From Rhodopirellula sp. P2 (GTDB taxonomy: Bacteria > Planctomycetota > Planctomycetia > Pirellulales > Pirellulaceae), in assembly GCF_028768465.1 (NCBI RefSeq), contig NZ_CP118225.1, forward strand, positions 6,491,001 to 6,555,000: a DNA stretch of 64,000 bases. The letters run 5' to 3'. The notes under the pieces are model-generated. The model saw nothing but the letters and a program-made list of their open reading frames with translations, ran no database searches and had not been told where the DNA came from. The translations under genes were made by a program, and so were the position numbers. Positions 1-64,000 of the stretch are shown here, one piece after another (within the stretch, counting starts at the first letter, position 1; each line of letters starts with the position of its first letter).

Positions 1-69
1 GCAATGAAGTTTCCCCACCAACGTCCGCCGGTCAACACCGAGAAGCAACCCGTGCGGCGGAACGCTCCA

Positions 70-130
70 GGGCTCCATAGAGCCCATCCCGAGCTCAAGC
101 ACATTTCCCCCCGTAAAACACGCGTTTTAC
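70..130. other. Two short inverted repeats upstream of the first gene
   Basis: Bases 70-85 form a GGGCTC/GAGCCC stem with a CATA loop, and 113-130 a GTAAAAC/GTTTTAC stem with a four-base loop. They could be a terminator of a gene lying before the window or operator sites for the gene at 228. Nothing else is recognisable in the first 227 bases. Confidence 0.35.
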
Positions 131-227
131 GAATTTTCCTGAACAACCAAAATGGAAGCCTTCTGCGCAGTCAAATACGATGCGCTGTCTCTCCCTCCCC
201 ACATCCTTCCGTGCCCCAATCAATCCC

Positions 228-1832
228 ATGCGTCGACCAGCTTTCGCGTTCCATTGGTTTCTCTTCAGTTGCCTGTTGGTCGGACACACCGCCGCTGGAG
301 CGAACGAAACACCGCAACAATGGGAAGTCACCGAGCTTCGATTCCAAGTCGACTCTTTGGCAAACAATCCGGTCGACACACCGTTCTCCGCGACCTTCGC
401 CAACGACGCCGGGCAGTCACTCAAAGTCCCCGGCTTCTACGACGGAAATCAAACGTATTGCATCCGCTTCACGCCCCCGGCGTCAGGCCAGTGGACCTAC
501 ACGACAGCGTCGCCCAACACCGAGCTCCACGATCAAACCGGCAAGCTGAACGCCGCCCCCGCGGCCAACGCACGTCGTGGCGGAATCGAACTGGATCCCA
601 ACAACGATCGCCAGTTCCAATTTCAAAACGGCGATCGCTACTTCCCGATCGCTTTTGAATGCGATTGGTTGTTCGCTCTCGACGCCGAAAACGCGGACGA
701 CATTCCCCAGACCCGAAAGTTCGTCGACACGCTGGCGGAAAACGGATTCAACCAAGTCGTCCTGAATGTGTTCGCCTACGACGTCAAATGGGCCAAGGAC
801 GATCGCCTGAACCCCAAGTACGAATACGGCAGCCCCAAGGTCTACCCATTCGCTGGCGACAACGAATCCCCCGATCACTCGAAACTCAACATCGAGTACT
901 TTCAACGACTCGATCGCGTGATCGAATCCCTCGATCAAAAGGGCATCGCCGCTCACCTGATGGTCTACGTTTGGAACAAACGCGTGAACTGGCCGGAAGC
1001 CAACTCAGCCGCCGACAACCGCTACTTCGATTACGTCGTCCGTCGCTACCAAGCCTACCCGAACCTGATCTGGGACATCTCCAAAGAAGCTCTCGGGTAC
1101 GGCCACAACGACGTCAACTACATCCACGGCCGCATCCAGCGTCTGCGAGAACAGGATGCCTACAAGCGTTTGATCACCGTGCACGATTACGGTTACTGCC
1201 GACGCTTCGCCGACAAGATCGATTTCGTTTCCGTTCAGCTCTGGCAATCCGAGCTGTACCACGTGATGCGTGAGGTCTGCAAAAATATCCCTGGCAAACC
1301 AATCCTCAACATCGAACACGGCGGCTATGAAAAAGGTCCCTACGTGGTCTTCAACGGCAACTACACGTCACCAGAGGTCTGCCTGGAACGATCCTACCAG
1401 TGCGTTTTCGCCGGCACGTTCCCAACCCACTACTGGCAAGGCGCTGCGTGGAACGTCATCGTCCCCGACATCACCGAACTCGCCCCCGAAGACCGTCCGC
1501 GACTGGACTACTACCGGCACCTGAAAACCCTGGTCGAAAAGTACGACCTCGGCAATCTGATCGCCGGTGACAAACACAGCAACGCAGGCTTCAGCCTTCA
1601 CAACGGCAAGGGACAAATCCTCTACTACGTCCCCAAAGAAAATGACTTCTTGGGATTGCGTCTGCCCAGCGAAGTCCGCGGGCAGATGATGAGTCTGACC
1701 TGGTTCAACCCCTTCGATGGCACGTTCAGTGAAACGACCCAGCAGAAGATTGACCCGTGGCCCGCCGTCAAAGTCCCCGGCGAGAAGGGGTTCCGGATTT
1801 TGATCCTGAAGCATCCAGTCCCCCGCGATTGA
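228..1832 (+). CDS. Exported DUF5060/DUF4038 glycoside hydrolase-like protein
   Basis: The ATG at 228 is preferred over in-frame codons upstream because it gives a normal signal peptide (MRRPAFAFHWFLF, ending about residue 24 at TAAGA). Residues about 30-115 resemble DUF5060, a beta-sandwich found at the front of secreted sugar hydrolases. The centre (about 140-410) is an apiosidase-like DUF4038 TIM barrel, with WDISKEA as a likely acid/base segment and NIEHGG later. The last roughly 90 residues look like the collagenase-type collagen-binding domain that normally follows. Predicted role: periplasmic or secreted hydrolysis of a plant or algal glycoside; substrate unknown. It ends 25 bp from the convergent hydrolase gene. 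Confidence 0.8.
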   Translation: MRRPAFAFHWFLFSCLLVGHTAAGANETPQQWEVTELRFQVDSLANNPVDTPFSATFANDAGQSLKVPGFYDGNQTYCIRFTPPASGQWTYTTASPNTELHDQTGKLNAAPAANARRGGIELDPNNDRQFQFQNGDRYFPIAFECDWLFALDAENADDIPQTRKFVDTLAENGFNQVVLNVFAYDVKWAKDDRLNPKYEYGSPKVYPFAGDNESPDHSKLNIEYFQRLDRVIESLDQKGIAAHLMVYVWNKRVNWPEANSAADNRYFDYVVRRYQAYPNLIWDISKEALGYGHNDVNYIHGRIQRLREQDAYKRLITVHDYGYCRRFADKIDFVSVQLWQSELYHVMREVCKNIPGKPILNIEHGGYEKGPYVVFNGNYTSPEVCLERSYQCVFAGTFPTHYWQGAAWNVIVPDITELAPEDRPRLDYYRHLKTLVEKYDLGNLIAGDKHSNAGFSLHNGKGQILYYVPKENDFLGLRLPSEVRGQMMSLTWFNPFDGTFSETTQQKIDPWPAVKVPGEKGFRILILKHPVPRD

Positions 1833-1857
1833 GTCCCCAGCGAGTGAGTCCGCAGCG

Positions 1858-2718
1858 TCAGACTGCAACCGGAATCCGCTGCAGAAACTCCAAGGTCGCG
1901 CTGGCAAACTCTTCCGGGTTGTCTTGCGGCACCCAGTGCGAGCAATTCTTCATCGGATGCAACTCGGCGTTGGGCATGTCCTTGACCAACTGCTCCGCGG
2001 TGCTGATCGGTTGCCATTTGTCATCCTCGCCCCACAGCAACAACGTGGGCTGCTGCATCTGGCCCAGACGACTGGTCAGCGGAGTCGTGTGGTTCGTGTT
2101 CAGACTCGCCGCGTTGCGAACCAAACTCACAATCCCTTCGCGTTCTTGGTAAGGCGTCACAATGCCTTCCTTGAACTCCTCGGTGAGTCGTTCTGGACGC
2201 GACAAACCAAACTGAAAACTCTCGACCAACTTTTCGGTCATCTCTTCGGGTTTCATCTTCGCATTGCGAGGATGCCCCATCGCGAGCATCTCGTCGACGG
2301 GCCAACTGTCGTAAGCAACGCTGTTGGACAACACCATCGATCGAACCAGTTCAGGTCGCCGGTCCGCCAAAATCAAAGCCACCCCGCCACCAATGTCGTG
2401 AGCGACAAAGTGAGCGCTCTCGACACCCAAGTGCTCTAGAAAACGCTCCACAAAGTCAGCCTGAAATTCAATCGAACGATCGAAATGGTCGCGGCGGTCG
2501 GAATACCCATAGCCAATCATGTCGGGTGCGATCACTCGGTAATGCTGAGCGAGCGTGTCAATCACATCGTGGAATAAAAATGACCACGTTGGAATCCCAT
2601 GCAACAACAGAAGTGGTTCGCCGTCGCCCACATCGGTGTAAGCGACATTCAGTGGTTCATTGATCACGCCGTCGAGTGAAAGCGTTTGTTGACGTTTGCG
2701 AAAGTCTTGAATATTCAT
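1858..2718 (-). CDS. Alpha/beta hydrolase, haloalkane dehalogenase/epoxide hydrolase type
   Basis: The 286-residue protein has the oxyanion motif HGIPTWSFLF near residue 40, a nucleophile elbow AHDIGGG near 108 with Asp instead of Ser, an acidic residue in LLWGEDDKW, and the catalytic His in NCSHWVPQDNP. An Asp nucleophile with HGxPTW is typical of haloalkane dehalogenases and epoxide hydrolases, not of ordinary esterases. The start at 2718 is chosen because GGAG lies about six bases upstream; an ATG two codons earlier would sit directly on that site. No signal peptide, so cytoplasmic. A TetR regulator lies 113 bp upstream on the same strand and probably controls it. Substrate is not determinable. 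Confidence 0.85.
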   Translation of the reverse strand: MNIQDFRKRQQTLSLDGVINEPLNVAYTDVGDGEPLLLLHGIPTWSFLFHDVIDTLAQHYRVIAPDMIGYGYSDRRDHFDRSIEFQADFVERFLEHLGVESAHFVAHDIGGGVALILADRRPELVRSMVLSNSVAYDSWPVDEMLAMGHPRNAKMKPEEMTEKLVESFQFGLSRPERLTEEFKEGIVTPYQEREGIVSLVRNAASLNTNHTTPLTSRLGQMQQPTLLLWGEDDKWQPISTAEQLVKDMPNAELHPMKNCSHWVPQDNPEEFASATLEFLQRIPVAV

Positions 2719-2831
2719 CGACATCTCCGTGGGGGAAGAAAAGCACATCTTTTTTGAACACCCGTTCAACAAAGAAATGCTCAGCGATGACCCAGGTCCG
2801 CCAAACTGCAAGGAGACTCATTGGCCCCGGC

Positions 2832-3446
2832 TCAGCGACGCCCAATCAATTCTGTCAGCGTCGCCAGCGTTTGCTTCGCGGCAGCCGCGTCGCCACTGAC
2901 TCGTGCTTGCAACAAAGCCCCGTCGCCAACCGCGACCGTCAGTCGAGCCAGCGTGATCGCGAGCGGTTTCTTTGCAATGGCACCTGAACTCATCGCCTCT
3001 TGATAGGTCTTGGCAAACTCGTCCACCAAACGTTGGGTCGAGTTTGCCATCATGCCAGCGATGATCGCATTTTTCGGGCCAATCTCGCCGCCTGTGTTGA
3101 CCAACATGCAGCCGCGATGATCAGGCGCCCTCGCGTCGGCTTCCCACCGAGCCACCACTTTCGCGATTCGGTCCATCGGCTCCCCCTCGCCGCGAAGCAG
3201 ATCAATCACTTCCTTGACGCGGTGATCGATGTAGCACTGAACGGCTTTTTCAAAGATCGATTCCTTGTCCCCGAAGGCGTTCACCAAACTCTGGCGTCCT
3301 TCGCCCGTGGCAATTTCCAATTCGCGAAAGCTGGTTTGGTTGTATCCCAACCGCCAGAACACATCGACAATCGCTAGCAGAGTCTGCTGGGGATCAAAGT
3401 TCCGAGGCCGACCGAGCGGTCGTGGTGATTCTTTTTCAACAGACAT
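2832..3446 (-). CDS. TetR/AcrR family transcriptional regulator
   Basis: A 204-residue protein with an N-terminal TetR helix-turn-helix (about 15-60; DVFWRLGYNQTSFRELE then GRQSLVNAFGDKES) and a C-terminal ligand-binding domain containing RGCMLVN, a signature of the TetR_C subgroup around AefR-like regulators. Start ATG at 3446 follows the acidic/basic leader seen in this family. It is upstream of and codirectional with the Asp-nucleophile hydrolase, so the likely job is ligand-dependent repression of that gene and of itself. The ligand is unknown. Confidence 0.85.
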   Translation of the reverse strand: MSVEKESPRPLGRPRNFDPQQTLLAIVDVFWRLGYNQTSFRELEIATGEGRQSLVNAFGDKESIFEKAVQCYIDHRVKEVIDLLRGEGEPMDRIAKVVARWEADARAPDHRGCMLVNTGGEIGPKNAIIAGMMANSTQRLVDEFAKTYQEAMSSGAIAKKPLAITLARLTVAVGDGALLQARVSGDAAAAKQTLATLTELIGRR

Positions 3447-3506
3447 GGAACGGGCAGAGCGAGAATTCGGCGACAGGTGAAGGAAGCGATTAGCTTAGAC
3501 GATCTT

Positions 3507-5030
3507 ACCCCAACCTCCGCGAAGCTCCGCTCCTCCGCCTCTCCGCGTTTCAACATTCGCGTCGATCGCACTCGCCCCGTCGTAAATGATCGAGGGTCAA
3601 AGCTTCCAAACCACCCTTCGGAAAGACGGCAATGTTTGCATCGGGGCGACTGGGCCGAATCGTCATCCACCAGTAGTCATGCAATGACGACATCCCAAAC
3701 GAGCGGGCTATTTTAAACGCGGAGAAACGGAGGAGCGGAGTTTCGCGGAGTGAGGTCAGCGATCAACTTGGCTTGGGTCCGCCGTAACGGTTGACGATGC
3801 GGTGTAGGCCGTCGATCAACTTTGCTTCGTGAAAATGATGATGCGCATGCCAACATCCAATTTCATCAAACCCACATGGGACGAAGTCGGCGAGGAACTT
3901 CGATCGCTGCACCAATGAACACATCAGTCAACTTCATTTGATTCCATCTCAATCACCACCAGCTCAGCCCCCTCTTCTCCCAACCTCCGCGAAGCTCCGC
4001 TCCTCCGCCTCTCCGCGTTTCAATCTTCTCATCGTTCAATCACACCCCGTCGTAATTGATCGGCAATCAAAACCCCCAACCCACCCTTCCGAAAGACGGC
4101 GATGTTTGAACCGGGGTGACTGGGCCGAATCGTCATCCACGAACGGTCACGCAATGACCACATCCCAAATCAGCGGGCTATTTTAAACGCGGAGAAACGG
4201 AGGAGCGGAGTTTCGCGGAGAGAGGTCACCGATCAACTCGGCTTGGGGCCGCCGTAACGGTTGACGATGCGGTGTAGGCCGTCGATCAACTTTGCTTCGT
4301 AAAAATGATGAACAGGCAATATCCAAATTCATCAAATGCAGATGAAACCGAGTCGGCGAGGAACTTCGATCGCTGCACCAATGAACACATCAGTCAACTT
4401 CATTTGATTCCATCTCAATCACCACCAGCTCAGCACCCTCTTCCTCCAACCTCCGCGAAGCTCCGCTCCTCCGCCACTCCGCGTTTCAATCTTCTCATCG
4501 TTCAACCTCGCCCCGTCGTAATTGATCGGCAATCAAAACCCCCAACCCACCCTTCCGAAAGACGGCGATGTTTGAACCGGGCCGACTGGGCCGAATCGTC
4601 ACCCACGAACGATCACGCAATGACACATTCCCAACCAGCGGGCGATTTTAAACGCGGAGAAACGGAGGAGCGGAGCTTCGCGGAGAGAGGTCACCGATCA
4701 ACTTGGTTTGGGGCCGCCGTAACGGTTGACGATGCGGTGTAGGCCGTCGATCAATTGTGATTTGAAAAAGTTGATGCGCATGCCAACATCCAAATTCATC
4801 AAATGCAGATGAAACCGAGTCGGCGAGGAACTTCGATCGCTGCACCAATGACCACACCAGTCAACTTCATTTGATTCCATCTCATTCACCACCAGCTCAG
4901 CACCCTCTTCCCCCAACCTCCGCGAAACTCCGCTCCTCCGCCTCTCCGCGTTTCAATCTTCTCATCGTTCAACGACACCATGTAATTGATGGACAATCAA
5001 AGTTTCCAACCCACCCTTCGGAAAAAACTC
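3507..5030. repeat. Direct tandem array of about 467-bp units, 3.3 copies
   Basis: The sequence CAACCTCCGCGAA recurs at 3511, 3981, 4447 and 4914, giving periods of 470, 466 and 467. The first three units are full length and very similar; the fourth breaks off near 5030. Each full unit carries two 36-base arms in inverted orientation about 200 bp apart (3515-3550 with 3715-3750; 3985-4020 with 4185-4220; 4451-4486 with 4650-4685), rich in CTCCGC/GCGGAG. Short open frames here are shared between copies only as far as the DNA is, and none looks like a protein. The array fills the spacer between the TetR and M42 peptidase genes. Confidence 0.9.
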
Positions 5031-5045
5031 GAATCCCATCGTCAT

Positions 5046-6104
5046 TCAAACACTCGCACCGGTCAGTCGCGTCAAGACTTTGAGTACCGCCTCCACGCTC
5101 GACAAATTGGCCGTTTCAGTTTGGGTGTGATAAGAAGACGTGGGCAACTGCAGCGTCGTTCCACTGACATCGCCGCTGGTCGCATCGATCAAGCGTCCGA
5201 GCTCGGTTCGGCCGATGGAGCTTTGCTTTTCACGCGTCTTGTTCAGCTCGCTCACGTATTCGTCTTTGAAGCGATGCGTCACCTTCAGCTGATCGCAGAC
5301 CCGCTGGAGTTCCGCGGTGACGGCTGGCTCAAACTCCGCCACCGAATCCCGATTCCGAAGCACCACTTCCTGGACGTTCAAGTCATCCGGTGTTGGAAAC
5401 GGACTGGTGTCCAACACGATCAGACGTTGGGTCTTCAAATCAAATCGTTGGAACCATTCCGCAACGTATCGATAACTTCGCCCGCATTCTTCGCCCGCGG
5501 TGAAGAAGACTGTGCCGCGAAACCCCCGGCGAATCATCTCGATCAAAATCGCGACGGACACAACGTTGTCGAGCTGGGCTGAGATCTGACCATCCTCTTC
5601 CCGCAACCGATCCACAAACGAGATCGGCGTCCCTGGTTGAAGAAAGTCCAGCCCATCGATGTCGAAGATCAAGTTCTTGCGTCGCGGACAGATGAAAGAT
5701 TCCGTGATCGTGCCCTGACCCAAATAAGATCCCGCGTAGGGCGTGTGAGCTTGCACCCGCTGGCCGCGAAAACGACCGGCGATCAGTTCCATGAACTGTT
5801 CCGAAATGGAATCCCCGTTCAGCTCCCCCCGGTTCCCAGCAATGAACGCCGCGTACTGAAACTCCCTTGGTCCGGTGCAAAGCAGTCCGTGACGATCCAC
5901 GTGAGCCGAGAGGTAATTGCTCTCTGGGTCGCTGCCTTGCGCGACCAGCAACCCGTGATAACGCGTGATCGTGACCGGGAATTCTTCCAGCTCACGCCGC
6001 AACACGCGAAAGAACGCGTCTTCCACGCCGACGACCGAGGGTTCGCGAATGAGTGCCCGAAGCAGATGCAGGAAACCTTGAAGCGAGTCGTGGGAGCGTT
6101 TCAT
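5046..6104 (-). CDS. M42 family metallopeptidase (aminopeptidase/endoglucanase-type)
   Basis: The protein shows the dinuclear zinc layout of family M42: SAHVDRHG (first metal ligand His-x-Asp), QLDN (bridging Asp), TAGEECG (catalytic Glu and ligand Glu), VLDTSPF (ligand Asp) and a C-terminal SSYHTQTE (ligand His). M42 enzymes are cytoplasmic self-compartmentalising aminopeptidases. The ATG at 6104 is preferred; an in-frame TTG at 6179 would add 25 residues that do not resemble the family. The gene lies downstream of the recQ pair on the same strand and next to the tandem repeat array. Confidence 0.8.
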   Translation of the reverse strand: MKRSHDSLQGFLHLLRALIREPSVVGVEDAFFRVLRRELEEFPVTITRYHGLLVAQGSDPESNYLSAHVDRHGLLCTGPREFQYAAFIAGNRGELNGDSISEQFMELIAGRFRGQRVQAHTPYAGSYLGQGTITESFICPRRKNLIFDIDGLDFLQPGTPISFVDRLREEDGQISAQLDNVVSVAILIEMIRRGFRGTVFFTAGEECGRSYRYVAEWFQRFDLKTQRLIVLDTSPFPTPDDLNVQEVVLRNRDSVAEFEPAVTAELQRVCDQLKVTHRFKDEYVSELNKTREKQSSIGRTELGRLIDATSGDVSGTTLQLPTSSYHTQTETANLSSVEAVLKVLTRLTGASV

Positions 6105-6242
6105 GAGCGGACTGACGGAAGCGGGTGCAGACTCCCGATCGAGAGCCCACAACACCTGGTGGAACGAGTGTTTGGACAATGCGTATATGCCGTTCCAGCC
6201 AACCGCACAATGGCACCTTCGAAAGAAAGCTGGCTGCCGGTT

Positions 6243-6539
6243 TCAACGCGTCTCCCACCAATCCGCGTAGGGTGTATTCCTCACCAGTTGACGGCTGTGA
6301 TCGGTGTCGTCGTCCCACCAAGTCGGCCCGCGTTCCCCGAGCTGGATCTTCGCCTCGTTGACCGCATCGCGAGCCATCTGCATCGCGTCTTCATCCCCCG
6401 ATGCCTTCGCAGACTTCACGTCCCGTCTCGCTTTCATCAATTCGCGAACGAATTGCTGACGCTCCGTCTCGCTCAAGTTCGGATTGGTGCACCGCCACAA
6501 TCGTTGCTTGTGAACAAAGTATCGACCGTCAGGTGTCAT
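6243..6539 (-). CDS. Small conserved hypothetical protein
   Basis: A 98-residue soluble protein starting MTPDGRYFVHKQRLWRCTN and ending in RNTPYADWWETR, with a charged helical middle. The pattern (MxPDGRYFV, RLWR, ELMxARRxV, GERGPxWW, NTPYADW) matches a small uncharacterised family I recall from proteobacteria and planctomycetes; function unknown. The start at 6539 is chosen because residues before it come from the shadow of recQ. It begins 22 bp after the recQ stop and is probably cotranscribed with it. Confidence 0.7.
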   Translation of the reverse strand: MTPDGRYFVHKQRLWRCTNPNLSETERQQFVRELMKARRDVKSAKASGDEDAMQMARDAVNEAKIQLGERGPTWWDDDTDHSRQLVRNTPYADWWETR

Positions 6540-6561
6540 CGGGTACTTCACAGCCAGCCCC

Positions 6562-8016
6562 TCACGCACTCGCAACCGCGACGGCTCCGCACTGATCACA
6601 AAGACAATCCGCGTTCGTCGTTTCGCTGACGCCGAAATGCTCACGGAGCAATTCCCAACGACACTTCGATGACTCGGCAAACTCGACCATCTCACGCAAG
6701 GCCACCTGACGATCCTCGGATCTCACTCGAGTCGCTTCCTCCAAGCGATCCGCGACACGGTGCTCAAGCTCGTCCACGATCAAACGCCATCTTCCCCGTC
6801 CGGCCGGAGCGACGATGCCCCGAGAAGACAACAACTGAAAACAGTTCTTCAAGGTGACGCGGCCGAGCGGACTGATCGGTGCCAGCTTCGACAACGCCAC
6901 CTGGCCATCTTCGCCCAGCTCGTGGACGCCGCGAACCAAGGTGTGATGCGCCGTCATGATCTTGCTCGCCGCCATCATCCCGCCCGCAAACATTTTTCGC
7001 AGGTCCACATCTGCGGGATCGTACAACAGCGTGCAACGCGATCGCTTGCCATCCCTCCCCGCTCGCCCCATCTCTTGGTAGTACGACTCCAACGAACCTG
7101 GCAACTCGACATGAATGACTTGACGTAGATCTTGCTTGTCGATGCCCAGCCCAAACGCGTTGGTCGCAAACATCACACTTGGCCCCCCGTTCATGAACTC
7201 CTCTTGAGCGGCAGCACGTTCAGCCTTTCGCAGTTTGCCGTGGTAGCACAATCCACCGAAGGACTTCGCCAGCTGGTCCGCCGTCTTGGTCGTTCCGCAA
7301 TAGACAATCGCCGGCTCGGTGCGTTCCAGCAGACCTTCGATCTCGAGCGCACGATGCAACTGTTTCAGTTTGTCTTCCGCCGAATAGCAACGAACAACTT
7401 CGATCCGCAGGTTGGGCCGGTCGATTCCAGTTCGAACAATGGTGGGATCGTTCATACGCAGCGAGCACCGGACCTCATCCAGCGTTCGTTCCGATGCGGT
7501 CGCGGTGAGCGCAGCCAACGGCGGATTCCCCAACCGCTCCCGAATGGATGGCAAGCACAGATAATCTGGACGAAAATCGTGCCCCCATTGGCTAACACAG
7601 TGCGCCTCGTCGACCACCATCAATCCAACTCCCACACCCGCGAGCAATTCGCAGATGTCGGTTTTCTGCAATCGTTCCGGTGTCGTGAGAACGAACTTGA
7701 CCTTTCCCGCGGCAATCTTTGACCGGGCGGACTCAATTTGCTTCTTTGTACGCGTGCTGTTGAGCACCACGGTTGGCTGACCAGCCTCTTTCAAATGTTC
7801 CGCTTGATCTTTGGCAAGCGAAATCAACGGGCTGACGACCAACGTCACCCCATCGCGGAGGATCCCGGGAAGTTGATAGCACAGGCTTTTCCCTGCTCCG
7901 GTTGGCATCAACACAATCGTGTCCTTGCCAGCCACAATCGACTCGCACGCCTCGCGTTGACCGTGACGAAAGGATTGAAACCCGAAGCAACGATCGAGGT
8001 GAGGGTGGAGATCCAT
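6562..8016 (-). CDS. recQ: ATP-dependent DNA helicase RecQ (short form)
   Basis: A 484-residue superfamily 2 helicase: Walker A TGAGKS at 39-44, DEAH at 136-139 followed by the RecQ aromatic-rich loop (CVSQWGHDFRPDY), motif III TATAS, and motif VI QEMGRAGRDG. The C-terminal cysteines (SSKCRWELL then CLCDQC) form the RecQ zinc-binding domain. There is no HRDC domain, so it is a short RecQ. It would unwind DNA 3' to 5' in recombination and fork repair. It is divergent from the gene at 8276, with about 260 bp between them. Confidence 0.92.
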   Translation of the reverse strand: MDLHPHLDRCFGFQSFRHGQREACESIVAGKDTIVLMPTGAGKSLCYQLPGILRDGVTLVVSPLISLAKDQAEHLKEAGQPTVVLNSTRTKKQIESARSKIAAGKVKFVLTTPERLQKTDICELLAGVGVGLMVVDEAHCVSQWGHDFRPDYLCLPSIRERLGNPPLAALTATASERTLDEVRCSLRMNDPTIVRTGIDRPNLRIEVVRCYSAEDKLKQLHRALEIEGLLERTEPAIVYCGTTKTADQLAKSFGGLCYHGKLRKAERAAAQEEFMNGGPSVMFATNAFGLGIDKQDLRQVIHVELPGSLESYYQEMGRAGRDGKRSRCTLLYDPADVDLRKMFAGGMMAASKIMTAHHTLVRGVHELGEDGQVALSKLAPISPLGRVTLKNCFQLLSSRGIVAPAGRGRWRLIVDELEHRVADRLEEATRVRSEDRQVALREMVEFAESSKCRWELLREHFGVSETTNADCLCDQCGAVAVASA

Positions 8017-8275
8017 CGTAGAACAGTCATTCGGCGGGCGGCGATTTCAACGCCGACGAGCGGCACGTGGTCGACCAGCCTCGCAAAGCCTGTGCCAACA
8101 CCACGTCGGGTTTTCAAACGAGTCCAGAGCGATGAACCGTGTCGCCGCCTGTCCTTCCCGCTAACCTCTTCCTAGAGCGTTGACGGCAGCGGTGGACCTG
8201 CGGCGAGATGAATCGCACGGCAATCGCACAAAACGACAACGCACAAACCGCAGTCTCCCCAACCCGGCTCACTTC

Positions 8276-9733
8276 ATGACCGAATCTTCTTCTCGCAGCG
8301 AACGCATCTTGATTTGCGGAGCCACGGGCTACGTCGGAGGGCGGCTGGCCAGACGGCTGCTGGAAGAGGGCTACCGGGTGACTTGCCTGGTTCGAAGTCC
8401 CGAAAAGCTGACCAAGTTTTCGTGGGGGCAACACGAGCGTCTCACGGTTGTCCAAGGCGAACTGGAAGACACCGAGGCCACCCGGCGTGCTCTCGAAAAC
8501 ATCGACTTCGCGTACTACCTCGTGCATTCGATGCAGTCCGCCAAAGGCGAATACGCTCAGCGAGACCGTGAACTGGCGACTGGGTTCCGCGACACCGCCC
8601 AAGATTCTTCGTGTCGTCGAATCATCTATCTCGGTGGTCTGGGCGAGTTGGGTGCCGACCTTTCGGAACACCTCGACAGTCGCCACGAAGTCGGTGAAAT
8701 CCTGCAATCCGGCCGCGTGCCCACCACCGTGTTCCGCGCCGCGATGATCATCGGCTCCGGGTCCGCCTCCTTTGAAACGCTGCGTTACCTGGTGGAGCGT
8801 TTGCCGATCATGGTCACGCCCAAATGGGTCAAAACGGAAACCCAGCCCGTCGCGATTCGTGACGTCCTCCGCTACCTCGTCGCTTGCTTGAGTGTGGACG
8901 AAACCACCGGCCGCACGTTGGACATTGGCGGCCCGGATGTCATGTCGTATCGCGACGTGATGCAGGTGATGGCAAAGAAGCTGAAACTGCGTCGACGAAT
9001 CATCCTCCCCGTTCCCGTCTTGACGCCCTACCTGAGCAGTCTGTGGATCGGGTTGGTCACGCCGGTCAGCAGCAGCATTGCCCGACCACTCTCAGAAGGC
9101 TTGAAGAACCGAACGGTTTGCCGGAATGACGATGCCGTGCGATGGATGCCCGGTGACTGCCTGGGAATCGAAGCGGCCATCGAGGCGGCTCTCAGCAAAA
9201 CGCAGCATGGCGAGATCGAAACGCGTTGGTCGACCGCAGGCAAAATCCCGGGCGATCCAGATTGGTCCGGGGGAACGACCCTGACCGATCGCCGCGAAAC
9301 CACCGTCCAAGCTTCTGTCGAGCAAACCTTTGCGGAGATTCGGTCGATCGGTGGAGCCAATGGCTATTGGGGCGCCGGGTTCCTCTGGCGAATTCGCGGC
9401 TGGATGGATCAAGCGATCGGTGGCCCTGGTCTCCGACGTGGCCGCCGCCACCCTCGTGATCTGCATTACGGCGAAGCGGTCGATTTCTGGCGAGTCACCA
9501 AACTGATCCCCAACGAACGACTGACCTTGCGAGCCGAGATGAAGCTGCCCGGCGAAGCAGAACTCGACTTCCAATTGGAACCGTCCTCGCCGGAAACGAC
9601 GCAGGTCGTCATGACAGCGAGGTTCCGTCCCAAAGGTCTGCTGGGGCTGGCGTATTGGTACGCGGTCTTGCCGCTGCACAGCTTGGTCTTCCCGGTCATG
9701 CTTCGCGGGATCGCGAAAAAGGTTCGGGGGTGA
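8276..9733 (+). CDS. NAD(P)-binding SDR-like protein with C-terminal DUF2867/SRPBCC domain
   Basis: The 485-residue protein starts with an atypical short-chain dehydrogenase Rossmann fold: ILICGATGYVGGRLA near residue 10, then a YYLVHSM segment. The last 150 residues resemble DUF2867, a START/SRPBCC-type ligand pocket often fused to this dehydrogenase type. A hydrophobic segment near the C-terminus (LLGLAYWYAVLPLHSLVF) suggests membrane association. Start at 8276 follows from the protein fold; residues encoded before it are low complexity. The enzyme substrate is unknown; NmrA/complex I-assembly-like sugar or lipid reductases are relatives. Confidence 0.85.
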   Translation: MTESSSRSERILICGATGYVGGRLARRLLEEGYRVTCLVRSPEKLTKFSWGQHERLTVVQGELEDTEATRRALENIDFAYYLVHSMQSAKGEYAQRDRELATGFRDTAQDSSCRRIIYLGGLGELGADLSEHLDSRHEVGEILQSGRVPTTVFRAAMIIGSGSASFETLRYLVERLPIMVTPKWVKTETQPVAIRDVLRYLVACLSVDETTGRTLDIGGPDVMSYRDVMQVMAKKLKLRRRIILPVPVLTPYLSSLWIGLVTPVSSSIARPLSEGLKNRTVCRNDDAVRWMPGDCLGIEAAIEAALSKTQHGEIETRWSTAGKIPGDPDWSGGTTLTDRRETTVQASVEQTFAEIRSIGGANGYWGAGFLWRIRGWMDQAIGGPGLRRGRRHPRDLHYGEAVDFWRVTKLIPNERLTLRAEMKLPGEAELDFQLEPSSPETTQVVMTARFRPKGLLGLAYWYAVLPLHSLVFPVMLRGIAKKVRG

Positions 9734-9825
9734 GCGGTCCGAACTCTGGCGAATCCGGCGACGGTCTTGCCAACGCGGCGGGTTGAACAACGATCTCACT
9801 GCAAGTCGTCCGCTACCATGGAAGC

Positions 9826-10035
9826 ATGCCGTTCAACAATTGCCAGCAATGTCGTCGTCTCTTTCATTTCCTGGAACCAACGCATCGCATTGAGTCCGTA
9901 GGAAACTGGCCGAGTGATTTGGACTCGCTTTGTCCCGAATGTCGACGGATGATCCTCCACAGCCAAGATGGCTCCAAAGCAGCCGAGGACAAACCGGTCG
10001 AAGGCCAGTCAGAAGATACAAAACGCTTTGACTGA
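9826..10035 (+). CDS. Small protein with two CxxC pairs
   Basis: A 69-residue ORF with C6xxC9 and a second pair in LCPEC about 30 residues later, so it could fold as a small zinc ribbon; the tail is acidic. It follows the SDR gene by 92 bp on the same strand. I do not recognise a family. The evenly spaced CxxC pairs and ATG start favour a real gene. Confidence 0.5.
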   Translation: MPFNNCQQCRRLFHFLEPTHRIESVGNWPSDLDSLCPECRRMILHSQDGSKAAEDKPVEGQSEDTKRFD

Positions 10036-10121
10036 GGGGAGTGAATAACCAGCCGTGGGTTTCCGCTTGCGATAGCGGTGCCGTAAGGAACCGTTCGGAA
10101 TCGAGTTCGGCTGTAGCGGAG

Positions 10122-10161
10122 CGGCGCGAGCCGCCCGGTGTGTCACCGGAGGGCTCGCGCC
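10122..10161. repeat. Hairpin GGCGCGAGCC...GGGCTCGCGCC
   Basis: An 18-base arm and its near-complement flank a three-base loop; a related hairpin with inverted order of arms lies inside 15735-15785. It may act as a terminator for the genes at 8276 and 9826, or be a dispersed palindromic repeat. Confidence 0.6.
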
Positions 10162-10341
10162 CTTCCCCTACCTTTTGAATCCCGAAGTTGTTTCCGAATG
10201 GTTCCTAATCGGGAAGAGTTTGACGAATTGTTCGTCAAGTTGGTTTGCCCAACTTCCAGGTGGGAAGATCAGTCGGATTGGTCTGACAAGACGGTTCTTC
10301 CGAGGGCCTCTTCTCGTCGGCAGCGACCGCGAGAACTGTTT

Positions 10342-10440
10342 GAGCAGTTCGGCAAGAATGATCGGGCATCATCATGTGAGCCGTTTGGGCGTTCGCCTGG
10401 ACAGCGAAATGCTTGGTCTTGACAGCGTTTCAAGCTGCGG
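10342..10440 (+). repeat. Degenerate copy of the 130-bp palindromic repeat
   Basis: Contains GAGCAGTTCGGCAAGAATGA and GTGAGCCGTTTGGGCGTTCG, the left half of the family described at 10589, then diverges. The flanking bases 10165-10340 hold small hairpins (for example TTGACGAA/TTCGTCAA near 10220) and no convincing gene. Confidence 0.6.
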
Positions 10441-10459
10441 AGGTTTAGTTCCTCGACTT

Positions 10460-10527
10460 CGCCCCAACGGGGCAGCCCTACGCCAGCCCAGGGCAACGCC
10501 CTGGGTTTTGGCTGCCCCGTTGGGGCG
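10460..10527. repeat. Perfect 18-bp-arm hairpin (CGCCCCAACGGGGCAGCC)
   Basis: Arms at 10460-10477 and 10510-10527 are exact reverse complements, and the interior contains a second CCCAGGG/CCCTGGG stem. It is a dispersed palindrome or terminator type structure, not coding. Confidence 0.75.
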
Positions 10528-10588
10528 GAGGAAAGAACAGAAATCAACAACGCATCTTCCGCGTCAACACCAAACATTTGGCAGTCCA

Positions 10589-10934
10589 GCGTTCGCCCCG
10601 GTTGGACGTGGAAGCAACCACGCTTGCCAAGACATTTCAAATGCCGAAATCCTCCTGCCGACCTGTTGCGGGTGAAGCAGGCACGCAGAAATGATTGGGT
10701 TTCCCCGTGTGAGCCGTTTGGGCGTTAGCCCCGGTTGAACGTGGAAGCAACCACGCTTGCCAAGACATTTCAGATACCGAAAGACTCCTGCCAACCTGTT
10801 GCGGGTGAAGCAGGTACGCAGGAATGATTGGGTTTCCCCTTGTGAGCCGTTTGGGCGTTAGCCCCGGTTTTGCGTGGCAACCGTGGCGAACGCCAAACGG
10901 CTCACAAACCCGATGACACCGGCGTACCTGCTTA
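10589..10934 (+). repeat. Three palindromic repeat units in tandem, 133-bp period
   Basis: The core GCGTTNGCCCCGGTT occurs at 10589, 10722 and 10855, exactly 133 bp apart. The first unit is truncated on its left, the second (10674-10804) is type I, the third (10807-10934) is type II. Type II is one long inverted repeat whose two arms each hold a GTGAGCCGTTTGGCGTT-like block; type I has the left half followed by a different right half ending CTGCC..CTG. Unit ends are AAGCAGG and CCTGCTT. Confidence 0.85.
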
Positions 10935-10993
10935 AAATAAAACGGCCTCCACCGACATCGGCCTTTCGCTCCATCCACCAATGAGTCAGCACC

Positions 10994-11122
10994 TTGCTAG
11001 ACGACTTCGATCTTTTCGGCGATGTGAGCGGATCCGACAGTTCCATTGGCTGTGGAGGGCTCATCTTCACATTCGCCCTCGCGGCTCTCCTGTTCATCCT
11101 CGTTTCGGTTTGGATGTCGTGA
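10994..11122 (+). CDS. Possible 42-residue single-span membrane protein (TTG start)
   Basis: A short frame from a TTG codon gives an acidic N-terminus (LDDFDLFGDVSGSDSS) followed by a glycine/cysteine turn and a hydrophobic segment LIFTFALAALLFILVSVW, then a stop. The charge-then-membrane pattern is protein-like, but there is no clear ribosome binding site and no ATG. It lies just inside the repeat at 10807-10934. Uncertain. Confidence 0.3.
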   Translation: MLDDFDLFGDVSGSDSSIGCGGLIFTFALAALLFILVSVWMS

Positions 11123-11459
11123 GCGCATCTTCTTCTTGCGGAATCGCATCGCCCCAGGCGGATTCCGATTCGCCCAAACCCGCGTTGGTCAAACACACCT
11201 CCGCTCCCAAACCCACGTGATCAGGCACGCACCGGCGTCGGCCACCGGTGTATCACAATCAACCGCGGGATGTGGTGTCGGTGTGCACCACCGAATGCAA
11301 TTTGCAAGAAAGTTTCCAATGTTCTGTTTGTCCAACTTTGTGCACGAAGGACATGCGCGAATCTGCGTCTTTGCCCACGAAAATAAAGAAACGGACGTGA
11401 GACTTCCTCGCCGCCAGCCCGTGTGAGTCTCGGAGTTGATCGCTCGGAGCCGAAGCCAA
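11123..11459. other. Non-coding spacer
   Basis: No supportable gene. It lies between the small membrane ORF and the 3' end of the Shedu-like gene and contains no obvious terminator hairpin. Confidence 0.4.
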
Positions 11460-12857
11460 CTATCTTCCTTCTTCGCTTGGACTCAAAAGTGAGTGGATAT
11501 CTTTTAGTTTTGCTGCCAACTCATCAAATGTAAAGATGCTGACGTCCCGCGAATTGTGTCTTATAAGCTCAAACGACTTTCGCTCAACTCGTGACTCGGG
11601 TGTTGTACCGATTATCAAGACACAATCGACCATAAATGTTTCGATGTCATAGAGTCCAGCATTTTCCTTTATCGAAGCAATCTCTCTCTGGAATTTGTAC
11701 TTTTGGTCAAGCAACTGACCAATTGACCCGGCAAACTCATGTGACGGAGAATAGAGACCAGCACGATATTCAGCAGACCTCAGAATCTTAGTGCTTGGCT
11801 TCTTGATTTCAACGAGTGCAGAATTCTGAGTCAATCGATTCTTCACCAAAAAATCCGTTATCTTGTCACCTGAACCAGTGATCGTACGTCCTCCAACCGA
11901 CGCCTGATCTTGGATCTTTAGAATCGGATACCCAAAGACAAGCGACAAAAGATATGGATTGTCAGACAATAATCCCTGCCAGTCTCCCTCTGACGACTTG
12001 CGTGCCAATAGCTTGTCAACCTCAGAGATAAGCCACTCCAAATTCATCAGCTCGATGTCTTGCTGTAGCTCAATCACTCTTTTTCGACTCACCGAATGGA
12101 TCGCTTTTTGGTTGTTAATGACCAGTTCGACAATCGCTTCTGAATCGCGTCTGGATGGCCGCTCTGCAAACGATGTTGACGAAACAAATTTGTGAATGAC
12201 TCCTTTTTTCAGGCCCCTCTTTCGTGCGGGGAATTTCTCGGGATCCAATTTCGTGAGGATCTTGTTGTGGACGAGAATGTCTCGATCCTGTCTCGCTTCG
12301 GACCGATAATTCTCGGTAATCCTGTTGATCGCTTTTCTCAACTCCTCGAATTCATCAAAGGAAATTACCAATCCGTAGTCATGTAGCCCCGTCGGCTCTG
12401 TCTTACTAATGACGAGACTTTCAACGTCCGGAATTTCCTCCACGGCAAAAATAATACTCTGGTAATCCTTGACTAGCCCCAAACCGTACTCGTAGTCTTT
12501 GATGAAACCTGCGGGGAACTCCTCGAGCAAAGAAACAACTTCGACTGGTGATTTAGGCGTATCAAAATCGAATCCATCGAGTACTAGTGACACTAATCGC
12601 TCGTACTTTCTTTCGAAAAAGCGTTCATGGCCAGCAAGAGTGTTGATGGGTGAGATTTCTACGAAGTTGTCCTGTCCGTTTACGAGAAGGATCTGACGTT
12701 TGGCTTTTGTACGGTCTGCGTCAGTCTTGTCTGGGCCCGAAGACATTTGCCACTTGCTGAGCGAAGGCAGAAGATCAACTGCAACACAGTTTGGGAACTC
12801 TTCGCTAATGACCAGATCATCTGCGGGATTGCAGTTCGGATCATGGAGTCTCGCCAT
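11460..12857 (-). CDS. sduA: Shedu-type anti-phage nuclease (DUF4263)
   Basis: A 465-residue protein whose C-terminal third matches the DUF4263 nuclease of the single-gene Shedu defence system. The PD-(D/E)xK core is visible as D331 and D335 in GSGDKITDFL, then E350-x-K352 in ALVEIKKPSTK; LLSDNPYLLSLVFG just before is the usual helix preceding this fold, and a Q-containing helix (GSIGQLLDQ) follows. The N-terminal 270 residues are likely the sensor region and match nothing I can name. Base composition is visibly more AT-rich than the flanking genes, consistent with transfer. It sits in a repeat-bracketed island with a recombinase relic and the gene at 13492. Confidence 0.85.
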   Translation of the reverse strand: MARLHDPNCNPADDLVISEEFPNCVAVDLLPSLSKWQMSSGPDKTDADRTKAKRQILLVNGQDNFVEISPINTLAGHERFFERKYERLVSLVLDGFDFDTPKSPVEVVSLLEEFPAGFIKDYEYGLGLVKDYQSIIFAVEEIPDVESLVISKTEPTGLHDYGLVISFDEFEELRKAINRITENYRSEARQDRDILVHNKILTKLDPEKFPARKRGLKKGVIHKFVSSTSFAERPSRRDSEAIVELVINNQKAIHSVSRKRVIELQQDIELMNLEWLISEVDKLLARKSSEGDWQGLLSDNPYLLSLVFGYPILKIQDQASVGGRTITGSGDKITDFLVKNRLTQNSALVEIKKPSTKILRSAEYRAGLYSPSHEFAGSIGQLLDQKYKFQREIASIKENAGLYDIETFMVDCVLIIGTTPESRVERKSFELIRHNSRDVSIFTFDELAAKLKDIHSLLSPSEEGR

Positions 12858-13079
12858 TCGGTCACCGCTCGGGGTTTCGTGGATAGTTGGCTGCGGAAGA
12901 CGTGTTCTGCGCAGATTTCAGGCGACAGCATCACAGACACCGAATGTAGTTGCTATCGCAAGTTGTTGCATGAAGTTGCATCGACCAACGAGAATTTGGC
13001 AACCGCGTTGGGCGCGTCGGTCACTTTCACCTCCGCAACGAACCGTGGCCGGATTTCAGTGCTCCGGTTTCATCAACCG

Positions 13080-13480
13080 GGATCCGTCGCGTCAGCTCGA
13101 ACTATCCTGGAAAGTCACATTTCCATTCCCAGATTCGGAAGTCGAGCAAGGAGCATTCATCCCGTAGCATGTCGAGAGAAGCTTACAGAGGTAGTCGACA
13201 GCAACGCGGGAGATTCTCCAGGTGTCGACAAGTTTTCCATCCGCTATCCAACTCTATTGCAAAGCCAAAAAGCACTCGAAGGGCACCAGGAACGAATACA
13301 AAGCCACAGTGAGAAAGTGGATCAGTTGGGGCAAGTAATTCCTCTGGAACATCTATCCCGATCAAGCATTCGAGATTTTCTGGATTGGGGTTGCGACGAT
13401 AAGGTTGAACAAGGAGGTGAGAATCCGGAGCGGACATCGAACAAGGCATGCGATCATGCTCTTGCAACTTACAACTCGAC
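13080..13480 (+). pseudogene. Decayed tyrosine recombinase/integrase, N-terminal part
   Basis: Two reading frames join into a phage-integrase core-binding domain. The frame ending near 13338 gives AIQLYCKAKKHSKGTRNEYK and then ATVRKWISWGK; the next frame gives IPLEHLSRSSIRDFLDW, then NPERTSNKACDHA. Upstream pieces (GKSHF, PRFGSRAR) look like the Arm-type DNA-binding start of the same proteins. At least two frameshifts are needed and the catalytic domain is absent; similarity stops just before the gene at 13492. A long open frame covering 12747-13709 on this strand is the accidental result of this relic plus antisense of its neighbours. Confidence 0.6.
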
Positions 13481-13491
13481 TGACTGTGCGG

Positions 13492-14436
13492 TCACCAGCG
13501 AAATTTGTCTTGTGTTTCTCCGCACGTTAGGCAGTCGTCTTCATACAGCACATCACCCTGGCATTCCTCGTCAAGACATTTCGATCGCTCGACGTCAAAA
13601 GTTTCTTCGCAAACAAAGCAGTACAGCTCGCGCTGCCCCGGCTCCTTTGTGGGGAAGAACGCTGACAATGTTCGCAATCCCCAATCGGCACACTCACCTT
13701 GACAGCTAGGACACCTATAGTAACGCCGCCTTTTATTGAGTCCCAAGAAACGATGCAACTGGGCAGGCTCAAGCACTTCCATAAGTATGCCAAACTCCCG
13801 TCCGAGGACGCAATTTACGCAGGAATCCTCGTAGTCCTCAACATCAGAAACTTGGTATTCCCTCCTAACTCCAAACCATTTCTGTTGCCCTATCAAATGC
13901 TCCGAGACAACTAAGCAGTTCACAAGAATCTCTTTCGCAACAAGCTTGAGACTGTTGTCGACGCTGTGGACCAACACGTTACGTTTCCTGCGAAGTTGGG
14001 TAAACAAGTCAGTAAATTCGTCGTCGAGCGGATTCTCGGAAACAGCGCCATACAGCCGGCACAAATCTTGTGCATCGACTGTTTTGAAATCGGCAAAGCG
14101 AATATTCCCATCACTGTTTTGCTTAGGCCATTCCGCAACCTTGTTGGCAATCAGGAGATACGGACTGATTCTTGCGATCCTTCCTTTCAACAGAAACTCA
14201 GTACCCTGAACGGACAGACTCAAGGACTGACCAAGGTGCTTCTGCACCCTCTGCCAAAAACGTTGCTCTTGTTCACTTGGAGCATCATCATCTTCGTCGT
14301 CAGCCGAGGCATCCCACCACGTTTCTTTGGCGTCGTTCACATGCAATAGATGAGAGATTGCCTCAGTCCACGCCAAGTTCAAATACCCAAATCCGGACTC
14401 TTCGTAGTGGGAAGCATTCGGTACTTCGATAATCAA
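13492..14436 (-). CDS. Unknown protein with HEPN-like RX4H motif and zinc-ribbon cysteines
   Basis: The 314-residue protein begins at a TTG codon with GGA about seven bases upstream; no ATG exists before the upstream in-frame stop. Residues about 60-185 are helical and contain RKRNVLVHS, with R152 and H157 in the RX4-6H spacing of HEPN RNase active sites. The C-terminal 110 residues hold cysteine pairs C206/C209, C242/C245, C273/C276 and C302/C305, enough for two or three zinc ribbons. I do not recognise the family. Its position beside a Shedu nuclease and an integrase relic suggests a defence role, which is inference. Lower GC than the core genes, like its neighbour. Confidence 0.75.
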   Translation of the reverse strand: MIIEVPNASHYEESGFGYLNLAWTEAISHLLHVNDAKETWWDASADDEDDDAPSEQEQRFWQRVQKHLGQSLSLSVQGTEFLLKGRIARISPYLLIANKVAEWPKQNSDGNIRFADFKTVDAQDLCRLYGAVSENPLDDEFTDLFTQLRRKRNVLVHSVDNSLKLVAKEILVNCLVVSEHLIGQQKWFGVRREYQVSDVEDYEDSCVNCVLGREFGILMEVLEPAQLHRFLGLNKRRRYYRCPSCQGECADWGLRTLSAFFPTKEPGQRELYCFVCEETFDVERSKCLDEECQGDVLYEDDCLTCGETQDKFRW

Positions 14437-14542
14437 CTTTCGTTCCTGTTGTTTCGTGCTTTTCGGGTCATTTCACATGAAGAAAGAGCTGGTTGCAGAA
14501 CGATGAGTTCATATTCGCTGAGAATTTTTGCAGGCGACCAAG

Positions 14543-14671
14543 CTAAGCAGGTACGCAGGTGTCATCGGGTATGTGAGCCGTTGGCGTTAGCCACGGTTTT
14601 CACTCGCAACCGGGGCTAACGCCCAAACGGCTCACATGGTTGTGCCCGATCATTCCAGCCGACCTGCTTAG
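14543..14671 (-). repeat. Type II palindromic repeat, inverted relative to 10807-10934
   Basis: Begins CTAAGCAGGTACGCAGGTG and ends GACCTGCTTAG. The two halves contain GTGAGCCGTTGGCGTTAGCC and its inverted counterpart GGCTAACGCCCAAACGGC, so the whole unit can fold into one hairpin. It is the reverse complement arrangement of the unit at 10807, and the two enclose the Shedu island. Confidence 0.85.
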
Positions 14672-15220
14672 CTCCCCTCGGACAACGTTCTACCATTGTC
14701 TACTCAGAGTGTAGCACCGCGTTTGCATTCAGCACACGGCGACATGGTGTTCAAGTTAGATCGGCTTCGGTATGGCAACTCCGAGTCGACACTGTGAGTG
14801 GGGTCTTTCTTCCGGATCAGCTTACAAGTGTTCCGTTGGCCGAGTCCGGTTGCTCAGTGACCGAAGCACGCTGAGTATGATGGCCAATCCGCAGCGGATG
14901 GACAAGCCGATAGGTCGCGGAAGACTGTCAAATTGCTTTCGGTCCCGAAGACCGACGCTGCACGGGTGGCCGACACCGGTGTACCGAGTTTGTGGCTGCC
15001 AAGGCGGAACGATGCTCCAAGTCTCGTCGCCTGCTTCCGATTCGCCAACCATTCTCGGTCGAAAATGAGTGAGGAGCGGCGAAGCTTTGCTCGTTGAACC
15101 CTGGGCGAGTTTGGAGCCGCATTGGGTGAGCGACTTTTTCTGAAAATCGGTGTCGGGCAGCGTGGCGAAATGGCGGGGGTCAGGTTGAGGACTTAACCGA
15201 CCGTCAATCGAGAACCACAC
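14672..15220. other. Long spacer without a recognisable gene
   Basis: Short open frames exist on both strands but none has composition, motif or context support. It probably contains the promoter of the thioredoxin-like gene at 15221. Confidence 0.4.
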
Positions 15221-15733
15221 ATGAACGATCAAGACTACGAGCTTCCATCCGTTGAGACGATGGATCCACGCCCGCTGCCAAAGCCCCTGTTTCATTTTTG
15301 GCGTTGCTTCTGGCTGACGTTCCTTGTTGTTTCACTGGGCTATGCTTGGCATTGCTTCTACGTTCCCGCGAACGAGATCGCTTGGGCGAAAGACTACGCT
15401 TCGGCGAAGCGGCATGCAGCCAAGGCCGACAAACCGATCCTGCTCTCTTTCACTGCCAACTGGTGTGTTCCCTGCCGCGTCATGAAACGCCAAGTCTGGG
15501 CCGATTCCCAGGTGATGGAGTTGGTCAATGCGGAGTTTGTCCCGGTGGCGATTGACGTGGGCGATCCGGAAAACGCCGAGATCATGGCGGACTACGGGAT
15601 CGAAAGTTCTCCCGTCACCATTGTCTGCGACTCACAAGGGAAAACGCTGGATTGGCGAGCAGGAGGAATCAGCAAACCGGTCTTCCTCGAATTGCTTGAT
15701 TCGTCGCATTCGTTACGCGTGAACAACAAGTGA
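15221..15733 (+). CDS. Membrane-anchored thioredoxin-like protein
   Basis: A 170-residue protein with a single N-terminal membrane segment (about 27-47, FWRCFWLTFLVVSLGYAW) and a periplasmic thioredoxin fold. The redox motif is FTANWCVPCRVMK (CVPC) and the cis-proline is in SSPVTIVCD. This is the Thioredoxin_7/DsbD-gamma-like type used to keep exported proteins or cytochrome precursors reduced. The stop codon lies inside one arm of the inverted repeat at 15718-15814. Confidence 0.8.
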   Translation: MNDQDYELPSVETMDPRPLPKPLFHFWRCFWLTFLVVSLGYAWHCFYVPANEIAWAKDYASAKRHAAKADKPILLSFTANWCVPCRVMKRQVWADSQVMELVNAEFVPVAIDVGDPENAEIMADYGIESSPVTIVCDSQGKTLDWRAGGISKPVFLELLDSSHSLRVNNK

Positions 15734-15814
15734 CGTGGCGGAAAGACGCGAGCCCTCCGGTTCCTCACCGGGCGGCTTGCGCCACACCGCTAACATCGTC
15801 ACTTGTTGTTCACG
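15718..15814. terminator. Large nested hairpin over the 3' end of the thioredoxin-like gene
   Basis: Outer arms CGTGAACAACAAGTGAC (15718-15734) and its exact reverse complement (15798-15814) enclose inner GTGGCG/CGCCAC arms and a GC-rich core related to the hairpin at 10122-10161. The outer left arm is the last codons and stop of the gene. It could terminate transcription; there is no U-tract. Confidence 0.55.
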
Positions 15815-15837
15815 TGGTCCTTAGCTGAGCGGCGGTT

Positions 15838-15964
15838 GAAGCAGGTCGGCAGGAATGATCACGCACAACCATGTGAGCCGTTTGGGCGTTCGCCCCGGTT
15901 GTGCGTGAAAACCGTGGCCAATGCCAACGGCTCACATCCCCGATGACACCTGCGTACCTGCTTC
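15838..15964 (+). repeat. Type II palindromic repeat
   Basis: GAAGCAGGTCGGCAGGAATG at the left end, ACCTGCGTACCTGCTTC at the right end, and two inverted GTGAGCCGTT blocks inside. Same orientation as 10807-10934. Confidence 0.85.
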
Positions 15965-16155
15965 GCAGGATTTTCATGGAAGGAGTGCGGGCCGCTGGCG
16001 TCCCACCACCGCCGGATTGAACAACGGAATGGTTCTGAACGTTCTTCGAGCGGAACTGGATTGGCTGCCCGGCTAGCCGACCTTCTATCGTGCAGTGGCA
16101 GACGATTCTCCTTCGGACTCGTCGCCATCGATCATCGCAGAGAAAAGGTATTCCG

Positions 16156-16782
16156 ATGTCCCGTCGAAAATTCATGTCCGGTGCGATCGTTGCGGCTCTG
16201 GTCACTGCCGGAGTGTTTGTGTTGAGCCGAACCACGCGAGCGGGTTACGAATCGGCGGAATACAAAGTCGTCGAGTCCGACGGTGAGTTCGAAATTCGCG
16301 AGTACCCCGACCTGATGCTGGTCGCCACGAAGACCAAGATCGATGCTCAGGGCCGCGACGGCAGCTTCATGAAGCTGTTTCGTTACATCTCAGGAGCCAA
16401 CGAATCGGAGCAGAAAATTTCCATGACCACGCCCGTCTTCATGGAAAACGACAAGGCGGATTCGGAAGTCCAGATGGGATTTGTGATGCCCAAGGAAGTC
16501 GCGGTGGAAGGCGTTCCCTCGCCGACCGGTCCCGATGTGGATGTCCGCAAACGAACCGGCGGACGCTTTGCCGTGATCCGATTCGCTGGCAAATTGGACA
16601 AGAAATTGGCCCAAGAATCCGAAGCCAAACTACGAGCCTGGATGGAAACCAAGGGTCTGACGGCAGCCGTCAACGACGACACCGATTCGAGTGAAACCAG
16701 CGGAGTCGAAGCCGCATCGTACGATCCTCCCTTCACCCCCGCTCCCCTGCGTCGCAACGAAGTCTTGATCCGACTGAAGTAG
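16156..16782 (+). CDS. SOUL family heme-binding protein
   Basis: A 208-residue protein with an N-terminal hydrophobic signal or anchor (about 8-27) and then the SOUL/HBP domain: YESAEYKVVESDGEFEIREY, the RYISGANES stretch, and MTTPVFME in the central strand. Bacterial members are thought to bind haem or porphyrins in the periplasm, though function is poorly defined. ATG at 16156 is preceded by AAGG with good spacing; the longer frame upstream is non-coding in character. Flanked on both sides by palindromic repeats. Confidence 0.85.
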   Translation: MSRRKFMSGAIVAALVTAGVFVLSRTTRAGYESAEYKVVESDGEFEIREYPDLMLVATKTKIDAQGRDGSFMKLFRYISGANESEQKISMTTPVFMENDKADSEVQMGFVMPKEVAVEGVPSPTGPDVDVRKRTGGRFAVIRFAGKLDKKLAQESEAKLRAWMETKGLTAAVNDDTDSSETSGVEAASYDPPFTPAPLRRNEVLIRLK

Positions 16783-16837
16783 TCACCTCGCTCCGAAAGA
16801 GCCAGCCTCGCGGGTTCGGAAGATGATGGATTGACTG

Positions 16838-16967
16838 CTAAGCAGTTCAGCAGGAGTCTTTCAGCATTTTGAATGTTTTGGGCAGCGTCGTTGCTCCCAC
16901 GTACAACCGGGGCGAACGCCCAAACGGCTCACATGGTTTTGCTCGATCATTCCTGCCGACCTGCTTA
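16838..16967 (-). repeat. Type I palindromic repeat
   Basis: Reverse-oriented copy: starts CTAAGCAGTTCAGCAGGAGT and ends TGCCGACCTGCTTA. It is closely similar to the units at 23266 and 30805 and lies between the convergent SOUL and channel genes. Confidence 0.85.
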
Positions 16968-17067
16968 CCAATCGTCCGTTGTTTGTTCTTCCCAGTGACA
17001 GCCAAGACCAACCATCTTTCAACAAGGCGTTTTCAACGCCAAGGTCGCTGCCGGTTCCGGCCATCGT

Positions 17068-18222
17068 TCAGGGTTGGCTTTCGCCAAAGTAAGTCGCCAA
17101 CACGTCATCCCACTCAGGGCTCGACGTCTGGCGTAGCAGAATCCGATTGATCGGTTCTCGCAACTCACTGTCACTCGGCAAGGCGATGGCATAACTCTGG
17201 CGTTCAAACGTGATCGGCAGCACAAAGGCCTCGCCAGGATAGTTCTGATGAGTCTGGTATCTCAGAATGGGAGCGTCGTAGACCACTGCGTCACACTGGC
17301 CCGCCACCAAGCTCTGCAGCGCCGTTTCAACATCTGGGTGATTGGCGGAATTGATATGCCGAGCTCGAAGATAGTCCGCTGAAGTCGATCCTTCCACGGT
17401 CGCAACCTTCGCCCGAGAAAGATCGGCTGGGCCTTCGATCTGGGAACGCAGTTCCGTCAACGTCAACGCGGACGTCACCGCCGCGGTGAATCCAGCGATG
17501 ATGAACAGCCCGGCAAACATCCAAATCAAACCAATCAAACGCCCCCCCAGGGTACGCGGAACCTTGTCCCCGTAGCCGACCGTGGTCAGAGTCACTGCAG
17601 CCCACCACATGCCGGCCGCGATCCCCTTGACCCAACCCTTGTCGAATTGCTCTCGGTTGTGCCTTCGCTCGAACAGGTAAATGCCAACCGCACTGACCAG
17701 CATGGCCAGCACCAACCCCGCCAAGATGCGAAAAAAGGTTCTCGACAAGATCGCGTCCATGATGCCCGACCATCCCGAACCGCGTGGCCGCGATCCCACC
17801 GCGATCCCCAATCCCGAGGTATGAAAGGAGTGGGTGAAGTCCATCCGTTTTTCGCGTTCGTAGTTCACCGTGATCGCCGCGACGGCCATATCAACCTCAC
17901 CAGATTCGACCGCCTGCAACATCTCAGGCAAAGAAAATCTCAGCAGCTCCACTTCAATCTCGTGGCCTGATTCGATTTCCAACTCAGCCTTGATGTCACG
18001 CAGCAAATCCATGCTGATCCCAACCCACTGGCCGTCCTCATTGAGCATTGCAAACGGTGGCACCTCCCGCGTCGCCACCACCAATTGATTGGGCACGCTC
18101 AGCCGGACTGCGTCGTCATCTTTGGTTTCTCCCAGCGTCCCATCCTGAGCCCAGCAGGAAATCGCCCACAACGAAAGAAGCAGTCCTCCCGTCAAGCTTC
18201 GACTTCCAATTGAGTGTTGCAT
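17068..18222 (-). CDS. GluR0-like prokaryotic ionotropic receptor (ligand-gated K+ channel)
   Basis: A 384-residue protein with a signal peptide (1-25), then a periplasmic binding-protein lobe split by a channel: S1 about 45-145 with AAITVNYEREKRMDFT (the conserved Arg that binds an amino-acid carboxylate), a membrane helix at 163-184, a pore loop with the potassium filter TVGYGD at 214-219, a second helix at 228-253, and S2 to the end. This is the layout of cyanobacterial GluR0, which is gated by amino acids and passes K+. It would sit in the inner membrane with the sensor outside. No obvious partner gene; it lies 104 bp upstream of the end of the kinase operon on the same strand, transcribed away from it. 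Confidence 0.85.
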   Translation of the reverse strand: MQHSIGSRSLTGGLLLSLWAISCWAQDGTLGETKDDDAVRLSVPNQLVVATREVPPFAMLNEDGQWVGISMDLLRDIKAELEIESGHEIEVELLRFSLPEMLQAVESGEVDMAVAAITVNYEREKRMDFTHSFHTSGLGIAVGSRPRGSGWSGIMDAILSRTFFRILAGLVLAMLVSAVGIYLFERRHNREQFDKGWVKGIAAGMWWAAVTLTTVGYGDKVPRTLGGRLIGLIWMFAGLFIIAGFTAAVTSALTLTELRSQIEGPADLSRAKVATVEGSTSADYLRARHINSANHPDVETALQSLVAGQCDAVVYDAPILRYQTHQNYPGEAFVLPITFERQSYAIALPSDSELREPINRILLRQTSSPEWDDVLATYFGESQP

Positions 18223-18327
18223 GCTCCATTCTTTCCACTGGATGACCGACGACGGCGAGTGAGATCATCGAAATTGTACAGGGTCAAAGTCGACCAGGCG
18301 TGTGAAGCGATCACTCAACTCGGGTTG

Positions 18328-21189
18328 CTACGACTTCAACAGCCGATCGATCATTGCGATCAACTTCTGGCTGTCGAGTGGTTTGGTGGTGTAGTCCGTG
18401 CAACCGGCTGCCAAGCATTCGTCGCGATCGCTCTTCATTGCATTCGCGGTCAACGCAATGATCGGCAGTTCACAACCTCGTCGGCGCAGTTCGGCAGCGG
18501 CTTCGTACCCGTCCATGACCGGCATCTGCATGTCCATCACAATCAGATCAACCCTGGACTTTTGGTGCCCGAAAATGGTGTCGATCGCCTCTTGTCCATT
18601 GGTGGCTGTGGTGACATTCCCACCAGCCTTTTCGATGAAGTGTTGAGCGAGATAGCGGATGTCCCGTCGATCATCGACGACCAAAATATTGGCCGAAATC
18701 TGGAGATCCTCTTTGACCTTCTCTGCCGAGACATCGATCAACAGGTTGGGCACAACCAGTCGCCCAGAAGAAACAGCTTCGATCGTCAATGTGAATTTGC
18801 TGCCTCGTCCATACGTGCTTTCGACCGCGACGTCCCCCCCCAGCGCGTGTGCCAACCGTCGACAGATTGCCAGCCCCAATCCAGTCCCGCCAAAGGAACG
18901 TGTCGAAGTGCTGTCCGCTTGGACAAAGGGCTCAAACAACGACAGCTGATCTTCAGGTTTGATCCCGATGCCCGTGTCAACGATTTGGAAAATCAACCGG
19001 CACGTGTTGGCAGCTGGCAGCTTCGAACGCAACGGCCCCTGCTTTTCCCCAGCACCAGAGCGGCCTTCAATCCCTTCGTAGCGAACCAGGATTTTGACTT
19101 CCCCCGAGTCCGTGAACTTGATCGCATTGCCGACCAGATTGAGAAGGATCTGACGGAGTCTCACCGCGTCGGTTTCAATCAAATCAGGGATCGGCCCATC
19201 GAACTCGATCTTCAGCGGCAGATGCTTCTCGGACGCACGAACATCCATCAACGATCGCACCTCGGCCAACAAACCGTCTGGCCGCACCCGTTCGGTCTCC
19301 AGCTGCATTTTCCCCGCATCAATCTTGGACAAGTCCAAAATGTCATTGATGATGTTCAACAAAAAATTGCCATTGCGGCGGATCGTTTCGACCACCTGAA
19401 TGTTGTCGGGATCCTTCAGATGATCTTTCAAGATGTCAGCATGCCCCAAGATCGCAGCCATCGGCGTCCGGATTTCATGCGACATGTTTGCGAGGAACTC
19501 ACCCCGGGATCGGTTCGCATTCTCGGCCACCACTTTGGCCTGTTTGAGCGACTGTTCAAACGCTTTGCGATCGTCCACATCAATGACGTAGCCGGTGTAG
19601 CCCACGAAAGCACCTTCGGAATCGAAACGCGGCCGACCGACATCAACGGCCCACCGATAGTTGCCATCCGCCCTTCGCAATCGGAACTCCGAAAAGAATG
19701 GCTGGTGTGCTTTCGCTGCGGTCAAAAATTCTCGCCCGGCACGTTCGTGATCCTCTGGGTGGGTCGCATCGGTCCAACCGAGTCCCATACCTTCCAGGCG
19801 TGTTTGCCCCGTCGTGTCGTACCAGCTCTTTGACAGGAACGTGCACATGTGATTTTCGTCCGTGACCCACAGCATCGCGGGCGACGCATCCGCGATTTCT
19901 CGAAAATAGCGTTCGCTTTCGCGGAGCAGGTCAACCGATTGCTGCCGTTGCGTGTTGTTGTAGAAGTGACAAACCACCCCATGACGGTTGTCCGGCAAGA
20001 CAATCCGCTCGATCGACCAATCGTAGGCCTCCCTCTCACTCGTATCGACTCGCCGTTCGACCAACGGCGGTGCGGCGTAGGGCTCGCCGGTATCCAGGGT
20101 ATGCCGGAACAGCTTGACCGCTTCATCGGCAAATGCCTTCGGCCAAATCATGTTCATCACTTCGGCAAAGGGTCTGCCGATCAACGGGTCCACATTGATG
20201 AACACTTTTCGTGCGCCGGCACTGACGTAACGCACGCAAAAATCGGCGTCAACGACATACAAACCTTGCGGGTTATCGGTGATCAAGCGTTGAAACGTTT
20301 CGTGCGACTGACGCAGTTCCATTTCGGCGGTCTTGCGTTCCGTGATGTCCCACTGCAATCCGGTGTAACGCAGGGTTTTGCCGGACTTTGACTTGAGCGG
20401 TTCACCGACGGCCACCAACCAGCGCTCGCCATGTCGGGGATGGTTGATCCGAAACTCACTCCGAAAAGAAACATTCTGCTCGATCGCGGCGTTCCATTGC
20501 TGGGCAATTTGCTCTCGTTCGGATTCCACGATCGAGGCGAACATCGCTGACTCGCTGGGCTGAACGTCCTTTCCGAATCCATGCAACTGGCGAAAGGCGT
20601 TGGACCAGTACACATGTGTCTTGCTCCATTCCCAAGCTGCCATCCCACCCGCTTGAATCGCCATGTCCAATCGGCGAGCTTCGCGACGCAGATTCGTTTG
20701 CACTCGATCCTTTTCAAGCAGCAGGTCACGCACCTCGAATTGCCGCATCCGATCGCGAAGTTTGGCTCGCACCGTGTTGATGAAGACGGCAATCCGCAGC
20801 GGTCGATTGATCAACGTGACGTGTTCAAGCGAGAGAATCCGCTTCAACAGTTTCGAATCGGGATCGCCTGCTTGCAGCAGGACCAAGATCGGCACCTCCG
20901 ACCATTTCGGTTGTCGGTCCAGCGCGACCTTCAACTGAGCGATGGCAGCATCGGTCAGGTGTTCCTGCGCGATCAGGGCAATTCCAGCGCCCGCCAAAAT
21001 GGTCTCGGCAAATGAGTCGATCGTTTCGCAGCAACAAACGGCGACATCATTCTCCTTCAAAATCTTGGCGCATAGCTTGGCATCCTGCGGCGTCGGTGCA
21101 TACGCAACGACGCGTTGGTTGTTGCCGTCTTGTTCAGCGACACGATCGGCCATCTCGTCTGCAATGACAGCTTTTCGAAGTGACTCCAT
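18328..21189 (-). CDS. Hybrid sensor histidine kinase with pseudo-receiver and PAS domains
   Basis: 953 residues: an N-terminal receiver-like domain (about 25-145) lacking the phospho-acceptor Asp, three PAS domains (about 175-290, 295-415, 425-545), a HisKA box with H571 in SHEIRTPM, an HATPase domain (N688 in LVGNAIKFTD, then DTGIGI and GGTGLGLAI) and a C-terminal receiver with D886 in VMDMQMPVMDG. No membrane segments, so cytoplasmic. Its ATG overlaps the stop of the KaiC-like gene as TAATG, indicating translational coupling. KaiC-like ATPases next to such kinases are a common signalling pair in non-cyanobacteria; the output regulator is not in the window. Confidence 0.92.
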   Translation of the reverse strand: MESLRKAVIADEMADRVAEQDGNNQRVVAYAPTPQDAKLCAKILKENDVAVCCCETIDSFAETILAGAGIALIAQEHLTDAAIAQLKVALDRQPKWSEVPILVLLQAGDPDSKLLKRILSLEHVTLINRPLRIAVFINTVRAKLRDRMRQFEVRDLLLEKDRVQTNLRREARRLDMAIQAGGMAAWEWSKTHVYWSNAFRQLHGFGKDVQPSESAMFASIVESEREQIAQQWNAAIEQNVSFRSEFRINHPRHGERWLVAVGEPLKSKSGKTLRYTGLQWDITERKTAEMELRQSHETFQRLITDNPQGLYVVDADFCVRYVSAGARKVFINVDPLIGRPFAEVMNMIWPKAFADEAVKLFRHTLDTGEPYAAPPLVERRVDTSEREAYDWSIERIVLPDNRHGVVCHFYNNTQRQQSVDLLRESERYFREIADASPAMLWVTDENHMCTFLSKSWYDTTGQTRLEGMGLGWTDATHPEDHERAGREFLTAAKAHQPFFSEFRLRRADGNYRWAVDVGRPRFDSEGAFVGYTGYVIDVDDRKAFEQSLKQAKVVAENANRSRGEFLANMSHEIRTPMAAILGHADILKDHLKDPDNIQVVETIRRNGNFLLNIINDILDLSKIDAGKMQLETERVRPDGLLAEVRSLMDVRASEKHLPLKIEFDGPIPDLIETDAVRLRQILLNLVGNAIKFTDSGEVKILVRYEGIEGRSGAGEKQGPLRSKLPAANTCRLIFQIVDTGIGIKPEDQLSLFEPFVQADSTSTRSFGGTGLGLAICRRLAHALGGDVAVESTYGRGSKFTLTIEAVSSGRLVVPNLLIDVSAEKVKEDLQISANILVVDDRRDIRYLAQHFIEKAGGNVTTATNGQEAIDTIFGHQKSRVDLIVMDMQMPVMDGYEAAAELRRRGCELPIIALTANAMKSDRDECLAAGCTDYTTKPLDSQKLIAMIDRLLKS

Positions 21190-22709
21190 TAGCTCGCCTG
21201 ACCTTCCCTGTCGATCAAGGTGTCGTTCTCGCCATCGAACTCGGGAACGCCCGTCAAAATCCCGCGGAACATTTTCAGTGGCGGACCGATCTCGACACCG
21301 CGGTTGCTGAGCTTGAACTCGCGGATCGTTCGTTCATGGCGGCCAGTGCGTTTCTTGATGACCGAGATGGCTTGCCGTATCTCCCCCTGAGCTTCGAAAT
21401 AACGAAACAACACCACCGAGTCCGCCAGATAACTGGCGTCCACAGGCGTTCCCATTGCCTGCCCCAACATCCCGTGTTGAGCGACGACCACCAATGTCAG
21501 AATCCCGCGTTTGCCGAGGTACTGAAGCATCTCGTGCATCTGGATGATGAGAAATTTCTCGTGAGGCATCGAGTTCAGGTAGCCATTGATACTGTCAATC
21601 GCAACGATCCCGACGCGACGGCCCTGGTCATCCGGCCGAACGGAATCCCGAACCAAGCATGCGAACTCGCTGGGTGTGATTTCACCAGGGGCCAGATTGA
21701 CGATATGAATCAGTCCCTCATCAACATGCTTTTGCAAGGCGTACCCCAGGCCTGCGGCGCGGACAAACAACGACTGCATGCTTTCCTCAAATTGAAACAG
21801 CACGGCTCGCTCGTTTCGTTCCGCAGCAGCAACCGCGAACTGCAACGCCATCGACGATTTGCCAACTCCAGCTGGCCCCAACAACAGAGCACTGGTGCCT
21901 GCGTTCAACCCACCGCCGAGCAACTCGTCGAATTCCGCGTTGCCGCTGTCTATCAAATGCGTGTCAGTGGCCTTGGTCAGTTGATCGGATGCTTCACGCG
22001 GAAAGACCTTCAATCCGCCTCGCACAATTCGCAAATCATGTGCCCCACCAAGGAAGCTGCTGCCACGATGTTTCAAAATCCGCAATCGGCGTCTTTCACC
22101 ACCGTAGTCCGACAGCAAGTGTTCCAGCCGAATGACTCCGTGGGCGATGCTTTGCAAATGCTGGTCGTCCAGACCGGAGTAGTCGTCCAACAACAGCACC
22201 GTGCAACCGCGGCCAACGAAGAATTGCTTGAGTGCCAGGATCTGCCGGCGATATCGCAGTGACCCCTGGGATAACAGACGCATCTCGGACAACGAATCAA
22301 AAACGATTCGTTTTGGCTGCAGTTCCTTGACTCGTTCCAAGACCCTATCCACCGTGGTGCTGAGTTCAATCTCAGAGGGTTCGAACATCGTGTACTGCAA
22401 CCGCGCGTCCTCGGCGGCGGTCGTGTCGACCAACTCATAGATATCGATGTTTTCAAGCGACCAACCGTGCGACGCTGCAACCCCCTCCAGCTCTTGCTTG
22501 GTTTCCGAGAGTGTCACGTACAGCCCGGTCTCGCCCTTGCTGACGCCCTCCAACAGAAACTGCAGTGCAAGGGTCGTCTTGCCAGTGCCGGGCATGCCTT
22601 CGACAAGGTACAGCCGATCGGCGGTCAGGCCCCCGTGCAAGATGTCATCCAGTGGCGGGTTGCCCGTGCTGATCTTCGTCGGAAGGTTCTGCATTGTCAT
22701 GTCGTTCAT
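21189..22709 (-). CDS. KaiC-like RecA-superfamily ATPase with two ATPase domains
   Basis: Two KaiC domains in tandem: the first with Walker A GMPGTGKTT (about residue 38-46 from this start) and the second with GPAGVGKSS about 240 residues later. Each has the LDELLGGGL-type entry seen in KaiC (PLDDILHGGL; EFDELLGGGL). Total length about 506, near that of KaiC. Catalytic Glu pairs are less clear in the first domain than in the second (QFEESMQS). No kaiA or kaiB is nearby, so a circadian clock is unlikely; role with the coupled kinase is signal integration by inference. Start is uncertain: ATGs at 22730, 22709 and 22700 are all possible. Confidence 0.88.
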   Translation of the reverse strand: MNDMTMQNLPTKISTGNPPLDDILHGGLTADRLYLVEGMPGTGKTTLALQFLLEGVSKGETGLYVTLSETKQELEGVAASHGWSLENIDIYELVDTTAAEDARLQYTMFEPSEIELSTTVDRVLERVKELQPKRIVFDSLSEMRLLSQGSLRYRRQILALKQFFVGRGCTVLLLDDYSGLDDQHLQSIAHGVIRLEHLLSDYGGERRRLRILKHRGSSFLGGAHDLRIVRGGLKVFPREASDQLTKATDTHLIDSGNAEFDELLGGGLNAGTSALLLGPAGVGKSSMALQFAVAAAERNERAVLFQFEESMQSLFVRAAGLGYALQKHVDEGLIHIVNLAPGEITPSEFACLVRDSVRPDDQGRRVGIVAIDSINGYLNSMPHEKFLIIQMHEMLQYLGKRGILTLVVVAQHGMLGQAMGTPVDASYLADSVVLFRYFEAQGEIRQAISVIKKRTGRHERTIREFKLSNRGVEIGPPLKMFRGILTGVPEFDGENDTLIDREGQAS

Positions 22710-22739
22710 TGCCTTTGCGTTCGACCGCATCAAATTTCG

Positions 22740-22860
22740 GCTGTGTGAATTGGGCGATCGATTCCATCATGCGATTCGCGTTGATCGGTTCTGAAAGATA
22801 GTCGATGCATTCTGCTTCCAGGCAAGCAAGTGCAACGGCAATCGTTGACAACGAGCAAAT
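22740..22860 (-). pseudogene. C-terminal remnant of a response-regulator receiver domain
   Basis: Immediately upstream of the KaiC-like gene and in the same direction, a frame reads ACLEAECIDYLSEPINANRM then MESIAQF. This is the end of a CheY-like receiver (ACLxAGxxDYLxKPI), with Glu where Lys is expected in the KP pair and no upstream phospho-acceptor or beta strands. It appears to be the tail of a deleted response regulator or hybrid kinase that once headed this operon. Confidence 0.55.
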
Positions 22861-22875
22861 GGCAACGTACCACAT

Positions 22876-23265
22876 CCAGAATCAAGCTTCATGCTCACCC
22901 GAGGTGCAGAACGCGACGAAAAGCGAGTCGCTAGTCAACGCTGTCCGTCGGTGGTTGGCTCCGAGCCAACGGGCTCCAAACCGATCGTGGGATTGGACGC
23001 GGAAAATCGCGTGAAGCTTGTCCGCTGGAATGGGAACCCGGTATACACGCTGAGCGGTGACCTCGGTAACTCAGTGGATCCCGCCACAGCCCCCGTTTTC
23101 GTGGCGGCAAAGCCGGATCCAAACCGACGGGACGCTCAACAGCGTCCTCGCTGGTTCGGCTGAGCGGCACCGAACCGGCGTGGCCCGCAACTGAACCACC
23201 CAAAGTTGACCGCCACCCCCTGCAGAACTATGCTCTCACCGCACCACTCGATTCTGCTGCATGAG
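22876..23265. other. Spacer without a recognisable gene
   Basis: Between the receiver remnant and the repeat at 23266. Small frames are present on both strands, none convincing. Confidence 0.35.
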
Positions 23266-23396
23266 CTAAGCAGGTCGGCAGGAATGATCGGGCAAAACCA
23301 TGTGAGCCGTTTGGGCGTTAGCCCCGGTTGTACGTGGGAGCAACGACGCTACCCAAAACATTCAAAATGCTGAAAGACTCCTGCCGAACTGCTTAG
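23266..23396 (+). repeat. Type I palindromic repeat, identical to 30805-30935
   Basis: 131 bp from CTAAGCAGGTCGGCAGGAAT to CTGCCGAACTGCTTAG. Compared base by base with the copy at 30805 I find no difference. Confidence 0.9.
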
Positions 23397-23480
23397 CGGA
23401 CCACGGAAGGCACCCTGCGATCACTGCTGATCAGACCGAGGATCTTTCAATCCATCTGTCGGAAATTCCGAGGCGCGACG

Positions 23481-25112
23481 ATGAACCACGCATCGATTTT
23501 AGGACTGCCCCTTGCTGTCTTGCTGGCATCCGCTGGATTGGCGAGTTCTCTACCAGCCGAAACCAAGACGTTTTCAATCTCGCGGGCGACCTACACTTCC
23601 ACCAAGGCGAGATTCGAATGTGACGTGGAATTGAAGGAGGACGATGACGCAACGCTTTCCCTCACGATTCCCCAGAGCGAACAAGAGATTGTCGAAGCGT
23701 CGATCCAGTCAAACGTTCCGATCCTAATCACGACGACCCCGGTCACGAACTCCGGCTCGAATAAGATCGAAGTGAAGGTCATGGGTCATAGCGGGCGACC
23801 AGCCACTGTGACTTACTTGCGTCCTCTTGAACTGTCCGATGCAGTCCGTGTGCGACATGAGATCGACCGCACGCCCGGCCAGCCCTCTCGCTTGAGCAGC
23901 TTTCTAACGATCCAAGACTGGTCAGCGTCCGACGCCCCTTGGTCCAAGGCCGATTTCCTCGTTGATGGTGAAGGACTTTTGTTCGAGTTTCCAGTGACCA
24001 TGCAACCCAAGCAGCACTTCAGCGCTCCGATTGGAAACTTGCAGGCCTACCAGATTGGCTTGCATGAACTGGGCGATTCCATTGTCGCGATCCATGAGAA
24101 CTCGGCCTACTCAGTTGGCCACCTCAGCAACCGAGGAAAGCATGCGATCCCCGGTGGCACCGTCCAGGTGTTCGCAAAAGACCGTTTGCTTTACACGACC
24201 CAAATTGACCGGTCGATCGCCCCGCTTCTCCTCTCCAGCAATGGTGCAATCGAAAAGGGTGGGATGATTCGACTTCAAGCCATCCCCACCAGCCGAGTGG
24301 CGGTGGAGTCCGTGTCGGAAGCAGATCGTTGGCATGAAGCGGTCTCGCTGTCAGAGGGGCTCCTCACGGTTCGGACTCATCAGGCCACCGTCATCGCGAT
24401 CCACAACCGGACGCCCACTCCGATCCAGGCCTACCTTCCCGAGGCCTCGACTCCAGTTCAGATCACCGCGGGTGTGAAACAGAAGTTCGCGACGGACACC
24501 ACGGCCAACACTCCTAACCTCGAGATTGATCTGGCGGATCTCAATGCTGAGACACTCCAACTTCATGTCGAGCACCTGGGCGATCTCCAAATTCACAGCC
24601 AAGACGCTTCCGCTGAAACATTGAGCGCAGTTCGCCAGCAACTCACCCGTATCCAAGCCCACGGTTCGAGAATGACAGCCCGAGCCAAATCGAAAGAGGT
24701 GATTCAGAAACGACTGGATGAACTGTCCAGCGAATCACCCGACACGAACCTGGCTGCCAAGCTCTACCAACGGTTGGGCACACTCCAAGAGGAAATTGAG
24801 CAGGAGCGTTCGGATCGAGCCGCGAGCGTGCAACAGCTCTTGGAGCTCTTGTTTCCGACTCACGCTTCACTGGTTCCCCCAGCTCCAACGCTTCCCCCTG
24901 CTCCACCGAACCACCCTGTTCCACCAAATCACCCTGCCCCGCCGATGGCAACCATCGGACAGGAACCAGTGCCGCCGGAGAATCCCGTGGGGGCTGAGCC
25001 AGGAGCAACAGAGGAACCTTCTGGCTCCACTCCCCTGGATGTTCCAGGCATCACCATCGAGCCTGCTGAACTGGGCGACTTGCCTGCGCCCGCCGCAAAC
25101 ACATTGAACTGA
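23481..25112 (+). CDS. Exported protein of unknown function with coiled coil and Pro-rich tail
   Basis: 543 residues. A signal peptide (LGLPLAVLLASAGLASSLPA) is followed by a long beta-rich region (about 28-400), a charged helical stretch about 385-460 that could be a coiled coil (LQEEIEQERSDRAASVQQLL), and a low-complexity tail about 465-545 with PPAPPNHPVPPNHPAPP. The overall plan, beta sandwiches then coiled coil, is reminiscent of DUF4139-type surface proteins, but I cannot see the diagnostic motifs. It is 267 bp upstream of another large exported unknown and both may be a unit. Confidence 0.8.
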   Translation: MNHASILGLPLAVLLASAGLASSLPAETKTFSISRATYTSTKARFECDVELKEDDDATLSLTIPQSEQEIVEASIQSNVPILITTTPVTNSGSNKIEVKVMGHSGRPATVTYLRPLELSDAVRVRHEIDRTPGQPSRLSSFLTIQDWSASDAPWSKADFLVDGEGLLFEFPVTMQPKQHFSAPIGNLQAYQIGLHELGDSIVAIHENSAYSVGHLSNRGKHAIPGGTVQVFAKDRLLYTTQIDRSIAPLLLSSNGAIEKGGMIRLQAIPTSRVAVESVSEADRWHEAVSLSEGLLTVRTHQATVIAIHNRTPTPIQAYLPEASTPVQITAGVKQKFATDTTANTPNLEIDLADLNAETLQLHVEHLGDLQIHSQDASAETLSAVRQQLTRIQAHGSRMTARAKSKEVIQKRLDELSSESPDTNLAAKLYQRLGTLQEEIEQERSDRAASVQQLLELLFPTHASLVPPAPTLPPAPPNHPVPPNHPAPPMATIGQEPVPPENPVGAEPGATEEPSGSTPLDVPGITIEPAELGDLPAPAANTLN

Positions 25113-25379
25113 ATTCCTGCGGCATCCAGGCCACGAGCCTTTGTGCAGCGAGCTGCACCAAAGCGTTGTGACCGTTTCAATCCGTGCAGCTTCCCAATTT
25201 AGGTCGGGTTGAGCCGGTTTTCTTGAAAATGACGCCCGTCCACGGAGGGTGTCGACCCCCATCGTGACGATGAAGTCAAAACGATTCTGCCGACAGGACC
25301 CTTTTTGGGGGTCCCCTCTGGTTGGCACTTCGGTGAGGAAGATTCAACCGTGATGAATTGGTCAGGGAGGACCTATCTG

Positions 25380-28300
25380 ATGTGGACTGCTAACTCGACG
25401 TTTCGAGCGTTCTTGGTCGCGTTAATACTTGGCCAAACCATCCTGTCTCCGGTTGCCACAGCGAAGAATCCGTTGGCGCGGTTGAAACGCTTGATCACCG
25501 AAACCAAATACCACGGGACGGAACCGCAACTGGGAGAAGACGGCGCGATGGAGTGCCTGGCCGAACACATCGACTGGGTGGAACATCACATCGACACCTA
25601 CGGTTCAGTCGTTGCCAAACAACCGGACATCTGGGGCGAGGCGAGGTTGACGAAACACCGTGACGAATACGAGCGGATGATGTTTCGAGAAATCGATGCC
25701 TTCAATGCAACGATCAACGCTTCGATCTCTCAGACCGACAGTTCGTTCCTGGCCCAAGCGGTTGCGTTGTCAAACGCTGCAGGAGCGACCGTCACCCCAG
25801 CTGATGCACCCGCTGGAGGAACGAAGACCGCGGTTGCCAATGCACAGCTGGCAAATGCAAAGAACCTCGAAACTGACTTCACTTCGTTTGGGATCAAAAC
25901 CGATCCCAAACCGGAGACGCCGGGCATCTCACTCGAGCCAACGGTTCTGCTTGATCAGCGGTCACGCTACCTCAAACATCTGCATGAGCTTCGTCGCATC
26001 AATGAGGGGGATGACACGAGTGACTCACCGGGCTACTCGCTCAACCTGGTGCGACTGCCCGTGTCGATTCTGCCTGGCAAAATCACTCGCCAAGGATTTG
26101 GCGCCGAGATCACCGTGACGGCCCAACCAGTCATCAGCGACGACCTCTTGCCAACCACGTTTCAAAACCTGGTCGTCAACGACGTGGTCGATTTCCTGGG
26201 TCTCCCCATGGTTCGTCTGACCGAACGCCTTCAAGACTTCGATTCGAAATTTGAACTCCTGCTGGCATTTGAAGCCAAGGCGAGCCGGGACGCCGCTCAG
26301 CAGACGGTGTTCGAGCTTGATCAAGTCTTTCACAAATACAAACCAGCTAGCGATTCCTCCGAGTCAGGATTCACTGCCGATGCGGGGCCCTATGTTGCGG
26401 GATTCCTAGAGAACAACTTGGCAGTCCAGCAGTTGATCCTAGAAATCGATCGCCTTCGAGATGCCCCTGCTCTTCCACCCAATGCGGTAGCCGGCGTCCA
26501 ACACAACATGGACCAACTCATGGCAACTGGCTCATTCTTCAACGACGACCAGGAAGAAGGGCAAACGCCACATTTCGATGGTTCCTTGGAATCTGGTTCT
26601 GGACTGAAGATGATGCCTCAACGAGTGTTGAACTCAAACATTGAAAAATTGATGCAGCAGGGAGAAGATGACACCGCCAACGTACCAAGTGTCATCATGG
26701 AAGCAGCCAAAAACGCTGACGAGAAGTTGAGCCAGCAGTTTCCAGAGGAGGCGGGTACGACCAGCCTACCGGAGGCCAGGCGGAAAGAATTGTTGTCCAG
26801 CTTCATCAATTCATTGCAAAGGAAAGACGTGCACGATGTCAGTCGATATCTGTGGGCAATGGGGCAATTCGACGAGGGGCAATTCCTTTATAACTCGGCA
26901 CAGAAAGCGTTGGCCGGCCTCGCAACGAAAGCGGACAACATCCAATCCCCCGCCCCGTCAGGTCGGGCACGACGTGCAGTCAATCCGCTCAACCCCTCGT
27001 CCATCGAACGGGTCATGGGCATCGAAAACATGGTAGTGACCGCCAAATTCTTTGGCGAAGCCTACTACGGAACCTACATTCGCTGGGCGGGCGGAACGAA
27101 GACGACGACTGGCCAACCCTGCCAAGAGACCCGGGTCGATTTGCTGGACGCTCGCCGGTTTTTGAACGCGGAAGTTCAAGCGGCCTACGAACTGCTCTGC
27201 GATCCCCGCCACTTGCATCTCTACGCGGAACTGGCCTCGCCGAATTCCCAATTGGCCAGCCAAATACGCAGCGGGCACTTCGACGGGGATGCAGCGGGTG
27301 GACTCTCGGTCGAAGGTTATCGCAACTACTTCTTCCAGAAACTGCACGGACACCCATCCCACATCGACCAACCTGAATTTGCCTCCCACGTGACATCCGA
27401 CGGGATGCTGATGAGCCCACCGGTCCAGTTGGAACGGGACATGTCGGACAAGATCGCCTCCGCGAAAACGAGCGTTGAAGCGTTGGCTTGGGCTGTCGTG
27501 GTCGAATCCGCACTGCTCAATGAACGGCTCAATCGCGACGTTCGCAAGTTGGCAAATGCCAAGGAGGTTTACAGCCTGCAAACGGATCAGGAACAGTGGT
27601 TCTTCCTTCCCGACACCGTGATGAAAACTGGCTTGGGATTGGAAGAACTTCAGACGTCCTTTCAGTCAGCCAACGAGGTATTCAAAGAATACGTTCGCGT
27701 CCGTTGGCCCATCCACGTCTTTGCGGTCGACCCGGTTGCCCAAGATCAAAACGTCGCGGATGTTTCGCAGCGTCGTCGCGAGCTTCAGTTTGCCATGGCC
27801 CTGGGATTCGCCACCGGACAAATCGGAGCCAACTCGCTGACCCAATTCTCACGCGAGATGGAAACCCAAATTGAAACCGTTTCGCTCAATCGCACCATCG
27901 TCGGCTTTGGCCACGGTCGCGACACGTTTGGCTGGCGTTTCTACCCCCGTGTCCAGGCGTTGGAAACACCAGGGACTCTGGGTGCCCTCCGAGAGACGTT
28001 CATGGGTGCGTCCCGAGATTACGATTTGAGAAACCGGAAGATCGAACCGGGCCAGCGCGAGTGTGTTGCGGTTGTCTTGATGCCGTCGTTTGTTCCCTAC
28101 GCGGATTTTGACATTCGAACCAATTGGTTCAAACTCACCAACCCAAAGAATTCCGCGTTGACCATGAAGGACAGCCTGAAACTCAGCCGAGCGATCACGG
28201 CGATGCGGAACTCACGTGCCAATTGCTCGGAGTGCCAACACCTGTACCGCGAAGGCGAACTGCGCCGCTTGCTCAAACGCGTCGATCAACTCGATCGTGA

Positions 28301-29354
28301 ACTGCCGTTGCAGACTCAGCGTTCGCTGGTGCCGTATGAAAACACGCTGGGCGGATTTGAGATGTTCAACACCGGGGTCACTGATTTGTCACCGGAACTG
28401 ATTGGCTGGTACGGCGCTCCGGGGATCAATCTGTCCTCGGAGGCTGGCAACTGTGGTTGCTCGATTGGGTGCATCGAGGGCACCGACAAACTCGAATGCA
28501 AAGACGCCAAAACTTGTGCCACGCTGGCGACTTCGCTCGACAACTTGAACAACTCGCTCTCCACGCCAAGCCTCGCCGCTTGCGAGGGCAAAGGAACCAC
28601 CCTGTTCTTGGTCGGTGACAACTTCAGTGTGCACGACACAAAGGTCCTGGCCGGTGGACTTTGCATCCCGCACGTCCGCCTGATCAGCCGCGAATTGATG
28701 CAAGTCACCATCCCGCACTGCGTCAACACGGTGGAACTCTGTGAGAACGGGGAAACGAACACTTACGTTTCCGTTTACATCGCCACGCCCTACGGCGTGA
28801 CCAATCACCTGCATGTTCCAGTGATGGGTCAGCACAAACCGACGGTCGCGTGCCCGCCCGTTGCTGCCTCTCGCAACTCCATCCGGCCGTCCTCCATCGG
28901 GCGTGACATGGCATCCAATCCGAACCGACGCGATGCCGCCGATCCATTCCGGTTTGCTTCCTCGCGAAACTCGATGCCCGTGCGACAGGCGTCCATGCTG
29001 GTTGCCGCGCCGCAGAACGCCACGGAATCTTCCGAAACAATCGCATCCACCTTTTCGCTTCTCAGCTTCTCGACCAATGCGGATGCCACTGCGATGAAGG
29101 AGTTGATGACGATCTCCAATCAACTGTCTGAGATGGAGAGCAAAATCAGTCAGCTCACGACGCTCAAGAGCGAGTCAGCATCGCTTGCCAATGAGCTTCC
29201 TCAAGTCAACGTCCATGTGAACGTCAGCGAAAGCGAGTCACGTCGTTGGAAAGAAAACCAAAATGAGCTGGGCGAATTACCAGGTTTGAAACGCCTGCGG
29301 ACCGCCGTCCGCGAGCAATGGCGAAACTGCCGAGATCAGCTGCCTGGCAACTGA
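25380..29354 (+). CDS. Large exported protein of unknown function
   Basis: About 1,324 residues from the ATG at 25380, which has GGGAGG nine bases upstream; in-frame starts before it lack one. The signal segment is FRAFLVALILGQTILSPVATA. Most of the chain is helical with no repeats I can define. A cysteine-containing part near residues 1000-1130 (NCGCSIGCIEGTDKLEC, CEGKGTTLFLVGDNFS) ends in a beta-rich IPT/TIG-like stretch (VTIPHCVNTVEL, YVSVYIATPYGVTN). The C-terminal 80 residues are a predicted coiled coil. Similar large proteins are known to me only as hypothetical planctomycete proteins. Confidence 0.8.
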   Translation: MWTANSTFRAFLVALILGQTILSPVATAKNPLARLKRLITETKYHGTEPQLGEDGAMECLAEHIDWVEHHIDTYGSVVAKQPDIWGEARLTKHRDEYERMMFREIDAFNATINASISQTDSSFLAQAVALSNAAGATVTPADAPAGGTKTAVANAQLANAKNLETDFTSFGIKTDPKPETPGISLEPTVLLDQRSRYLKHLHELRRINEGDDTSDSPGYSLNLVRLPVSILPGKITRQGFGAEITVTAQPVISDDLLPTTFQNLVVNDVVDFLGLPMVRLTERLQDFDSKFELLLAFEAKASRDAAQQTVFELDQVFHKYKPASDSSESGFTADAGPYVAGFLENNLAVQQLILEIDRLRDAPALPPNAVAGVQHNMDQLMATGSFFNDDQEEGQTPHFDGSLESGSGLKMMPQRVLNSNIEKLMQQGEDDTANVPSVIMEAAKNADEKLSQQFPEEAGTTSLPEARRKELLSSFINSLQRKDVHDVSRYLWAMGQFDEGQFLYNSAQKALAGLATKADNIQSPAPSGRARRAVNPLNPSSIERVMGIENMVVTAKFFGEAYYGTYIRWAGGTKTTTGQPCQETRVDLLDARRFLNAEVQAAYELLCDPRHLHLYAELASPNSQLASQIRSGHFDGDAAGGLSVEGYRNYFFQKLHGHPSHIDQPEFASHVTSDGMLMSPPVQLERDMSDKIASAKTSVEALAWAVVVESALLNERLNRDVRKLANAKEVYSLQTDQEQWFFLPDTVMKTGLGLEELQTSFQSANEVFKEYVRVRWPIHVFAVDPVAQDQNVADVSQRRRELQFAMALGFATGQIGANSLTQFSREMETQIETVSLNRTIVGFGHGRDTFGWRFYPRVQALETPGTLGALRETFMGASRDYDLRNRKIEPGQRECVAVVLMPSFVPYADFDIRTNWFKLTNPKNSALTMKDSLKLSRAITAMRNSRANCSECQHLYREGELRRLLKRVDQLDRELPLQTQRSLVPYENTLGGFEMFNTGVTDLSPELIGWYGAPGINLSSEAGNCGCSIGCIEGTDKLECKDAKTCATLATSLDNLNNSLSTPSLAACEGKGTTLFLVGDNFSVHDTKVLAGGLCIPHVRLISRELMQVTIPHCVNTVELCENGETNTYVSVYIATPYGVTNHLHVPVMGQHKPTVACPPVAASRNSIRPSSIGRDMASNPNRRDAADPFRFASSRNSMPVRQASMLVAAPQNATESSETIASTFSLLSFSTNADATAMKELMTISNQLSEMESKISQLTTLKSESASLANELPQVNVHVNVSESESRRWKENQNELGELPGLKRLRTAVREQWRNCRDQLPGN

Positions 29355-29541
29355 TCACTTCGATCCCACCCGGCCGGCCGTTCGGCTATGGAAACCAACC
29401 GCTCCCGCGGGGCATCCGTGGGTGCCGGCATGGAGAAAGTGGTAGGACGCAACGCCGCGACGGCTTCCCGCGAGCAGTGCAACTTCTCGCGTGCAATTCA
29501 TTGCACACGCAAGCACAAAGTTGCAGCCTCCGTGCCGATCC

Positions 29542-29706
29542 ATGCCGGCTCGTCCAGGCCCCAATGGTGGTGGCAATCCATTTGCATCACGCGGTTCGGG
29601 GCGATGGAAGGGACGTTTGGCTGGGCGAATCGCTGGAAGATTCGCGAACTGGTACACCAACGTCCTGGCGGCGGAACGCCGGTTGGCACAACTCGTGCAA
29701 CGGTGA
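29542..29706 (+). CDS. Possible small basic protein
   Basis: A 54-residue frame rich in Gly and Arg at first, then GRFANWYTNVLAAERRLAQL, which looks like an amphipathic helix. No family known and no clear ribosome binding site. It precedes the small exported protein at 29770 by 63 bp. The rest of 29355-29541 shows nothing. Confidence 0.3.
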   Translation: MPARPGPNGGGNPFASRGSGRWKGRLAGRIAGRFANWYTNVLAAERRLAQLVQR

Positions 29707-29769
29707 CTCTTCCAAGACCACCTCGGGTCTTGCCCAGGCGTTTCACAGACCACCCAACCAGGAACCAAA

Positions 29770-29970
29770 ATGTCACGACTCACCTCCACCCTCTCGCTTG
29801 TCACCGCCCTGTTGTCCGGTGGCATCTACGACACAGCATCCGCCAACCCCATCTCCAGTGCCACACGCAATGAAACCCCCATCATCCAGCCGATCCAATC
29901 CAACGACGAAAACCGTCGCATCATGATGGACGCTCGCATCGCGATGGGCGGGGAACTGAAACGGAAGTGA
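29770..29970 (+). CDS. Small exported protein of unknown function
   Basis: 66 residues with a signal peptide (RLTSTLSLVTALLSGGIYDTASA) leaving a 40-residue mature chain ending in a basic tail (GGELKRK). Small exported peptides of this kind are common near planctomycete surface genes. No cysteines or known motif. Confidence 0.55.
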   Translation: MSRLTSTLSLVTALLSGGIYDTASANPISSATRNETPIIQPIQSNDENRRIMMDARIAMGGELKRK

Positions 29971-30157
29971 GCCGGTTCGAAAAACGCCACAAGCATGGCG
30001 TGCAGCGATCAAAGCGATCTCCCAAACACGTCGTCAGATTGGACACCGCTCCTATGAACTGGGTGCAGTCTCACATTCACCCGTTCGCTATCATTGGGAA
30101 GATCGGAGTTCTTTCCGAGCCCTTCCAACGACCTGCGAAAACCTTCAAAAGTACGAC

Positions 30158-30808
30158 ATGTCAAGCAACCCAGCTCAGCAGTTTTATGATCGGATCAGTC
30201 ACGCCTACGATTTGATCGCCGATGGTGGTGAACACGCCGCTCGTGAACGAGGCCTGGAATTGCTCGCCCCGCAAACCGCCGAATCCGTGCTCGAAATCGG
30301 GTTTGGGACAGGTCACTCACTGCTCACGATCGCCGAGACCGTTGGTCCCGAAGGCAACGTGACAGGAATTGATATTTCACCTGGCATGAAGGATGTCGCG
30401 GCCAAGCGTTTGGACAAAGCTGGCTTGACCGACCGGGTGAAACTGATCGTGGCGGAGGCCCCACCCCTGCCGTTCGAGAATGACGCGTTTGATGCGGTCA
30501 CCATGAGCTTCACCTTGGAATTGTTTGCCAAAGAACAGATTCCAGCGGTCCTCGCTGAATGCCGCCGAGTCTTGAAACCAGGCGGACGCTTGGGCGTTGT
30601 CAGCATGGCGACCGTGCCAGAGAGCGACCGCGAAAGTGTGCTGGAAAAAACGTATGTCTGGATGCACACTCACTTTCCTCACATCGTGGATTGCCAACCC
30701 ATTCCACTCGAAACGCTAGTCGAATCCGCCGGCTTTGAAATCGCCAACCAAGAACGCGTGGATCTGTTCACCATGCCGGTCGCAATCGTGGTTGGACTCA
30801 ACCCCTAA
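30158..30808 (+). CDS. Class I SAM-dependent methyltransferase
   Basis: 216 residues with the Methyltransf_11/UbiE-type fold: motif I VLEIGFGTGHS, acidic end of strand 2 in VTGIDISPGM, motif II FDAVTMSFTLELF, and motif III LKPGGRLGVVSM. The acceptor substrate is not evident; UbiE/menaquinone or small-molecule methylation are options. The TAA stop codon is provided by the first bases of the repeat at 30805-30935, so the original C-terminus may have been altered by repeat insertion. Confidence 0.85.
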   Translation: MSSNPAQQFYDRISHAYDLIADGGEHAARERGLELLAPQTAESVLEIGFGTGHSLLTIAETVGPEGNVTGIDISPGMKDVAAKRLDKAGLTDRVKLIVAEAPPLPFENDAFDAVTMSFTLELFAKEQIPAVLAECRRVLKPGGRLGVVSMATVPESDRESVLEKTYVWMHTHFPHIVDCQPIPLETLVESAGFEIANQERVDLFTMPVAIVVGLNP

Positions 30809-30935
30809 GCAGGTCGGCAGGAATGATCGGGCAAAACCATGTGAGCCGTTTGGGCGTTAGCCCCGGTTGTACGTGGGAGCAACGACGCTACCCAAAACAT
30901 TCAAAATGCTGAAAGACTCCTGCCGAACTGCTTAG
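30805..30935 (+). repeat. Type I palindromic repeat overlapping a stop codon
   Basis: Identical to 23266-23396 over 131 bp. Its leading CTAAG contains the TAA of the methyltransferase gene. Confidence 0.9.
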
Positions 30936-31443
30936 TCGATCCGTTGCGTGGCGGATTGCATCGTGGTCAGACGCGGTTCCCCCGGGTGATCCCGCGACGG
31001 ATTCGCGTCCTTCTTTTGCTGCTTGCGCCGGCAGCGTCAGTCCCAATCAGTCCCCAACGCCGGGGACGACCAAGGTTGCCTGGCCCAAGCCGCGACGCGC
31101 AAACCACGCCCCTCTTTGCTCGCTATGAAGACAGAGGGCAGCCCCCAAGGGGACTCAGGAAGACAGTGTCGCACATCAGCGGTCAATCCCCCACCGCAAG
31201 GCGTCGCGAAACGTCATAAGACGGCCGCGAACTTTCATTGTTTGTCAGCTCCAATGGCGATAGTTTTCAAGAGGACCTACTCACCAGAGGTCTTCCATCA
31301 GTCGTCGGCGTTCGCCCAGGGTCATCTGGCCTATCAATTGAAGGTTACGAAATGCAATGCGGTCACATCGGGCCCAACACATCTTCGCAAGCCATCAATG
31401 GAACGACTGCTATTCTTTGAGCTCATTCAAGCAGGGGACCAGT
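30936..31443. other. Spacer upstream of the DUF1559 gene
   Basis: No supportable gene in about 500 bp. It should hold the promoter for the gene at 31444; no clear -35/-10 pair stands out. Confidence 0.35.
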
Positions 31444-32643
31444 ATGACGTACTTCAAACAACGGCGCGGTTTTACATTGGTGGAACTTCTTGTCGTCATC
31501 GCAATCATCGGCGTCCTCGTCGGCTTGCTTCTCCCGGCGGTGCAAGCTGCCCGTGAAGCCGCGCGGCGAATGAGTTGCAGCAACAACTTCAAGCAAATGG
31601 GATTGGCGATCCACAACTACCATTCCGCCTTCAGCCAAATGCCGACACATGGTGCGGGAACGAATCCTGAGCCACCTGATGCCTGGTACAAGTCGTCCAC
31701 CACCGGCAACCGCAGGCGTTTGAGTGCCTTGGTTCCGATGCTGCCGTACATCGAACAGCAAGCTCTGTGGGAACAGATCTCCAACCCCAGCACGCAACGA
31801 ACCGATGGCGGTGTTCAATCGCCGCCCTGGCCGGCGATGGGGCCGACCCCGGACCAGATTCAGTACACTCCCTGGGTCAATGAAATCCCGACCTTTCGCT
31901 GCCCGAGCGATCCTGGCATTGGTTTGCCTGCCTTGGGGCGGACGAACTACGGCGCCTGTTTGGGCGATTCCATTTGGCAGCTTCACTTCGGTCCCTACAG
32001 CAACAATCGTGCGACGATCACGTCAGGTCGTGCACAACATGCTCGTGCTGCACACCGCGGATTCTTCATGCCGCTGCAAGACTCCAAGTTTCGCGACACG
32101 CTCGACGGACTGTCGAACACCATCGCCATGGGCGAAATGATCACCGCGCTGCAAGATGGTGACAAACGCGCCAACAGCGTCGCGACAAACGGAGGCAACT
32201 CCGGACCGTTTGGACTTGCCGCGTTGCGTCGCAATCCCAACATCTGCACGGACAATGGTTACGTCGATCCAGCGAGGCCTCAATTCTGGTTGCCCGAATG
32301 GCAGCAGAAGAACCGCCGGAACTTCGCTCGTGGGCATCGTTGGGCAGACTACCTCCCGCTCATGTCAGGCGTCCTCACGATCTTGCCTCCCAATCGGGAA
32401 GCCTGTGGCCGATACAACGCACTGGGGACAACCCTGGTCGCAACCGTCTCCAGCCGGCACCAAGGCGGTGCTCATGTCCTGATGGGAGATGGAGCCGTTC
32501 GCTTCATCACGGATTCAATTGAAGCGGGCAACTCAAACGCCGAAAACATTTGGCGGAACAACGTCCCAGGCTCTGAGAGCCCGTATGGGTTGTGGGGTGC
32601 CCTTGGAACGCGAGCTTCCAAGGAAACCACGGAAGAATTTTGA
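31444..32643 (+). CDS. DUF1559 protein with type IV pilin-like N-terminus
   Basis: A 399-residue protein starting with a class III signal (KQRRGFTLVELLVVIAIIGV; cleavage expected between G and F, Glu at +5) and the DUF1559 helix (PAVQAAREAARRMSCSNN) that follows it in hundreds of planctomycete paralogues. The C-terminus has the H-x-G box (HQGGAHVLMGDGAVRFI). ATG at 31444 is preceded by AGGGGA. Members are processed like pseudopilins and reach the envelope; specific functions are unknown. The lipoprotein gene downstream is its usual partner. Confidence 0.9.
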   Translation: MTYFKQRRGFTLVELLVVIAIIGVLVGLLLPAVQAAREAARRMSCSNNFKQMGLAIHNYHSAFSQMPTHGAGTNPEPPDAWYKSSTTGNRRRLSALVPMLPYIEQQALWEQISNPSTQRTDGGVQSPPWPAMGPTPDQIQYTPWVNEIPTFRCPSDPGIGLPALGRTNYGACLGDSIWQLHFGPYSNNRATITSGRAQHARAAHRGFFMPLQDSKFRDTLDGLSNTIAMGEMITALQDGDKRANSVATNGGNSGPFGLAALRRNPNICTDNGYVDPARPQFWLPEWQQKNRRNFARGHRWADYLPLMSGVLTILPPNREACGRYNALGTTLVATVSSRHQGGAHVLMGDGAVRFITDSIEAGNSNAENIWRNNVPGSESPYGLWGALGTRASKETTEEF

Positions 32644-32740
32644 TGCCCGCCGAACGCCACTTCTCTTCTGCCCCTTCGACTTTGGCTCGCGGGGCAGAAG
32701 GATCATTTTTGATTCACCCAGCCCGAAAGAGAACCGAACG

Positions 32741-32926
32741 ATGAATTCAGTCTTGAAATGCCTCCTGGTGACCCTGGTCGCCGGTGTTCTGTCCGGATGC
32801 GGCGGATCCGACCAAAATGGCCTGGCCACCGAAGGTGCCACCGCCGACGACCTCGCCAAGTACGAAGCCGAACTGGCGGCAACCAACTCCGATTCGGGCT
32901 ATGAGGACACCGTGCCCGCTGAATAG
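32741..32926 (+). CDS. Small lipoprotein
   Basis: 61 residues with a lipobox (VAGVLSGC, Cys20) followed by an acidic chain with no cysteines. It follows the DUF1559 gene by about 100 bp and probably belongs to the same transcript. Small lipoproteins in this position are common in planctomycetes; function unknown. Confidence 0.75.
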   Translation: MNSVLKCLLVTLVAGVLSGCGGSDQNGLATEGATADDLAKYEAELAATNSDSGYEDTVPAE

Positions 32927-32930
32927 ACCG

Positions 32931-34142
32931 CTAAGTCTCAAGGTCATCGTCCGCGATGGATTCCAGACGATGCTTCCGGCGGTAGAAACCAGGAGGAACA
33001 CCCGTCAGTTTCTTGAAGAACTTCGCCATGTGCTCGTCGTAGTTGAATCCCGTGAGCCTGGCGATTTTCTTCAGTGGCTGCGAAGTGGTCTCCAGCAACT
33101 CCTTGATGCGAGCCAATCGGATCGATGCGATCAGATCCGAGGGCGACTGATCGAGGTAAGTGCGCATTCGACGTTCGAGCGAACGCCTGGACATGGGCAC
33201 CGCATCCGCGACATCCTGCACCGACACCCCACGGCAAGCGTTTTCGCGAATGAAGCGGTAAGCCTTGGTAAATTCAGCGTCATCCACCGGAATCGAATCC
33301 GTTGAACCACGCACGACAATTCTTCGGGCGGGAACCCAGGTGATATCCGCCGGGACACCTTCGCCCGCCATCATGCTGTCCAGCATCGCGGCTGCGTCAT
33401 AGCCAATCTTATGCGTGTTGGGTTCCACACTTGTCAGCGGTGGAGAACACAAGGGACAGATCACGTCATCGTTGTCGACACCGACCACAGCAATCTCATC
33501 GGGGACATGAATCTGGCAGGCGTGGCAGGCATTCAACAACTGTTGCGCTCGAACGTCGTTGCAGGCCAAGACGCCGATGGGCTTTTTGAGAGATTTCAGC
33601 CAACGCACCAGACCTTGCTCGTCGAGCATTCCGCTTTGCTCCGCATCGAAGGTGGTTGCGTGAACTGGCCCCGGTGACTCGTAGGCAACCACATCGTGCC
33701 CCAAGGAACGCACATACTTCCGCATCTCGGAAAGCCGACGATCGGAATAGTTTGCTCCGCCAAAACCGCAGAATCCAAACTGCGAGTAGCCACGATCTCG
33801 CAGATGATCGACGGCAAGCCTCACCACCGAAACAGGGTCGGTATCAAAGCCGGGGAACTTCCCCGCAGATCGCCAGCAACGCAGATCGATGACGGGAATT
33901 CCCAAGTCCTCGATGGCATGAACCATCTTCGGAGTCTCAGCTCGAACGAGCACGCCGTCCCCGTGCCACCTGGAAAGCCAAGAGGGTGGATCCGCATTGA
34001 TTGCCATTTCTTGGTGCCGGAGAGACCAGTCCTCCTGCTCCTGTGCATAGGCAGCAATCCCCCGCAGAAGTCCTCGGCCATAAGCTCGTGATGACTCGAT
34101 CAGCAGTGCAACAAGCTTGGTATCCGTTGGACCTGTCGCCAT
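32931..34142 (-). CDS. XylR-like AraC family transcriptional regulator
   Basis: 403 residues: an N-terminal LacI/periplasmic-binding-like sugar domain (about 10-275; GLLRGIAAYAQ, GVDNDDVICPLCSPPLTSV) and a C-terminal AraC double helix-turn-helix (about 295-395; SVQDVADAVPMSRRSLERRM and LKKIARLTGFNYDEHMAKFF). This is the architecture of E. coli XylR, which activates sugar operons after binding its ligand. It is divergent from the sulfatase locus with 180 bp between the start codons, so it is the likely regulator of that locus. It ends 4 bp from the convergent lipoprotein gene. Confidence 0.88.
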   Translation of the reverse strand: MATGPTDTKLVALLIESSRAYGRGLLRGIAAYAQEQEDWSLRHQEMAINADPPSWLSRWHGDGVLVRAETPKMVHAIEDLGIPVIDLRCWRSAGKFPGFDTDPVSVVRLAVDHLRDRGYSQFGFCGFGGANYSDRRLSEMRKYVRSLGHDVVAYESPGPVHATTFDAEQSGMLDEQGLVRWLKSLKKPIGVLACNDVRAQQLLNACHACQIHVPDEIAVVGVDNDDVICPLCSPPLTSVEPNTHKIGYDAAAMLDSMMAGEGVPADITWVPARRIVVRGSTDSIPVDDAEFTKAYRFIRENACRGVSVQDVADAVPMSRRSLERRMRTYLDQSPSDLIASIRLARIKELLETTSQPLKKIARLTGFNYDEHMAKFFKKLTGVPPGFYRRKHRLESIADDDLET

Positions 34143-34322
34143 GGGTGTCGCACTTGTTCCAGTGAAAGACGCAAAGTGAATGGTGCATCCACCTCAAACG
34201 CGGATATCCCGGCACTATACTGCTTGAACGGAACTGTCGCAAACAATCAATCGCCGCGGGATCGTTCTGTGACCGAGACGCGAACACCAGCAATCACCCA
34301 TCGCTCCATCGAGAATCTTTCC
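34143..34322. promoter_or_regulatory. Divergent intergenic region of the sulfatase locus
   Basis: Separates the XylR-like gene from the first sulfatase. A TATACT hexamer at 34216-34221 could be a -10 element for the rightward operon. The operator of the regulator should lie here; I see no clear long palindrome. Confidence 0.4.
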
Positions 34323-35768
34323 GTGTCAGCCCTTGCCAAACCCTTTCGATGCAACAGGTCACGCAGGATACGCAACCGGGTTGGACCATCGCCAATCAAA
34401 ACACCCCTGCGGCTTGCCTCGATCGCCTTCGGCTTGCTCACGCTCAACAGCATCGCAGCCGTACGACTGGATGCCGCTGAGCAGCCGAACATCATCTTCA
34501 TCTTCGCCGATGATTGGGGCTACGGGGACCTGGGCATTCACGGCAGTTCCTTTTGTCAAACCCCGCACCTGGACCAGATGGCAAAGGAAGGAACGGACTT
34601 CGCGAACTTCACCGTGAACAGTCCGGTCTGTTCGCCCAGTCGCGTTGCTGTGATGACAGGACAGTTTCCGGCTCGGCACTGTGTGCACCAACACTTTCAA
34701 AGTGTGAAAGCGCACATCAATCGTGGGATGCCCGATTGGGTCGATCCACAGGCTCCTATGCTTCCTCGAATGCTGAAGAACGCGGGTTATCACACGGGCC
34801 ACTTTGGAAAGTGGCACCTGGGCAGCGTTGCTGACTCGCCGACCGAAGACGCTTACGGCTACGACCGCTTCGCGACATTCAATGGCTCGGGAAAGAACGA
34901 AATCTCAAAGGGCGGACTGGCGTCGGTGGACCATGCCGAAGCATTCATCCGCGAGTTCAAAGACGCCCCTTTCTTCATCAACCTCTGGCTTCATGAGGCG
35001 CACACCCCACACTTGCCTCAGAAACCATTCCTTGAAAAGTTCCAGCATTTGAACGACGCCGAACAGGTTTATGCGTCCATCATCGCCGAAGCGGATGAGG
35101 GTGTCGGACGAATCCTCGCGTTGCTGAAGGAAGTCGGCCTCGATGAGAAAACGATTGTGGTTTTCTCCACCGACAACGGTCCGGAGCATTCCACCGATGA
35201 AAAAGATCACAAAGGCCAAGGACTGGGAAAGTACTATTCCGTCGGACAAACAGGTGGGCTCAAAGGTGAGAAGCGTTCATTGTTTGCAGGAGGAATCCGA
35301 GTCCCGTTCATCGTGCGTTGGCCCGGCGTGGTTCCTGCCGGAAAAACAGACAGGACCTCCGTTCTGACGGCAGTTGATCTGCTGCCAACCTTTTTGGATG
35401 CCGCAGGGGTGGCGTTGCCGGAGGGATACCAACCGGATGGTCAAAGCGTGCTTTCCGCTTGGAAGGGACATCCGTTCGAAAGAACCCAACCCATTTTCTG
35501 GGAATGGAAAGGGGGCGACTCACAAGAATACACCTGGCCGTCGATCGGCATTCGAGACGGCCAATGGAAGATGCTGGTCAACCAAGCAAAGAAGATGACG
35601 GAACTCTACGATCTGGAAAGTGACTGGGCCGAGCAACGCAATGTCGCGGCGGAGTATCCTGACGTCGTTGATCAGTTGTCCCAAAAACTCGACGCTTGGA
35701 AAAACACACTGCCCATCGCTCCCAGCGAAAACAGCCTGTCGAAGGTTCGAAAGAAGTTCCAAAAGTGA
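34323..35768 (+). CDS. Exported family S1 sulfatase
   Basis: Starting at GTG 34323 the protein is 481 residues, with a basic n-region and a hydrophobic core (LASIAFGLLTLNSIAA) before mature AEQPN. Catalytic Cys about 103 in VCSPSRVAVMTG is the C-x-P-S-R site oxidised to formylglycine. Metal ligands appear in FADDWGYGD and later STDNGPEH; GKWHLG is the conserved Lys/His segment. No ATG gives the signal peptide, so the start is uncertain (another GTG at 34176 lies in the promoter region). First gene of the operon; the substrate is a sulfated polysaccharide by context. No formylglycine-generating enzyme is in the window. Confidence 0.85.
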   Translation: MSALAKPFRCNRSRRIRNRVGPSPIKTPLRLASIAFGLLTLNSIAAVRLDAAEQPNIIFIFADDWGYGDLGIHGSSFCQTPHLDQMAKEGTDFANFTVNSPVCSPSRVAVMTGQFPARHCVHQHFQSVKAHINRGMPDWVDPQAPMLPRMLKNAGYHTGHFGKWHLGSVADSPTEDAYGYDRFATFNGSGKNEISKGGLASVDHAEAFIREFKDAPFFINLWLHEAHTPHLPQKPFLEKFQHLNDAEQVYASIIAEADEGVGRILALLKEVGLDEKTIVVFSTDNGPEHSTDEKDHKGQGLGKYYSVGQTGGLKGEKRSLFAGGIRVPFIVRWPGVVPAGKTDRTSVLTAVDLLPTFLDAAGVALPEGYQPDGQSVLSAWKGHPFERTQPIFWEWKGGDSQEYTWPSIGIRDGQWKMLVNQAKKMTELYDLESDWAEQRNVAAEYPDVVDQLSQKLDAWKNTLPIAPSENSLSKVRKKFQK

Positions 35769-35773
35769 ATCGC

Positions 35774-37984
35774 ATGACAAAGCTGAGTTCTTTCCAACCC
35801 TGCGTCCTGATCTTGTTGGCGTTTTCGATGGCAGCCGGCAATGGCTCTGCCGCCGAACCAGTGGCTGACTTCTATGTGTCGACCGAGGGGCGCGACGACT
35901 GGTCAGGCACGCTCCCCACCCCCAACGATTCACGAACCGACGGACCGTTTGCCGCGCTTCCGCGAGCGAGGGATGCCGTCCGAGACTCGGGTAAGAACCG
36001 TGCTGGCGATGTCTTGGTGTTGGTGCGAGGCGGCACGTACCGCCTCACGGAAACGGTGGTCTTTGGGCTGCAGGATTCCGGCGTCCCCGGATCGACCGTC
36101 ACCTACGCTGCCTACCCTGACGAGACACCCGTGCTCAGCTCAGGCCGAGAAACCAAGGGCTGGAAACCTGTCCCGACCACTCTTCCCGGCCTGTCGAAAA
36201 AGGCGATTGGCAAGGTGAAGGTCGCGGATGTCTCCGCCCGGTTCCACACACTCTTCGATGCAGAGGGCATGCTCCCAAGAGCCCGATCGAAAGGGTTCAT
36301 ACCGTTGAAGGGCGGCAGTCGCAACGAGCTGCATTTTCCAGCGGGTCGCCTGAAGAACTGGACCAATGTCGAAGACATCGAGATCGTTGTTCGTCCGCAT
36401 CATGCATGGATTGTGAACATCCTGCCTCTGGAATCCGTGAACGAGAAGAAGCAGATCGCCCGAACGTCGATCGACGCGACCTATGCGATGAACCCGCTGC
36501 ACTTCCTCAAAACAACCAATTCATGCTGGGTAGAAAATGCCCTGGAGGAACTCGATGAACCGGGCGAATGGGCTCTGAACATCCAAACCGGCAAACTCTA
36601 TCTTTGGCCGCGAAACGACTCGCCAATTTTGGCCCCACGGCTGAAGGAACTGATCCGCATCGAAGGCAAGATTGACAAAGAAGGCCCGCGAGACATTCCA
36701 GTGACGAACCTTTGCTTGCGTGGTCTGACCTTCACGCATGGCGAACGATTCAGCATCGCTCCCGACGACGCGGGATTGCAGCACGACTGGGACATGCACG
36801 ACAAAGCCAACGCACTGGTTCGCTTACGAGGAACCGAACACTGCAAAATCGAGCAGTGCCACTTTGCCCACAGTGGAGGCACTGCCATCCGTGTCGATTT
36901 ACACGGCCAACACAACACGATTGCTGGCAACGTGATCGAGCACATCGGCGGTGCCGGCATTCTATTGTCCGGGTACGGTCCCGGCACCAAAGACGTCAAT
37001 CGCGAAAACCGGGTCTTCAACAACCACATCCATCACACCGGTCGAATCCATTCGCATTCGCCCGGAATCATGCTTTGGCAAAGCGGTGAGAATCGTGTCG
37101 CGAACAACCTGGTTCACAACACCCCCTACACCGGAATCATTCTCTCCGGTTGCATGACAGACTTCTTCCGCCGCCAAGGCAGAGAACTCGGACGAACCAT
37201 TCGTCGGCACGAGATCGCATCCCTGCCGAAGACCCCAAAGCTGGAAGACGTGCTTCCCTACCTGCACACGCACGACAACCAGATCGAACGCAACGAGATC
37301 CACCACGCGATGGAGATGCTCGGCGACGGCAACGCGATCTACATTCGCGGGGCGGGCTCAGGAAACGTGATTCGCCGCAACTACATTCATCACCTCGTTG
37401 CTCCGATGATCATGCAAGCCGCGATTCGCACTGACGGCGGACAACGCGACACCCTGATTGCAGAGAACCTGATTTACAAATGCACCTCCCAAGGCATCCT
37501 GATGAAGTTGAACACGCGTGTTGAGAACAACATCGTGGCCAACATCATCGCTCCACCTCGGGGTTATTACCTCTCGGTTCGGGAAGGCCCACTCACGGGG
37601 GCAACGATCCAGCGGAACATCTTCTACTCGTCCTCGGAAACCTGCACGTTCATTGATGAACTGCCACCTGGCAAAGGCCGAACGAGCGAGGACCGGCGAG
37701 GCAGGGCTCTGGCTCGTTCCAAAGACGCCGACACCGATCACAACATCTACTACTGCGCCAGCGACCCTGCCCTGGGCGAGCAAATGTTAGAAAAGCAAAG
37801 GCGAGACGGAGTCGACACGCAGAGCCTGGCCGTCGATCCGTTGTTTGTGGATCCCGCCAACGGCGACTTCCGACTCAGCCCCGATTCCCCCGCACTGCGT
37901 TTGGGCTTTGTGGGTTGGGACCATACGAAGGCCGGGCTGATCAAAGAAGACTCCTCCGAACATCTCCAAGAACCTCTTCAATGA
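35774..37984 (+). CDS. Exported right-handed beta-helix protein, GH141-like
   Basis: 736 residues, starting 5 bp after the sulfatase stop. Signal peptide [16 protein letters not shown], then [14 protein letters not shown], the entry motif of planctomycete and Bacteroidetes beta-helix glycosidases. The body carries many parallel beta-helix turns with N-x-I-xx-N/H patterns ([41 protein letters not shown]). GH141 enzymes (alpha-fucosidase or xylanase) have this fold, but polysaccharide lyases and GH110 do as well, so the activity is a guess. Overlaps the next sulfatase by ATGA. Confidence 0.85.
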
Positions 37985-39525
37985 ACCCTCCTATGAATCA
38001 CCACCGTGCTGTCCTTCTCAGCGTCCTGTTCGCTTGCGGATCGTTTTGCATCCCCGCGTCCGCTCAACAAAGCGAACGCCACGAAACGAACAACGCCGAA
38101 GCGTCACCCAACATCGTCTTCCTGTTCGCCGACGACCAATCCACCTACTCCGTTGGCTGCTACGGGAACGAAGACGTCCTGACACCCAACATGGATCAAC
38201 TCGCCCGTGATGGGGTGCTGTTCGACAAGCACTACAACACCACCGCGATCTGCATGGCCAGCCGGGCCAACGTGTTCACAGGAATGTACGAGTACAAAAC
38301 CGGCTGCAATTTCGAACATGGAAACATGCGTGAAGAAGTTTGGGCCAAGTCGTATCCGGTTCTCCTTCGCGAGGCAGGTTATCTCACCGCTTTTGCCGGC
38401 AAGTTCGGATTGATTGTGGATGGCAAAGGTTTGTGCGAAGACGACTTCGACTTCTGGGGCGGCGGCCCAGGCCAAACGAACTACGCGACTGCCAAGAACA
38501 AGTCGATGCAAAAGTACGCCAAACAATACCCCCACTCCACGCTTTCTTACGCAGCCTTCGGGAAAGACGTCATCCGCGAAGCGACGAAACAAGACCAACC
38601 GTTCTGTTTGTCGATCAGCTTCAAAGCACCCCACAAACCGGCGACGCCGGACCCACGTTTTGATCACGTTTACGCCGGAAAACAATTCACCAAACCATTG
38701 AACTTTGGACGGGAATACAGCGAGCACCTCGCACCACAAAGCAAACTCGGTCGGCAATTCCCACGCTTCACCGAGTGGCACTATGACGATGACTACGACG
38801 GTGAGATGGCCAAGTACCACCAACAGGTTTATGCGATCGATGTCGCTCTCGGAATGATTCGCGACGAACTGAAAGCTCAAGGCATCGCCGACAACACCGT
38901 GGTGATCTACACCAGCGACAACGGGTACATCTGCGGGTCACATGGCTACGGTTCCAAGGTGTTGCCAATGGAAGAGTCCTCTCGCGTGCCGCTGATGATC
39001 TATGACCCTCGCAGTCCACTCAACGGCCAGCAACACCGCTGCGGCGAGCTGACCGGCAACATCGATTTCGCTCCCACGATTTTGGAACTCGCGGGTCTGC
39101 CAACTCCATCCAACATGGATGGCAAAAGCCTGATGAATCTGTTGCGTTCACCAGAGCAGGACGGACACGAGCAAATGTCATTCATCAACGTGTTCGGCCC
39201 ACTGCCGACTCACAGCCTGACCTGTCTGACGAAACGCTACAAATACACGTACTGGTGGTACGGCGACGATCAGATGCAACCCACCGAAGAACTGTTCGAC
39301 ACGCAAAACGACCCGCTGGAACGGGTCAATTTGGCCCACGATTCGGAAAGCTCCGCTGTTTTGGAAGCCATGCGGACACGATACGACGAAGAACTCGCGA
39401 AATGGAAGCAGCAAGCCGTCAATTACAACGACTACCAACGCTACGGCACGCTGTTCGATCGTACGATCTCGATGGATGACAAACAGCCGTTTCTCAAACG
39501 ACAAGCGAAACGAAAGAGGAACTAA
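37981..39525 (+). CDS. Exported family S1 sulfatase with CxASR site
   Basis: 514 residues from ATG 37981, which overlaps the preceding stop. Signal peptide [17 protein letters not shown]. The formylglycine site is C91 in [13 protein letters not shown]; this C-x-A-S-R variant occurs in several polysaccharide sulfatase subfamilies. Metal and substrate residues: [19 protein letters not shown], and a Lys/His segment FAGKFGL that differs from the usual GKWHLG. C-terminus basic. Located third in the operon. Confidence 0.88.
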
Positions 39526-39575
39526 ACAAACGCTGGCAGCCCAGTCTTCCCATCACCCCCATCAGACGCCACGCC

Positions 39576-40742
39576 GTGATTCGATACCAACCGCTTCTCC
39601 CGCTCTTGCTCATCGGCAGTTACTTGTTCGTGGCAATGCCGCCTGCAAGTGCCACAACACCGGACGATGAACAAGGGACCGCATCCGAACCGGACCGCAA
39701 TCGCGAATCACTTGGTCGTGCGACGCGGTTGTTGCAGAAGTTCGACGAGGACGACAACGGCGTTTGGGACCGAAACGAAAACACACGTGCCTGGAATCGT
39801 TATCGCAAACTTGACAGGGACCAAAACGGCAAGCTGACGATCAACGAACTCCGGCGTGACCGAACGGGATACCTGGAGACCGGCGGAGAACGCAAACTCG
39901 ATCTGGTTTACAAGACCGTCGACAAGAAGGAGTTGCTGCTGGACCTCTATTATCCCACTCAACCCGATGCCAGTTTCCCTTGCCCATTGATCGTTTATAC
40001 GCACGGTGGTGGATGGGCTGCGGGCAGCAAACAAGGTGCGGCCAATGGTTCATTCAAAGTTGTGTTCCAGCAACTGCTCGATCACGGATTCACTGTGGCT
40101 TCGGTGAACTATCGGCTTTGCAAACCCAACACTGGCGTCATGATGCGGGACTGCGTGATCGACTCCAAAGACGCCGTGCGGTATCTGGCCCAACACAGCG
40201 AAACGCTTCGACTGGATGCAACGAAGTTCTTCGTCATGGGCGATTCAGCGGGCGGTCAGATCGCTCAGATGCTGTTGCTGACATCGCCCGAAACGCTGCC
40301 AGGCGACAAGGAATTGGCGGCCACGCCATACACGATGCTGGCAGGGGTTTCGTGGTACGGGCCCTGTGACTTTGAGCAGACCAGTTTGTTCAATCACGAC
40401 GACCGAGCCGACTTCCGCGATCGATTTGGACCTCGCATTCTGGGTTCGAATTCGTCCCCCGCAAACAAACTGGAACTCTACCGAGAGATGAGCCCGGTCA
40501 ACTACCTGCGAGCGGACAGTCATCCACTGCTGATGATTCAGGGTGACAAGGACACGACCATCCCAGTCAAGCACGCTCACCACATGAAACAAAAAGCGGA
40601 TGCGATCAAAGCCCCCGTCGAAGTCATGATCATTCGAAACGCGGGGCACAATTGGCGGCAAGTTGACGCCGACATCGATCCATCTCGAGATGCCATCGTC
40701 GACCGAACCGTGCAGTTTTTCCTCGACCACCTCCCGCACTGA
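39576..40742 (+). CDS. Exported alpha/beta-hydrolase esterase with EF-hand domain
   Basis: 388 residues, GTG start at 39576 giving signal peptide [15 protein letters not shown]. Two EF-hand-like loops ([12 protein letters not shown] and [12 protein letters not shown]) precede a BD-FAE-type esterase: oxyanion HGGGWAAG, nucleophile GDSAGGQ, an acidic residue in QGDKDTTIP, and His in NAGHNWR. BD-FAE enzymes remove acyl groups (acetyl, feruloyl) from polysaccharides; the calcium loops may anchor it to the substrate. Similar in role to the esterase at 42204. Confidence 0.85.
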
Positions 40743-40752
40743 TTGCCCCAAC

Positions 40753-42141
40753 ATGAAGACGAACTCTGCGATTTCGAAAGCGTTGTTATTCGGTTGTATG
40801 CTGGCCACGCAGCCATTTGCGATGGCGGGTGCGAACGCTGCTGATGCGGCCCGTCCCAACTTTGTGGTGTTCGTCGCCGATGACATGGGCTGGGGTGACT
40901 CCCACACCTATGGACACGAACTGATTCAAACGCCCAATCTGGATCGATTGGCGTCTCAGGGAGTGAAGTTCACCCAGTGCTATTCCGCCTGCGGTGTTTG
41001 CTCGCCTTCGCGTTCTGCGATTCTGACGGGACGAACTCCGTATCGAAACGGCGTGTACCGACACTTGTCGGGAAACCACGAAGCACATCTGCGTGCCAGC
41101 GAGATCACGTTTCCAGAGTTGCTGAAAGAAGTGGGGTATGAAACCTGCCACGTCGGAAAATGGCATTTGCTCTCCAGGCAACAGTTCAACAATCCGAAGT
41201 TCCCTCATCCGGGCGAGCATGGATTCGATCATTGGATGTGCACTCAGAACAATGCGAGCCCTAGCCACCAAAACCCCGACAACTTCGTCCGCAACGGCGA
41301 ACCCGTCGGGAAGCTCGAAGGCTACTCAGCTCAGTTGGTTGCCACGGAAGCGGCACGCTGGTTGAAAGACATCCATGATCCGTCCAAACCATTCGCGATG
41401 ACGGTGTGGGTGCACGAACCGCATTCACCCATCGCAACCGATTCGCGTTTTCAATCCTTGTACAACGGACACGAAAACAGCAAGTACATGGGGAACATCA
41501 CCCAAATGGATCACGCGTTGGGCATGGTGATGGATGCCTTGGACGCTCAGGAAGTCACCGACAACACGCTGCTGTTCTTCACTTCCGACAACGGTCCCGT
41601 GCCAGCCTTCGGCGGATCGTCGGGCGGACTGCGAGGCAACAAGCGCAGCGACCACGAAGGTGGCATCCGCGTCCCCGGTGTGGCTCGTTGGCCAGGACAC
41701 ATTCAACCCGGAACGGTCAGCGACACCCCGGTGATCGGCACCGACGTTTTCGCGACGGTGTTGGACATCGCCGGCATCCCGCTGCCAACGGATCGGACCA
41801 TCGATGGCGTCAGCATGCTGCCCGCCTTCGAAGGCAAACCCGTTGCAAGAACAACGCCGTTGTTTTGGCGAACTCACGTTTCACCTCCCGAGGACCGCGT
41901 CGCACTTCGCATCGGGGATTGGAAATTGGTCGGCGACGAAACGCTGACGAAGTTTCAACTCTACGAGATCCAGAAAGACTGGAAGGAAGAACACGACTTG
42001 GCCGTCGCCATGCCGGAAAAAACAGAAGAAATGAAAGACCAACTGATGAAGGTCTGGCGAGACATCGAATCCGAGGGTCCCGATCACTGGTGGAAGAACG
42101 AACGACAGAAACCGGCTCGAGGTGGAACAGTGAACTATTGA
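40753..42141 (+). CDS. Exported family S1 sulfatase
   Basis: 462 residues, starting 10 bp after the esterase stop. Signal peptide to about residue 30 (CMLATQPFAMAGANA). Catalytic C83 in GVCSPSRSAILTG, metal site FVADDMGWGDS and TSDNGPVPAFGG, conserved GKWHL segment, and a WVHEPHSPI loop. The C-terminus DHWWKNER is typical of planctomycete arylsulfatase A-like enzymes. Fifth gene of the operon. Confidence 0.9.
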   Translation: MKTNSAISKALLFGCMLATQPFAMAGANAADAARPNFVVFVADDMGWGDSHTYGHELIQTPNLDRLASQGVKFTQCYSACGVCSPSRSAILTGRTPYRNGVYRHLSGNHEAHLRASEITFPELLKEVGYETCHVGKWHLLSRQQFNNPKFPHPGEHGFDHWMCTQNNASPSHQNPDNFVRNGEPVGKLEGYSAQLVATEAARWLKDIHDPSKPFAMTVWVHEPHSPIATDSRFQSLYNGHENSKYMGNITQMDHALGMVMDALDAQEVTDNTLLFFTSDNGPVPAFGGSSGGLRGNKRSDHEGGIRVPGVARWPGHIQPGTVSDTPVIGTDVFATVLDIAGIPLPTDRTIDGVSMLPAFEGKPVARTTPLFWRTHVSPPEDRVALRIGDWKLVGDETLTKFQLYEIQKDWKEEHDLAVAMPEKTEEMKDQLMKVWRDIESEGPDHWWKNERQKPARGGTVNY

Positions 42142-42203
42142 GTCGTCCGAATCATTTCTCCCCACAACCACGCAAGAACAACCACGCAACAAGAAACATC
42201 CCC

Positions 42204-43097
42204 ATGAAAGACTCACCGAAGTTACCGCTGTTGATCGCGTTCGTTTTGATGGCAACGCCCGCGATGGCGAAGACCGAACAAGTCGCCATGCCCGGCGCCA
42301 CCGCGGAAATCTACAAGACCGCTTCCGGCGACGACCTGTTCATTTACCGTTTTGACCCGGAAGGTCACGATCCAGCCAAAGACAAACGGCCGGCAGTCGT
42401 GTTCTTCTTCGGCGGCGGATGGAACGGGGGCAGTGTGGGCCAACTGGCACCGCAAAGTCGCTACCTGGCCTCTCGCGGAATCGTCGCTTTCGTGGCTGAC
42501 TACCGCGTCAAGAGTCGTCAAAAGGTCACGCCCAACGCTTGCGTGGAAGACGGCAAGTCAGCCATCCGCTGGGTTCGTCAAAACTCAAAGCGACTGGGGA
42601 TCGATCCTGAGCGAATCATCGCGGGAGGCGGATCCGCTGGCGGGCACGTGGCAGCAGCGGCCGGTTTCTGCGAGGGATTTGAAGCCGAGGGAGAAGATCA
42701 TTCCGTCTCTTCCAAACCGAACGCGTTGATCCTGTTCAACCCGGTTTACGACAACGCAAAAGAGGGTGGGTATGGCTTCGACCGGATCAAAGACTGGTTC
42801 CCCGCGATCTCACCTGCCCACAACATCACGCCGGATGATCCACCCGCGATCGTCTTCCTGGGAACGAAAGACCAACACATTCCGGTCGCCACCGCGGAAG
42901 CCTTTCGTGACAAGATGATCGCCGCGGGCATCCAAACAGAACTTCACTTGTACGAAGGCCAACCGCACGGGTTCTTCAATCCAAAGCGAGGCGGCTTCAG
43001 CGACACGTTGGCAAAGACAGATCAATTCCTGGTCAAACTGGGATACCTCAACGGACCAGTTGACCAACAACGGATCGAGGCACTCAATGTCAAATGA
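42204..43097 (+). CDS. Exported alpha/beta-hydrolase esterase
   Basis: 297 residues, ATG at 42204 with signal peptide LPLLIAFVLMATPAMA. The oxyanion box is FFFGGGWNGG (the usual His replaced by Phe), nucleophile GGGSAGGH, acid GTKDQHIP and His GQPHGFF. The family is BD-FAE/acetylxylan-esterase-like. A longer open frame exists upstream but codes only for a shadow of the sulfatase. It overlaps the next gene by 11 bp. Confidence 0.85.
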   Translation: MKDSPKLPLLIAFVLMATPAMAKTEQVAMPGATAEIYKTASGDDLFIYRFDPEGHDPAKDKRPAVVFFFGGGWNGGSVGQLAPQSRYLASRGIVAFVADYRVKSRQKVTPNACVEDGKSAIRWVRQNSKRLGIDPERIIAGGGSAGGHVAAAAGFCEGFEAEGEDHSVSSKPNALILFNPVYDNAKEGGYGFDRIKDWFPAISPAHNITPDDPPAIVFLGTKDQHIPVATAEAFRDKMIAAGIQTELHLYEGQPHGFFNPKRGGFSDTLAKTDQFLVKLGYLNGPVDQQRIEALNVK

Positions 43098-44646
43098 CCA
43101 CCCCGCCACGCGGCACCGTTCGCCCAGTCACCTGATCCGGCTCGCATTCATCACTGGATGCGTTCTGCTGTCGTGCCCCGCAAATGCGATGGCCGAGTTG
43201 TCGGTCGCGTCGCCGTTCACCGACAACGCGGTGCTGCAACAAAAGAGGAAGGTGCCGGTTTGGGGATCGGCTGATCCTGGGACCGCAATCACGGTCGAGT
43301 TCGCCGGGCAGACGAAGGACACCACCGCCAGTGCGGATGGGAAATGGACGGTCGAGTTGACTCCGATGCCTGCCAGTGCAGACCCGAAAACGCTGCAGGT
43401 CTCAAGCCCCGACTCAACCCTTTCCTTCGCGAATGTTGTCGTCGGAGAGGTCTGGATTTGCTCCGGACAATCCAACATGCAGTTCTCAACCGCAGCGGTT
43501 CCTGAAATCCAATCTTTGACGGCCACCTCGGAAAACATCCGATGCTTCGAAGTGAAACGAACCGTCGCGATGACCCAACAAGATCGCTTGGAAGGCAAAT
43601 GGACGGAGCAACCGCCCAATAGCGCCGTGGCGTTTTCGTTTGCCCACTTCTTGGAACAAGCTGGCGATGTGCCGGTGGGCATCATCCTGACGTGCTGGGG
43701 AAGCTCATCGATCGAAGCTTGGATGCCGCGAGAGATGACCGAAACGGTGCCGCACTTCAAAACAATGATGGAGGAATTCGATGCGGACACTGCCACCCAA
43801 GACCGGATCGCTTCCATCCTGAATGGCAAAAAGCCGTGGAGCCGAACCGACGACATTTTTCTGCGTCGCCAATCGAACATGCTCTACAACGCGATGATCC
43901 ATCCGTTGGTGCCTTACGCTTGCCGTGGGCTGGTTTGGTACCAAGGCGAACGGAACACTCAGTCGATGTTTGGCATGTTGAAGGATCCTTGGTTCTCGAG
44001 GAACTCGGGCATGCTCAAGTATGGGGACACGCTGGTGGAGTGGATCAAGCGGTACCGAAAGGAATGGGGCAACGAGGACATGCACTTCCTGATCGTGATG
44101 CTGCCCGGCTATTTCAAACCGTTGCCAACTGGTCCTCAAAAGGGAGCCGAACATCCAAGCACTCACTCATGGGCTTGGATGCGAGAGTCACAGTTGCAAT
44201 CGCTTGACCTGCCACACACTTCCGTCGTCAACACAATCGACTTGGGCGACATCAAAAACATTCATCCGAAAGACAAACTGCCGATCGGTCAGCGACTGGC
44301 ATGGCTGGCTGCTCGCGAAACGTTGGACCAGGCCATCGAAGCGGAGGGTCCGAAGATGAAACGCGTCGAAGTTTTGGACGACCGCTTGGTGGTCCACTTC
44401 GATCATGCCGAAGGCCTGCAAACTCTCGATGGAAAAGCACCTTCGGGATTTTGGTTGGCGGATGCTTCACAACGATGGGTTCCCGCAACCGCTGAACTGC
44501 GGGGTCAAACCGTGGTCCTGAGTTCATCTGAACTGCCACACCCTCTCTACGTTCGCTACGCATTCGCGGGCAAACCCAAAGTGAACCTGGTCAACGCCGC
44601 CAAACTCCCCGCCTACCCCTTCCGCACCGACTCTTTTCAGCCGTGA
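43087..44646 (+). CDS. Exported sialate O-acetylesterase-like SGNH hydrolase
   Basis: 519 residues. A signal peptide ending near CPANAMA leads to a beta-sandwich (PVWGSADPGT) and an SGNH domain: block I GEVWICSGQSNMQFS with the catalytic Ser, WYQGERNT as the conserved QGExN block, and HPKDKLPIGQRLA with the catalytic His. The fold is that of sialate O-acetylesterases, which in this setting usually remove acetyl groups from algal or plant sugars, not sialic acid. Starts inside the end of the previous gene. Confidence 0.88.
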   Translation: MSNDHPATRHRSPSHLIRLAFITGCVLLSCPANAMAELSVASPFTDNAVLQQKRKVPVWGSADPGTAITVEFAGQTKDTTASADGKWTVELTPMPASADPKTLQVSSPDSTLSFANVVVGEVWICSGQSNMQFSTAAVPEIQSLTATSENIRCFEVKRTVAMTQQDRLEGKWTEQPPNSAVAFSFAHFLEQAGDVPVGIILTCWGSSSIEAWMPREMTETVPHFKTMMEEFDADTATQDRIASILNGKKPWSRTDDIFLRRQSNMLYNAMIHPLVPYACRGLVWYQGERNTQSMFGMLKDPWFSRNSGMLKYGDTLVEWIKRYRKEWGNEDMHFLIVMLPGYFKPLPTGPQKGAEHPSTHSWAWMRESQLQSLDLPHTSVVNTIDLGDIKNIHPKDKLPIGQRLAWLAARETLDQAIEAEGPKMKRVEVLDDRLVVHFDHAEGLQTLDGKAPSGFWLADASQRWVPATAELRGQTVVLSSSELPHPLYVRYAFAGKPKVNLVNAAKLPAYPFRTDSFQP

Positions 44647-44666
44647 CCTCATCCCGGTCCAAGCAA

Positions 44667-46268
44667 ATGCCTCTCATGAATTCATCCCTGATCCCTCTTT
44701 GCGCTGCCGCATTGGTGCTGCTAATTGCCAGCGGCACATCCGTCGCGGCGGAACGACCACCCAATGTGGTTCTGATCTTTGTTGACGACCTCGGCTACGG
44801 GGACCTGGGATGCTATGGAGCAACGAAACTTTCGACACCGAATATCGATCAACTTGCCGCGGAAGGAAGACGGTTCACCGACGCCCACTCCGCCTCCGCC
44901 GTCTGCACACCTTCGCGTTATGGGTTGCTGACGGGCCAGTACCCGGTCCGCGCGATGGGCGGCCAGGGAATTTGGGGCCCGCTTCCGACGACCTCCGGTT
45001 TGATCATCGACACGAACACGCAAACGATTGGAAAGGTTTTCAAGAACAAAGGCTACGCGACCGCCTGTCTCGGGAAGTGGCATCTTGGATTCAAAGAGGA
45101 ACCATGCGATTGGCAGGTTCCGCTGAGGCCCGGACCACAAGACGTTGGGTTTGATCATTACTTTGGCGTGCCATTGGTCAACAGCAGCAGTCCGTACGTT
45201 TATGTCAACGATCACAGCATCTTCGGATACGACCCGAACGATCCGCTGGTGTACGGCGGCAAACCAGTTTCACCCACGCCCATGTTTCCGGAAGAGGCAT
45301 CGGTCAAAAGTCCCAACCGATTCAGCGGTGCTCTCAAAGCACACGAAATCTACGACGACGAGAAAACGGGAACGCTTCTGACAGAGCGTGCGGTGAAGTG
45401 GATCACCGAAAAGAAGGACGAACCATTCTTTTTGTATTTCGCCACTCCCAACATTCACCACCCATTCACCCCGGCGCCCCGTTTCAAGGGGACAAGCCAG
45501 TGCGGCCTGTACGGCGATTTCGTCCATGAATTGGACTGGATGGTCGGCGAGATCGTGCAGTCGCTCGAAGACAATGGATTGACGGACAACACGCTTGTCC
45601 TTTTCACCAGCGACAACGGCGCCATGCTCAACCGAGCAGGACGCGATGCAATCAAGGCTGGACATCAACCCAACGGCGAATTGCTTGGGTTCAAGTTTGG
45701 CGTGTGGGAAGGCGGACACCGCGTTCCCTTGATCGCCAAATGGCCTGGCAAAATCAAAGCGGGGACTCAGTCCGATCAATTGATCAGCCAAGTCGACCTG
45801 TTCGCCACGTTCTCTGCACTCACCGAGCAGGAGATGCCATCGTCCGAGCAGAAAGACAGCATCAACATGTTGCCTGCTTTGCTAGACGCCCCGAGCGAAC
45901 CCTTGCGGACGGAGTTGGTCCTCGCCCCACGCCAGCCACGCAATTTGGCGATTCGCAAAGGCAAGTGGCTGTACATCGGAGCCCGTGGCAGTGGCGGATT
46001 CAACGGTTCCAAACCGCAGCACCATGCCTGGGGAGGCCCCGCCGCGGTTCAGTTCTCCGGTCACAGAAACAGTGACATCGTCAACGGTCGCATCAAAAAG
46101 AATGCTCCTCCCGCACAGCTCTACGATTTGGAAAACGACCGGTCACAGACCACCAATGTCTATCGCAAACACCCCGAAGTCGTGGAAGAGATGAAAGCCT
46201 TGTTAGAATCCTATCGTCCCAAACAAGGATCCCAAGGCCAGCCGTCAAAGAGATCTGGCCCACGCTGA
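44667..46268 (+). CDS. Exported family S1 sulfatase
   Basis: 533 residues from ATG 44667 (a GTG at 44643 overlapping the previous stop is also possible). Signal peptide LCAAALVLLIASGTSVAA. C80 in AVCTPSRYGLLTG, metal site IFVDDLGYGDLG and TSDNGAML, GKWHLG. The C-terminus LLESYRPKQGS is followed by a basic, unusual SKRSGPR end, where sequence similarity to sulfatases is replaced by an out-of-frame remnant of another sulfatase (46235-46594). The last 10 residues may be product of that fusion. Confidence 0.88.
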   Translation: MPLMNSSLIPLCAAALVLLIASGTSVAAERPPNVVLIFVDDLGYGDLGCYGATKLSTPNIDQLAAEGRRFTDAHSASAVCTPSRYGLLTGQYPVRAMGGQGIWGPLPTTSGLIIDTNTQTIGKVFKNKGYATACLGKWHLGFKEEPCDWQVPLRPGPQDVGFDHYFGVPLVNSSSPYVYVNDHSIFGYDPNDPLVYGGKPVSPTPMFPEEASVKSPNRFSGALKAHEIYDDEKTGTLLTERAVKWITEKKDEPFFLYFATPNIHHPFTPAPRFKGTSQCGLYGDFVHELDWMVGEIVQSLEDNGLTDNTLVLFTSDNGAMLNRAGRDAIKAGHQPNGELLGFKFGVWEGGHRVPLIAKWPGKIKAGTQSDQLISQVDLFATFSALTEQEMPSSEQKDSINMLPALLDAPSEPLRTELVLAPRQPRNLAIRKGKWLYIGARGSGGFNGSKPQHHAWGGPAAVQFSGHRNSDIVNGRIKKNAPPAQLYDLENDRSQTTNVYRKHPEVVEEMKALLESYRPKQGSQGQPSKRSGPR

Positions 46269-46594
46269 AAGGCGAAACGCAAACACTGCACGATGCCTTC
46301 TTTTATCACCGCGGCAACCAATTGGCAGCGGTGAGGTCAGGCAAGTGGAAACTGCATTTGCGACGCACGACGGACGACCAACCATTTTGGTCCAAGAAGC
46401 CTGACAAGACGAAGGGCTTTGTGACGCTGAATGAGAAGAGGCTGATCAATCTCGACCGGGACTTGGGCGAGAAGAAGAACGTTGCCGATCGCCATCCCGA
46501 AATTGTCGCTCGCTTGAACGAGCAAGCGGAACTCATCCGAACGAAACTCGGGGACGTTCAGACCATCGGAACGGACCAATATCCCATCCGTTGA
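46235..46594 (+). pseudogene. C-terminal remnant of a second sulfatase
   Basis: In a frame different from the preceding sulfatase the sequence reads WPTLKGETQTLHDAFFYHRG, NQLAAVRSGKWKLHL and DLGEKKNVADRHPEIVARL, the standard end of an S1 sulfatase. No N-terminal half or formylglycine site exists; the intact sulfatase joins it directly. A deletion between two tandem sulfatase genes explains it. Start codons inside it are probably not used. Confidence 0.75.
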
Positions 46595-46678
46595 TCGAAC
46601 CCTCAGGAACGTTGACCCTTTCCATCTCGCTCTCGAAAACCAGAGACGTCTCTCGAAGAAACCATCGTGAACAACAAC

Positions 46679-47656
46679 ATGCAAAAATCTCTGTCACTCG
46701 CCATCCTCACCCTGCTGGCGGTCCCAACCTACGCGGACGATGCCGTCGCTGTCCCCACCGTGGTTGTCACGCATTCCGAACTCGAAGGCATTGGTGCCCA
46801 ACCCGGCGTCATGCGCCGAGACCCCAGCGACATCATTCGAGTCGGCGATCTGTACTACGTGTGGTATTCGAAAGGAAAGATCTCGCCGGGATACGATGCC
46901 ACCGTTTGGTACGCGACTTCGAAGGACGGCCACCAGTGGACCGAGAAAGGCATGGCACTGGACAAAGGCGAACCCGGCAGTTGGGAGGGAGCCAGTGTCT
47001 TCACTCCGAATATCCTGGTCGCTGAAGGACGTTATTGGCTGTTTTACACGGGGACGTCCAAGAAGTACGGCAAGGGGTTTCAACCCGATTCGAAAATTGG
47101 CATCGCGGTTTCGGATTCACCCGACGGCCCGTGGGAACGACTGGCGACCAACCCAGCTCTTTCGAACAGCCAGAACCCTGACGAGTTCGACAGCCACCTC
47201 GTCGACGACGCTTGCTTGATCGTCCGAGAAGGAAAGATTTGGTTCTACTACAAAGGCCGCCAACGGGGCAAAGGTCCTGGACAAACTCAAATGGGATTGG
47301 CGATCGCTGACAAACCAGAGGGCCCCTACGTGCGACATGAGTCGAACCCTGTGATCCCAGGCAACCACGAAGTTTTGGTGTGGCCCCAGGGCACCGGAGT
47401 GGCAGCCATGATCGGCACGACAGGCCCAAAAGCGATCACCAATTCAATCCTGTATGCGGAAGACGGAATCCACTTCACCAAAACCCACCACGTCAAGAAC
47501 GGCCCCTGGGCCGGCGGTGCGTTTCGGCCGGAGGCATTCACTCAAAGTGGTGAAGGGCAACTCCCGAAGTGGGGTGTCGAAATTGGAAAGCCGAAAGGCA
47601 AACAACGCGGCGGACTGCCGTGCATTCAACGGTTCGATGTCACGGAGAAACACTGA
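46679..47656 (+). CDS. Exported GH117/GH43-like five-bladed beta-propeller
   Basis: About 325 residues; ATG at 46679 chosen, a GTG 12 bp earlier is possible. Signal peptide LAILTLLAVPTYA. MRRDPSDIIRVGDLYYVWYS is the opening blade of GH117/GH43-type enzymes, where the Asp in DPS is catalytic; later blades show DDACLIVREGKIWFYYKG and WPQGTGVAAM. GH117 enzymes cleave alpha-1,3-linked 3,6-anhydrogalactose in agar; related GH43 members act on arabinan or galactan. Which applies is unresolved. It is 1 bp from the next gene. Confidence 0.8.
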   Translation: MQKSLSLAILTLLAVPTYADDAVAVPTVVVTHSELEGIGAQPGVMRRDPSDIIRVGDLYYVWYSKGKISPGYDATVWYATSKDGHQWTEKGMALDKGEPGSWEGASVFTPNILVAEGRYWLFYTGTSKKYGKGFQPDSKIGIAVSDSPDGPWERLATNPALSNSQNPDEFDSHLVDDACLIVREGKIWFYYKGRQRGKGPGQTQMGLAIADKPEGPYVRHESNPVIPGNHEVLVWPQGTGVAAMIGTTGPKAITNSILYAEDGIHFTKTHHVKNGPWAGGAFRPEAFTQSGEGQLPKWGVEIGKPKGKQRGGLPCIQRFDVTEKH

Positions 47657-47657
47657 G

Positions 47658-48899
47658 ATGAAGAAAATCACCGATGCAGTCCTCGCAGGATTGGTCGCAA
47701 CTGCCATGTGTCTGGTTCCTGAGCCAGCCACCGCGGTCGACGGGTTCGCCGATGACGTCGCGTTCATGAACGCACACACCAACATCGTTCTGCTGCATCG
47801 CGGTGATGCGGCCGTCGCTGGCGCACCGGCTTACCAAGGTCGCGTGATGACCAGCACCTTTGATCGCAAGGCCGGTCCTAGCTTCGGTTGGATCAATCGC
47901 CCTGTCATCGAACAAGGCTTCCTTTCCGAAGACGAACGACAGGGCAAACTCGAAGAACACATCCACATCTTCGGTGGGGAAGAACGATTCTGGCTGGGAC
48001 CAGAAGGGGGACAGTACGCTTTGTTCTTCCCTCCCAAATCCGAATTTGAATTCACCAACTGGGTCACTCCGGCGGCGATCGACACGGAGCCCTTTGAACT
48101 GGTTGATCACACCGAAGCGTCCGCGAAGTTCCGACACTCCGCGCGACTGACCAACTACCACGGCACCGTGTTCCAGGTGGGCGTGGAACGAACCGTGTCA
48201 CTGATCGACCGAGACAGGGTCGCCAAACAATTGGCCGCTCCGATCGGCCCAGGCCTCCAACTGGTCGCCTATGAAACGCGGAACCAGATCACCAACGATG
48301 GACCGAACGCCTGGAAGCCCGAGACCGGCCTGCTATCGATCTGGATTCTCGGAATGTACAAGCCATCCCCCGAGACAACCATCGTGATCCCATTTGTCGC
48401 GGGACCCGACGAGGAACTCGGACCAACCGTCAACGATGCCTACTTCGGGAAAGTCCCTCCCACCTACCTTCGCGTCGACAACGAACGCTTGTTTTTTCGC
48501 GGCGATGGCACCCGACGTGGAAAGATCGGGATTCATCCACTGCGGTCCAAGGGAATTGCCGGAAGCTACGACGCCGCCGGGAAGGTTCTCAACCTGGTCA
48601 CATACAACCAACAGGATGCGCCCCACGGGTTTGTCAATTCCATGTGGGAACTGCAAGACAAACCTTACGCCGGTGATGTGATCCATTCCTACAACGATGG
48701 TTCCCCCGAACCTGGGAAGCCACCGCTCGGCCCCTTTTACGAACTGGAGACCTCTTCGCCTGCAGCCGCGCTCCAGCCAAACGAAAGCCTGCATCATGTC
48801 CAGCGGACCTACCACATCCACGGCTCCGAAGTGGAACTCCGGCCACTCGCCCAACACCTGCTTGGCGTGACGCTGGAAGAAATCGAATCCGCGTTCTAG
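47658..48899 (+). CDS. Exported protein of unknown function (possibly DUF6786)
   Basis: 413 residues, signal peptide ending near MCLVPEPATAVDG. Beta-rich with no catalytic signature I can name; conserved-looking parts are EEHIHIFGGEERFWLGPEGG and WELQDKPYAGDVIHSYNDG. Proteins like this accompany polysaccharide degradation loci in planctomycetes and Bacteroidetes and I recall them as DUF6786; the assignment is from memory. Last gene of the operon. Confidence 0.75.
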   Translation: MKKITDAVLAGLVATAMCLVPEPATAVDGFADDVAFMNAHTNIVLLHRGDAAVAGAPAYQGRVMTSTFDRKAGPSFGWINRPVIEQGFLSEDERQGKLEEHIHIFGGEERFWLGPEGGQYALFFPPKSEFEFTNWVTPAAIDTEPFELVDHTEASAKFRHSARLTNYHGTVFQVGVERTVSLIDRDRVAKQLAAPIGPGLQLVAYETRNQITNDGPNAWKPETGLLSIWILGMYKPSPETTIVIPFVAGPDEELGPTVNDAYFGKVPPTYLRVDNERLFFRGDGTRRGKIGIHPLRSKGIAGSYDAAGKVLNLVTYNQQDAPHGFVNSMWELQDKPYAGDVIHSYNDGSPEPGKPPLGPFYELETSSPAAALQPNESLHHVQRTYHIHGSEVELRPLAQHLLGVTLEEIESAF

Positions 48900-49035
48900 G
48901 GCCCGCCCTCACCCCACGTCACCGCCTCGCCTCCCATCCCCAACCTGACTGGGACATCTTGGCCGTGATCGTCGTCGCTCGGCGAACTCGCCCTAGCTTT
49001 GGGATCGGTCTCCCAAATCCCGGGCGGGACCATGC

Positions 49036-50844
49036 TCAGTAGTCAAACCAGACACCGCCGCCGAGGTACGACTCGCGACGTTGGAAAAAAGAATACTGAC
49101 TGGTCGGACCATCGTCCGAAGCCGCGATTTCGATGCTTGGCTCCGAGGTTGGTCGAGCAACGTAAACATGGCTGTGGTTGGGAGACGCTGCCAACGCGTG
49201 TGTTGCCGACAACAACTCACGAGTCCGCTCGAACGATGCCCCGCCCATCACCACCACGACATCCCTTTGGTTGGCAACAAAGCTTGCAAATTCGTTGGCC
49301 TGTTCAGTCGGGAAATACGTCGTCCGATGCAACGGCAGGTGAAGGACCGCCGCATGAGGTTTCTCTCCAAAGAACACGATCCGCGTCTCGGAGTCTCGCT
49401 GGACGATTCGCTGTGTCTCAACAGCAGCCGATCGATCTGTCGCGATCGTTGGCATCACAACCGACGAACCGAACCACAACACCCCCGTCGCCACCGCTGC
49501 AGTCGCCGCCCACGCGGAACGATTGAATGCCGCCTCGCGATTCCAAACCGCCAATGTCAACGCGAGCACCGCGGCCCCCATGACCGTCGCCATCCCGCTG
49601 GCGATCGAAAACTCACCCCGGATCCAAACCTCGACGCCCACCAAGATCCAGGACGACAAAACCAGAATCAACGTCGCCCGCTGCGGGAACGGACGCAGGT
49701 AATGGGAGATGCGATCCGACGCGTTTGGCCGCAACACCGTCTGGTGAAGCATCACTCCCATCATCAAGCAAACCAGCGGAATCGCAGGCAAGATGTAGGT
49801 GGGCAGTTTGCAGCTGGCAACCGAAAAGAACGCCAGAACCCAACCCGCTCCGCAAAACAAAAAACCGAGATCCTTTGACCGCAGCGAACGCTTGCGTCTC
49901 GACCAACTGACCAAGAACACACCAACCGATGGCAACAGCAACGAAGCCGGGAACATCGCGGCAAACACCACCGGAACGTAGAACCAAAACGGCTGCTCAT
50001 GGTTCGATCCCTGCGTGAACCGTTTCAGGTTGTGTTCCCAGAAAAAGTAGTCCACAAATTGCGGGTTCAACTTGGCCACCGCAACGTACCAAGGCACGCA
50101 AACGGCAATCATGGGCAACACAAACGCCGCCCAGTGCAAAGCTCGGGTGCGGCTCTGATCCGCTCGCAGCCAACCATTGACGACCAACGGTGGTGCACAC
50201 AACACCAACGCGACGGGCCCCTTCGTCAAGATCCCCAGTGCGCAAGCGATGCCTGAAATCATCCACCATGCCCAACGATGTCGTTGTCCCCGAACGGCGA
50301 TGTATCCCGACAACATGCACGCCGTTGTGAAGAACGTCAGCAACGAATCCAAAATCACAAATCGCCCGGCCAACACAAACCCACCGCACAACACCAATGA
50401 CAACGCTGCCAACCAAGCCGATCGTTGGCCCACAATCCGGCTGCCCCAACTGAACGTCACAACGACCGTCAACAACGCCGCCAACAGAGACGGCAACCTC
50501 GCCGCGGTTTCATGATCACCAAAAACTTGAAACGAGATCGCGGTCAACCAATACATCAACGGTGGCTTGTCCAAGTAAGCTCGCCCGTCCAGCGTCGGTG
50601 TGACCCAGTCTCGTGAGTCGTTCATCTCCAACGCGATCTGCGCGTATCGGGTTTCATCCGGTTCGATCAGTGGGTAGCTCAGATTGGGAAGCAACACAAT
50701 CAACGCTGCGATCAAAAGCGTCGCCCAGGCGATCAAGCATTGCCAAGCAGGCCAGGCCGGCGCAACCGATGCAACGACTTGGGTTTCGCAGGGAAAATGC
50801 GTTTCCCAAAATTGACGCAATCGTGATTTACAAGGAAAGATCAT
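49036..50844 (-). CDS. ArnT-like family 39 glycosyltransferase
   Basis: 602 residues with about 11-12 membrane helices. The first periplasmic loop has EPDETRYAQIALEM, the Asp/Glu motif of the GT-C fold, and YLDKPPLMYW, as in ArnT and PMT family lipid-linked sugar transferases. It would transfer a sugar from a polyprenyl phosphate donor to lipid A or protein outside the inner membrane. The gene follows the LptF/G permease by 5 bp on the same strand, so the two are cotranscribed and probably act on envelope lipids. Confidence 0.9.
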   Translation of the reverse strand: MIFPCKSRLRQFWETHFPCETQVVASVAPAWPAWQCLIAWATLLIAALIVLLPNLSYPLIEPDETRYAQIALEMNDSRDWVTPTLDGRAYLDKPPLMYWLTAISFQVFGDHETAARLPSLLAALLTVVVTFSWGSRIVGQRSAWLAALSLVLCGGFVLAGRFVILDSLLTFFTTACMLSGYIAVRGQRHRWAWWMISGIACALGILTKGPVALVLCAPPLVVNGWLRADQSRTRALHWAAFVLPMIAVCVPWYVAVAKLNPQFVDYFFWEHNLKRFTQGSNHEQPFWFYVPVVFAAMFPASLLLPSVGVFLVSWSRRKRSLRSKDLGFLFCGAGWVLAFFSVASCKLPTYILPAIPLVCLMMGVMLHQTVLRPNASDRISHYLRPFPQRATLILVLSSWILVGVEVWIRGEFSIASGMATVMGAAVLALTLAVWNREAAFNRSAWAATAAVATGVLWFGSSVVMPTIATDRSAAVETQRIVQRDSETRIVFFGEKPHAAVLHLPLHRTTYFPTEQANEFASFVANQRDVVVVMGGASFERTRELLSATHALAASPNHSHVYVARPTSEPSIEIAASDDGPTSQYSFFQRRESYLGGGVWFDY

Positions 50845-50849
50845 TCAGT

Positions 50850-52043
50850 TCACGCGGGTTTGTAAACAAGACGGCGCATCATCAGCACGCCAACAAAAAC
50901 GAAAATCAAATTCGCGATCCAGACACCTTGCGGCGGTAAACGACCGTCCTTTGCCATGTCCAACGTCGCTGCGAAGATCGGGTAATAAATCAACACCGTC
51001 GGCAAAAACACGATCCCGAACGTGGTCATCGTGTCCGACGCTTTCATTCGAATTCCAAACGGGATGCCGATCATCGACATCGCAAAGCAAGTGAAACCGC
51101 TGGCCCATCGTCGATGCATTTCCGTTGCCAACCGATGCAGTCGCTGACGGCTCGCCACCAAATCGCGGGTTCGCGACAACGCTTCGGCGGATGAACTTCG
51201 CTCGGTCCGTGAGGCCAACAAGTCGAATCCGGTGTGCACCGCCATTTCGTTTTCACGTCGAACAATGTCATGCGACTGTGCTCGCGATGCCAACGGCAGA
51301 TCCGACATCGGCATGTGCGAGGGGTGGGCGGTCAAAAGATCGTATTTCGGGGTCGCATTCAGCGGGATGACGTGCGTGAACGTGTCGGGAAAGTAGAACG
51401 ATGCCTGACCTTCTACTTCCGCGTGTCCATCCGTGACGCTCATCTCGATGCTTTCGGTCGGGGCGTCATACCGCAGCGTCGCGGTGCGAGCGTTGATCGT
51501 GATCGCTGGCCCGCTGCCGCGACGAATCGTGATGCTCGGGTCAATCAAATCCTTGCCGTGGACCTCACGCACCCGCAGTGAAAACGGGTCGTGAGCGTAT
51601 TGATGCTCGCGTTGCAAAACGCCATAGGCGATCTTTTCAACGGACGACAACACGACGTTTTGCACGCCATGAAATCCCCAGGTGAAGGCGACGTTGATCA
51701 GCGTCACCGTCGCAATGCTCAACAAGGTGGTGATGACAATCGCCGGCCACATTGCCGGCAACATGGAGATCCCCACCGATTGCATCGCCGTGAATTCGTT
51801 GTCCGCGGACATCCGACCGTAAACGCAACAGACGCTGAACAACGCGGTTCCCGGCACGGCCAGCGACAACGCATTGGGAAGCGCGTAGGGAAGCAAGCGA
51901 AAGACACCCGCCACGCCCAGCCCTTGATTCATGGCCTCCCGCATAACGCCGACGCACATCACCAAAGAGGTGATGACAAACAGAGATGTGAAGAAGATCA
52001 CCACGATGTCGCATGCGATCCGAAGCTGGATGGTCGTCGGCAT
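50850..52043 (-). CDS. LptF/LptG family permease
   Basis: 397 residues with three N-terminal helices, a long periplasmic beta-jellyroll (about 130-290) and three C-terminal helices, the layout of LptF and LptG in the LPS export complex. The signature VPGTALFSVCCVYGRMSADNE lies in the N-terminal half. It would work with an LptB ATPase encoded elsewhere. Which of F or G it is cannot be told from this window. It heads a two-gene operon with the ArnT-like transferase. Confidence 0.88.
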   Translation of the reverse strand: MPTTIQLRIACDIVVIFFTSLFVITSLVMCVGVMREAMNQGLGVAGVFRLLPYALPNALSLAVPGTALFSVCCVYGRMSADNEFTAMQSVGISMLPAMWPAIVITTLLSIATVTLINVAFTWGFHGVQNVVLSSVEKIAYGVLQREHQYAHDPFSLRVREVHGKDLIDPSITIRRGSGPAITINARTATLRYDAPTESIEMSVTDGHAEVEGQASFYFPDTFTHVIPLNATPKYDLLTAHPSHMPMSDLPLASRAQSHDIVRRENEMAVHTGFDLLASRTERSSSAEALSRTRDLVASRQRLHRLATEMHRRWASGFTCFAMSMIGIPFGIRMKASDTMTTFGIVFLPTVLIYYPIFAATLDMAKDGRLPPQGVWIANLIFVFVGVLMMRRLVYKPA

Positions 52044-52380
52044 GGATCACCCGCCTCCCGCATGGACGCCGTCCCCAGGAACAACCCGTGGCAACGACAG
52101 AGACGTGACTTGGAAGGTGCTCGGGTGCATCCATGCACTCCTAAATACTGACAAATTAGTAATTCAGAAATCACGATACCGCTGCCGCGTGACTTCGAGC
52201 AAGACCAAGTTCTGCCTTTTTAGTAGTTCAGGCCGGAACCACGTCGTGACACTGCATGACGTGGTCCTGGAACTCTTTCGCACACGCGACCAGACCACCA
52301 AGCGGCGAGAACCGAAATGGACGAACCGTCGATCAAACGCAAGCGATCACTGAGCGACTTCCTGCAAGCGGATCTGGCGT
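52044..52380. other. Spacer between the permease and the dehydrogenase
   Basis: No gene supported. It holds the promoter of the permease gene and includes a short AT-rich dyad (AATTAGTAATT, about 52153-52163). Confidence 0.4.
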
Positions 52381-53280
52381 TCACTCATCGCCCGGCAGCG
52401 TCAACCCGGCGTTGCGAGCGTAGACCTTGGCCACGGCGGAATCGTCTTGGCCGCCCAACCCCATTCCCGCCGCGGCCAGAAACTGCTGCAGCGCCGCAGC
52501 GGTCAACGGGGCGCTGAACTTGGCGTTGCGGGCAATGTCCAAAACGATCCCCAGGTCTTTCGGCCAGATATTCACTTGGCTCAGCGGGGTGTAATCACCA
52601 GCGGCAATGTGCGGCCCGCGGTTTTCCAACATCCAACTGGTTCCGGCACACTGGGGGATCACCTCCAAAAACTTTTCCGGCGAAACCCCTTGGGTCATGC
52701 CGAACGTCATCGCTTCTGCCAGCGCAGCGATGTGCACTCCTGCGAGCAGTTGATTGACCGCTTTCATCGCCGACCCTGCCCCCACCTCTCCTAGCCGGAA
52801 CAGCGATTCCGCCATCGCGTCGAGTGCCGGCGCTGCCGCGTCAAACGCCGCTTCCGAGCCAGCTGCCATGATCGAAAGTTGCCCTTGGGCCGCCTTTGCT
52901 GCACCGCCCGAGATCGGAGCGTCCAGGTACAGCAAGCCGCGCTCGCCACACTGGCTCGCCATCGTTCGGGCGAAGTCAGGCGACACGGTGGCACACGCGA
53001 CCACCACGCTGCCTTCTTTCATCAAGGGAGCCACCCCTTGGGGACCGAACAAAACCGCCGCCGTCTGATCCGCATTGAGGACCGACACAACGACGACATC
53101 CAAAGTCCCTGCAATCTCCTTCAGCTCGCCAGCCTGGCCGCCATCGGCGCGGAACCTCTCCACCGGTTCGGGTGCCACATCCACACCCCAAACCTGATGT
53201 CCCGCCCGCAAGCAAGACGAGGCCATCCCGTAACCCATTGCCCCCAATCCAATCACGGCAATCTTTGCGGCAGTTGTCAT
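52381..53280 (-). CDS. L-threonate/3-hydroxyisobutyrate dehydrogenase family oxidoreductase
   Basis: 299 residues. Rossmann motif GLGAMGYGMA near residue 9, the substrate-binding DAPISGGAAKAAQG, and the catalytic Lys in GSAMKAVNQLLAG. The overall pattern (LSQVNIWPKDLGIVLDIA, GQDDSAVAKVY) resembles LtnD, which oxidises L-threonate C2. ATG at 53280 is preceded by AGAGGGA; the longer frame upstream lies in the control region. The divergent XylR-like regulator at 53498 and TGCGCA sites between them suggest ligand-induced sugar acid use. Confidence 0.85.
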   Translation of the reverse strand: MTTAAKIAVIGLGAMGYGMASSCLRAGHQVWGVDVAPEPVERFRADGGQAGELKEIAGTLDVVVVSVLNADQTAAVLFGPQGVAPLMKEGSVVVACATVSPDFARTMASQCGERGLLYLDAPISGGAAKAAQGQLSIMAAGSEAAFDAAAPALDAMAESLFRLGEVGAGSAMKAVNQLLAGVHIAALAEAMTFGMTQGVSPEKFLEVIPQCAGTSWMLENRGPHIAAGDYTPLSQVNIWPKDLGIVLDIARNAKFSAPLTAAALQQFLAAAGMGLGGQDDSAVAKVYARNAGLTLPGDE

Positions 53281-53421
53281 CAGTCCCTCTCTTTCAGCGG
53301 CGATCTTGGACGAAGGTTCAGGTCGTGGTCCTGAACCGTAGGCAGTGAATCGGTGCACCGACCGTCCCACAGGGAGACAGCCGTGCAGCGGTGATTGTAC
53401 GTGGGATTGTCGTTCCTGGCC

Positions 53422-53459
53422 TGCGCAGCTGCGCACTTCTGTTACTCTACTGCGCAGTA
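53422..53459. promoter_or_regulatory. Palindromic TGCGCA operator candidates
   Basis: Between the divergent dehydrogenase and regulator genes lie a perfect 14-bp palindrome TGCGCAGCTGCGCA (53422-53435) and a perfect 12-bp palindrome TACTGCGCAGTA (53448-53459). TGCGCA occurs three times, at 53422, 53430 and 53451, the last two 21 bases apart, so on the same helix face. They are the best operator candidates for the regulator at 53498. Confidence 0.6.
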
Positions 53460-53497
53460 AATCCATCTGCCTGAACCGTTCCCATGGATCATGCGCC

Positions 53498-54655
53498 GTG
53501 ACAACCACCCAACGCCCACGACATGTTGGCATTCTCGTTGAGACCGACGACTCTTGGGGTCGCAACGTGGTCGAAGCCGTTTGCCGGTTCGGTCATTCAA
53601 GTGGCTGGACCGTTTTGATCTCCCCCCGTGACGCTCAAGGTCGCTTGCGTTTACCCAAGGTCTGGAACGGGGACGGGATCATCGCTTCATTGCGAACCAC
53701 GTCTTCAGTCCGCCACGTCAAGAACCTCCAACTGCCGGTGGTGGATGTGGGCATCATGGTTCCCAAGTGCGATTGGTTCGCTCGAGTCGCGACCGATGAC
53801 GCGGCACGCGGTGAAATGGCGTTTGAGCATCTTCGCGATCGGGGCCTGACCCACTTTGCCTGCTACGCACCCCCGATCGGTCGCTACTCGGACGTGCGGT
53901 CGATGGCCTTCGCTGATGCGGTCACTGCTGGCGGGTACCAATGCGCGATGTACGAAGCCACGGGCGATGACACCGCTGGTTGGTTGACAAACTATTCCAA
54001 CGTGCGTCGTTGGTTGTCGACCCTGCCACGTCCCCTGGGGATTTTCGCCGCGGATCCGTACCCGGCCCGGCAATTGGTCGAAATCTGTTCGGCGGATTCG
54101 ATTCGCATTCCCGATGAGGTGGCAGTGCTCTCGGGCGATGACGACGAGTTGCTGTGCAATGTCGCTTCGCCTCGCATTTCAGCGGTTGAACTGGCAAGTC
54201 ATCGGATCGGGGAGACGGCCGCCCAGATGCTGGCAAAGATGATGAACGGCGACGCCACCGCCAAGCCAGAAACACTGATCCCACCCCTGCAAGTGCGAGG
54301 CCGACACTCGACTGACATCCTCGCCATGGCGGACGATGAAATCGCGGACGTCCTGCGTTACATACGCGACCGGGCCCCCGACGGCATCACCGTTGCCGAC
54401 TTGCTCAAGGCATTTCCGATTTCGCGAAGAAGGTTGGAACAGCGATTCCGAGCGGAACTCAATCGCAGCCCCGCGGAGGAAATTCGTCGGGTTCGAATGG
54501 CACATGTCGGTCGCTTGCTACTCGATTCAGACAAAACCGTGACCACGATCGCAGCTGAGTCCGGGTTCGCGACCAGTGCCTCCTTGTCGCAGGCTTTTCG
54601 CCAGCATTTCGGAACCACACCTGGCGACTACCGTCGACGAAATCACGCCACTTGA
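53498..54655 (+). CDS. XylR-like AraC family transcriptional regulator
   Basis: 385 residues from GTG 53498; no in-frame ATG lies nearby and the upstream extension runs through the operator region. N-terminal sugar-binding-type domain (HVGILVETDDSWGRNVV, VLSGDDDELLCNVASPRISAV) and C-terminal AraC domain (ITVADLLKAFPISRRRLEQR and VTTIAAESGFATSASLSQAF, then PGDYRR). Closely related in plan to the regulator at 32931. Likely to control the divergent hydroxyacid dehydrogenase. Confidence 0.87.
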   Translation: MTTTQRPRHVGILVETDDSWGRNVVEAVCRFGHSSGWTVLISPRDAQGRLRLPKVWNGDGIIASLRTTSSVRHVKNLQLPVVDVGIMVPKCDWFARVATDDAARGEMAFEHLRDRGLTHFACYAPPIGRYSDVRSMAFADAVTAGGYQCAMYEATGDDTAGWLTNYSNVRRWLSTLPRPLGIFAADPYPARQLVEICSADSIRIPDEVAVLSGDDDELLCNVASPRISAVELASHRIGETAAQMLAKMMNGDATAKPETLIPPLQVRGRHSTDILAMADDEIADVLRYIRDRAPDGITVADLLKAFPISRRRLEQRFRAELNRSPAEEIRRVRMAHVGRLLLDSDKTVTTIAAESGFATSASLSQAFRQHFGTTPGDYRRRNHAT

Positions 54656-54897
54656 GCTGCGGCGGACGAATCACTGAGACGAAAAATCGAAATTGATTTG
54701 CGCGTCTGCGAATTGCTGCCAGTTTCAGTTCGCCTATTCTTGTAAGGGTCAGAACCACCACTGCACCCCAATACGGTGAATGGTTTTGCCACAAGCCGGG
54801 TTCCGCCACCAGCACAGCACCTCAACGTACCGGTTGAATCGTGGTGTCGTCTTGGCTCCCGCCTCGAATTCCCTTTCGGCGAGCACGAAGAATACGA

Positions 54898-57267
54898 ATG
54901 AAGGCCTTTCTCATGACGTTTCCGTTTGATCGTCGCTTCCTATTCCTGGCTGTTTGCTTTGGATTGTTGAACAGCGTTGCCTTGGGTCAAGACACGGACA
55001 ACTCGGCTCTCAACGCGACTTCCAGCACACAGCCACCGGCAACACGCTCGACACCGATCGACTTCGTTCGCGAGATTCAACCAATCTTGCGAGACAACTG
55101 CTTCGAATGCCACGCCGGGACCACGGAAGAAGGCGGCCTGAATCTGGGGATCAAGACCAAGGCGTTGCAAGGAGGAGACAGCGAGGAAGCGATTCTCGCG
55201 GGCAAGGCCGAAGAAAGCTTGCTCATCGAATTGGTGTCCGGAGGCAAAGACAACGCGTTGATGCCACCGGAAGGTTCTGAGCCTCTGACAGAAACCCAGG
55301 TCAACCTACTCCGAGACTGGATCGATCAAGGCGCAGCTTGGCCGGACGATGCCGACATCGTTGACCCCAAAATGGATCAAGCCAAATCGCACTGGGCATT
55401 TCAGCGACTGCAAGAAGTCGATCCGCCATCGCGATCGTCCAACGACAACTGGTCCAAGGGCCCCATCGACCTGTTTGTACTCCGGCGATTGAATGACGCT
55501 GGCATCCGACCATCGCAACCCGCCGACGCGCGAACACTGGTGCGGCGATTGTATTTTGATCTGATCGGGTTGCCGCCGACTCCCGAGCAAACGAACCAGT
55601 TCATCGTTGCTCACACAGAAAACTCGGACCTGGCAATTCAGCATCTGGTGGACGAACTGCTTGATTCCCCGCGTTATAGCGAGCGTTGGGCAAGGCACTG
55701 GTTGGATGTCGCTCGCTACGCGGACAGCGACGGCCAAGAAGCGGACAAGGACCGTCCGTACGCGTACCACTATCGCGACTTTGTGATTCAAGCCTTCAAT
55801 GACGACATGCCCTATGACCAATTTGTACGTTGGCAAATCGCGGGGGACGAAATCGAGCCCGACAATGACGCGGCCGTTTCAGCCACCGGTTTTCTGACCG
55901 GTGGGACATGCTACCAGTTGCCTGACTCGTTCCTTGAAAGCGAACGCTTAGCGAATCGCTACAACGAACTGGACGACGTCGTCTCGACATTGGGATCCGG
56001 CATGCTGGGGATCACCGTTGCCTGTGCACGCTGCCACGATCACAAGTACGACGCATTTTCAGCAAAGGACTACTACCAACTGCTGGGGGTCTTCCACAGC
56101 GGTGACCGGGTGACCGGCAAGCTTCCCAGTGGAAAAGACGGCTACTACTTCAAAGACTTTGATGCCAAGCGTCGAACCACGTGGCTGTTTCGCCGGAGTG
56201 ATGTCTACGACCGCGAGATTGAACTCGACTTCGGGTTCCCCGCGATGCTCTCCTCCGGTGCCGACGCCGAGGCGTTCTGGAGCAATGCCAAGGAGGCCTA
56301 CAGCGAATCAGGTGACCCCCAAAGCACCTTGCAGCGTCGAGCGTTGGCCGAATGGATGACCGACACGCAGCAGGGCGGCGGAGCGTTGCTGGCACGAGTC
56401 ATGGTCAACCGCGTCTGGCATCATCACTTTGGCAAGGGAATCGTTCCCACAACCGGCGACTTTGGCGTTCGTGGCGATGCCCCCTCGCATCCGGAGTTGA
56501 TCGAATACTTGACCAACGAGTTCGTCGCCAGCGGCTGGAAAATCAAGTCCTTGCACCGCGCGATCCTCACCAGCGCCGTGTGGCAGCAGGCCAGCACCCG
56601 CGAAGCCTTGGACGAACACGGAGCCGAGATTGATCCTGCCAACCGTCTGCTGTGGCGAATGACTCCGCAACGTCTCGAGGTTGAGATCCTGCGTGACGCC
56701 ATGTTAGCAGTGACCGAAACTCTCAACTTGGAAGCGGGCGGGCCGGGTTTCAAGCCCTACATCGCCCCGGAGGCCAACCAAGCCCGAAACATCCAAGGCG
56801 AAGGCTATCCCAAAGACGCTCCCGACGACGCCTCGACTCGGCGGCGAAGCGTCTACATGTTCCATAAACGTCTGATCCCCTATCCGATGTTCCAGGCATT
56901 CGACCGCCCCGACCTGATGACCAGCTGTGCTCGCCGCCAAAACACCACCGTGGCCCCGCAAGCCATGGTGATTCTGAACGATCGCTTTGTTCGTTCGGTG
57001 GCTCACGATTACGCCGAGTTGCTGATCAAGAAGCAAGCCGACTCATCCGTTCCGGCCACAGGCGAACTGCAACCGCTCATCCATCGAGCCTTTGAAACCT
57101 CGTTCGCGCGTCCGCCGACCGAGCGAGAAATCGAGACTTCGGTGCAGTTCATCGAAGCACAAGCCAAGGCACGAACCGAGCGAAAAGAACCCCACCCACG
57201 AATGGAAGCGGTGACCGACTATTGCCAGTCGCTGTTTGGGCTCAACGAATTCATCTACGTCGATTGA
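54898..57267 (+). CDS. DUF1549/DUF1553 protein with planctomycete cytochrome domain (PSD1/PSCyt1)
   Basis: 789 residues: signal peptide about 10-30 (FLFLAVCFGLLNSVALG), a haem c domain with CFECH near residue 65 (PSCyt1), DUF1549 in the centre (LYFDLIGLPPTPEQ, RWARHWLDVARYADSDG) and DUF1553 at the end (GGGALLARVMVNRVWHHHFG, MLAVTETLNLEAGGPGF). A second CxxC with His, CARCHDHKYD, lies in DUF1549. The pair with the DUF1501 gene is widespread in planctomycetes; a role in oxidative handling of organic sulfur or sugar compounds has been suggested but is not established. ATG at 54898. Confidence 0.9.
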   Translation: MKAFLMTFPFDRRFLFLAVCFGLLNSVALGQDTDNSALNATSSTQPPATRSTPIDFVREIQPILRDNCFECHAGTTEEGGLNLGIKTKALQGGDSEEAILAGKAEESLLIELVSGGKDNALMPPEGSEPLTETQVNLLRDWIDQGAAWPDDADIVDPKMDQAKSHWAFQRLQEVDPPSRSSNDNWSKGPIDLFVLRRLNDAGIRPSQPADARTLVRRLYFDLIGLPPTPEQTNQFIVAHTENSDLAIQHLVDELLDSPRYSERWARHWLDVARYADSDGQEADKDRPYAYHYRDFVIQAFNDDMPYDQFVRWQIAGDEIEPDNDAAVSATGFLTGGTCYQLPDSFLESERLANRYNELDDVVSTLGSGMLGITVACARCHDHKYDAFSAKDYYQLLGVFHSGDRVTGKLPSGKDGYYFKDFDAKRRTTWLFRRSDVYDREIELDFGFPAMLSSGADAEAFWSNAKEAYSESGDPQSTLQRRALAEWMTDTQQGGGALLARVMVNRVWHHHFGKGIVPTTGDFGVRGDAPSHPELIEYLTNEFVASGWKIKSLHRAILTSAVWQQASTREALDEHGAEIDPANRLLWRMTPQRLEVEILRDAMLAVTETLNLEAGGPGFKPYIAPEANQARNIQGEGYPKDAPDDASTRRRSVYMFHKRLIPYPMFQAFDRPDLMTSCARRQNTTVAPQAMVILNDRFVRSVAHDYAELLIKKQADSSVPATGELQPLIHRAFETSFARPPTEREIETSVQFIEAQAKARTERKEPHPRMEAVTDYCQSLFGLNEFIYVD

Positions 57268-57378
57268 ATTCCCAAGACTCCTACGATGGGCTTCCCTGCC
57301 CCTCAAAACAACTCCGCAGCGGCCAGGGCAACCGACCGCACCGTTTGAAAAATCACTCTGAGTCAGAGGCCAACCAAC

Positions 57379-58818
57379 ATGACGAAGAACTCTCCGTTGT
57401 TTCCCTGCGGTCGCGTCGCCAACATGCTCAGTCGCCGAGAATGGCTGTGCCGAGCCGGTGCTGGAGCTGGGATGATTGGCCTGGCCAATCTGATGGCCGA
57501 GCAAAATTTATTGGCCGCACCAGCGACAAATGAGGCTTCGGATCCAATCACGTCGCTGGCTCCCCGGCCGGGCCATTTCCCCGCCAAGGCCAAGTCGGTG
57601 ATCTGGCTGTTCATGGAAGGTGCCCCCAGCGCCGTCGACATGTTCGATCGCAAACCGGAACTCGACAAACGGGACGGCGACACGACCGACATCCAGGCGT
57701 TCTTCGGCAACCCCGGACCGCTCATGAAGTCACCGTTTTCATTCCAACAATATGGCGAATGCGGGCAGTGGGTTTGCGACCAATACACCCACGTCGCCAA
57801 ACACGTCGACAAGATGGCGTTCATCAAATCGTGCTACAGCGAATCGAATGATCACGTCCCGGCGATCTATCAAATCAACAGTGGGCTGCCACGTCCGGGA
57901 TTCCCCACCGCAGGTGCCTGGGCGACCTATGGACTGGGCAGCGAAAACCAGAACCTGCCCGGCTACGTTGTGATGGGCAACACCCAAGGTGCCAAAGGTG
58001 GTCCACACAACTGGGGCGCGGGATTCCTCCCCTCCACCTTCCAGGGAACGCTTTTCCGCTCCCAGGGCACTCCGGTTTTGAATCTCAACCGGCAACCCTC
58101 CATCACCAAACCCGATCAACGTGCGCAGCTGGACCTGATGGCCAAGCTGAACGACGAACACATGCGACGTCACACCCGCGATGCCGAGTTCGCCAACCGC
58201 ATGGATTCGTTTGAATTGGCGTTCCGAATGCAGAAAGAAGCGACCGAGGTCGTCGACCTTTCGCGTGAGACGAAGGCAACGCAACAGCTCTACGGGATCG
58301 ACAACCCCAGATCCAAATCGTTCGGGTCCAAGTGCTTGATGGCACGCCGACTCGTCGAGAGCGGCGTTCGGTTTGTGCAGGTCTACAGCGACGGCGAATG
58401 GGACGCGCACGACAACCTCGAAGAAAACCACACTCACCACTGCGCCGCCACGGATGTCCCGGTGGCAGGTTTGCTTTCCGATTTGGAACAACGTGGGTTG
58501 CTCGATTCAACCCTCGTGATCTGGGGCGGAGAATTTGGTCGCATGCCGATCTCGCAAAACGGCAAGGGGCGCGATCACAATCCCAAAGGGTTCATGCAGT
58601 GGATGGCCGGCGCAGGGATCAAGGGAGGCGTCAGTTACGGTGAGACCGACGAGATCGGCTACGAAGCCGTTGAGAACCCCGTCAGCGTGAATGACCTGCA
58701 TGCCACCATTCTCCATCTGCTCGGTCTGGATCACGAACGTCTCACGTACTTCCACAACGGACGCAGCTACCGCCTGACCGATGTCGCCGGCGAAGTGATC
58801 CAGGAGGTTCTCTCCTAA
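57379..58818 (+). CDS. DUF1501 protein with twin-arginine signal
   Basis: 479 residues with LSRREWLCRAGAGAGMIGLA, a Tat signal, which fits folded export. The rest matches DUF1501, related to the alkaline phosphatase/sulfatase superfamily: WLFMEGAPSAVDMFD, DGEWDAHDNLEENH, GGEFGRMPISQNGKGRDHNP and NDLHATILHLLGLDH. The superfamily nucleophile is not obvious, so activity is unknown. Follows the DUF1549/DUF1553 gene by 111 bp and almost certainly works with it. Confidence 0.9.
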   Translation: MTKNSPLFPCGRVANMLSRREWLCRAGAGAGMIGLANLMAEQNLLAAPATNEASDPITSLAPRPGHFPAKAKSVIWLFMEGAPSAVDMFDRKPELDKRDGDTTDIQAFFGNPGPLMKSPFSFQQYGECGQWVCDQYTHVAKHVDKMAFIKSCYSESNDHVPAIYQINSGLPRPGFPTAGAWATYGLGSENQNLPGYVVMGNTQGAKGGPHNWGAGFLPSTFQGTLFRSQGTPVLNLNRQPSITKPDQRAQLDLMAKLNDEHMRRHTRDAEFANRMDSFELAFRMQKEATEVVDLSRETKATQQLYGIDNPRSKSFGSKCLMARRLVESGVRFVQVYSDGEWDAHDNLEENHTHHCAATDVPVAGLLSDLEQRGLLDSTLVIWGGEFGRMPISQNGKGRDHNPKGFMQWMAGAGIKGGVSYGETDEIGYEAVENPVSVNDLHATILHLLGLDHERLTYFHNGRSYRLTDVAGEVIQEVLS

Positions 58819-58923
58819 GCGTGATCACGTCCGGGTGCAACTCAACATGGCAGCAAGTGGGCATAACGGATTGAAAGTACAATCAACCTTCCCCACCCAA
58901 CTCCCCGCCAAGAACAAGCTGAC

Positions 58924-59610
58924 ATGTGCCGAATCCTTCTGTGTTCCATTGGATTGATTGCCGCCTGGCTGCCTTCCGCCACCCCAGCTGCCGAACCGAT
59001 CACCGAGTCGTTTGTGGACGGGATGAGTGACCAATGGCGATGGGTGCGAGAGAACAAGGCCGGCTGGAAATCCACCCAAGATGGCCTGCAAGTCTTGATC
59101 GAACCAGGCAACATGTGGGGCAAAGACAACGACGCGAAGAACGTCTTGCTCCACCCCATCCCTGATACTTGGAAAGAAGCCGTTGACGTTCGCGTGCAGA
59201 TCACGCAAGCACCCAAGAAACGCTGGGAACAAGCCAACTTGGTTTGGTACTACAGCGATTCAACGATGGTGAAGCTCGGCCTGGAACTCGAAAACGGCAC
59301 GACCAACATCGTGATGGGCCACGAAACGAATGATCGGGCACGCACCATCGCCATCATTCCTTACCCTGCCGAGACGGTGCAGTTGCGATTCGTCGTCAAC
59401 GGCTCACAACTTCTCGGGCAATACCGACAACCAGGCTCCGACTGGAAACCGGTTGGAAAGACCACTTTGCCCTCCCAAACCTCCACTCCCGCTCCGCACG
59501 TCAGCCTGCAGTTCTACATGGGAGAAGCCGACTCCAATCGTTGGGCAACGGTTTCAAACTTTCAAATGTCCCCACTCAGCGAACAAGGCACGCCTCCCGC
59601 TCACAACTGA
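58924..59610 (+). CDS. Exported concanavalin A-like protein (DUF1349-type)
   Basis: 228 residues with a signal peptide (ILLCSIGLIAAWLPSATPA) and a single beta-jellyroll: ITESFVDGMSDQWRWVREN at the start, then WEQANLVWYYSDSTMVKLGL and VRLRF-like strands. Such domains resemble the C-terminal module of GH43 xylosidases and DUF1349, which bind sugars. No catalytic residue is visible. It is 105 bp downstream of the DUF1501 gene and could be its partner. Confidence 0.75.
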   Translation: MCRILLCSIGLIAAWLPSATPAAEPITESFVDGMSDQWRWVRENKAGWKSTQDGLQVLIEPGNMWGKDNDAKNVLLHPIPDTWKEAVDVRVQITQAPKKRWEQANLVWYYSDSTMVKLGLELENGTTNIVMGHETNDRARTIAIIPYPAETVQLRFVVNGSQLLGQYRQPGSDWKPVGKTTLPSQTSTPAPHVSLQFYMGEADSNRWATVSNFQMSPLSEQGTPPAHN

Positions 59611-60072
59611 CAGTTGCCGTTCACACCAACCGGGCTGACCTTCATCGACACCATCCCAGTCTGGTCCTGAGCGACTCGTCGTTGCGTCCAGCCACCTCAC
59701 AGACTGCCCCTTGTTGCTTGCGATCGCCAGTTTTCTTCGCGGGTTCTTCGGGGAATTTAGTGGGCTCATCCGACGGAAGCGTGCGCGGTACCCTGACTTC
59801 AGGTTTTTGGAGGGATTTCTCCGATGCCCGAAGTTTGAACGGACCATTTCGAGGCGTTCGAATTGAGTTGCCAAGTGAAGCGGAAGCAAGCTCTGCTGAG
59901 GAGCAACTTGCCAAGGAATCGCTTGGTCTCCGATGCGCCGAAGGTGCTTCGCGGTCCACCGGCATGCTCGCCATGCCAGTGGGTTGTTTTCAACACGGAC
60001 GCCGTCCATCATTGAACATTCGGACATCGGTGCATGCCTTGAAAACCTCGGACGCACCGTTCCGTCGGATGA
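59611..60072. other. Spacer with no recognisable gene
   Basis: Long overlapping frames occur on both strands up to 60480 but their translations are low in hydrophobics and show no motif. It may be further debris of the TPR relic that follows. Confidence 0.35.
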
Positions 60073-60490
60073 GCCCAAAAAATCTACAAAGACCAAGAGA
60101 ACGATGGTGCGGCCTGGGAGCTTCGCGGACGATTGCAAGCTCAGGCAAAGCACCCTGCCGCCGCTGTCCAATCCTTCGAACGAGTCAGCTTGTTGATTCC
60201 TCTGGAACCTTGGTCTCCCAGGGTCATGGCGTTGCAATACATCGCCATCGGCCGATCCCAACGAGGCATTGACCTCTTGTTTGAACTTGGCACATCCAAT
60301 TTGCTCAAGACTCCGTTGGTAAGAATGGTCTCGCACGATTTGCTGACCCTTGGGAACCCCGAAAAGTCCTCCGAGATCATTTGCCACTCGATTGAGCGAT
60401 CGCCGGAAGACGCGATTCTGTGGCATGAACTGTCCGCCACTCAGTCGGTTTTCGGTGAAGCTCGCGTCCAAGCAACTCACCGCGAAAACT
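60073..60490 (+). pseudogene. Fragment of a TPR-repeat protein
   Basis: The frame after a TGA at 60070 reads DGAAWELRGRLQAQAKHPAA, then FERVSLLIPLEPWSPRV, GIDLLFELGTSNLLKTPLV and IERSPEDAILWHELSA. These are consecutive TPR-like helices of the kind found in Rhodopirellula tetratricopeptide proteins. No start codon or N-terminal domain precedes it, and it runs into the 3' end of the oppositely transcribed gene. Best read as a truncated relic. Confidence 0.55.
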
Positions 60491-61176
60491 CAATCCTGAT
60501 TTTCGCGAATGAGATCAATGATTCGTTTGGGGTGGGGAAGGCCTTTGGCGACAACCTCCAAATCGTCTTGTCCCGAACTGGAGATGCCGATGCCACCCAC
60601 ATTCAGCAAACGTTGAACAAAAGATTGATCGAGTTGAATGTTGCGAACGTCGTCGTGCTGCACCTCCGATGTCTCCCGCGAGACGATGCCTTCCCGGTAG
60701 ACCGTTCGATCATCGGTGACGGTCAAAGTTGTGAACCGGCTCAGCAGCGTCCAGTGGCCAATCACCCCCGCAGTCACGATCAAGGCAGCGGCGCTCAACC
60801 AAACCACGATCGAAGCTGGTCCAACCACGGCCATCTCATCCAACGCGTAACCGGCCAAGGACATCCCAGCCACTGACATCAGAATCAGCACTGCGGCGAC
60901 GATACCGACGACTGAAAAAACAAGCGTCGCGATCGGGCGGGCGCGAAAGACGACTGGATGAACTTGCGCCAGCGAGCGTTCTTCTGGCTCCGATGCCATC
61001 CTGTTCTCGCGAGCCGTTTTCTCGTCGACTTCATGAACGGCGGTGACAACGGCCGTCGGCATCTCCATCTCGAACGGGTTGTCACAACTTGGACAAAGCA
61101 CAGGACCATCCAAATGCTCGATCGTGCTATCGACTTCGTGGTGGCAGTACGGGCACTGTGTGGTGAGAACTTGCAT
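60490..61176 (-). CDS. PH-domain (bPH_2) membrane protein with zinc ribbon
   Basis: 228 residues: a zinc ribbon at the N-terminus (CPYC 8-11 and CPSC 28-31), a charged linker, two membrane helices (about 88-112 and 118-140), and a bacterial PH domain (RFTTLTVTDDRTVYREGIVS, DVRNIQLDQSFVQRLLNVG, GISSSGQDDLEVVAKGL). This is the YdbT/YdbS-like plan; membrane proteins of unknown exact role. The ATG at 61176 places the ribbon at the very start; an upstream start at 61215 would add 13 residues. It stands alone on its strand between the TPR relic and the cytochrome gene. Confidence 0.82.
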   Translation of the reverse strand: MQVLTTQCPYCHHEVDSTIEHLDGPVLCPSCDNPFEMEMPTAVVTAVHEVDEKTARENRMASEPEERSLAQVHPVVFRARPIATLVFSVVGIVAAVLILMSVAGMSLAGYALDEMAVVGPASIVVWLSAAALIVTAGVIGHWTLLSRFTTLTVTDDRTVYREGIVSRETSEVQHDDVRNIQLDQSFVQRLLNVGGIGISSSGQDDLEVVAKGLPHPKRIIDLIRENQD

Positions 61177-61448
61177 GGGTAAAATTTCCGGTACGAGTGG
61201 ACGGTTCGACGACATCTAGCAATGCACATCACATACCGAACAGGCTTCCTCTCGCGATCCTCGAAATTGTTTCTCCTCGCCGGCTGTCGGAATCCGTTTT
61301 CTCCGCGTCCACTATATTCGATGCATTCTCGTGCTCACGGGGAGACACTTCTCTGCGAATCCCCTTTGTTTTTCACACTGAATTTTGGCATGCATACCTT
61401 GGTCCAGGTGTACAACGTCAGCGGTCTGCATCGCGATGCAGACAGTTT
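61177..61448. other. Short spacer, lower GC, no gene seen
   Basis: Between the start of the PH-domain gene and the end of the cytochrome/DUF1080 gene. Nothing supportable on either strand. Confidence 0.35.
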
Positions 61449-64000
61449 TCAATCTCTCGAATGGGAACCCGACGTCGGCAAAACCTCGAGCTGAACATTG
61501 CGGAATCGAACTTCGGTTTTCCCTCCGCTGTGAAGCTGAAACGCAATGACGCCTCGATGGGCTCCCTGGGGGTCTTCCATGTTCACACATTCCTTGCCGT
61601 TGATCAGCGTGCGAATGTGGTGGCCGTTGGCAATGACTTCGTAGGTGTTCCAGTCGCCGAGCTTCACGTGCTCTTCCCCGGACTCGCTCCACAGCAGGGC
61701 TCTGCCGTGTTCCTCGTACAGCTTGCCCCACCAACCCGCTCCGATATCCGCCTGGTACCCGCTGACTTCACCGTCATGAGCCTGGCTCCGGAATTGAATC
61801 CCGCTGTTGCCTTCATTGTTGGCCAATTTGACCTCCAATTTCAGGTGAAAGTCTTCCACGGACAGATCGCTGACGATCCATTCATTGCGTTTCAATCCCT
61901 CCGTGCGGCCGACCAATTCACCGTCTTCAACGGACCACAATCCTTCGGCGCCACTCCACCCCGTCAGGTCGCGACCGTTGAAAATCATCCCGGCGTTCTC
62001 GGGATTGGCGAGAATCGCGGTCTGTTGTTTCCCCTGCAAATAGGCGATCAGCGAACGCACTTCCAACGGATGGAATTGTTTCAATTGGTCGTCGGGCATC
62101 ATTGACTTCTCACTCTCCCGACGAACCTCGACTTCCTCCTTCGGAATGACGATCAACGCATCCGAAGTTTGCAACGTGATGCTGTTGCGATCCTCCGCTT
62201 GGACCAAACCGTTCACCACTCTGCCGTCATCGGTGAGAATGATCGTCGGCATGTACTCTTTGGCCATCACCGCACTGGGGTCGACAATGTTGCTGAGCAA
62301 GTAATCGATGTTGGATCGGTTCGATCCAGTCAGATCAGGGCCCACTTTTTGACCGACGCCGTACAGCACGTGACACTTCATGCATGTCTTTGCAAAGATC
62401 GCTCGGCCGAGTTCCGGATCCGCTGGTGGATGTGCTTCGGACGCGACCAGCGTTTTCATCTCTGCGATCAGTTTCAATTTGTCTCCCGCGGACTCGCGGA
62501 CTGTCCCCCAAACACTCTCCAGCAACGAATTGATTTCCTCGTTCTTCAAGAACTGCAACTGGCGAACAAGATCCGCTGTCAAATCGGAACTGGCGACCTG
62601 CTTGGCATCGATCGCCTTCAGCAACGCGATTCCCGATGACGCCCGTCCACAGAGAGTCCCCAGTGCCATGCGTCGCTCGCTGGGCGTGAAATCGGCGTAC
62701 GCGTTCAACAACGCGGCGGCGACGGCAGGATCGCCATATTGGGCAAGTCCACGGATGGATGCCTCACGCAGCGGACCTTCGCTCGCCAGCAACGAAGACA
62801 GGGTTGGCACCAATCCTGGGTCGCCAGCGTCGAGCAATGAACGCAGGGCAACCAGTCGAGCCTTGGCTTCGCCAGCGTTGTCCTCGATTTGCGAACGCAT
62901 CGCAGCAAAGGCAGCGGAATCACCAAAGGTCACACCAAGCGCCGTGACTTGGAGACGCACGGCGGCATCATCGCTCGAAAGCAGCCCCGCCGAGACCGTT
63001 GCCCATTGCGGGGGTGCAACAACCTGCCGACGGCCTACAAGTGCAGAACGAATTGCGTTTAAAAACGTGAGTTGCATCTCGGGTGACTTCGCCTTGCCAA
63101 GTCCTTCGACCAAGACGGCCAAGGACGAATCCGCTCCGCCACTTCCGATGCGACGCAACATGAACTCGCGCAGCAGTGGGATGTTGTTACCGGCCGACAT
63201 CGCCAACGCGAGCGCTCGTCCAGTGTCTTCCTCCGCCAACGGCTCAGCGGCGTACCAGTACATCAACGGGAGATTGTGGTCATCGCGATCTTCTGCGTGC
63301 CCAGTGAGAGCGGTGAGCAGATCCCAACGCTGTTCCAGCGGCAGTTTTTGAGCAGCTGAGGCGAGATACAACCGAACGACTTGGGATTCGTCGGTGCGCG
63401 CAAGACTCACCAACCGAGCGAGCAGCTTCGAGTCTGCTTTTGTGTTCTCAAGTGCGAGCTGAATAGCCCAACCCCGAACATACGGACTGGCATCAGAAAG
63501 CATCGAGTGCAGGTTGCTCTGCGTGAAACTGCCCGTGACGTGCAACGCCCAAGCGGCTCGCAATCGACGGGTGTCGTGCTGGTTCTCGGCCAACACTTCA
63601 TTCAAGTAGGCCACCGCCGAACCGTCGATCGAACGCGAGGTCGCCCGTTCCTGCAAATTGCGTCGTGAATGACGGACGTACCAATCGTTTTCATCCAGCA
63701 CAAGCTGTGCGAGTTCAAGGTCGCTCATCGAGTCCAGCGCCGTGGGCGGAGTCGAAGTCTCTGACTTGCCATAGTTGATCTTGTAGATCCGCCCATTGGT
63801 TCGGTCGTGGATATCCGCTTCGCGTCGGTGGCAGGCTTGCATGTCGTACCAATCAATCATCCATGCGTTGCCATCGGGTCCATAACGGAAATTCAGAACC
63901 TGAGACGCTTGGTCGCCTGTCAGCAAGAAGTCCGGTCCGTGACTGCCCACAAAGCCGGAACCGTTCGGATGCAGCACATCCATGTTCAGACGCTGCCCGT
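61449..64000 (-). CDS. PVC-type cytochrome/DUF1080 protein, 5' end outside window
   Basis: About 850 residues visible, open to the window edge. From the N-terminal side: the tail of a membrane-bound dehydrogenase-like beta-propeller (FRYGPDGNAWMIDWYDMQAC), HEAT-like helical repeats (about 85-490), a c-type cytochrome with CMKCH in AIFAKTCMKCHVLYGVG, and a C-terminal DUF1080 domain (MIFNGRDLTGW to the end), which is a lectin-like 3-keto-glycoside hydrolase fold. Such fusions are typical of planctomycetes and verrucomicrobia and are thought to oxidise sugars in the periplasm. The signal peptide and propeller lie beyond 64000. Confidence 0.9.
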   Translation of the reverse strand, partial: GQRLNMDVLHPNGSGFVGSHGPDFLLTGDQASQVLNFRYGPDGNAWMIDWYDMQACHRREADIHDRTNGRIYKINYGKSETSTPPTALDSMSDLELAQLVLDENDWYVRHSRRNLQERATSRSIDGSAVAYLNEVLAENQHDTRRLRAAWALHVTGSFTQSNLHSMLSDASPYVRGWAIQLALENTKADSKLLARLVSLARTDESQVVRLYLASAAQKLPLEQRWDLLTALTGHAEDRDDHNLPLMYWYAAEPLAEEDTGRALALAMSAGNNIPLLREFMLRRIGSGGADSSLAVLVEGLGKAKSPEMQLTFLNAIRSALVGRRQVVAPPQWATVSAGLLSSDDAAVRLQVTALGVTFGDSAAFAAMRSQIEDNAGEAKARLVALRSLLDAGDPGLVPTLSSLLASEGPLREASIRGLAQYGDPAVAAALLNAYADFTPSERRMALGTLCGRASSGIALLKAIDAKQVASSDLTADLVRQLQFLKNEEINSLLESVWGTVRESAGDKLKLIAEMKTLVASEAHPPADPELGRAIFAKTCMKCHVLYGVGQKVGPDLTGSNRSNIDYLLSNIVDPSAVMAKEYMPTIILTDDGRVVNGLVQAEDRNSITLQTSDALIVIPKEEVEVRRESEKSMMPDDQLKQFHPLEVRSLIAYLQGKQQTAILANPENAGMIFNGRDLTGWSGAEGLWSVEDGELVGRTEGLKRNEWIVSDLSVEDFHLKLEVKLANNEGNSGIQFRSQAHDGEVSGYQADIGAGWWGKLYEEHGRALLWSESGEEHVKLGDWNTYEVIANGHHIRTLINGKECVNMEDPQGAHRGVIAFQLHSGGKTEVRFRNVQLEVLPTSGSHSRD

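Follow-up and report, generated by a model that had tools for sequence, protein, structure and literature searches.

The window, a stretch of 64,000 nucleotides from Rhodopirellula sp. P2, contains an accessory island that was acquired and that carries a Shedu nuclease gene, a gene for a protein with a HEPN motif and the relic of an integrase (Table 1). This reading, as given in the preliminary description from the sequence, was supported by the present analysis, and the interval was indeed AT-rich (GC content about 0.44-0.53 inside and 0.54-0.62 outside).

Table 1. Features of the island and of its flanks (positions in the window)
Feature	Position	Strand	Evidence or remark
Dispersed palindromic repeat; lies beyond the cassette and does not bound it	10807..10934	.
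Conserved left flank of the hotspot	10932..11248	.	90-93% identity in G180, G141, G130 and G166
Left cassette end, G site	11230..11252	-	Core CCGGCGTCGGCCACCGG at 11232-11248; 7-nt spacer GGCCGAC on the - strand; no mismatch to the genus core
Shedu nuclease SduA, 465 aa	11460..12857	-	Pfam SduA_C, PADLOC SduA, alignment to 8ti8
T site (GCTCCGGT-TTCATCA-ACCGG), upstream end of the 1.24-kb recombinase unit	13061..13080	+	1 mismatch to GCTCCGGTTTCATCGACCGG
Tyrosine recombinase relic, residues 1-79 of 347, frameshifted, rest lost	13222..13457	+	blastx
HEPN-like protein with C-terminal zinc ribbon(s), 314 aa, TTG start	13492..14436	-	Family alignments, PADLOC HEC-08, DUF3644, AF2
Dispersed palindromic repeat, second copy, inside the cassette near the right end	14543..14671	.
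Right cassette end, G site, inverted orientation	14960..14983	+	Core at 14963-14979; 1 mismatch
Thioredoxin-like gene, conserved next to the hotspot on the right	15221..15733	+	Pfam Thioredoxin_7; 78-87% identity in 5/12 congeners

Genes of the island

The gene described beforehand as Shedu-like was identified as an intact sduA by Pfam SduA_C (3.7e-24, 86.1 bits, cut-off 27) and by a near full-length match to PADLOC SduA (3.4e-149). D335, E350, K352 and Q381, which we take to be the catalytic D, ExK and Q of the Shedu nuclease, were aligned with the solved SduA 8ti8. With the domain, these residues and the near full-length match shared with Shedu, the one oddity found for this gene was its cassette context. 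It is the likely active defence gene of the cassette.

The RX4H motif of the second protein, noticed beforehand as being of the HEPN type, was found to mark a conserved gene family, in which R149 and R152-N153-x3-H157 were invariant in alignments of 10 and 16 members with the window's own protein included. RX4-6H is the mark of the HEPN superfamily, and the motif reads R152-N-V-L-V-H157 here, with R152, N153 and H157 in 16/16 members. The cysteines C242, C245, C273 and C276 were invariant in the 16-member alignment and occurred in no less than 90% of the sequences in the 10-member one, and the TTG start agreed with the N-terminus of the family. The protein resembles HEC-08 and DUF3644 HEPN proteins in this motif and in weak profile matches over about residues 79-167 (PADLOC HEC-08, 3.7e-6; DUF3644, 6.4e-5), whereas it differs from them by its C-terminal zinc ribbons and its mobile-element neighbourhood. 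Its AF2 model had a pLDDT of 87, and Foldseek with this model returned no match at E<=0.001, the HEPN toxin 7ae6 standing at rank 10 with an E of 0.91.

The proposal of the preliminary description that both proteins are working partners was not upheld, and a single two-gene defence system made of the two is very improbable. The two genes are adjacent on the same strand in Rhodopirellula sp. P2, both products resemble nucleases, and at one locus (L124, on a contig of G593) a 294-aa SduA-family gene was found 0.9 kb from a HEPN homologue, while a near-identical SduA-family gene was present on the same contig as the homologue at L122 and L123. However, at L124 the two genes are oppositely oriented and separated by two small ORFs, and those of L122 and L123 are 32-37 kb apart. 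An SduA-family gene was within 5 kb of the homologue at only this one of the 33 loci; in the other 30 of the 33 homologue genomes or records no SduA_C gene was found by the search with PF14082, some loci ending at contig ends, and a regular pair was not supported on this count. Instead, an integrase-cluster gene lies directly downstream of the homologue at 12/33 loci, most of which are near-identical copies from sphingomonads, and in the window the truncated recombinase and the T site separate the two genes. The homologue was also rare in planctomycetes, being present in 2/199 genomes of the family and 3/392 of the phylum with the own genome counted each time. The SduA-family gene of L124 was detected by PF14082 and missed by plain phmmer with the window Shedu, and its product gave no PDB match by phmmer. 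Homologues on plasmids were found in 19 records, and no annotated Shedu was seen near them in the nine regions read. The downstream gene was annotated as integrase in L065 and L066, and at L073, which is outside the 33-locus set, a PD-(D/E)XK nuclease gene is beside the HEPN match. The HEPN-like gene is presumed to encode a second, independently travelling RNase.

Ends of the island and the site family

Both palindromic repeats described beforehand were present and inverted relative to each other, but they do not enclose the island. The 129-bp repeat is dispersed, with at least 42 near-full-length copies in the genome and a further one at about 15832-15966, and its left copy sits within flank DNA common to the congeners; the repeats are therefore not the ends of the island. 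Instead, synteny with four congeners is lost at about 11248 on the left and at 14949-14976 on the right, where a 25-bp site stands in inverted copies, one at each end. The flank conserved in the four congeners reaches up to and into the G site on the left, and on the right it is conserved from about the G site onwards. The island is probably (at roughly 0.7) an exchangeable defence cassette at a chromosomal hotspot, bounded by recombinase sites and swapped as a unit.

With up to one mismatch, the site core was matched five times in the 7.29-Mb genome of Rhodopirellula sp. P2 (reversed control, once); four of the five make two inverted pairs, the second of which holds one AbiU-like gene (2.3e-76). 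In the 13 genomes of the genus 73 matches were obtained, against 6 for the reversed pattern. Forty-two of them form 21 pairs in (-,+) order within 10 kb, and the 31 outside such pairs count against exchange. Consecutive sites were oriented (-,+) 21 times, (+,-) 4 times, and (+,+) and (-,-) 2 times each. At the G166 hotspot the right site was too degenerate to be found. In IMG/VR, G sites were present in five stretches on four contigs.

All seven sites with perfect 7-bp arms had a 7-nt spacer, and none was found at spacers of 0-6 or 8-15; with 5-bp arms the counts peaked at 7 (38 sites) and also at 5 (19 sites), the latter peak counting against exchange. Among the 57 fetched G sites the mismatches in the core avoided the spacer (2/21, p=8e-4). 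This bears on the explanation that the sites are conserved intergenic hairpins, either terminators or REP-like repeats, and that the cargo was moved by homologous recombination between the conserved flanks. The sites are imperfect palindromes, several hundred conserved flank bases are present on both sides at the swap loci, which is enough for homologous recombination, and HUH-type, REP-transposase-like proteins were recognised by eye near hairpin clusters (L137, 74-1009) and inside the L160 pair. In hairpins, however, the loops should vary and the stems covary, whereas the spacer is the most conserved part of the site and pairing at the outer positions is not preserved (pair -1/17 in 30/57 G sites); by inspection, no Y1_Tnp match was within 10 kb of the 73 sites. 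Hairpins are on the whole an unlikely account.

Cargo replacement and the recombinase unit

All five species in which both flanks were present, namely the own and four related ones, hold different cargo between the conserved flanks: Shedu with the HEPN-like gene, IetAS, a divergent IetAS in the other orientation, a STAND/Avs2-like ATPase and GmrSD/HEC-06. The region is thus no stable core sequence of the congeners, which replace it between the flanks. In G141 the STAND ATPase, with a weak Avs2 match, is accompanied by an intact recombinase. A DDE transposase was present at the G130 hotspot. At an aldolase locus AbiU, CBASS and a 0.95-kb cassette were found in three species. The cassette is absent from this locus in G174, where 28 bp separate the matched flanks; the missing DNA also takes in about 380 and 230 bp outside the sites, which counts against exchange, and G174 was rejected as a strict cassette-free site, the gap being wider than the sites. 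Four cargos with no mutual DNA match occupy a locus by a portal-like phage gene (L152, L161, L223 and L224), and the cargo between paired sites in the genus includes CBASS, Avs, type IIG and AbiU. One 2.9-kb cassette, that of G158, recurs on an IMG/VR contig at 95.5% and 96.1% identity; the match starts and ends within the two sites, and the compared stretches share no other match.

Terminal inverted repeats of a classical transposon family, with the transposase acting in trans, would give inverted ends, the (-,+) order seen in 21 of the 29 consecutive site pairs, and variable length and position. In several species, however, the same loci have been occupied anew and the sites are still in place, which argues for exchange rather than fresh insertion. 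By inspection, the cassettes have no transposase family in common; an HUH-like protein is present in L160 and a DDE transposase at the G130 hotspot. Such a family is highly unlikely.

For the defence content, 20 site pairs were considered; they enclose 41 ORFs, of which 38 were compared with PADLOC and three, each below 190 aa, were omitted. Strong matches were obtained for 12/38 ORFs inside and for 3/10 flank ORFs, the latter picked by hand from 32 listed ones (p=1). This result counts against the reading as defence cassettes: ORFs just outside them are also defence-rich, and by the flank control the inside is not distinguished from the outside. The cassette ORFs did differ from those of an ordinary stretch (28 window ORFs; p=0.005). 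Four of the 20 cassettes had no PADLOC match and four had generic kinase or methyltransferase-like matches alone, which also counts against this reading. The cargo would presumably defend the Rhodopirellula sp. P2 host.

The decayed tyrosine recombinase reported between the two genes was confirmed, with residues 1-38 (68% identity) and 20-79 (65%) of a 347-aa recombinase in two frames. The window DNA at 13060-13458 has 77-90% identity to intact recombinase units in L075 and L206-L210. The unit is 1.24 kb long, was found in several genera and has inverted ends of the form GCTCCGGT-TTCATCG-ACCGG, in which the arms are common to the cassette G sites and the 7-nt spacer is another one. Both ends were within three mismatches in L075, L208 and L209 and one end in L206, L207 and L210; that several ends are imperfect or exceed three mismatches counts against exchange. 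So does the occurrence of an intact copy of this recombinase within the genus in G141 only, the other copies being relics, and so does the weak match of this intact copy, which is at the same hotspot, to Pfam Phage_integrase (2.2e-4, under the cut-off). The catalytic residues of tyrosine recombinases are R-K-HxxR-H-Y. In the family alignment, read by eye, K203, R275 and H296 were invariant, Y306 was present in 12/13 members and HxxR reads K/NxxR; no first catalytic Arg was recognisable by eye, D158 standing at its place, which is again a point against exchange. L206 and L207 have 1,705 bp in common at 99.4% identity, ending within a T site on one side and a G site on the other, with the first mismatch at the spacer-arm junction and unrelated DNA beyond. 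Cassette and recombinase-unit identity stops inside the sites and gives way to unrelated DNA, and flank homology, on which the hairpin explanation depends, gives no such ends. The recombinase had no match in 72,556 plasmid records, and T sites had no exact match in IMG/VR.

Proposed exchange and its relation to known systems

The ends are two inverted copies of a probable recombination site with the arms GCTCCGGT and ACCGG around the 7-nt spacer GGCCGAC, between which the segment is replaced as a unit by other anti-phage systems in relatives; cassettes with the same ends occupy other loci, prophages probably among them. The small tyrosine recombinase may act on these G sites, and we infer that it is the candidate catalyst of the exchange. 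Its own 1.24-kb mobile unit has end sites with the same arms and the spacer TTCATCG, and a broken copy is left in the window cassette. If crossovers took place within the spacers of both sites, one cassette would be exchanged for another by recombinase-mediated cassette exchange. Against this it counts that inverted sites lead to inversion and not to excision, so that exchange needs two crossovers between molecules.

Integrons are known carriers of defence genes, the gene units of which are captured site-specifically by a tyrosine recombinase. The present units are alike in the site-specific capture of single gene units by such an enzyme, whereas integron cassettes have one attC each and the present units two inverted sites; a long array as in integrons was not seen in the fetched stretches. 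Core-gene defence hotspots, as in E. coli and Pseudomonas, likewise hold variable defence systems between conserved core flanks, whereas here one and the same short site delimits the variable segment at several loci unrelated to each other.

The plasmid dif modules (pdif/XerCD) of Acinetobacter are reported to be gene modules between tyrosine-recombinase sites in opposite orientation, the arms of which are constant and the spacers variable; sites with identical or nearly identical spacers recombine, and the modules are swapped with both sites kept (PMC13141974). The XerC/XerD arms of pdif sites are such as ATTTCGTATAA/TTATGTTAAAT, with a 6-nt spacer (PMC13141974). The best reading is that the present cassettes may work like these modules, as both lie between oppositely oriented sites and are exchanged with both sites kept. 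The differences are that the arms GCTCCGGT/ACCGG are unrelated to the XerC/XerD ones and GC-rich around a spacer of 7 nt instead of 6, that dif modules use the host XerCD whereas a candidate recombinase is on its own mobile unit here, that dif modules are on Acinetobacter plasmids whereas the present cassettes are at chromosomal and probably prophage loci of another phylum, and that the cargo here is often a defence system. No description of such a cassette system was present among the matches listed in the literature search (titles and abstract starts of open-licence papers).

At not quite even odds, the cassettes may belong to a family-wide, dedicated cassette-exchange system for immunity, both phage-borne and chromosomal, with a stand-alone recombinase unit and constant-arm sites, in which the 7-nt spacer would set partner compatibility (GGCCGAC in defence cassettes, TTCATCG in the recombinase unit) and whole systems would be plugged into and out of fixed chromosome and prophage sockets. 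A natural recombinase with sites alike in the arms and unlike in the spacer would in addition provide a new tool for site-specific recombination. Descriptions of defence islands usually give no defined ends; the ends, the unit and a candidate enzyme can be named here, so that the transfer of single defence systems is directly testable. The paired sites provide a search handle, and the unannotated genes between two G sites, for example at L137, L156, L158 and L206, are candidate new defence genes.

Boundaries and cargo at the thioredoxin hotspot

The window lies at 6491001-6555000 in a single-contig genome of 7,291,416 bases. In the four congeners with both flanks aligned (G180, G141, G130 and G166), similarity ended at about 11248 and restarted at 14949-14976, and both places bear one short sequence in inverted relative orientation, which reads CCTGCTCCGGTGGCCGACACCGG at the right end in G141; in G166 the right site has degenerated so far that the 17-bp core CCGGTGGCCGACNCCGG did not find it. 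The 129-bp palindromes, which the preliminary description took as the island ends, were rejected as boundaries: they are a dispersed repeat, present in this genome as at least 42 near-full-length copies, the left copy belongs to flank DNA common to congeners, and synteny breaks elsewhere. A 133-bp tandem repeat at 10589-10854 (two copies, 92%) has pieces in common with this repeat family. A small ORF at about 10993-11121 (+), reading ...LDDFDLFGDVSGSDSSIGCGGLIFTFALAALLFI..., apparently encodes a short membrane protein, and a similar ORF was seen in the left flank of another fetched locus (L074, 4667-4915).

The cargo between the breaks was Shedu and a HEPN-like gene in the own genome of the window, IetA/IetS in G180 (2.1e-93 and 8.5e-111), divergent IetA/IetS in opposite orientation in G130, in G141 a STAND/HEAT ATPase of 1501 aa that matches Avs2 weakly (3.2e-6), accompanied by an intact recombinase, and a GmrSD/HEC-06 restriction protein in G166. 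All five species with both flanks were thus occupied, and the occupants comprise four kinds of system. Only the right side matched in G158 and G045, and no close match of the thioredoxin gene was found in the other six congeners. In G130, IetA and IetS are separated by a DDE transposase gene (L076, 7766-9067).

Features of the island and of a homologue locus
Feature	Location	Strand	Basis
Shedu gene, complete	window 11460-12857	-	profile matches
HEPN-like protein, 314 aa, conserved little-described family	window 13492-14436	-	family alignment
Tyrosine recombinase relic, residues 1-79 in two frames, between Shedu and HEPN-like genes	window 13222-13457	+	
SduA-family protein, 294 aa, near HEPN-like homologue	L124 6262-7146	-	

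The reading of the three island genes as Shedu, an RX4H protein and a decayed recombinase was borne out. D335, E350, K352 and Q381 of the Shedu protein align with the solved SduA, and R152, N153 and H157 of the RX4H motif are invariant in 16/16 aligned members of the second family, as are C242, C245, C273 and C276. PADLOC gave weak HEC-08 and DUF3644 matches for the latter protein; its AlphaFold2 model was confident (pLDDT 87) and Foldseek returned no match at E≤0.001, and we therefore infer the name HEPN-like from the RX4H motif. Among 33 homologue loci, an SduA-family gene lies close in one (L124, 0.9 kb, opposite strand), near-identical SduA-family genes share a contig with the homologue in L122 (37 kb away) and in L123 (32 kb away), and none was found in 30 of the 33 homologue genomes or records. 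Co-occurrence is thus occasional, and the adjacency here, once proposed as a partnership, is best explained as independent cargo. An integrase gene of one cluster lies directly downstream in 12 of the 33 loci, mostly near-identical sphingomonad copies, and a convergent integrase in two further ones (one by eye); phmmer (E≤10) detected no relation of the cluster to the parent recombinase of the relic. On sphingomonad plasmids and contigs (L065, L066, L120-L133), a HEPN-like relative of about 415-450 aa with a C-terminal extension stands in a row with an integrase, and VapC/AbrB-like genes often adjoin it.

Paired sites, further sockets and cassette contents

The own genome contains five copies of the core at ≤1 mismatch (reversed control, 1): two are the island ends, two form an inverted pair 1.9 kb apart enclosing one AbiU-like gene, and one is single. 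Across 13 genomes of the genus 73 matches were found (control, 6), 42 of which make 21 (-,+) pairs within 10 kb; consecutive matches ≤10 kb apart were 21 (-,+), 4 (+,-), 2 (+,+) and 2 (-,-). Next to a gene that by eye resembles fructose-bisphosphate aldolase, a site pair surrounds AbiU in the own genome, CBASS in G186, and in G180 a protein of 214 aa; the cassette is missing from G174, whose matched flanks are 28 bp apart, and G130 and G166 carry other DNA with no recognisable sites. Another locus, common to G150, G158 and two IMG/VR contigs, shows four different cargos between its sites. A gene beside it encodes a protein resembling phage portal proteins (best E 6e-30 among the matches listed), which makes a prophage setting probable for this socket. 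A cassette of three ORFs in G158 was found again on an IMG/VR contig of 47.4 kb, where two adjacent stretches match it at 95.5% and 96.1%; the match (5768-8695 of L162) runs between the outer edges of its two sites (5767-5783 and 8679-8695), and comparison of 14.5 kb with 13.5 kb gave no match beyond this segment. We take this as the most direct evidence for the site-to-site segment as the mobile unit.

Cassette contents were scanned with PADLOC for 38 of 41 ORFs in 20 site pairs (19 of the 21 (-,+) pairs, two thioredoxin-hotspot pairs being left out, and one 15.3-kb pair), a strong match being non-generic with E<1e-20. Seven pairs had strong matches: AbiU; Avs2 with a viperin-like gene; PDC-S06; CBASS cyclase with an HNH-SAVED effector; PDC-S60; type IIG restriction-modification; and Avs4 with PD-Lambda-4. 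Five had weaker matches (4.8e-5 to 4.7e-16), three generic kinases only, one a generic methyltransferase-like match, and four nothing in the scanned ORFs, HD-CE being found by Pfam in one of these four; Pfam also brought TIR-TPR and PNP-STAND domains. As a control, 28 ORFs of the window lying outside the island were scanned; no family had more than one of them as a match, and DpdF helicase-type profiles were best; these matches are attributed to a RecQ-like gene, the output leaving their origin from one ORF ambiguous. Strong matches were 12/38 inside cassettes versus 1/28 in the ordinary window region (p=0.005) and 3/10 in the immediate flanks (p=1); the interior bias to defence is therefore shown against the ordinary region, not against the immediate surroundings.

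The recombinase unit and the proposed exchange

Close relatives of the intact G141 recombinase (87-95% protein identity) were found in four further genera of the family, and the wider recombinase family (E≤1e-10) in 42/241 genomes. Pairwise DNA comparison of six recombinase loci gave a sharply bounded match of 1.17-1.27 kb in 14/15 cases, which takes in the gene together with about 170 bp of upstream and about 22 bp of downstream DNA. The ends of this unit are mutually inverted T sites of the form GCTCCGGT-TTCATCG-ACCGG, with ≤3 mismatches at both ends in L075, L208 and L209 and at one in L206, L207 and L210; the cassette ends (G sites), GCTCCGGT-GGCCGAC-ACCGG, have equal arms and a different 7-nt spacer. 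The fetched sequence, 1.40 Mb in all, had seven sites with perfect 7-bp arms, every one at spacer 7 and none at spacers 0-6 or 8-15; arms of 5 bp were seen 38 times at spacer 7 but also 19 times at spacer 5. Both site counts are inflated, since the G core served to select some of the loci and the recombinase the others. T sites with ≤3 mismatches numbered 26 in 755 kb (reversed control, 0). For G cores with ≤2 mismatches, the 70.6 kb surrounding close recombinase relatives from outside the genus gave 10 (4/5 loci), and the 176 kb surrounding relatives with 57-62% identity gave 1 (1/10 loci). Near two such close relatives in other genera, a SMEK-domain protein (L210, 989-3313(-)) and a SIR2-like protein (L207, 14213-15283(+)) adjoin a G site.

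L206 and L207 have 1,705 bp in common at 99.4%, ending on the left within a T site and on the right within a G site, with unrelated DNA beyond and the first mismatch at the spacer-arm junction at both ends, as a crossover in the spacer would be expected to leave it. Within the genus, unit pieces were found at five places (the window, G150:C105, G141:C22, the G130 aldolase locus and, with 82 bp, G091:C25), three within a G pair, one at 0.5 kb from a G site and one without a recognisable site nearby. Two relics have internal deletions and retain outer portions of the gene, with residues 1-35 next to 321-346 (L151, 8039-8221) and residues 62-141 and 294-345 left (L149, 6132-6516). The canonical first catalytic arginine was not apparent by eye; in 13 aligned members (L075, L206-L219), Asp stands at its usual position and a C-terminal cysteine cluster (CPC-RR) is present. 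HUH-motif proteins (by eye) at L137 74-1009(-) and L160 13605-14792(-), absent among Y1_Tnp matches, resemble REP-associated transposases and have hairpin clusters nearby.

The cassette anatomy is consistent with the action of a tyrosine recombinase on inverted sites. Judged from sequence, the recombinase family would act on G and T sites; crossover of two like inverted sites would invert the segment between them, and crossover with a second copy at both sites would exchange it. The spacer would set which sites are compatible partners, by analogy with an account of pdif sites (PMC13141974), where it is described as setting partner compatibility. The recombinase piece has opposite orientations in the window and in G141, as inversion would predict, although the cargo differs as well. 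Two points count against recombinase-driven exchange: the lack of an apparent first catalytic arginine, and the broken state of most recombinase copies in the genus. Intact G pairs may now be exchanged by means of a recombinase from incoming DNA or, alternatively, of homologous recombination in the flanks. The nearest known system, the dif modules of Acinetobacter plasmids, works alike but differs in arms, spacer length and enzyme, and is so no home for these cassettes; on a bolder reading, they would represent a new dedicated immunity-exchange system.
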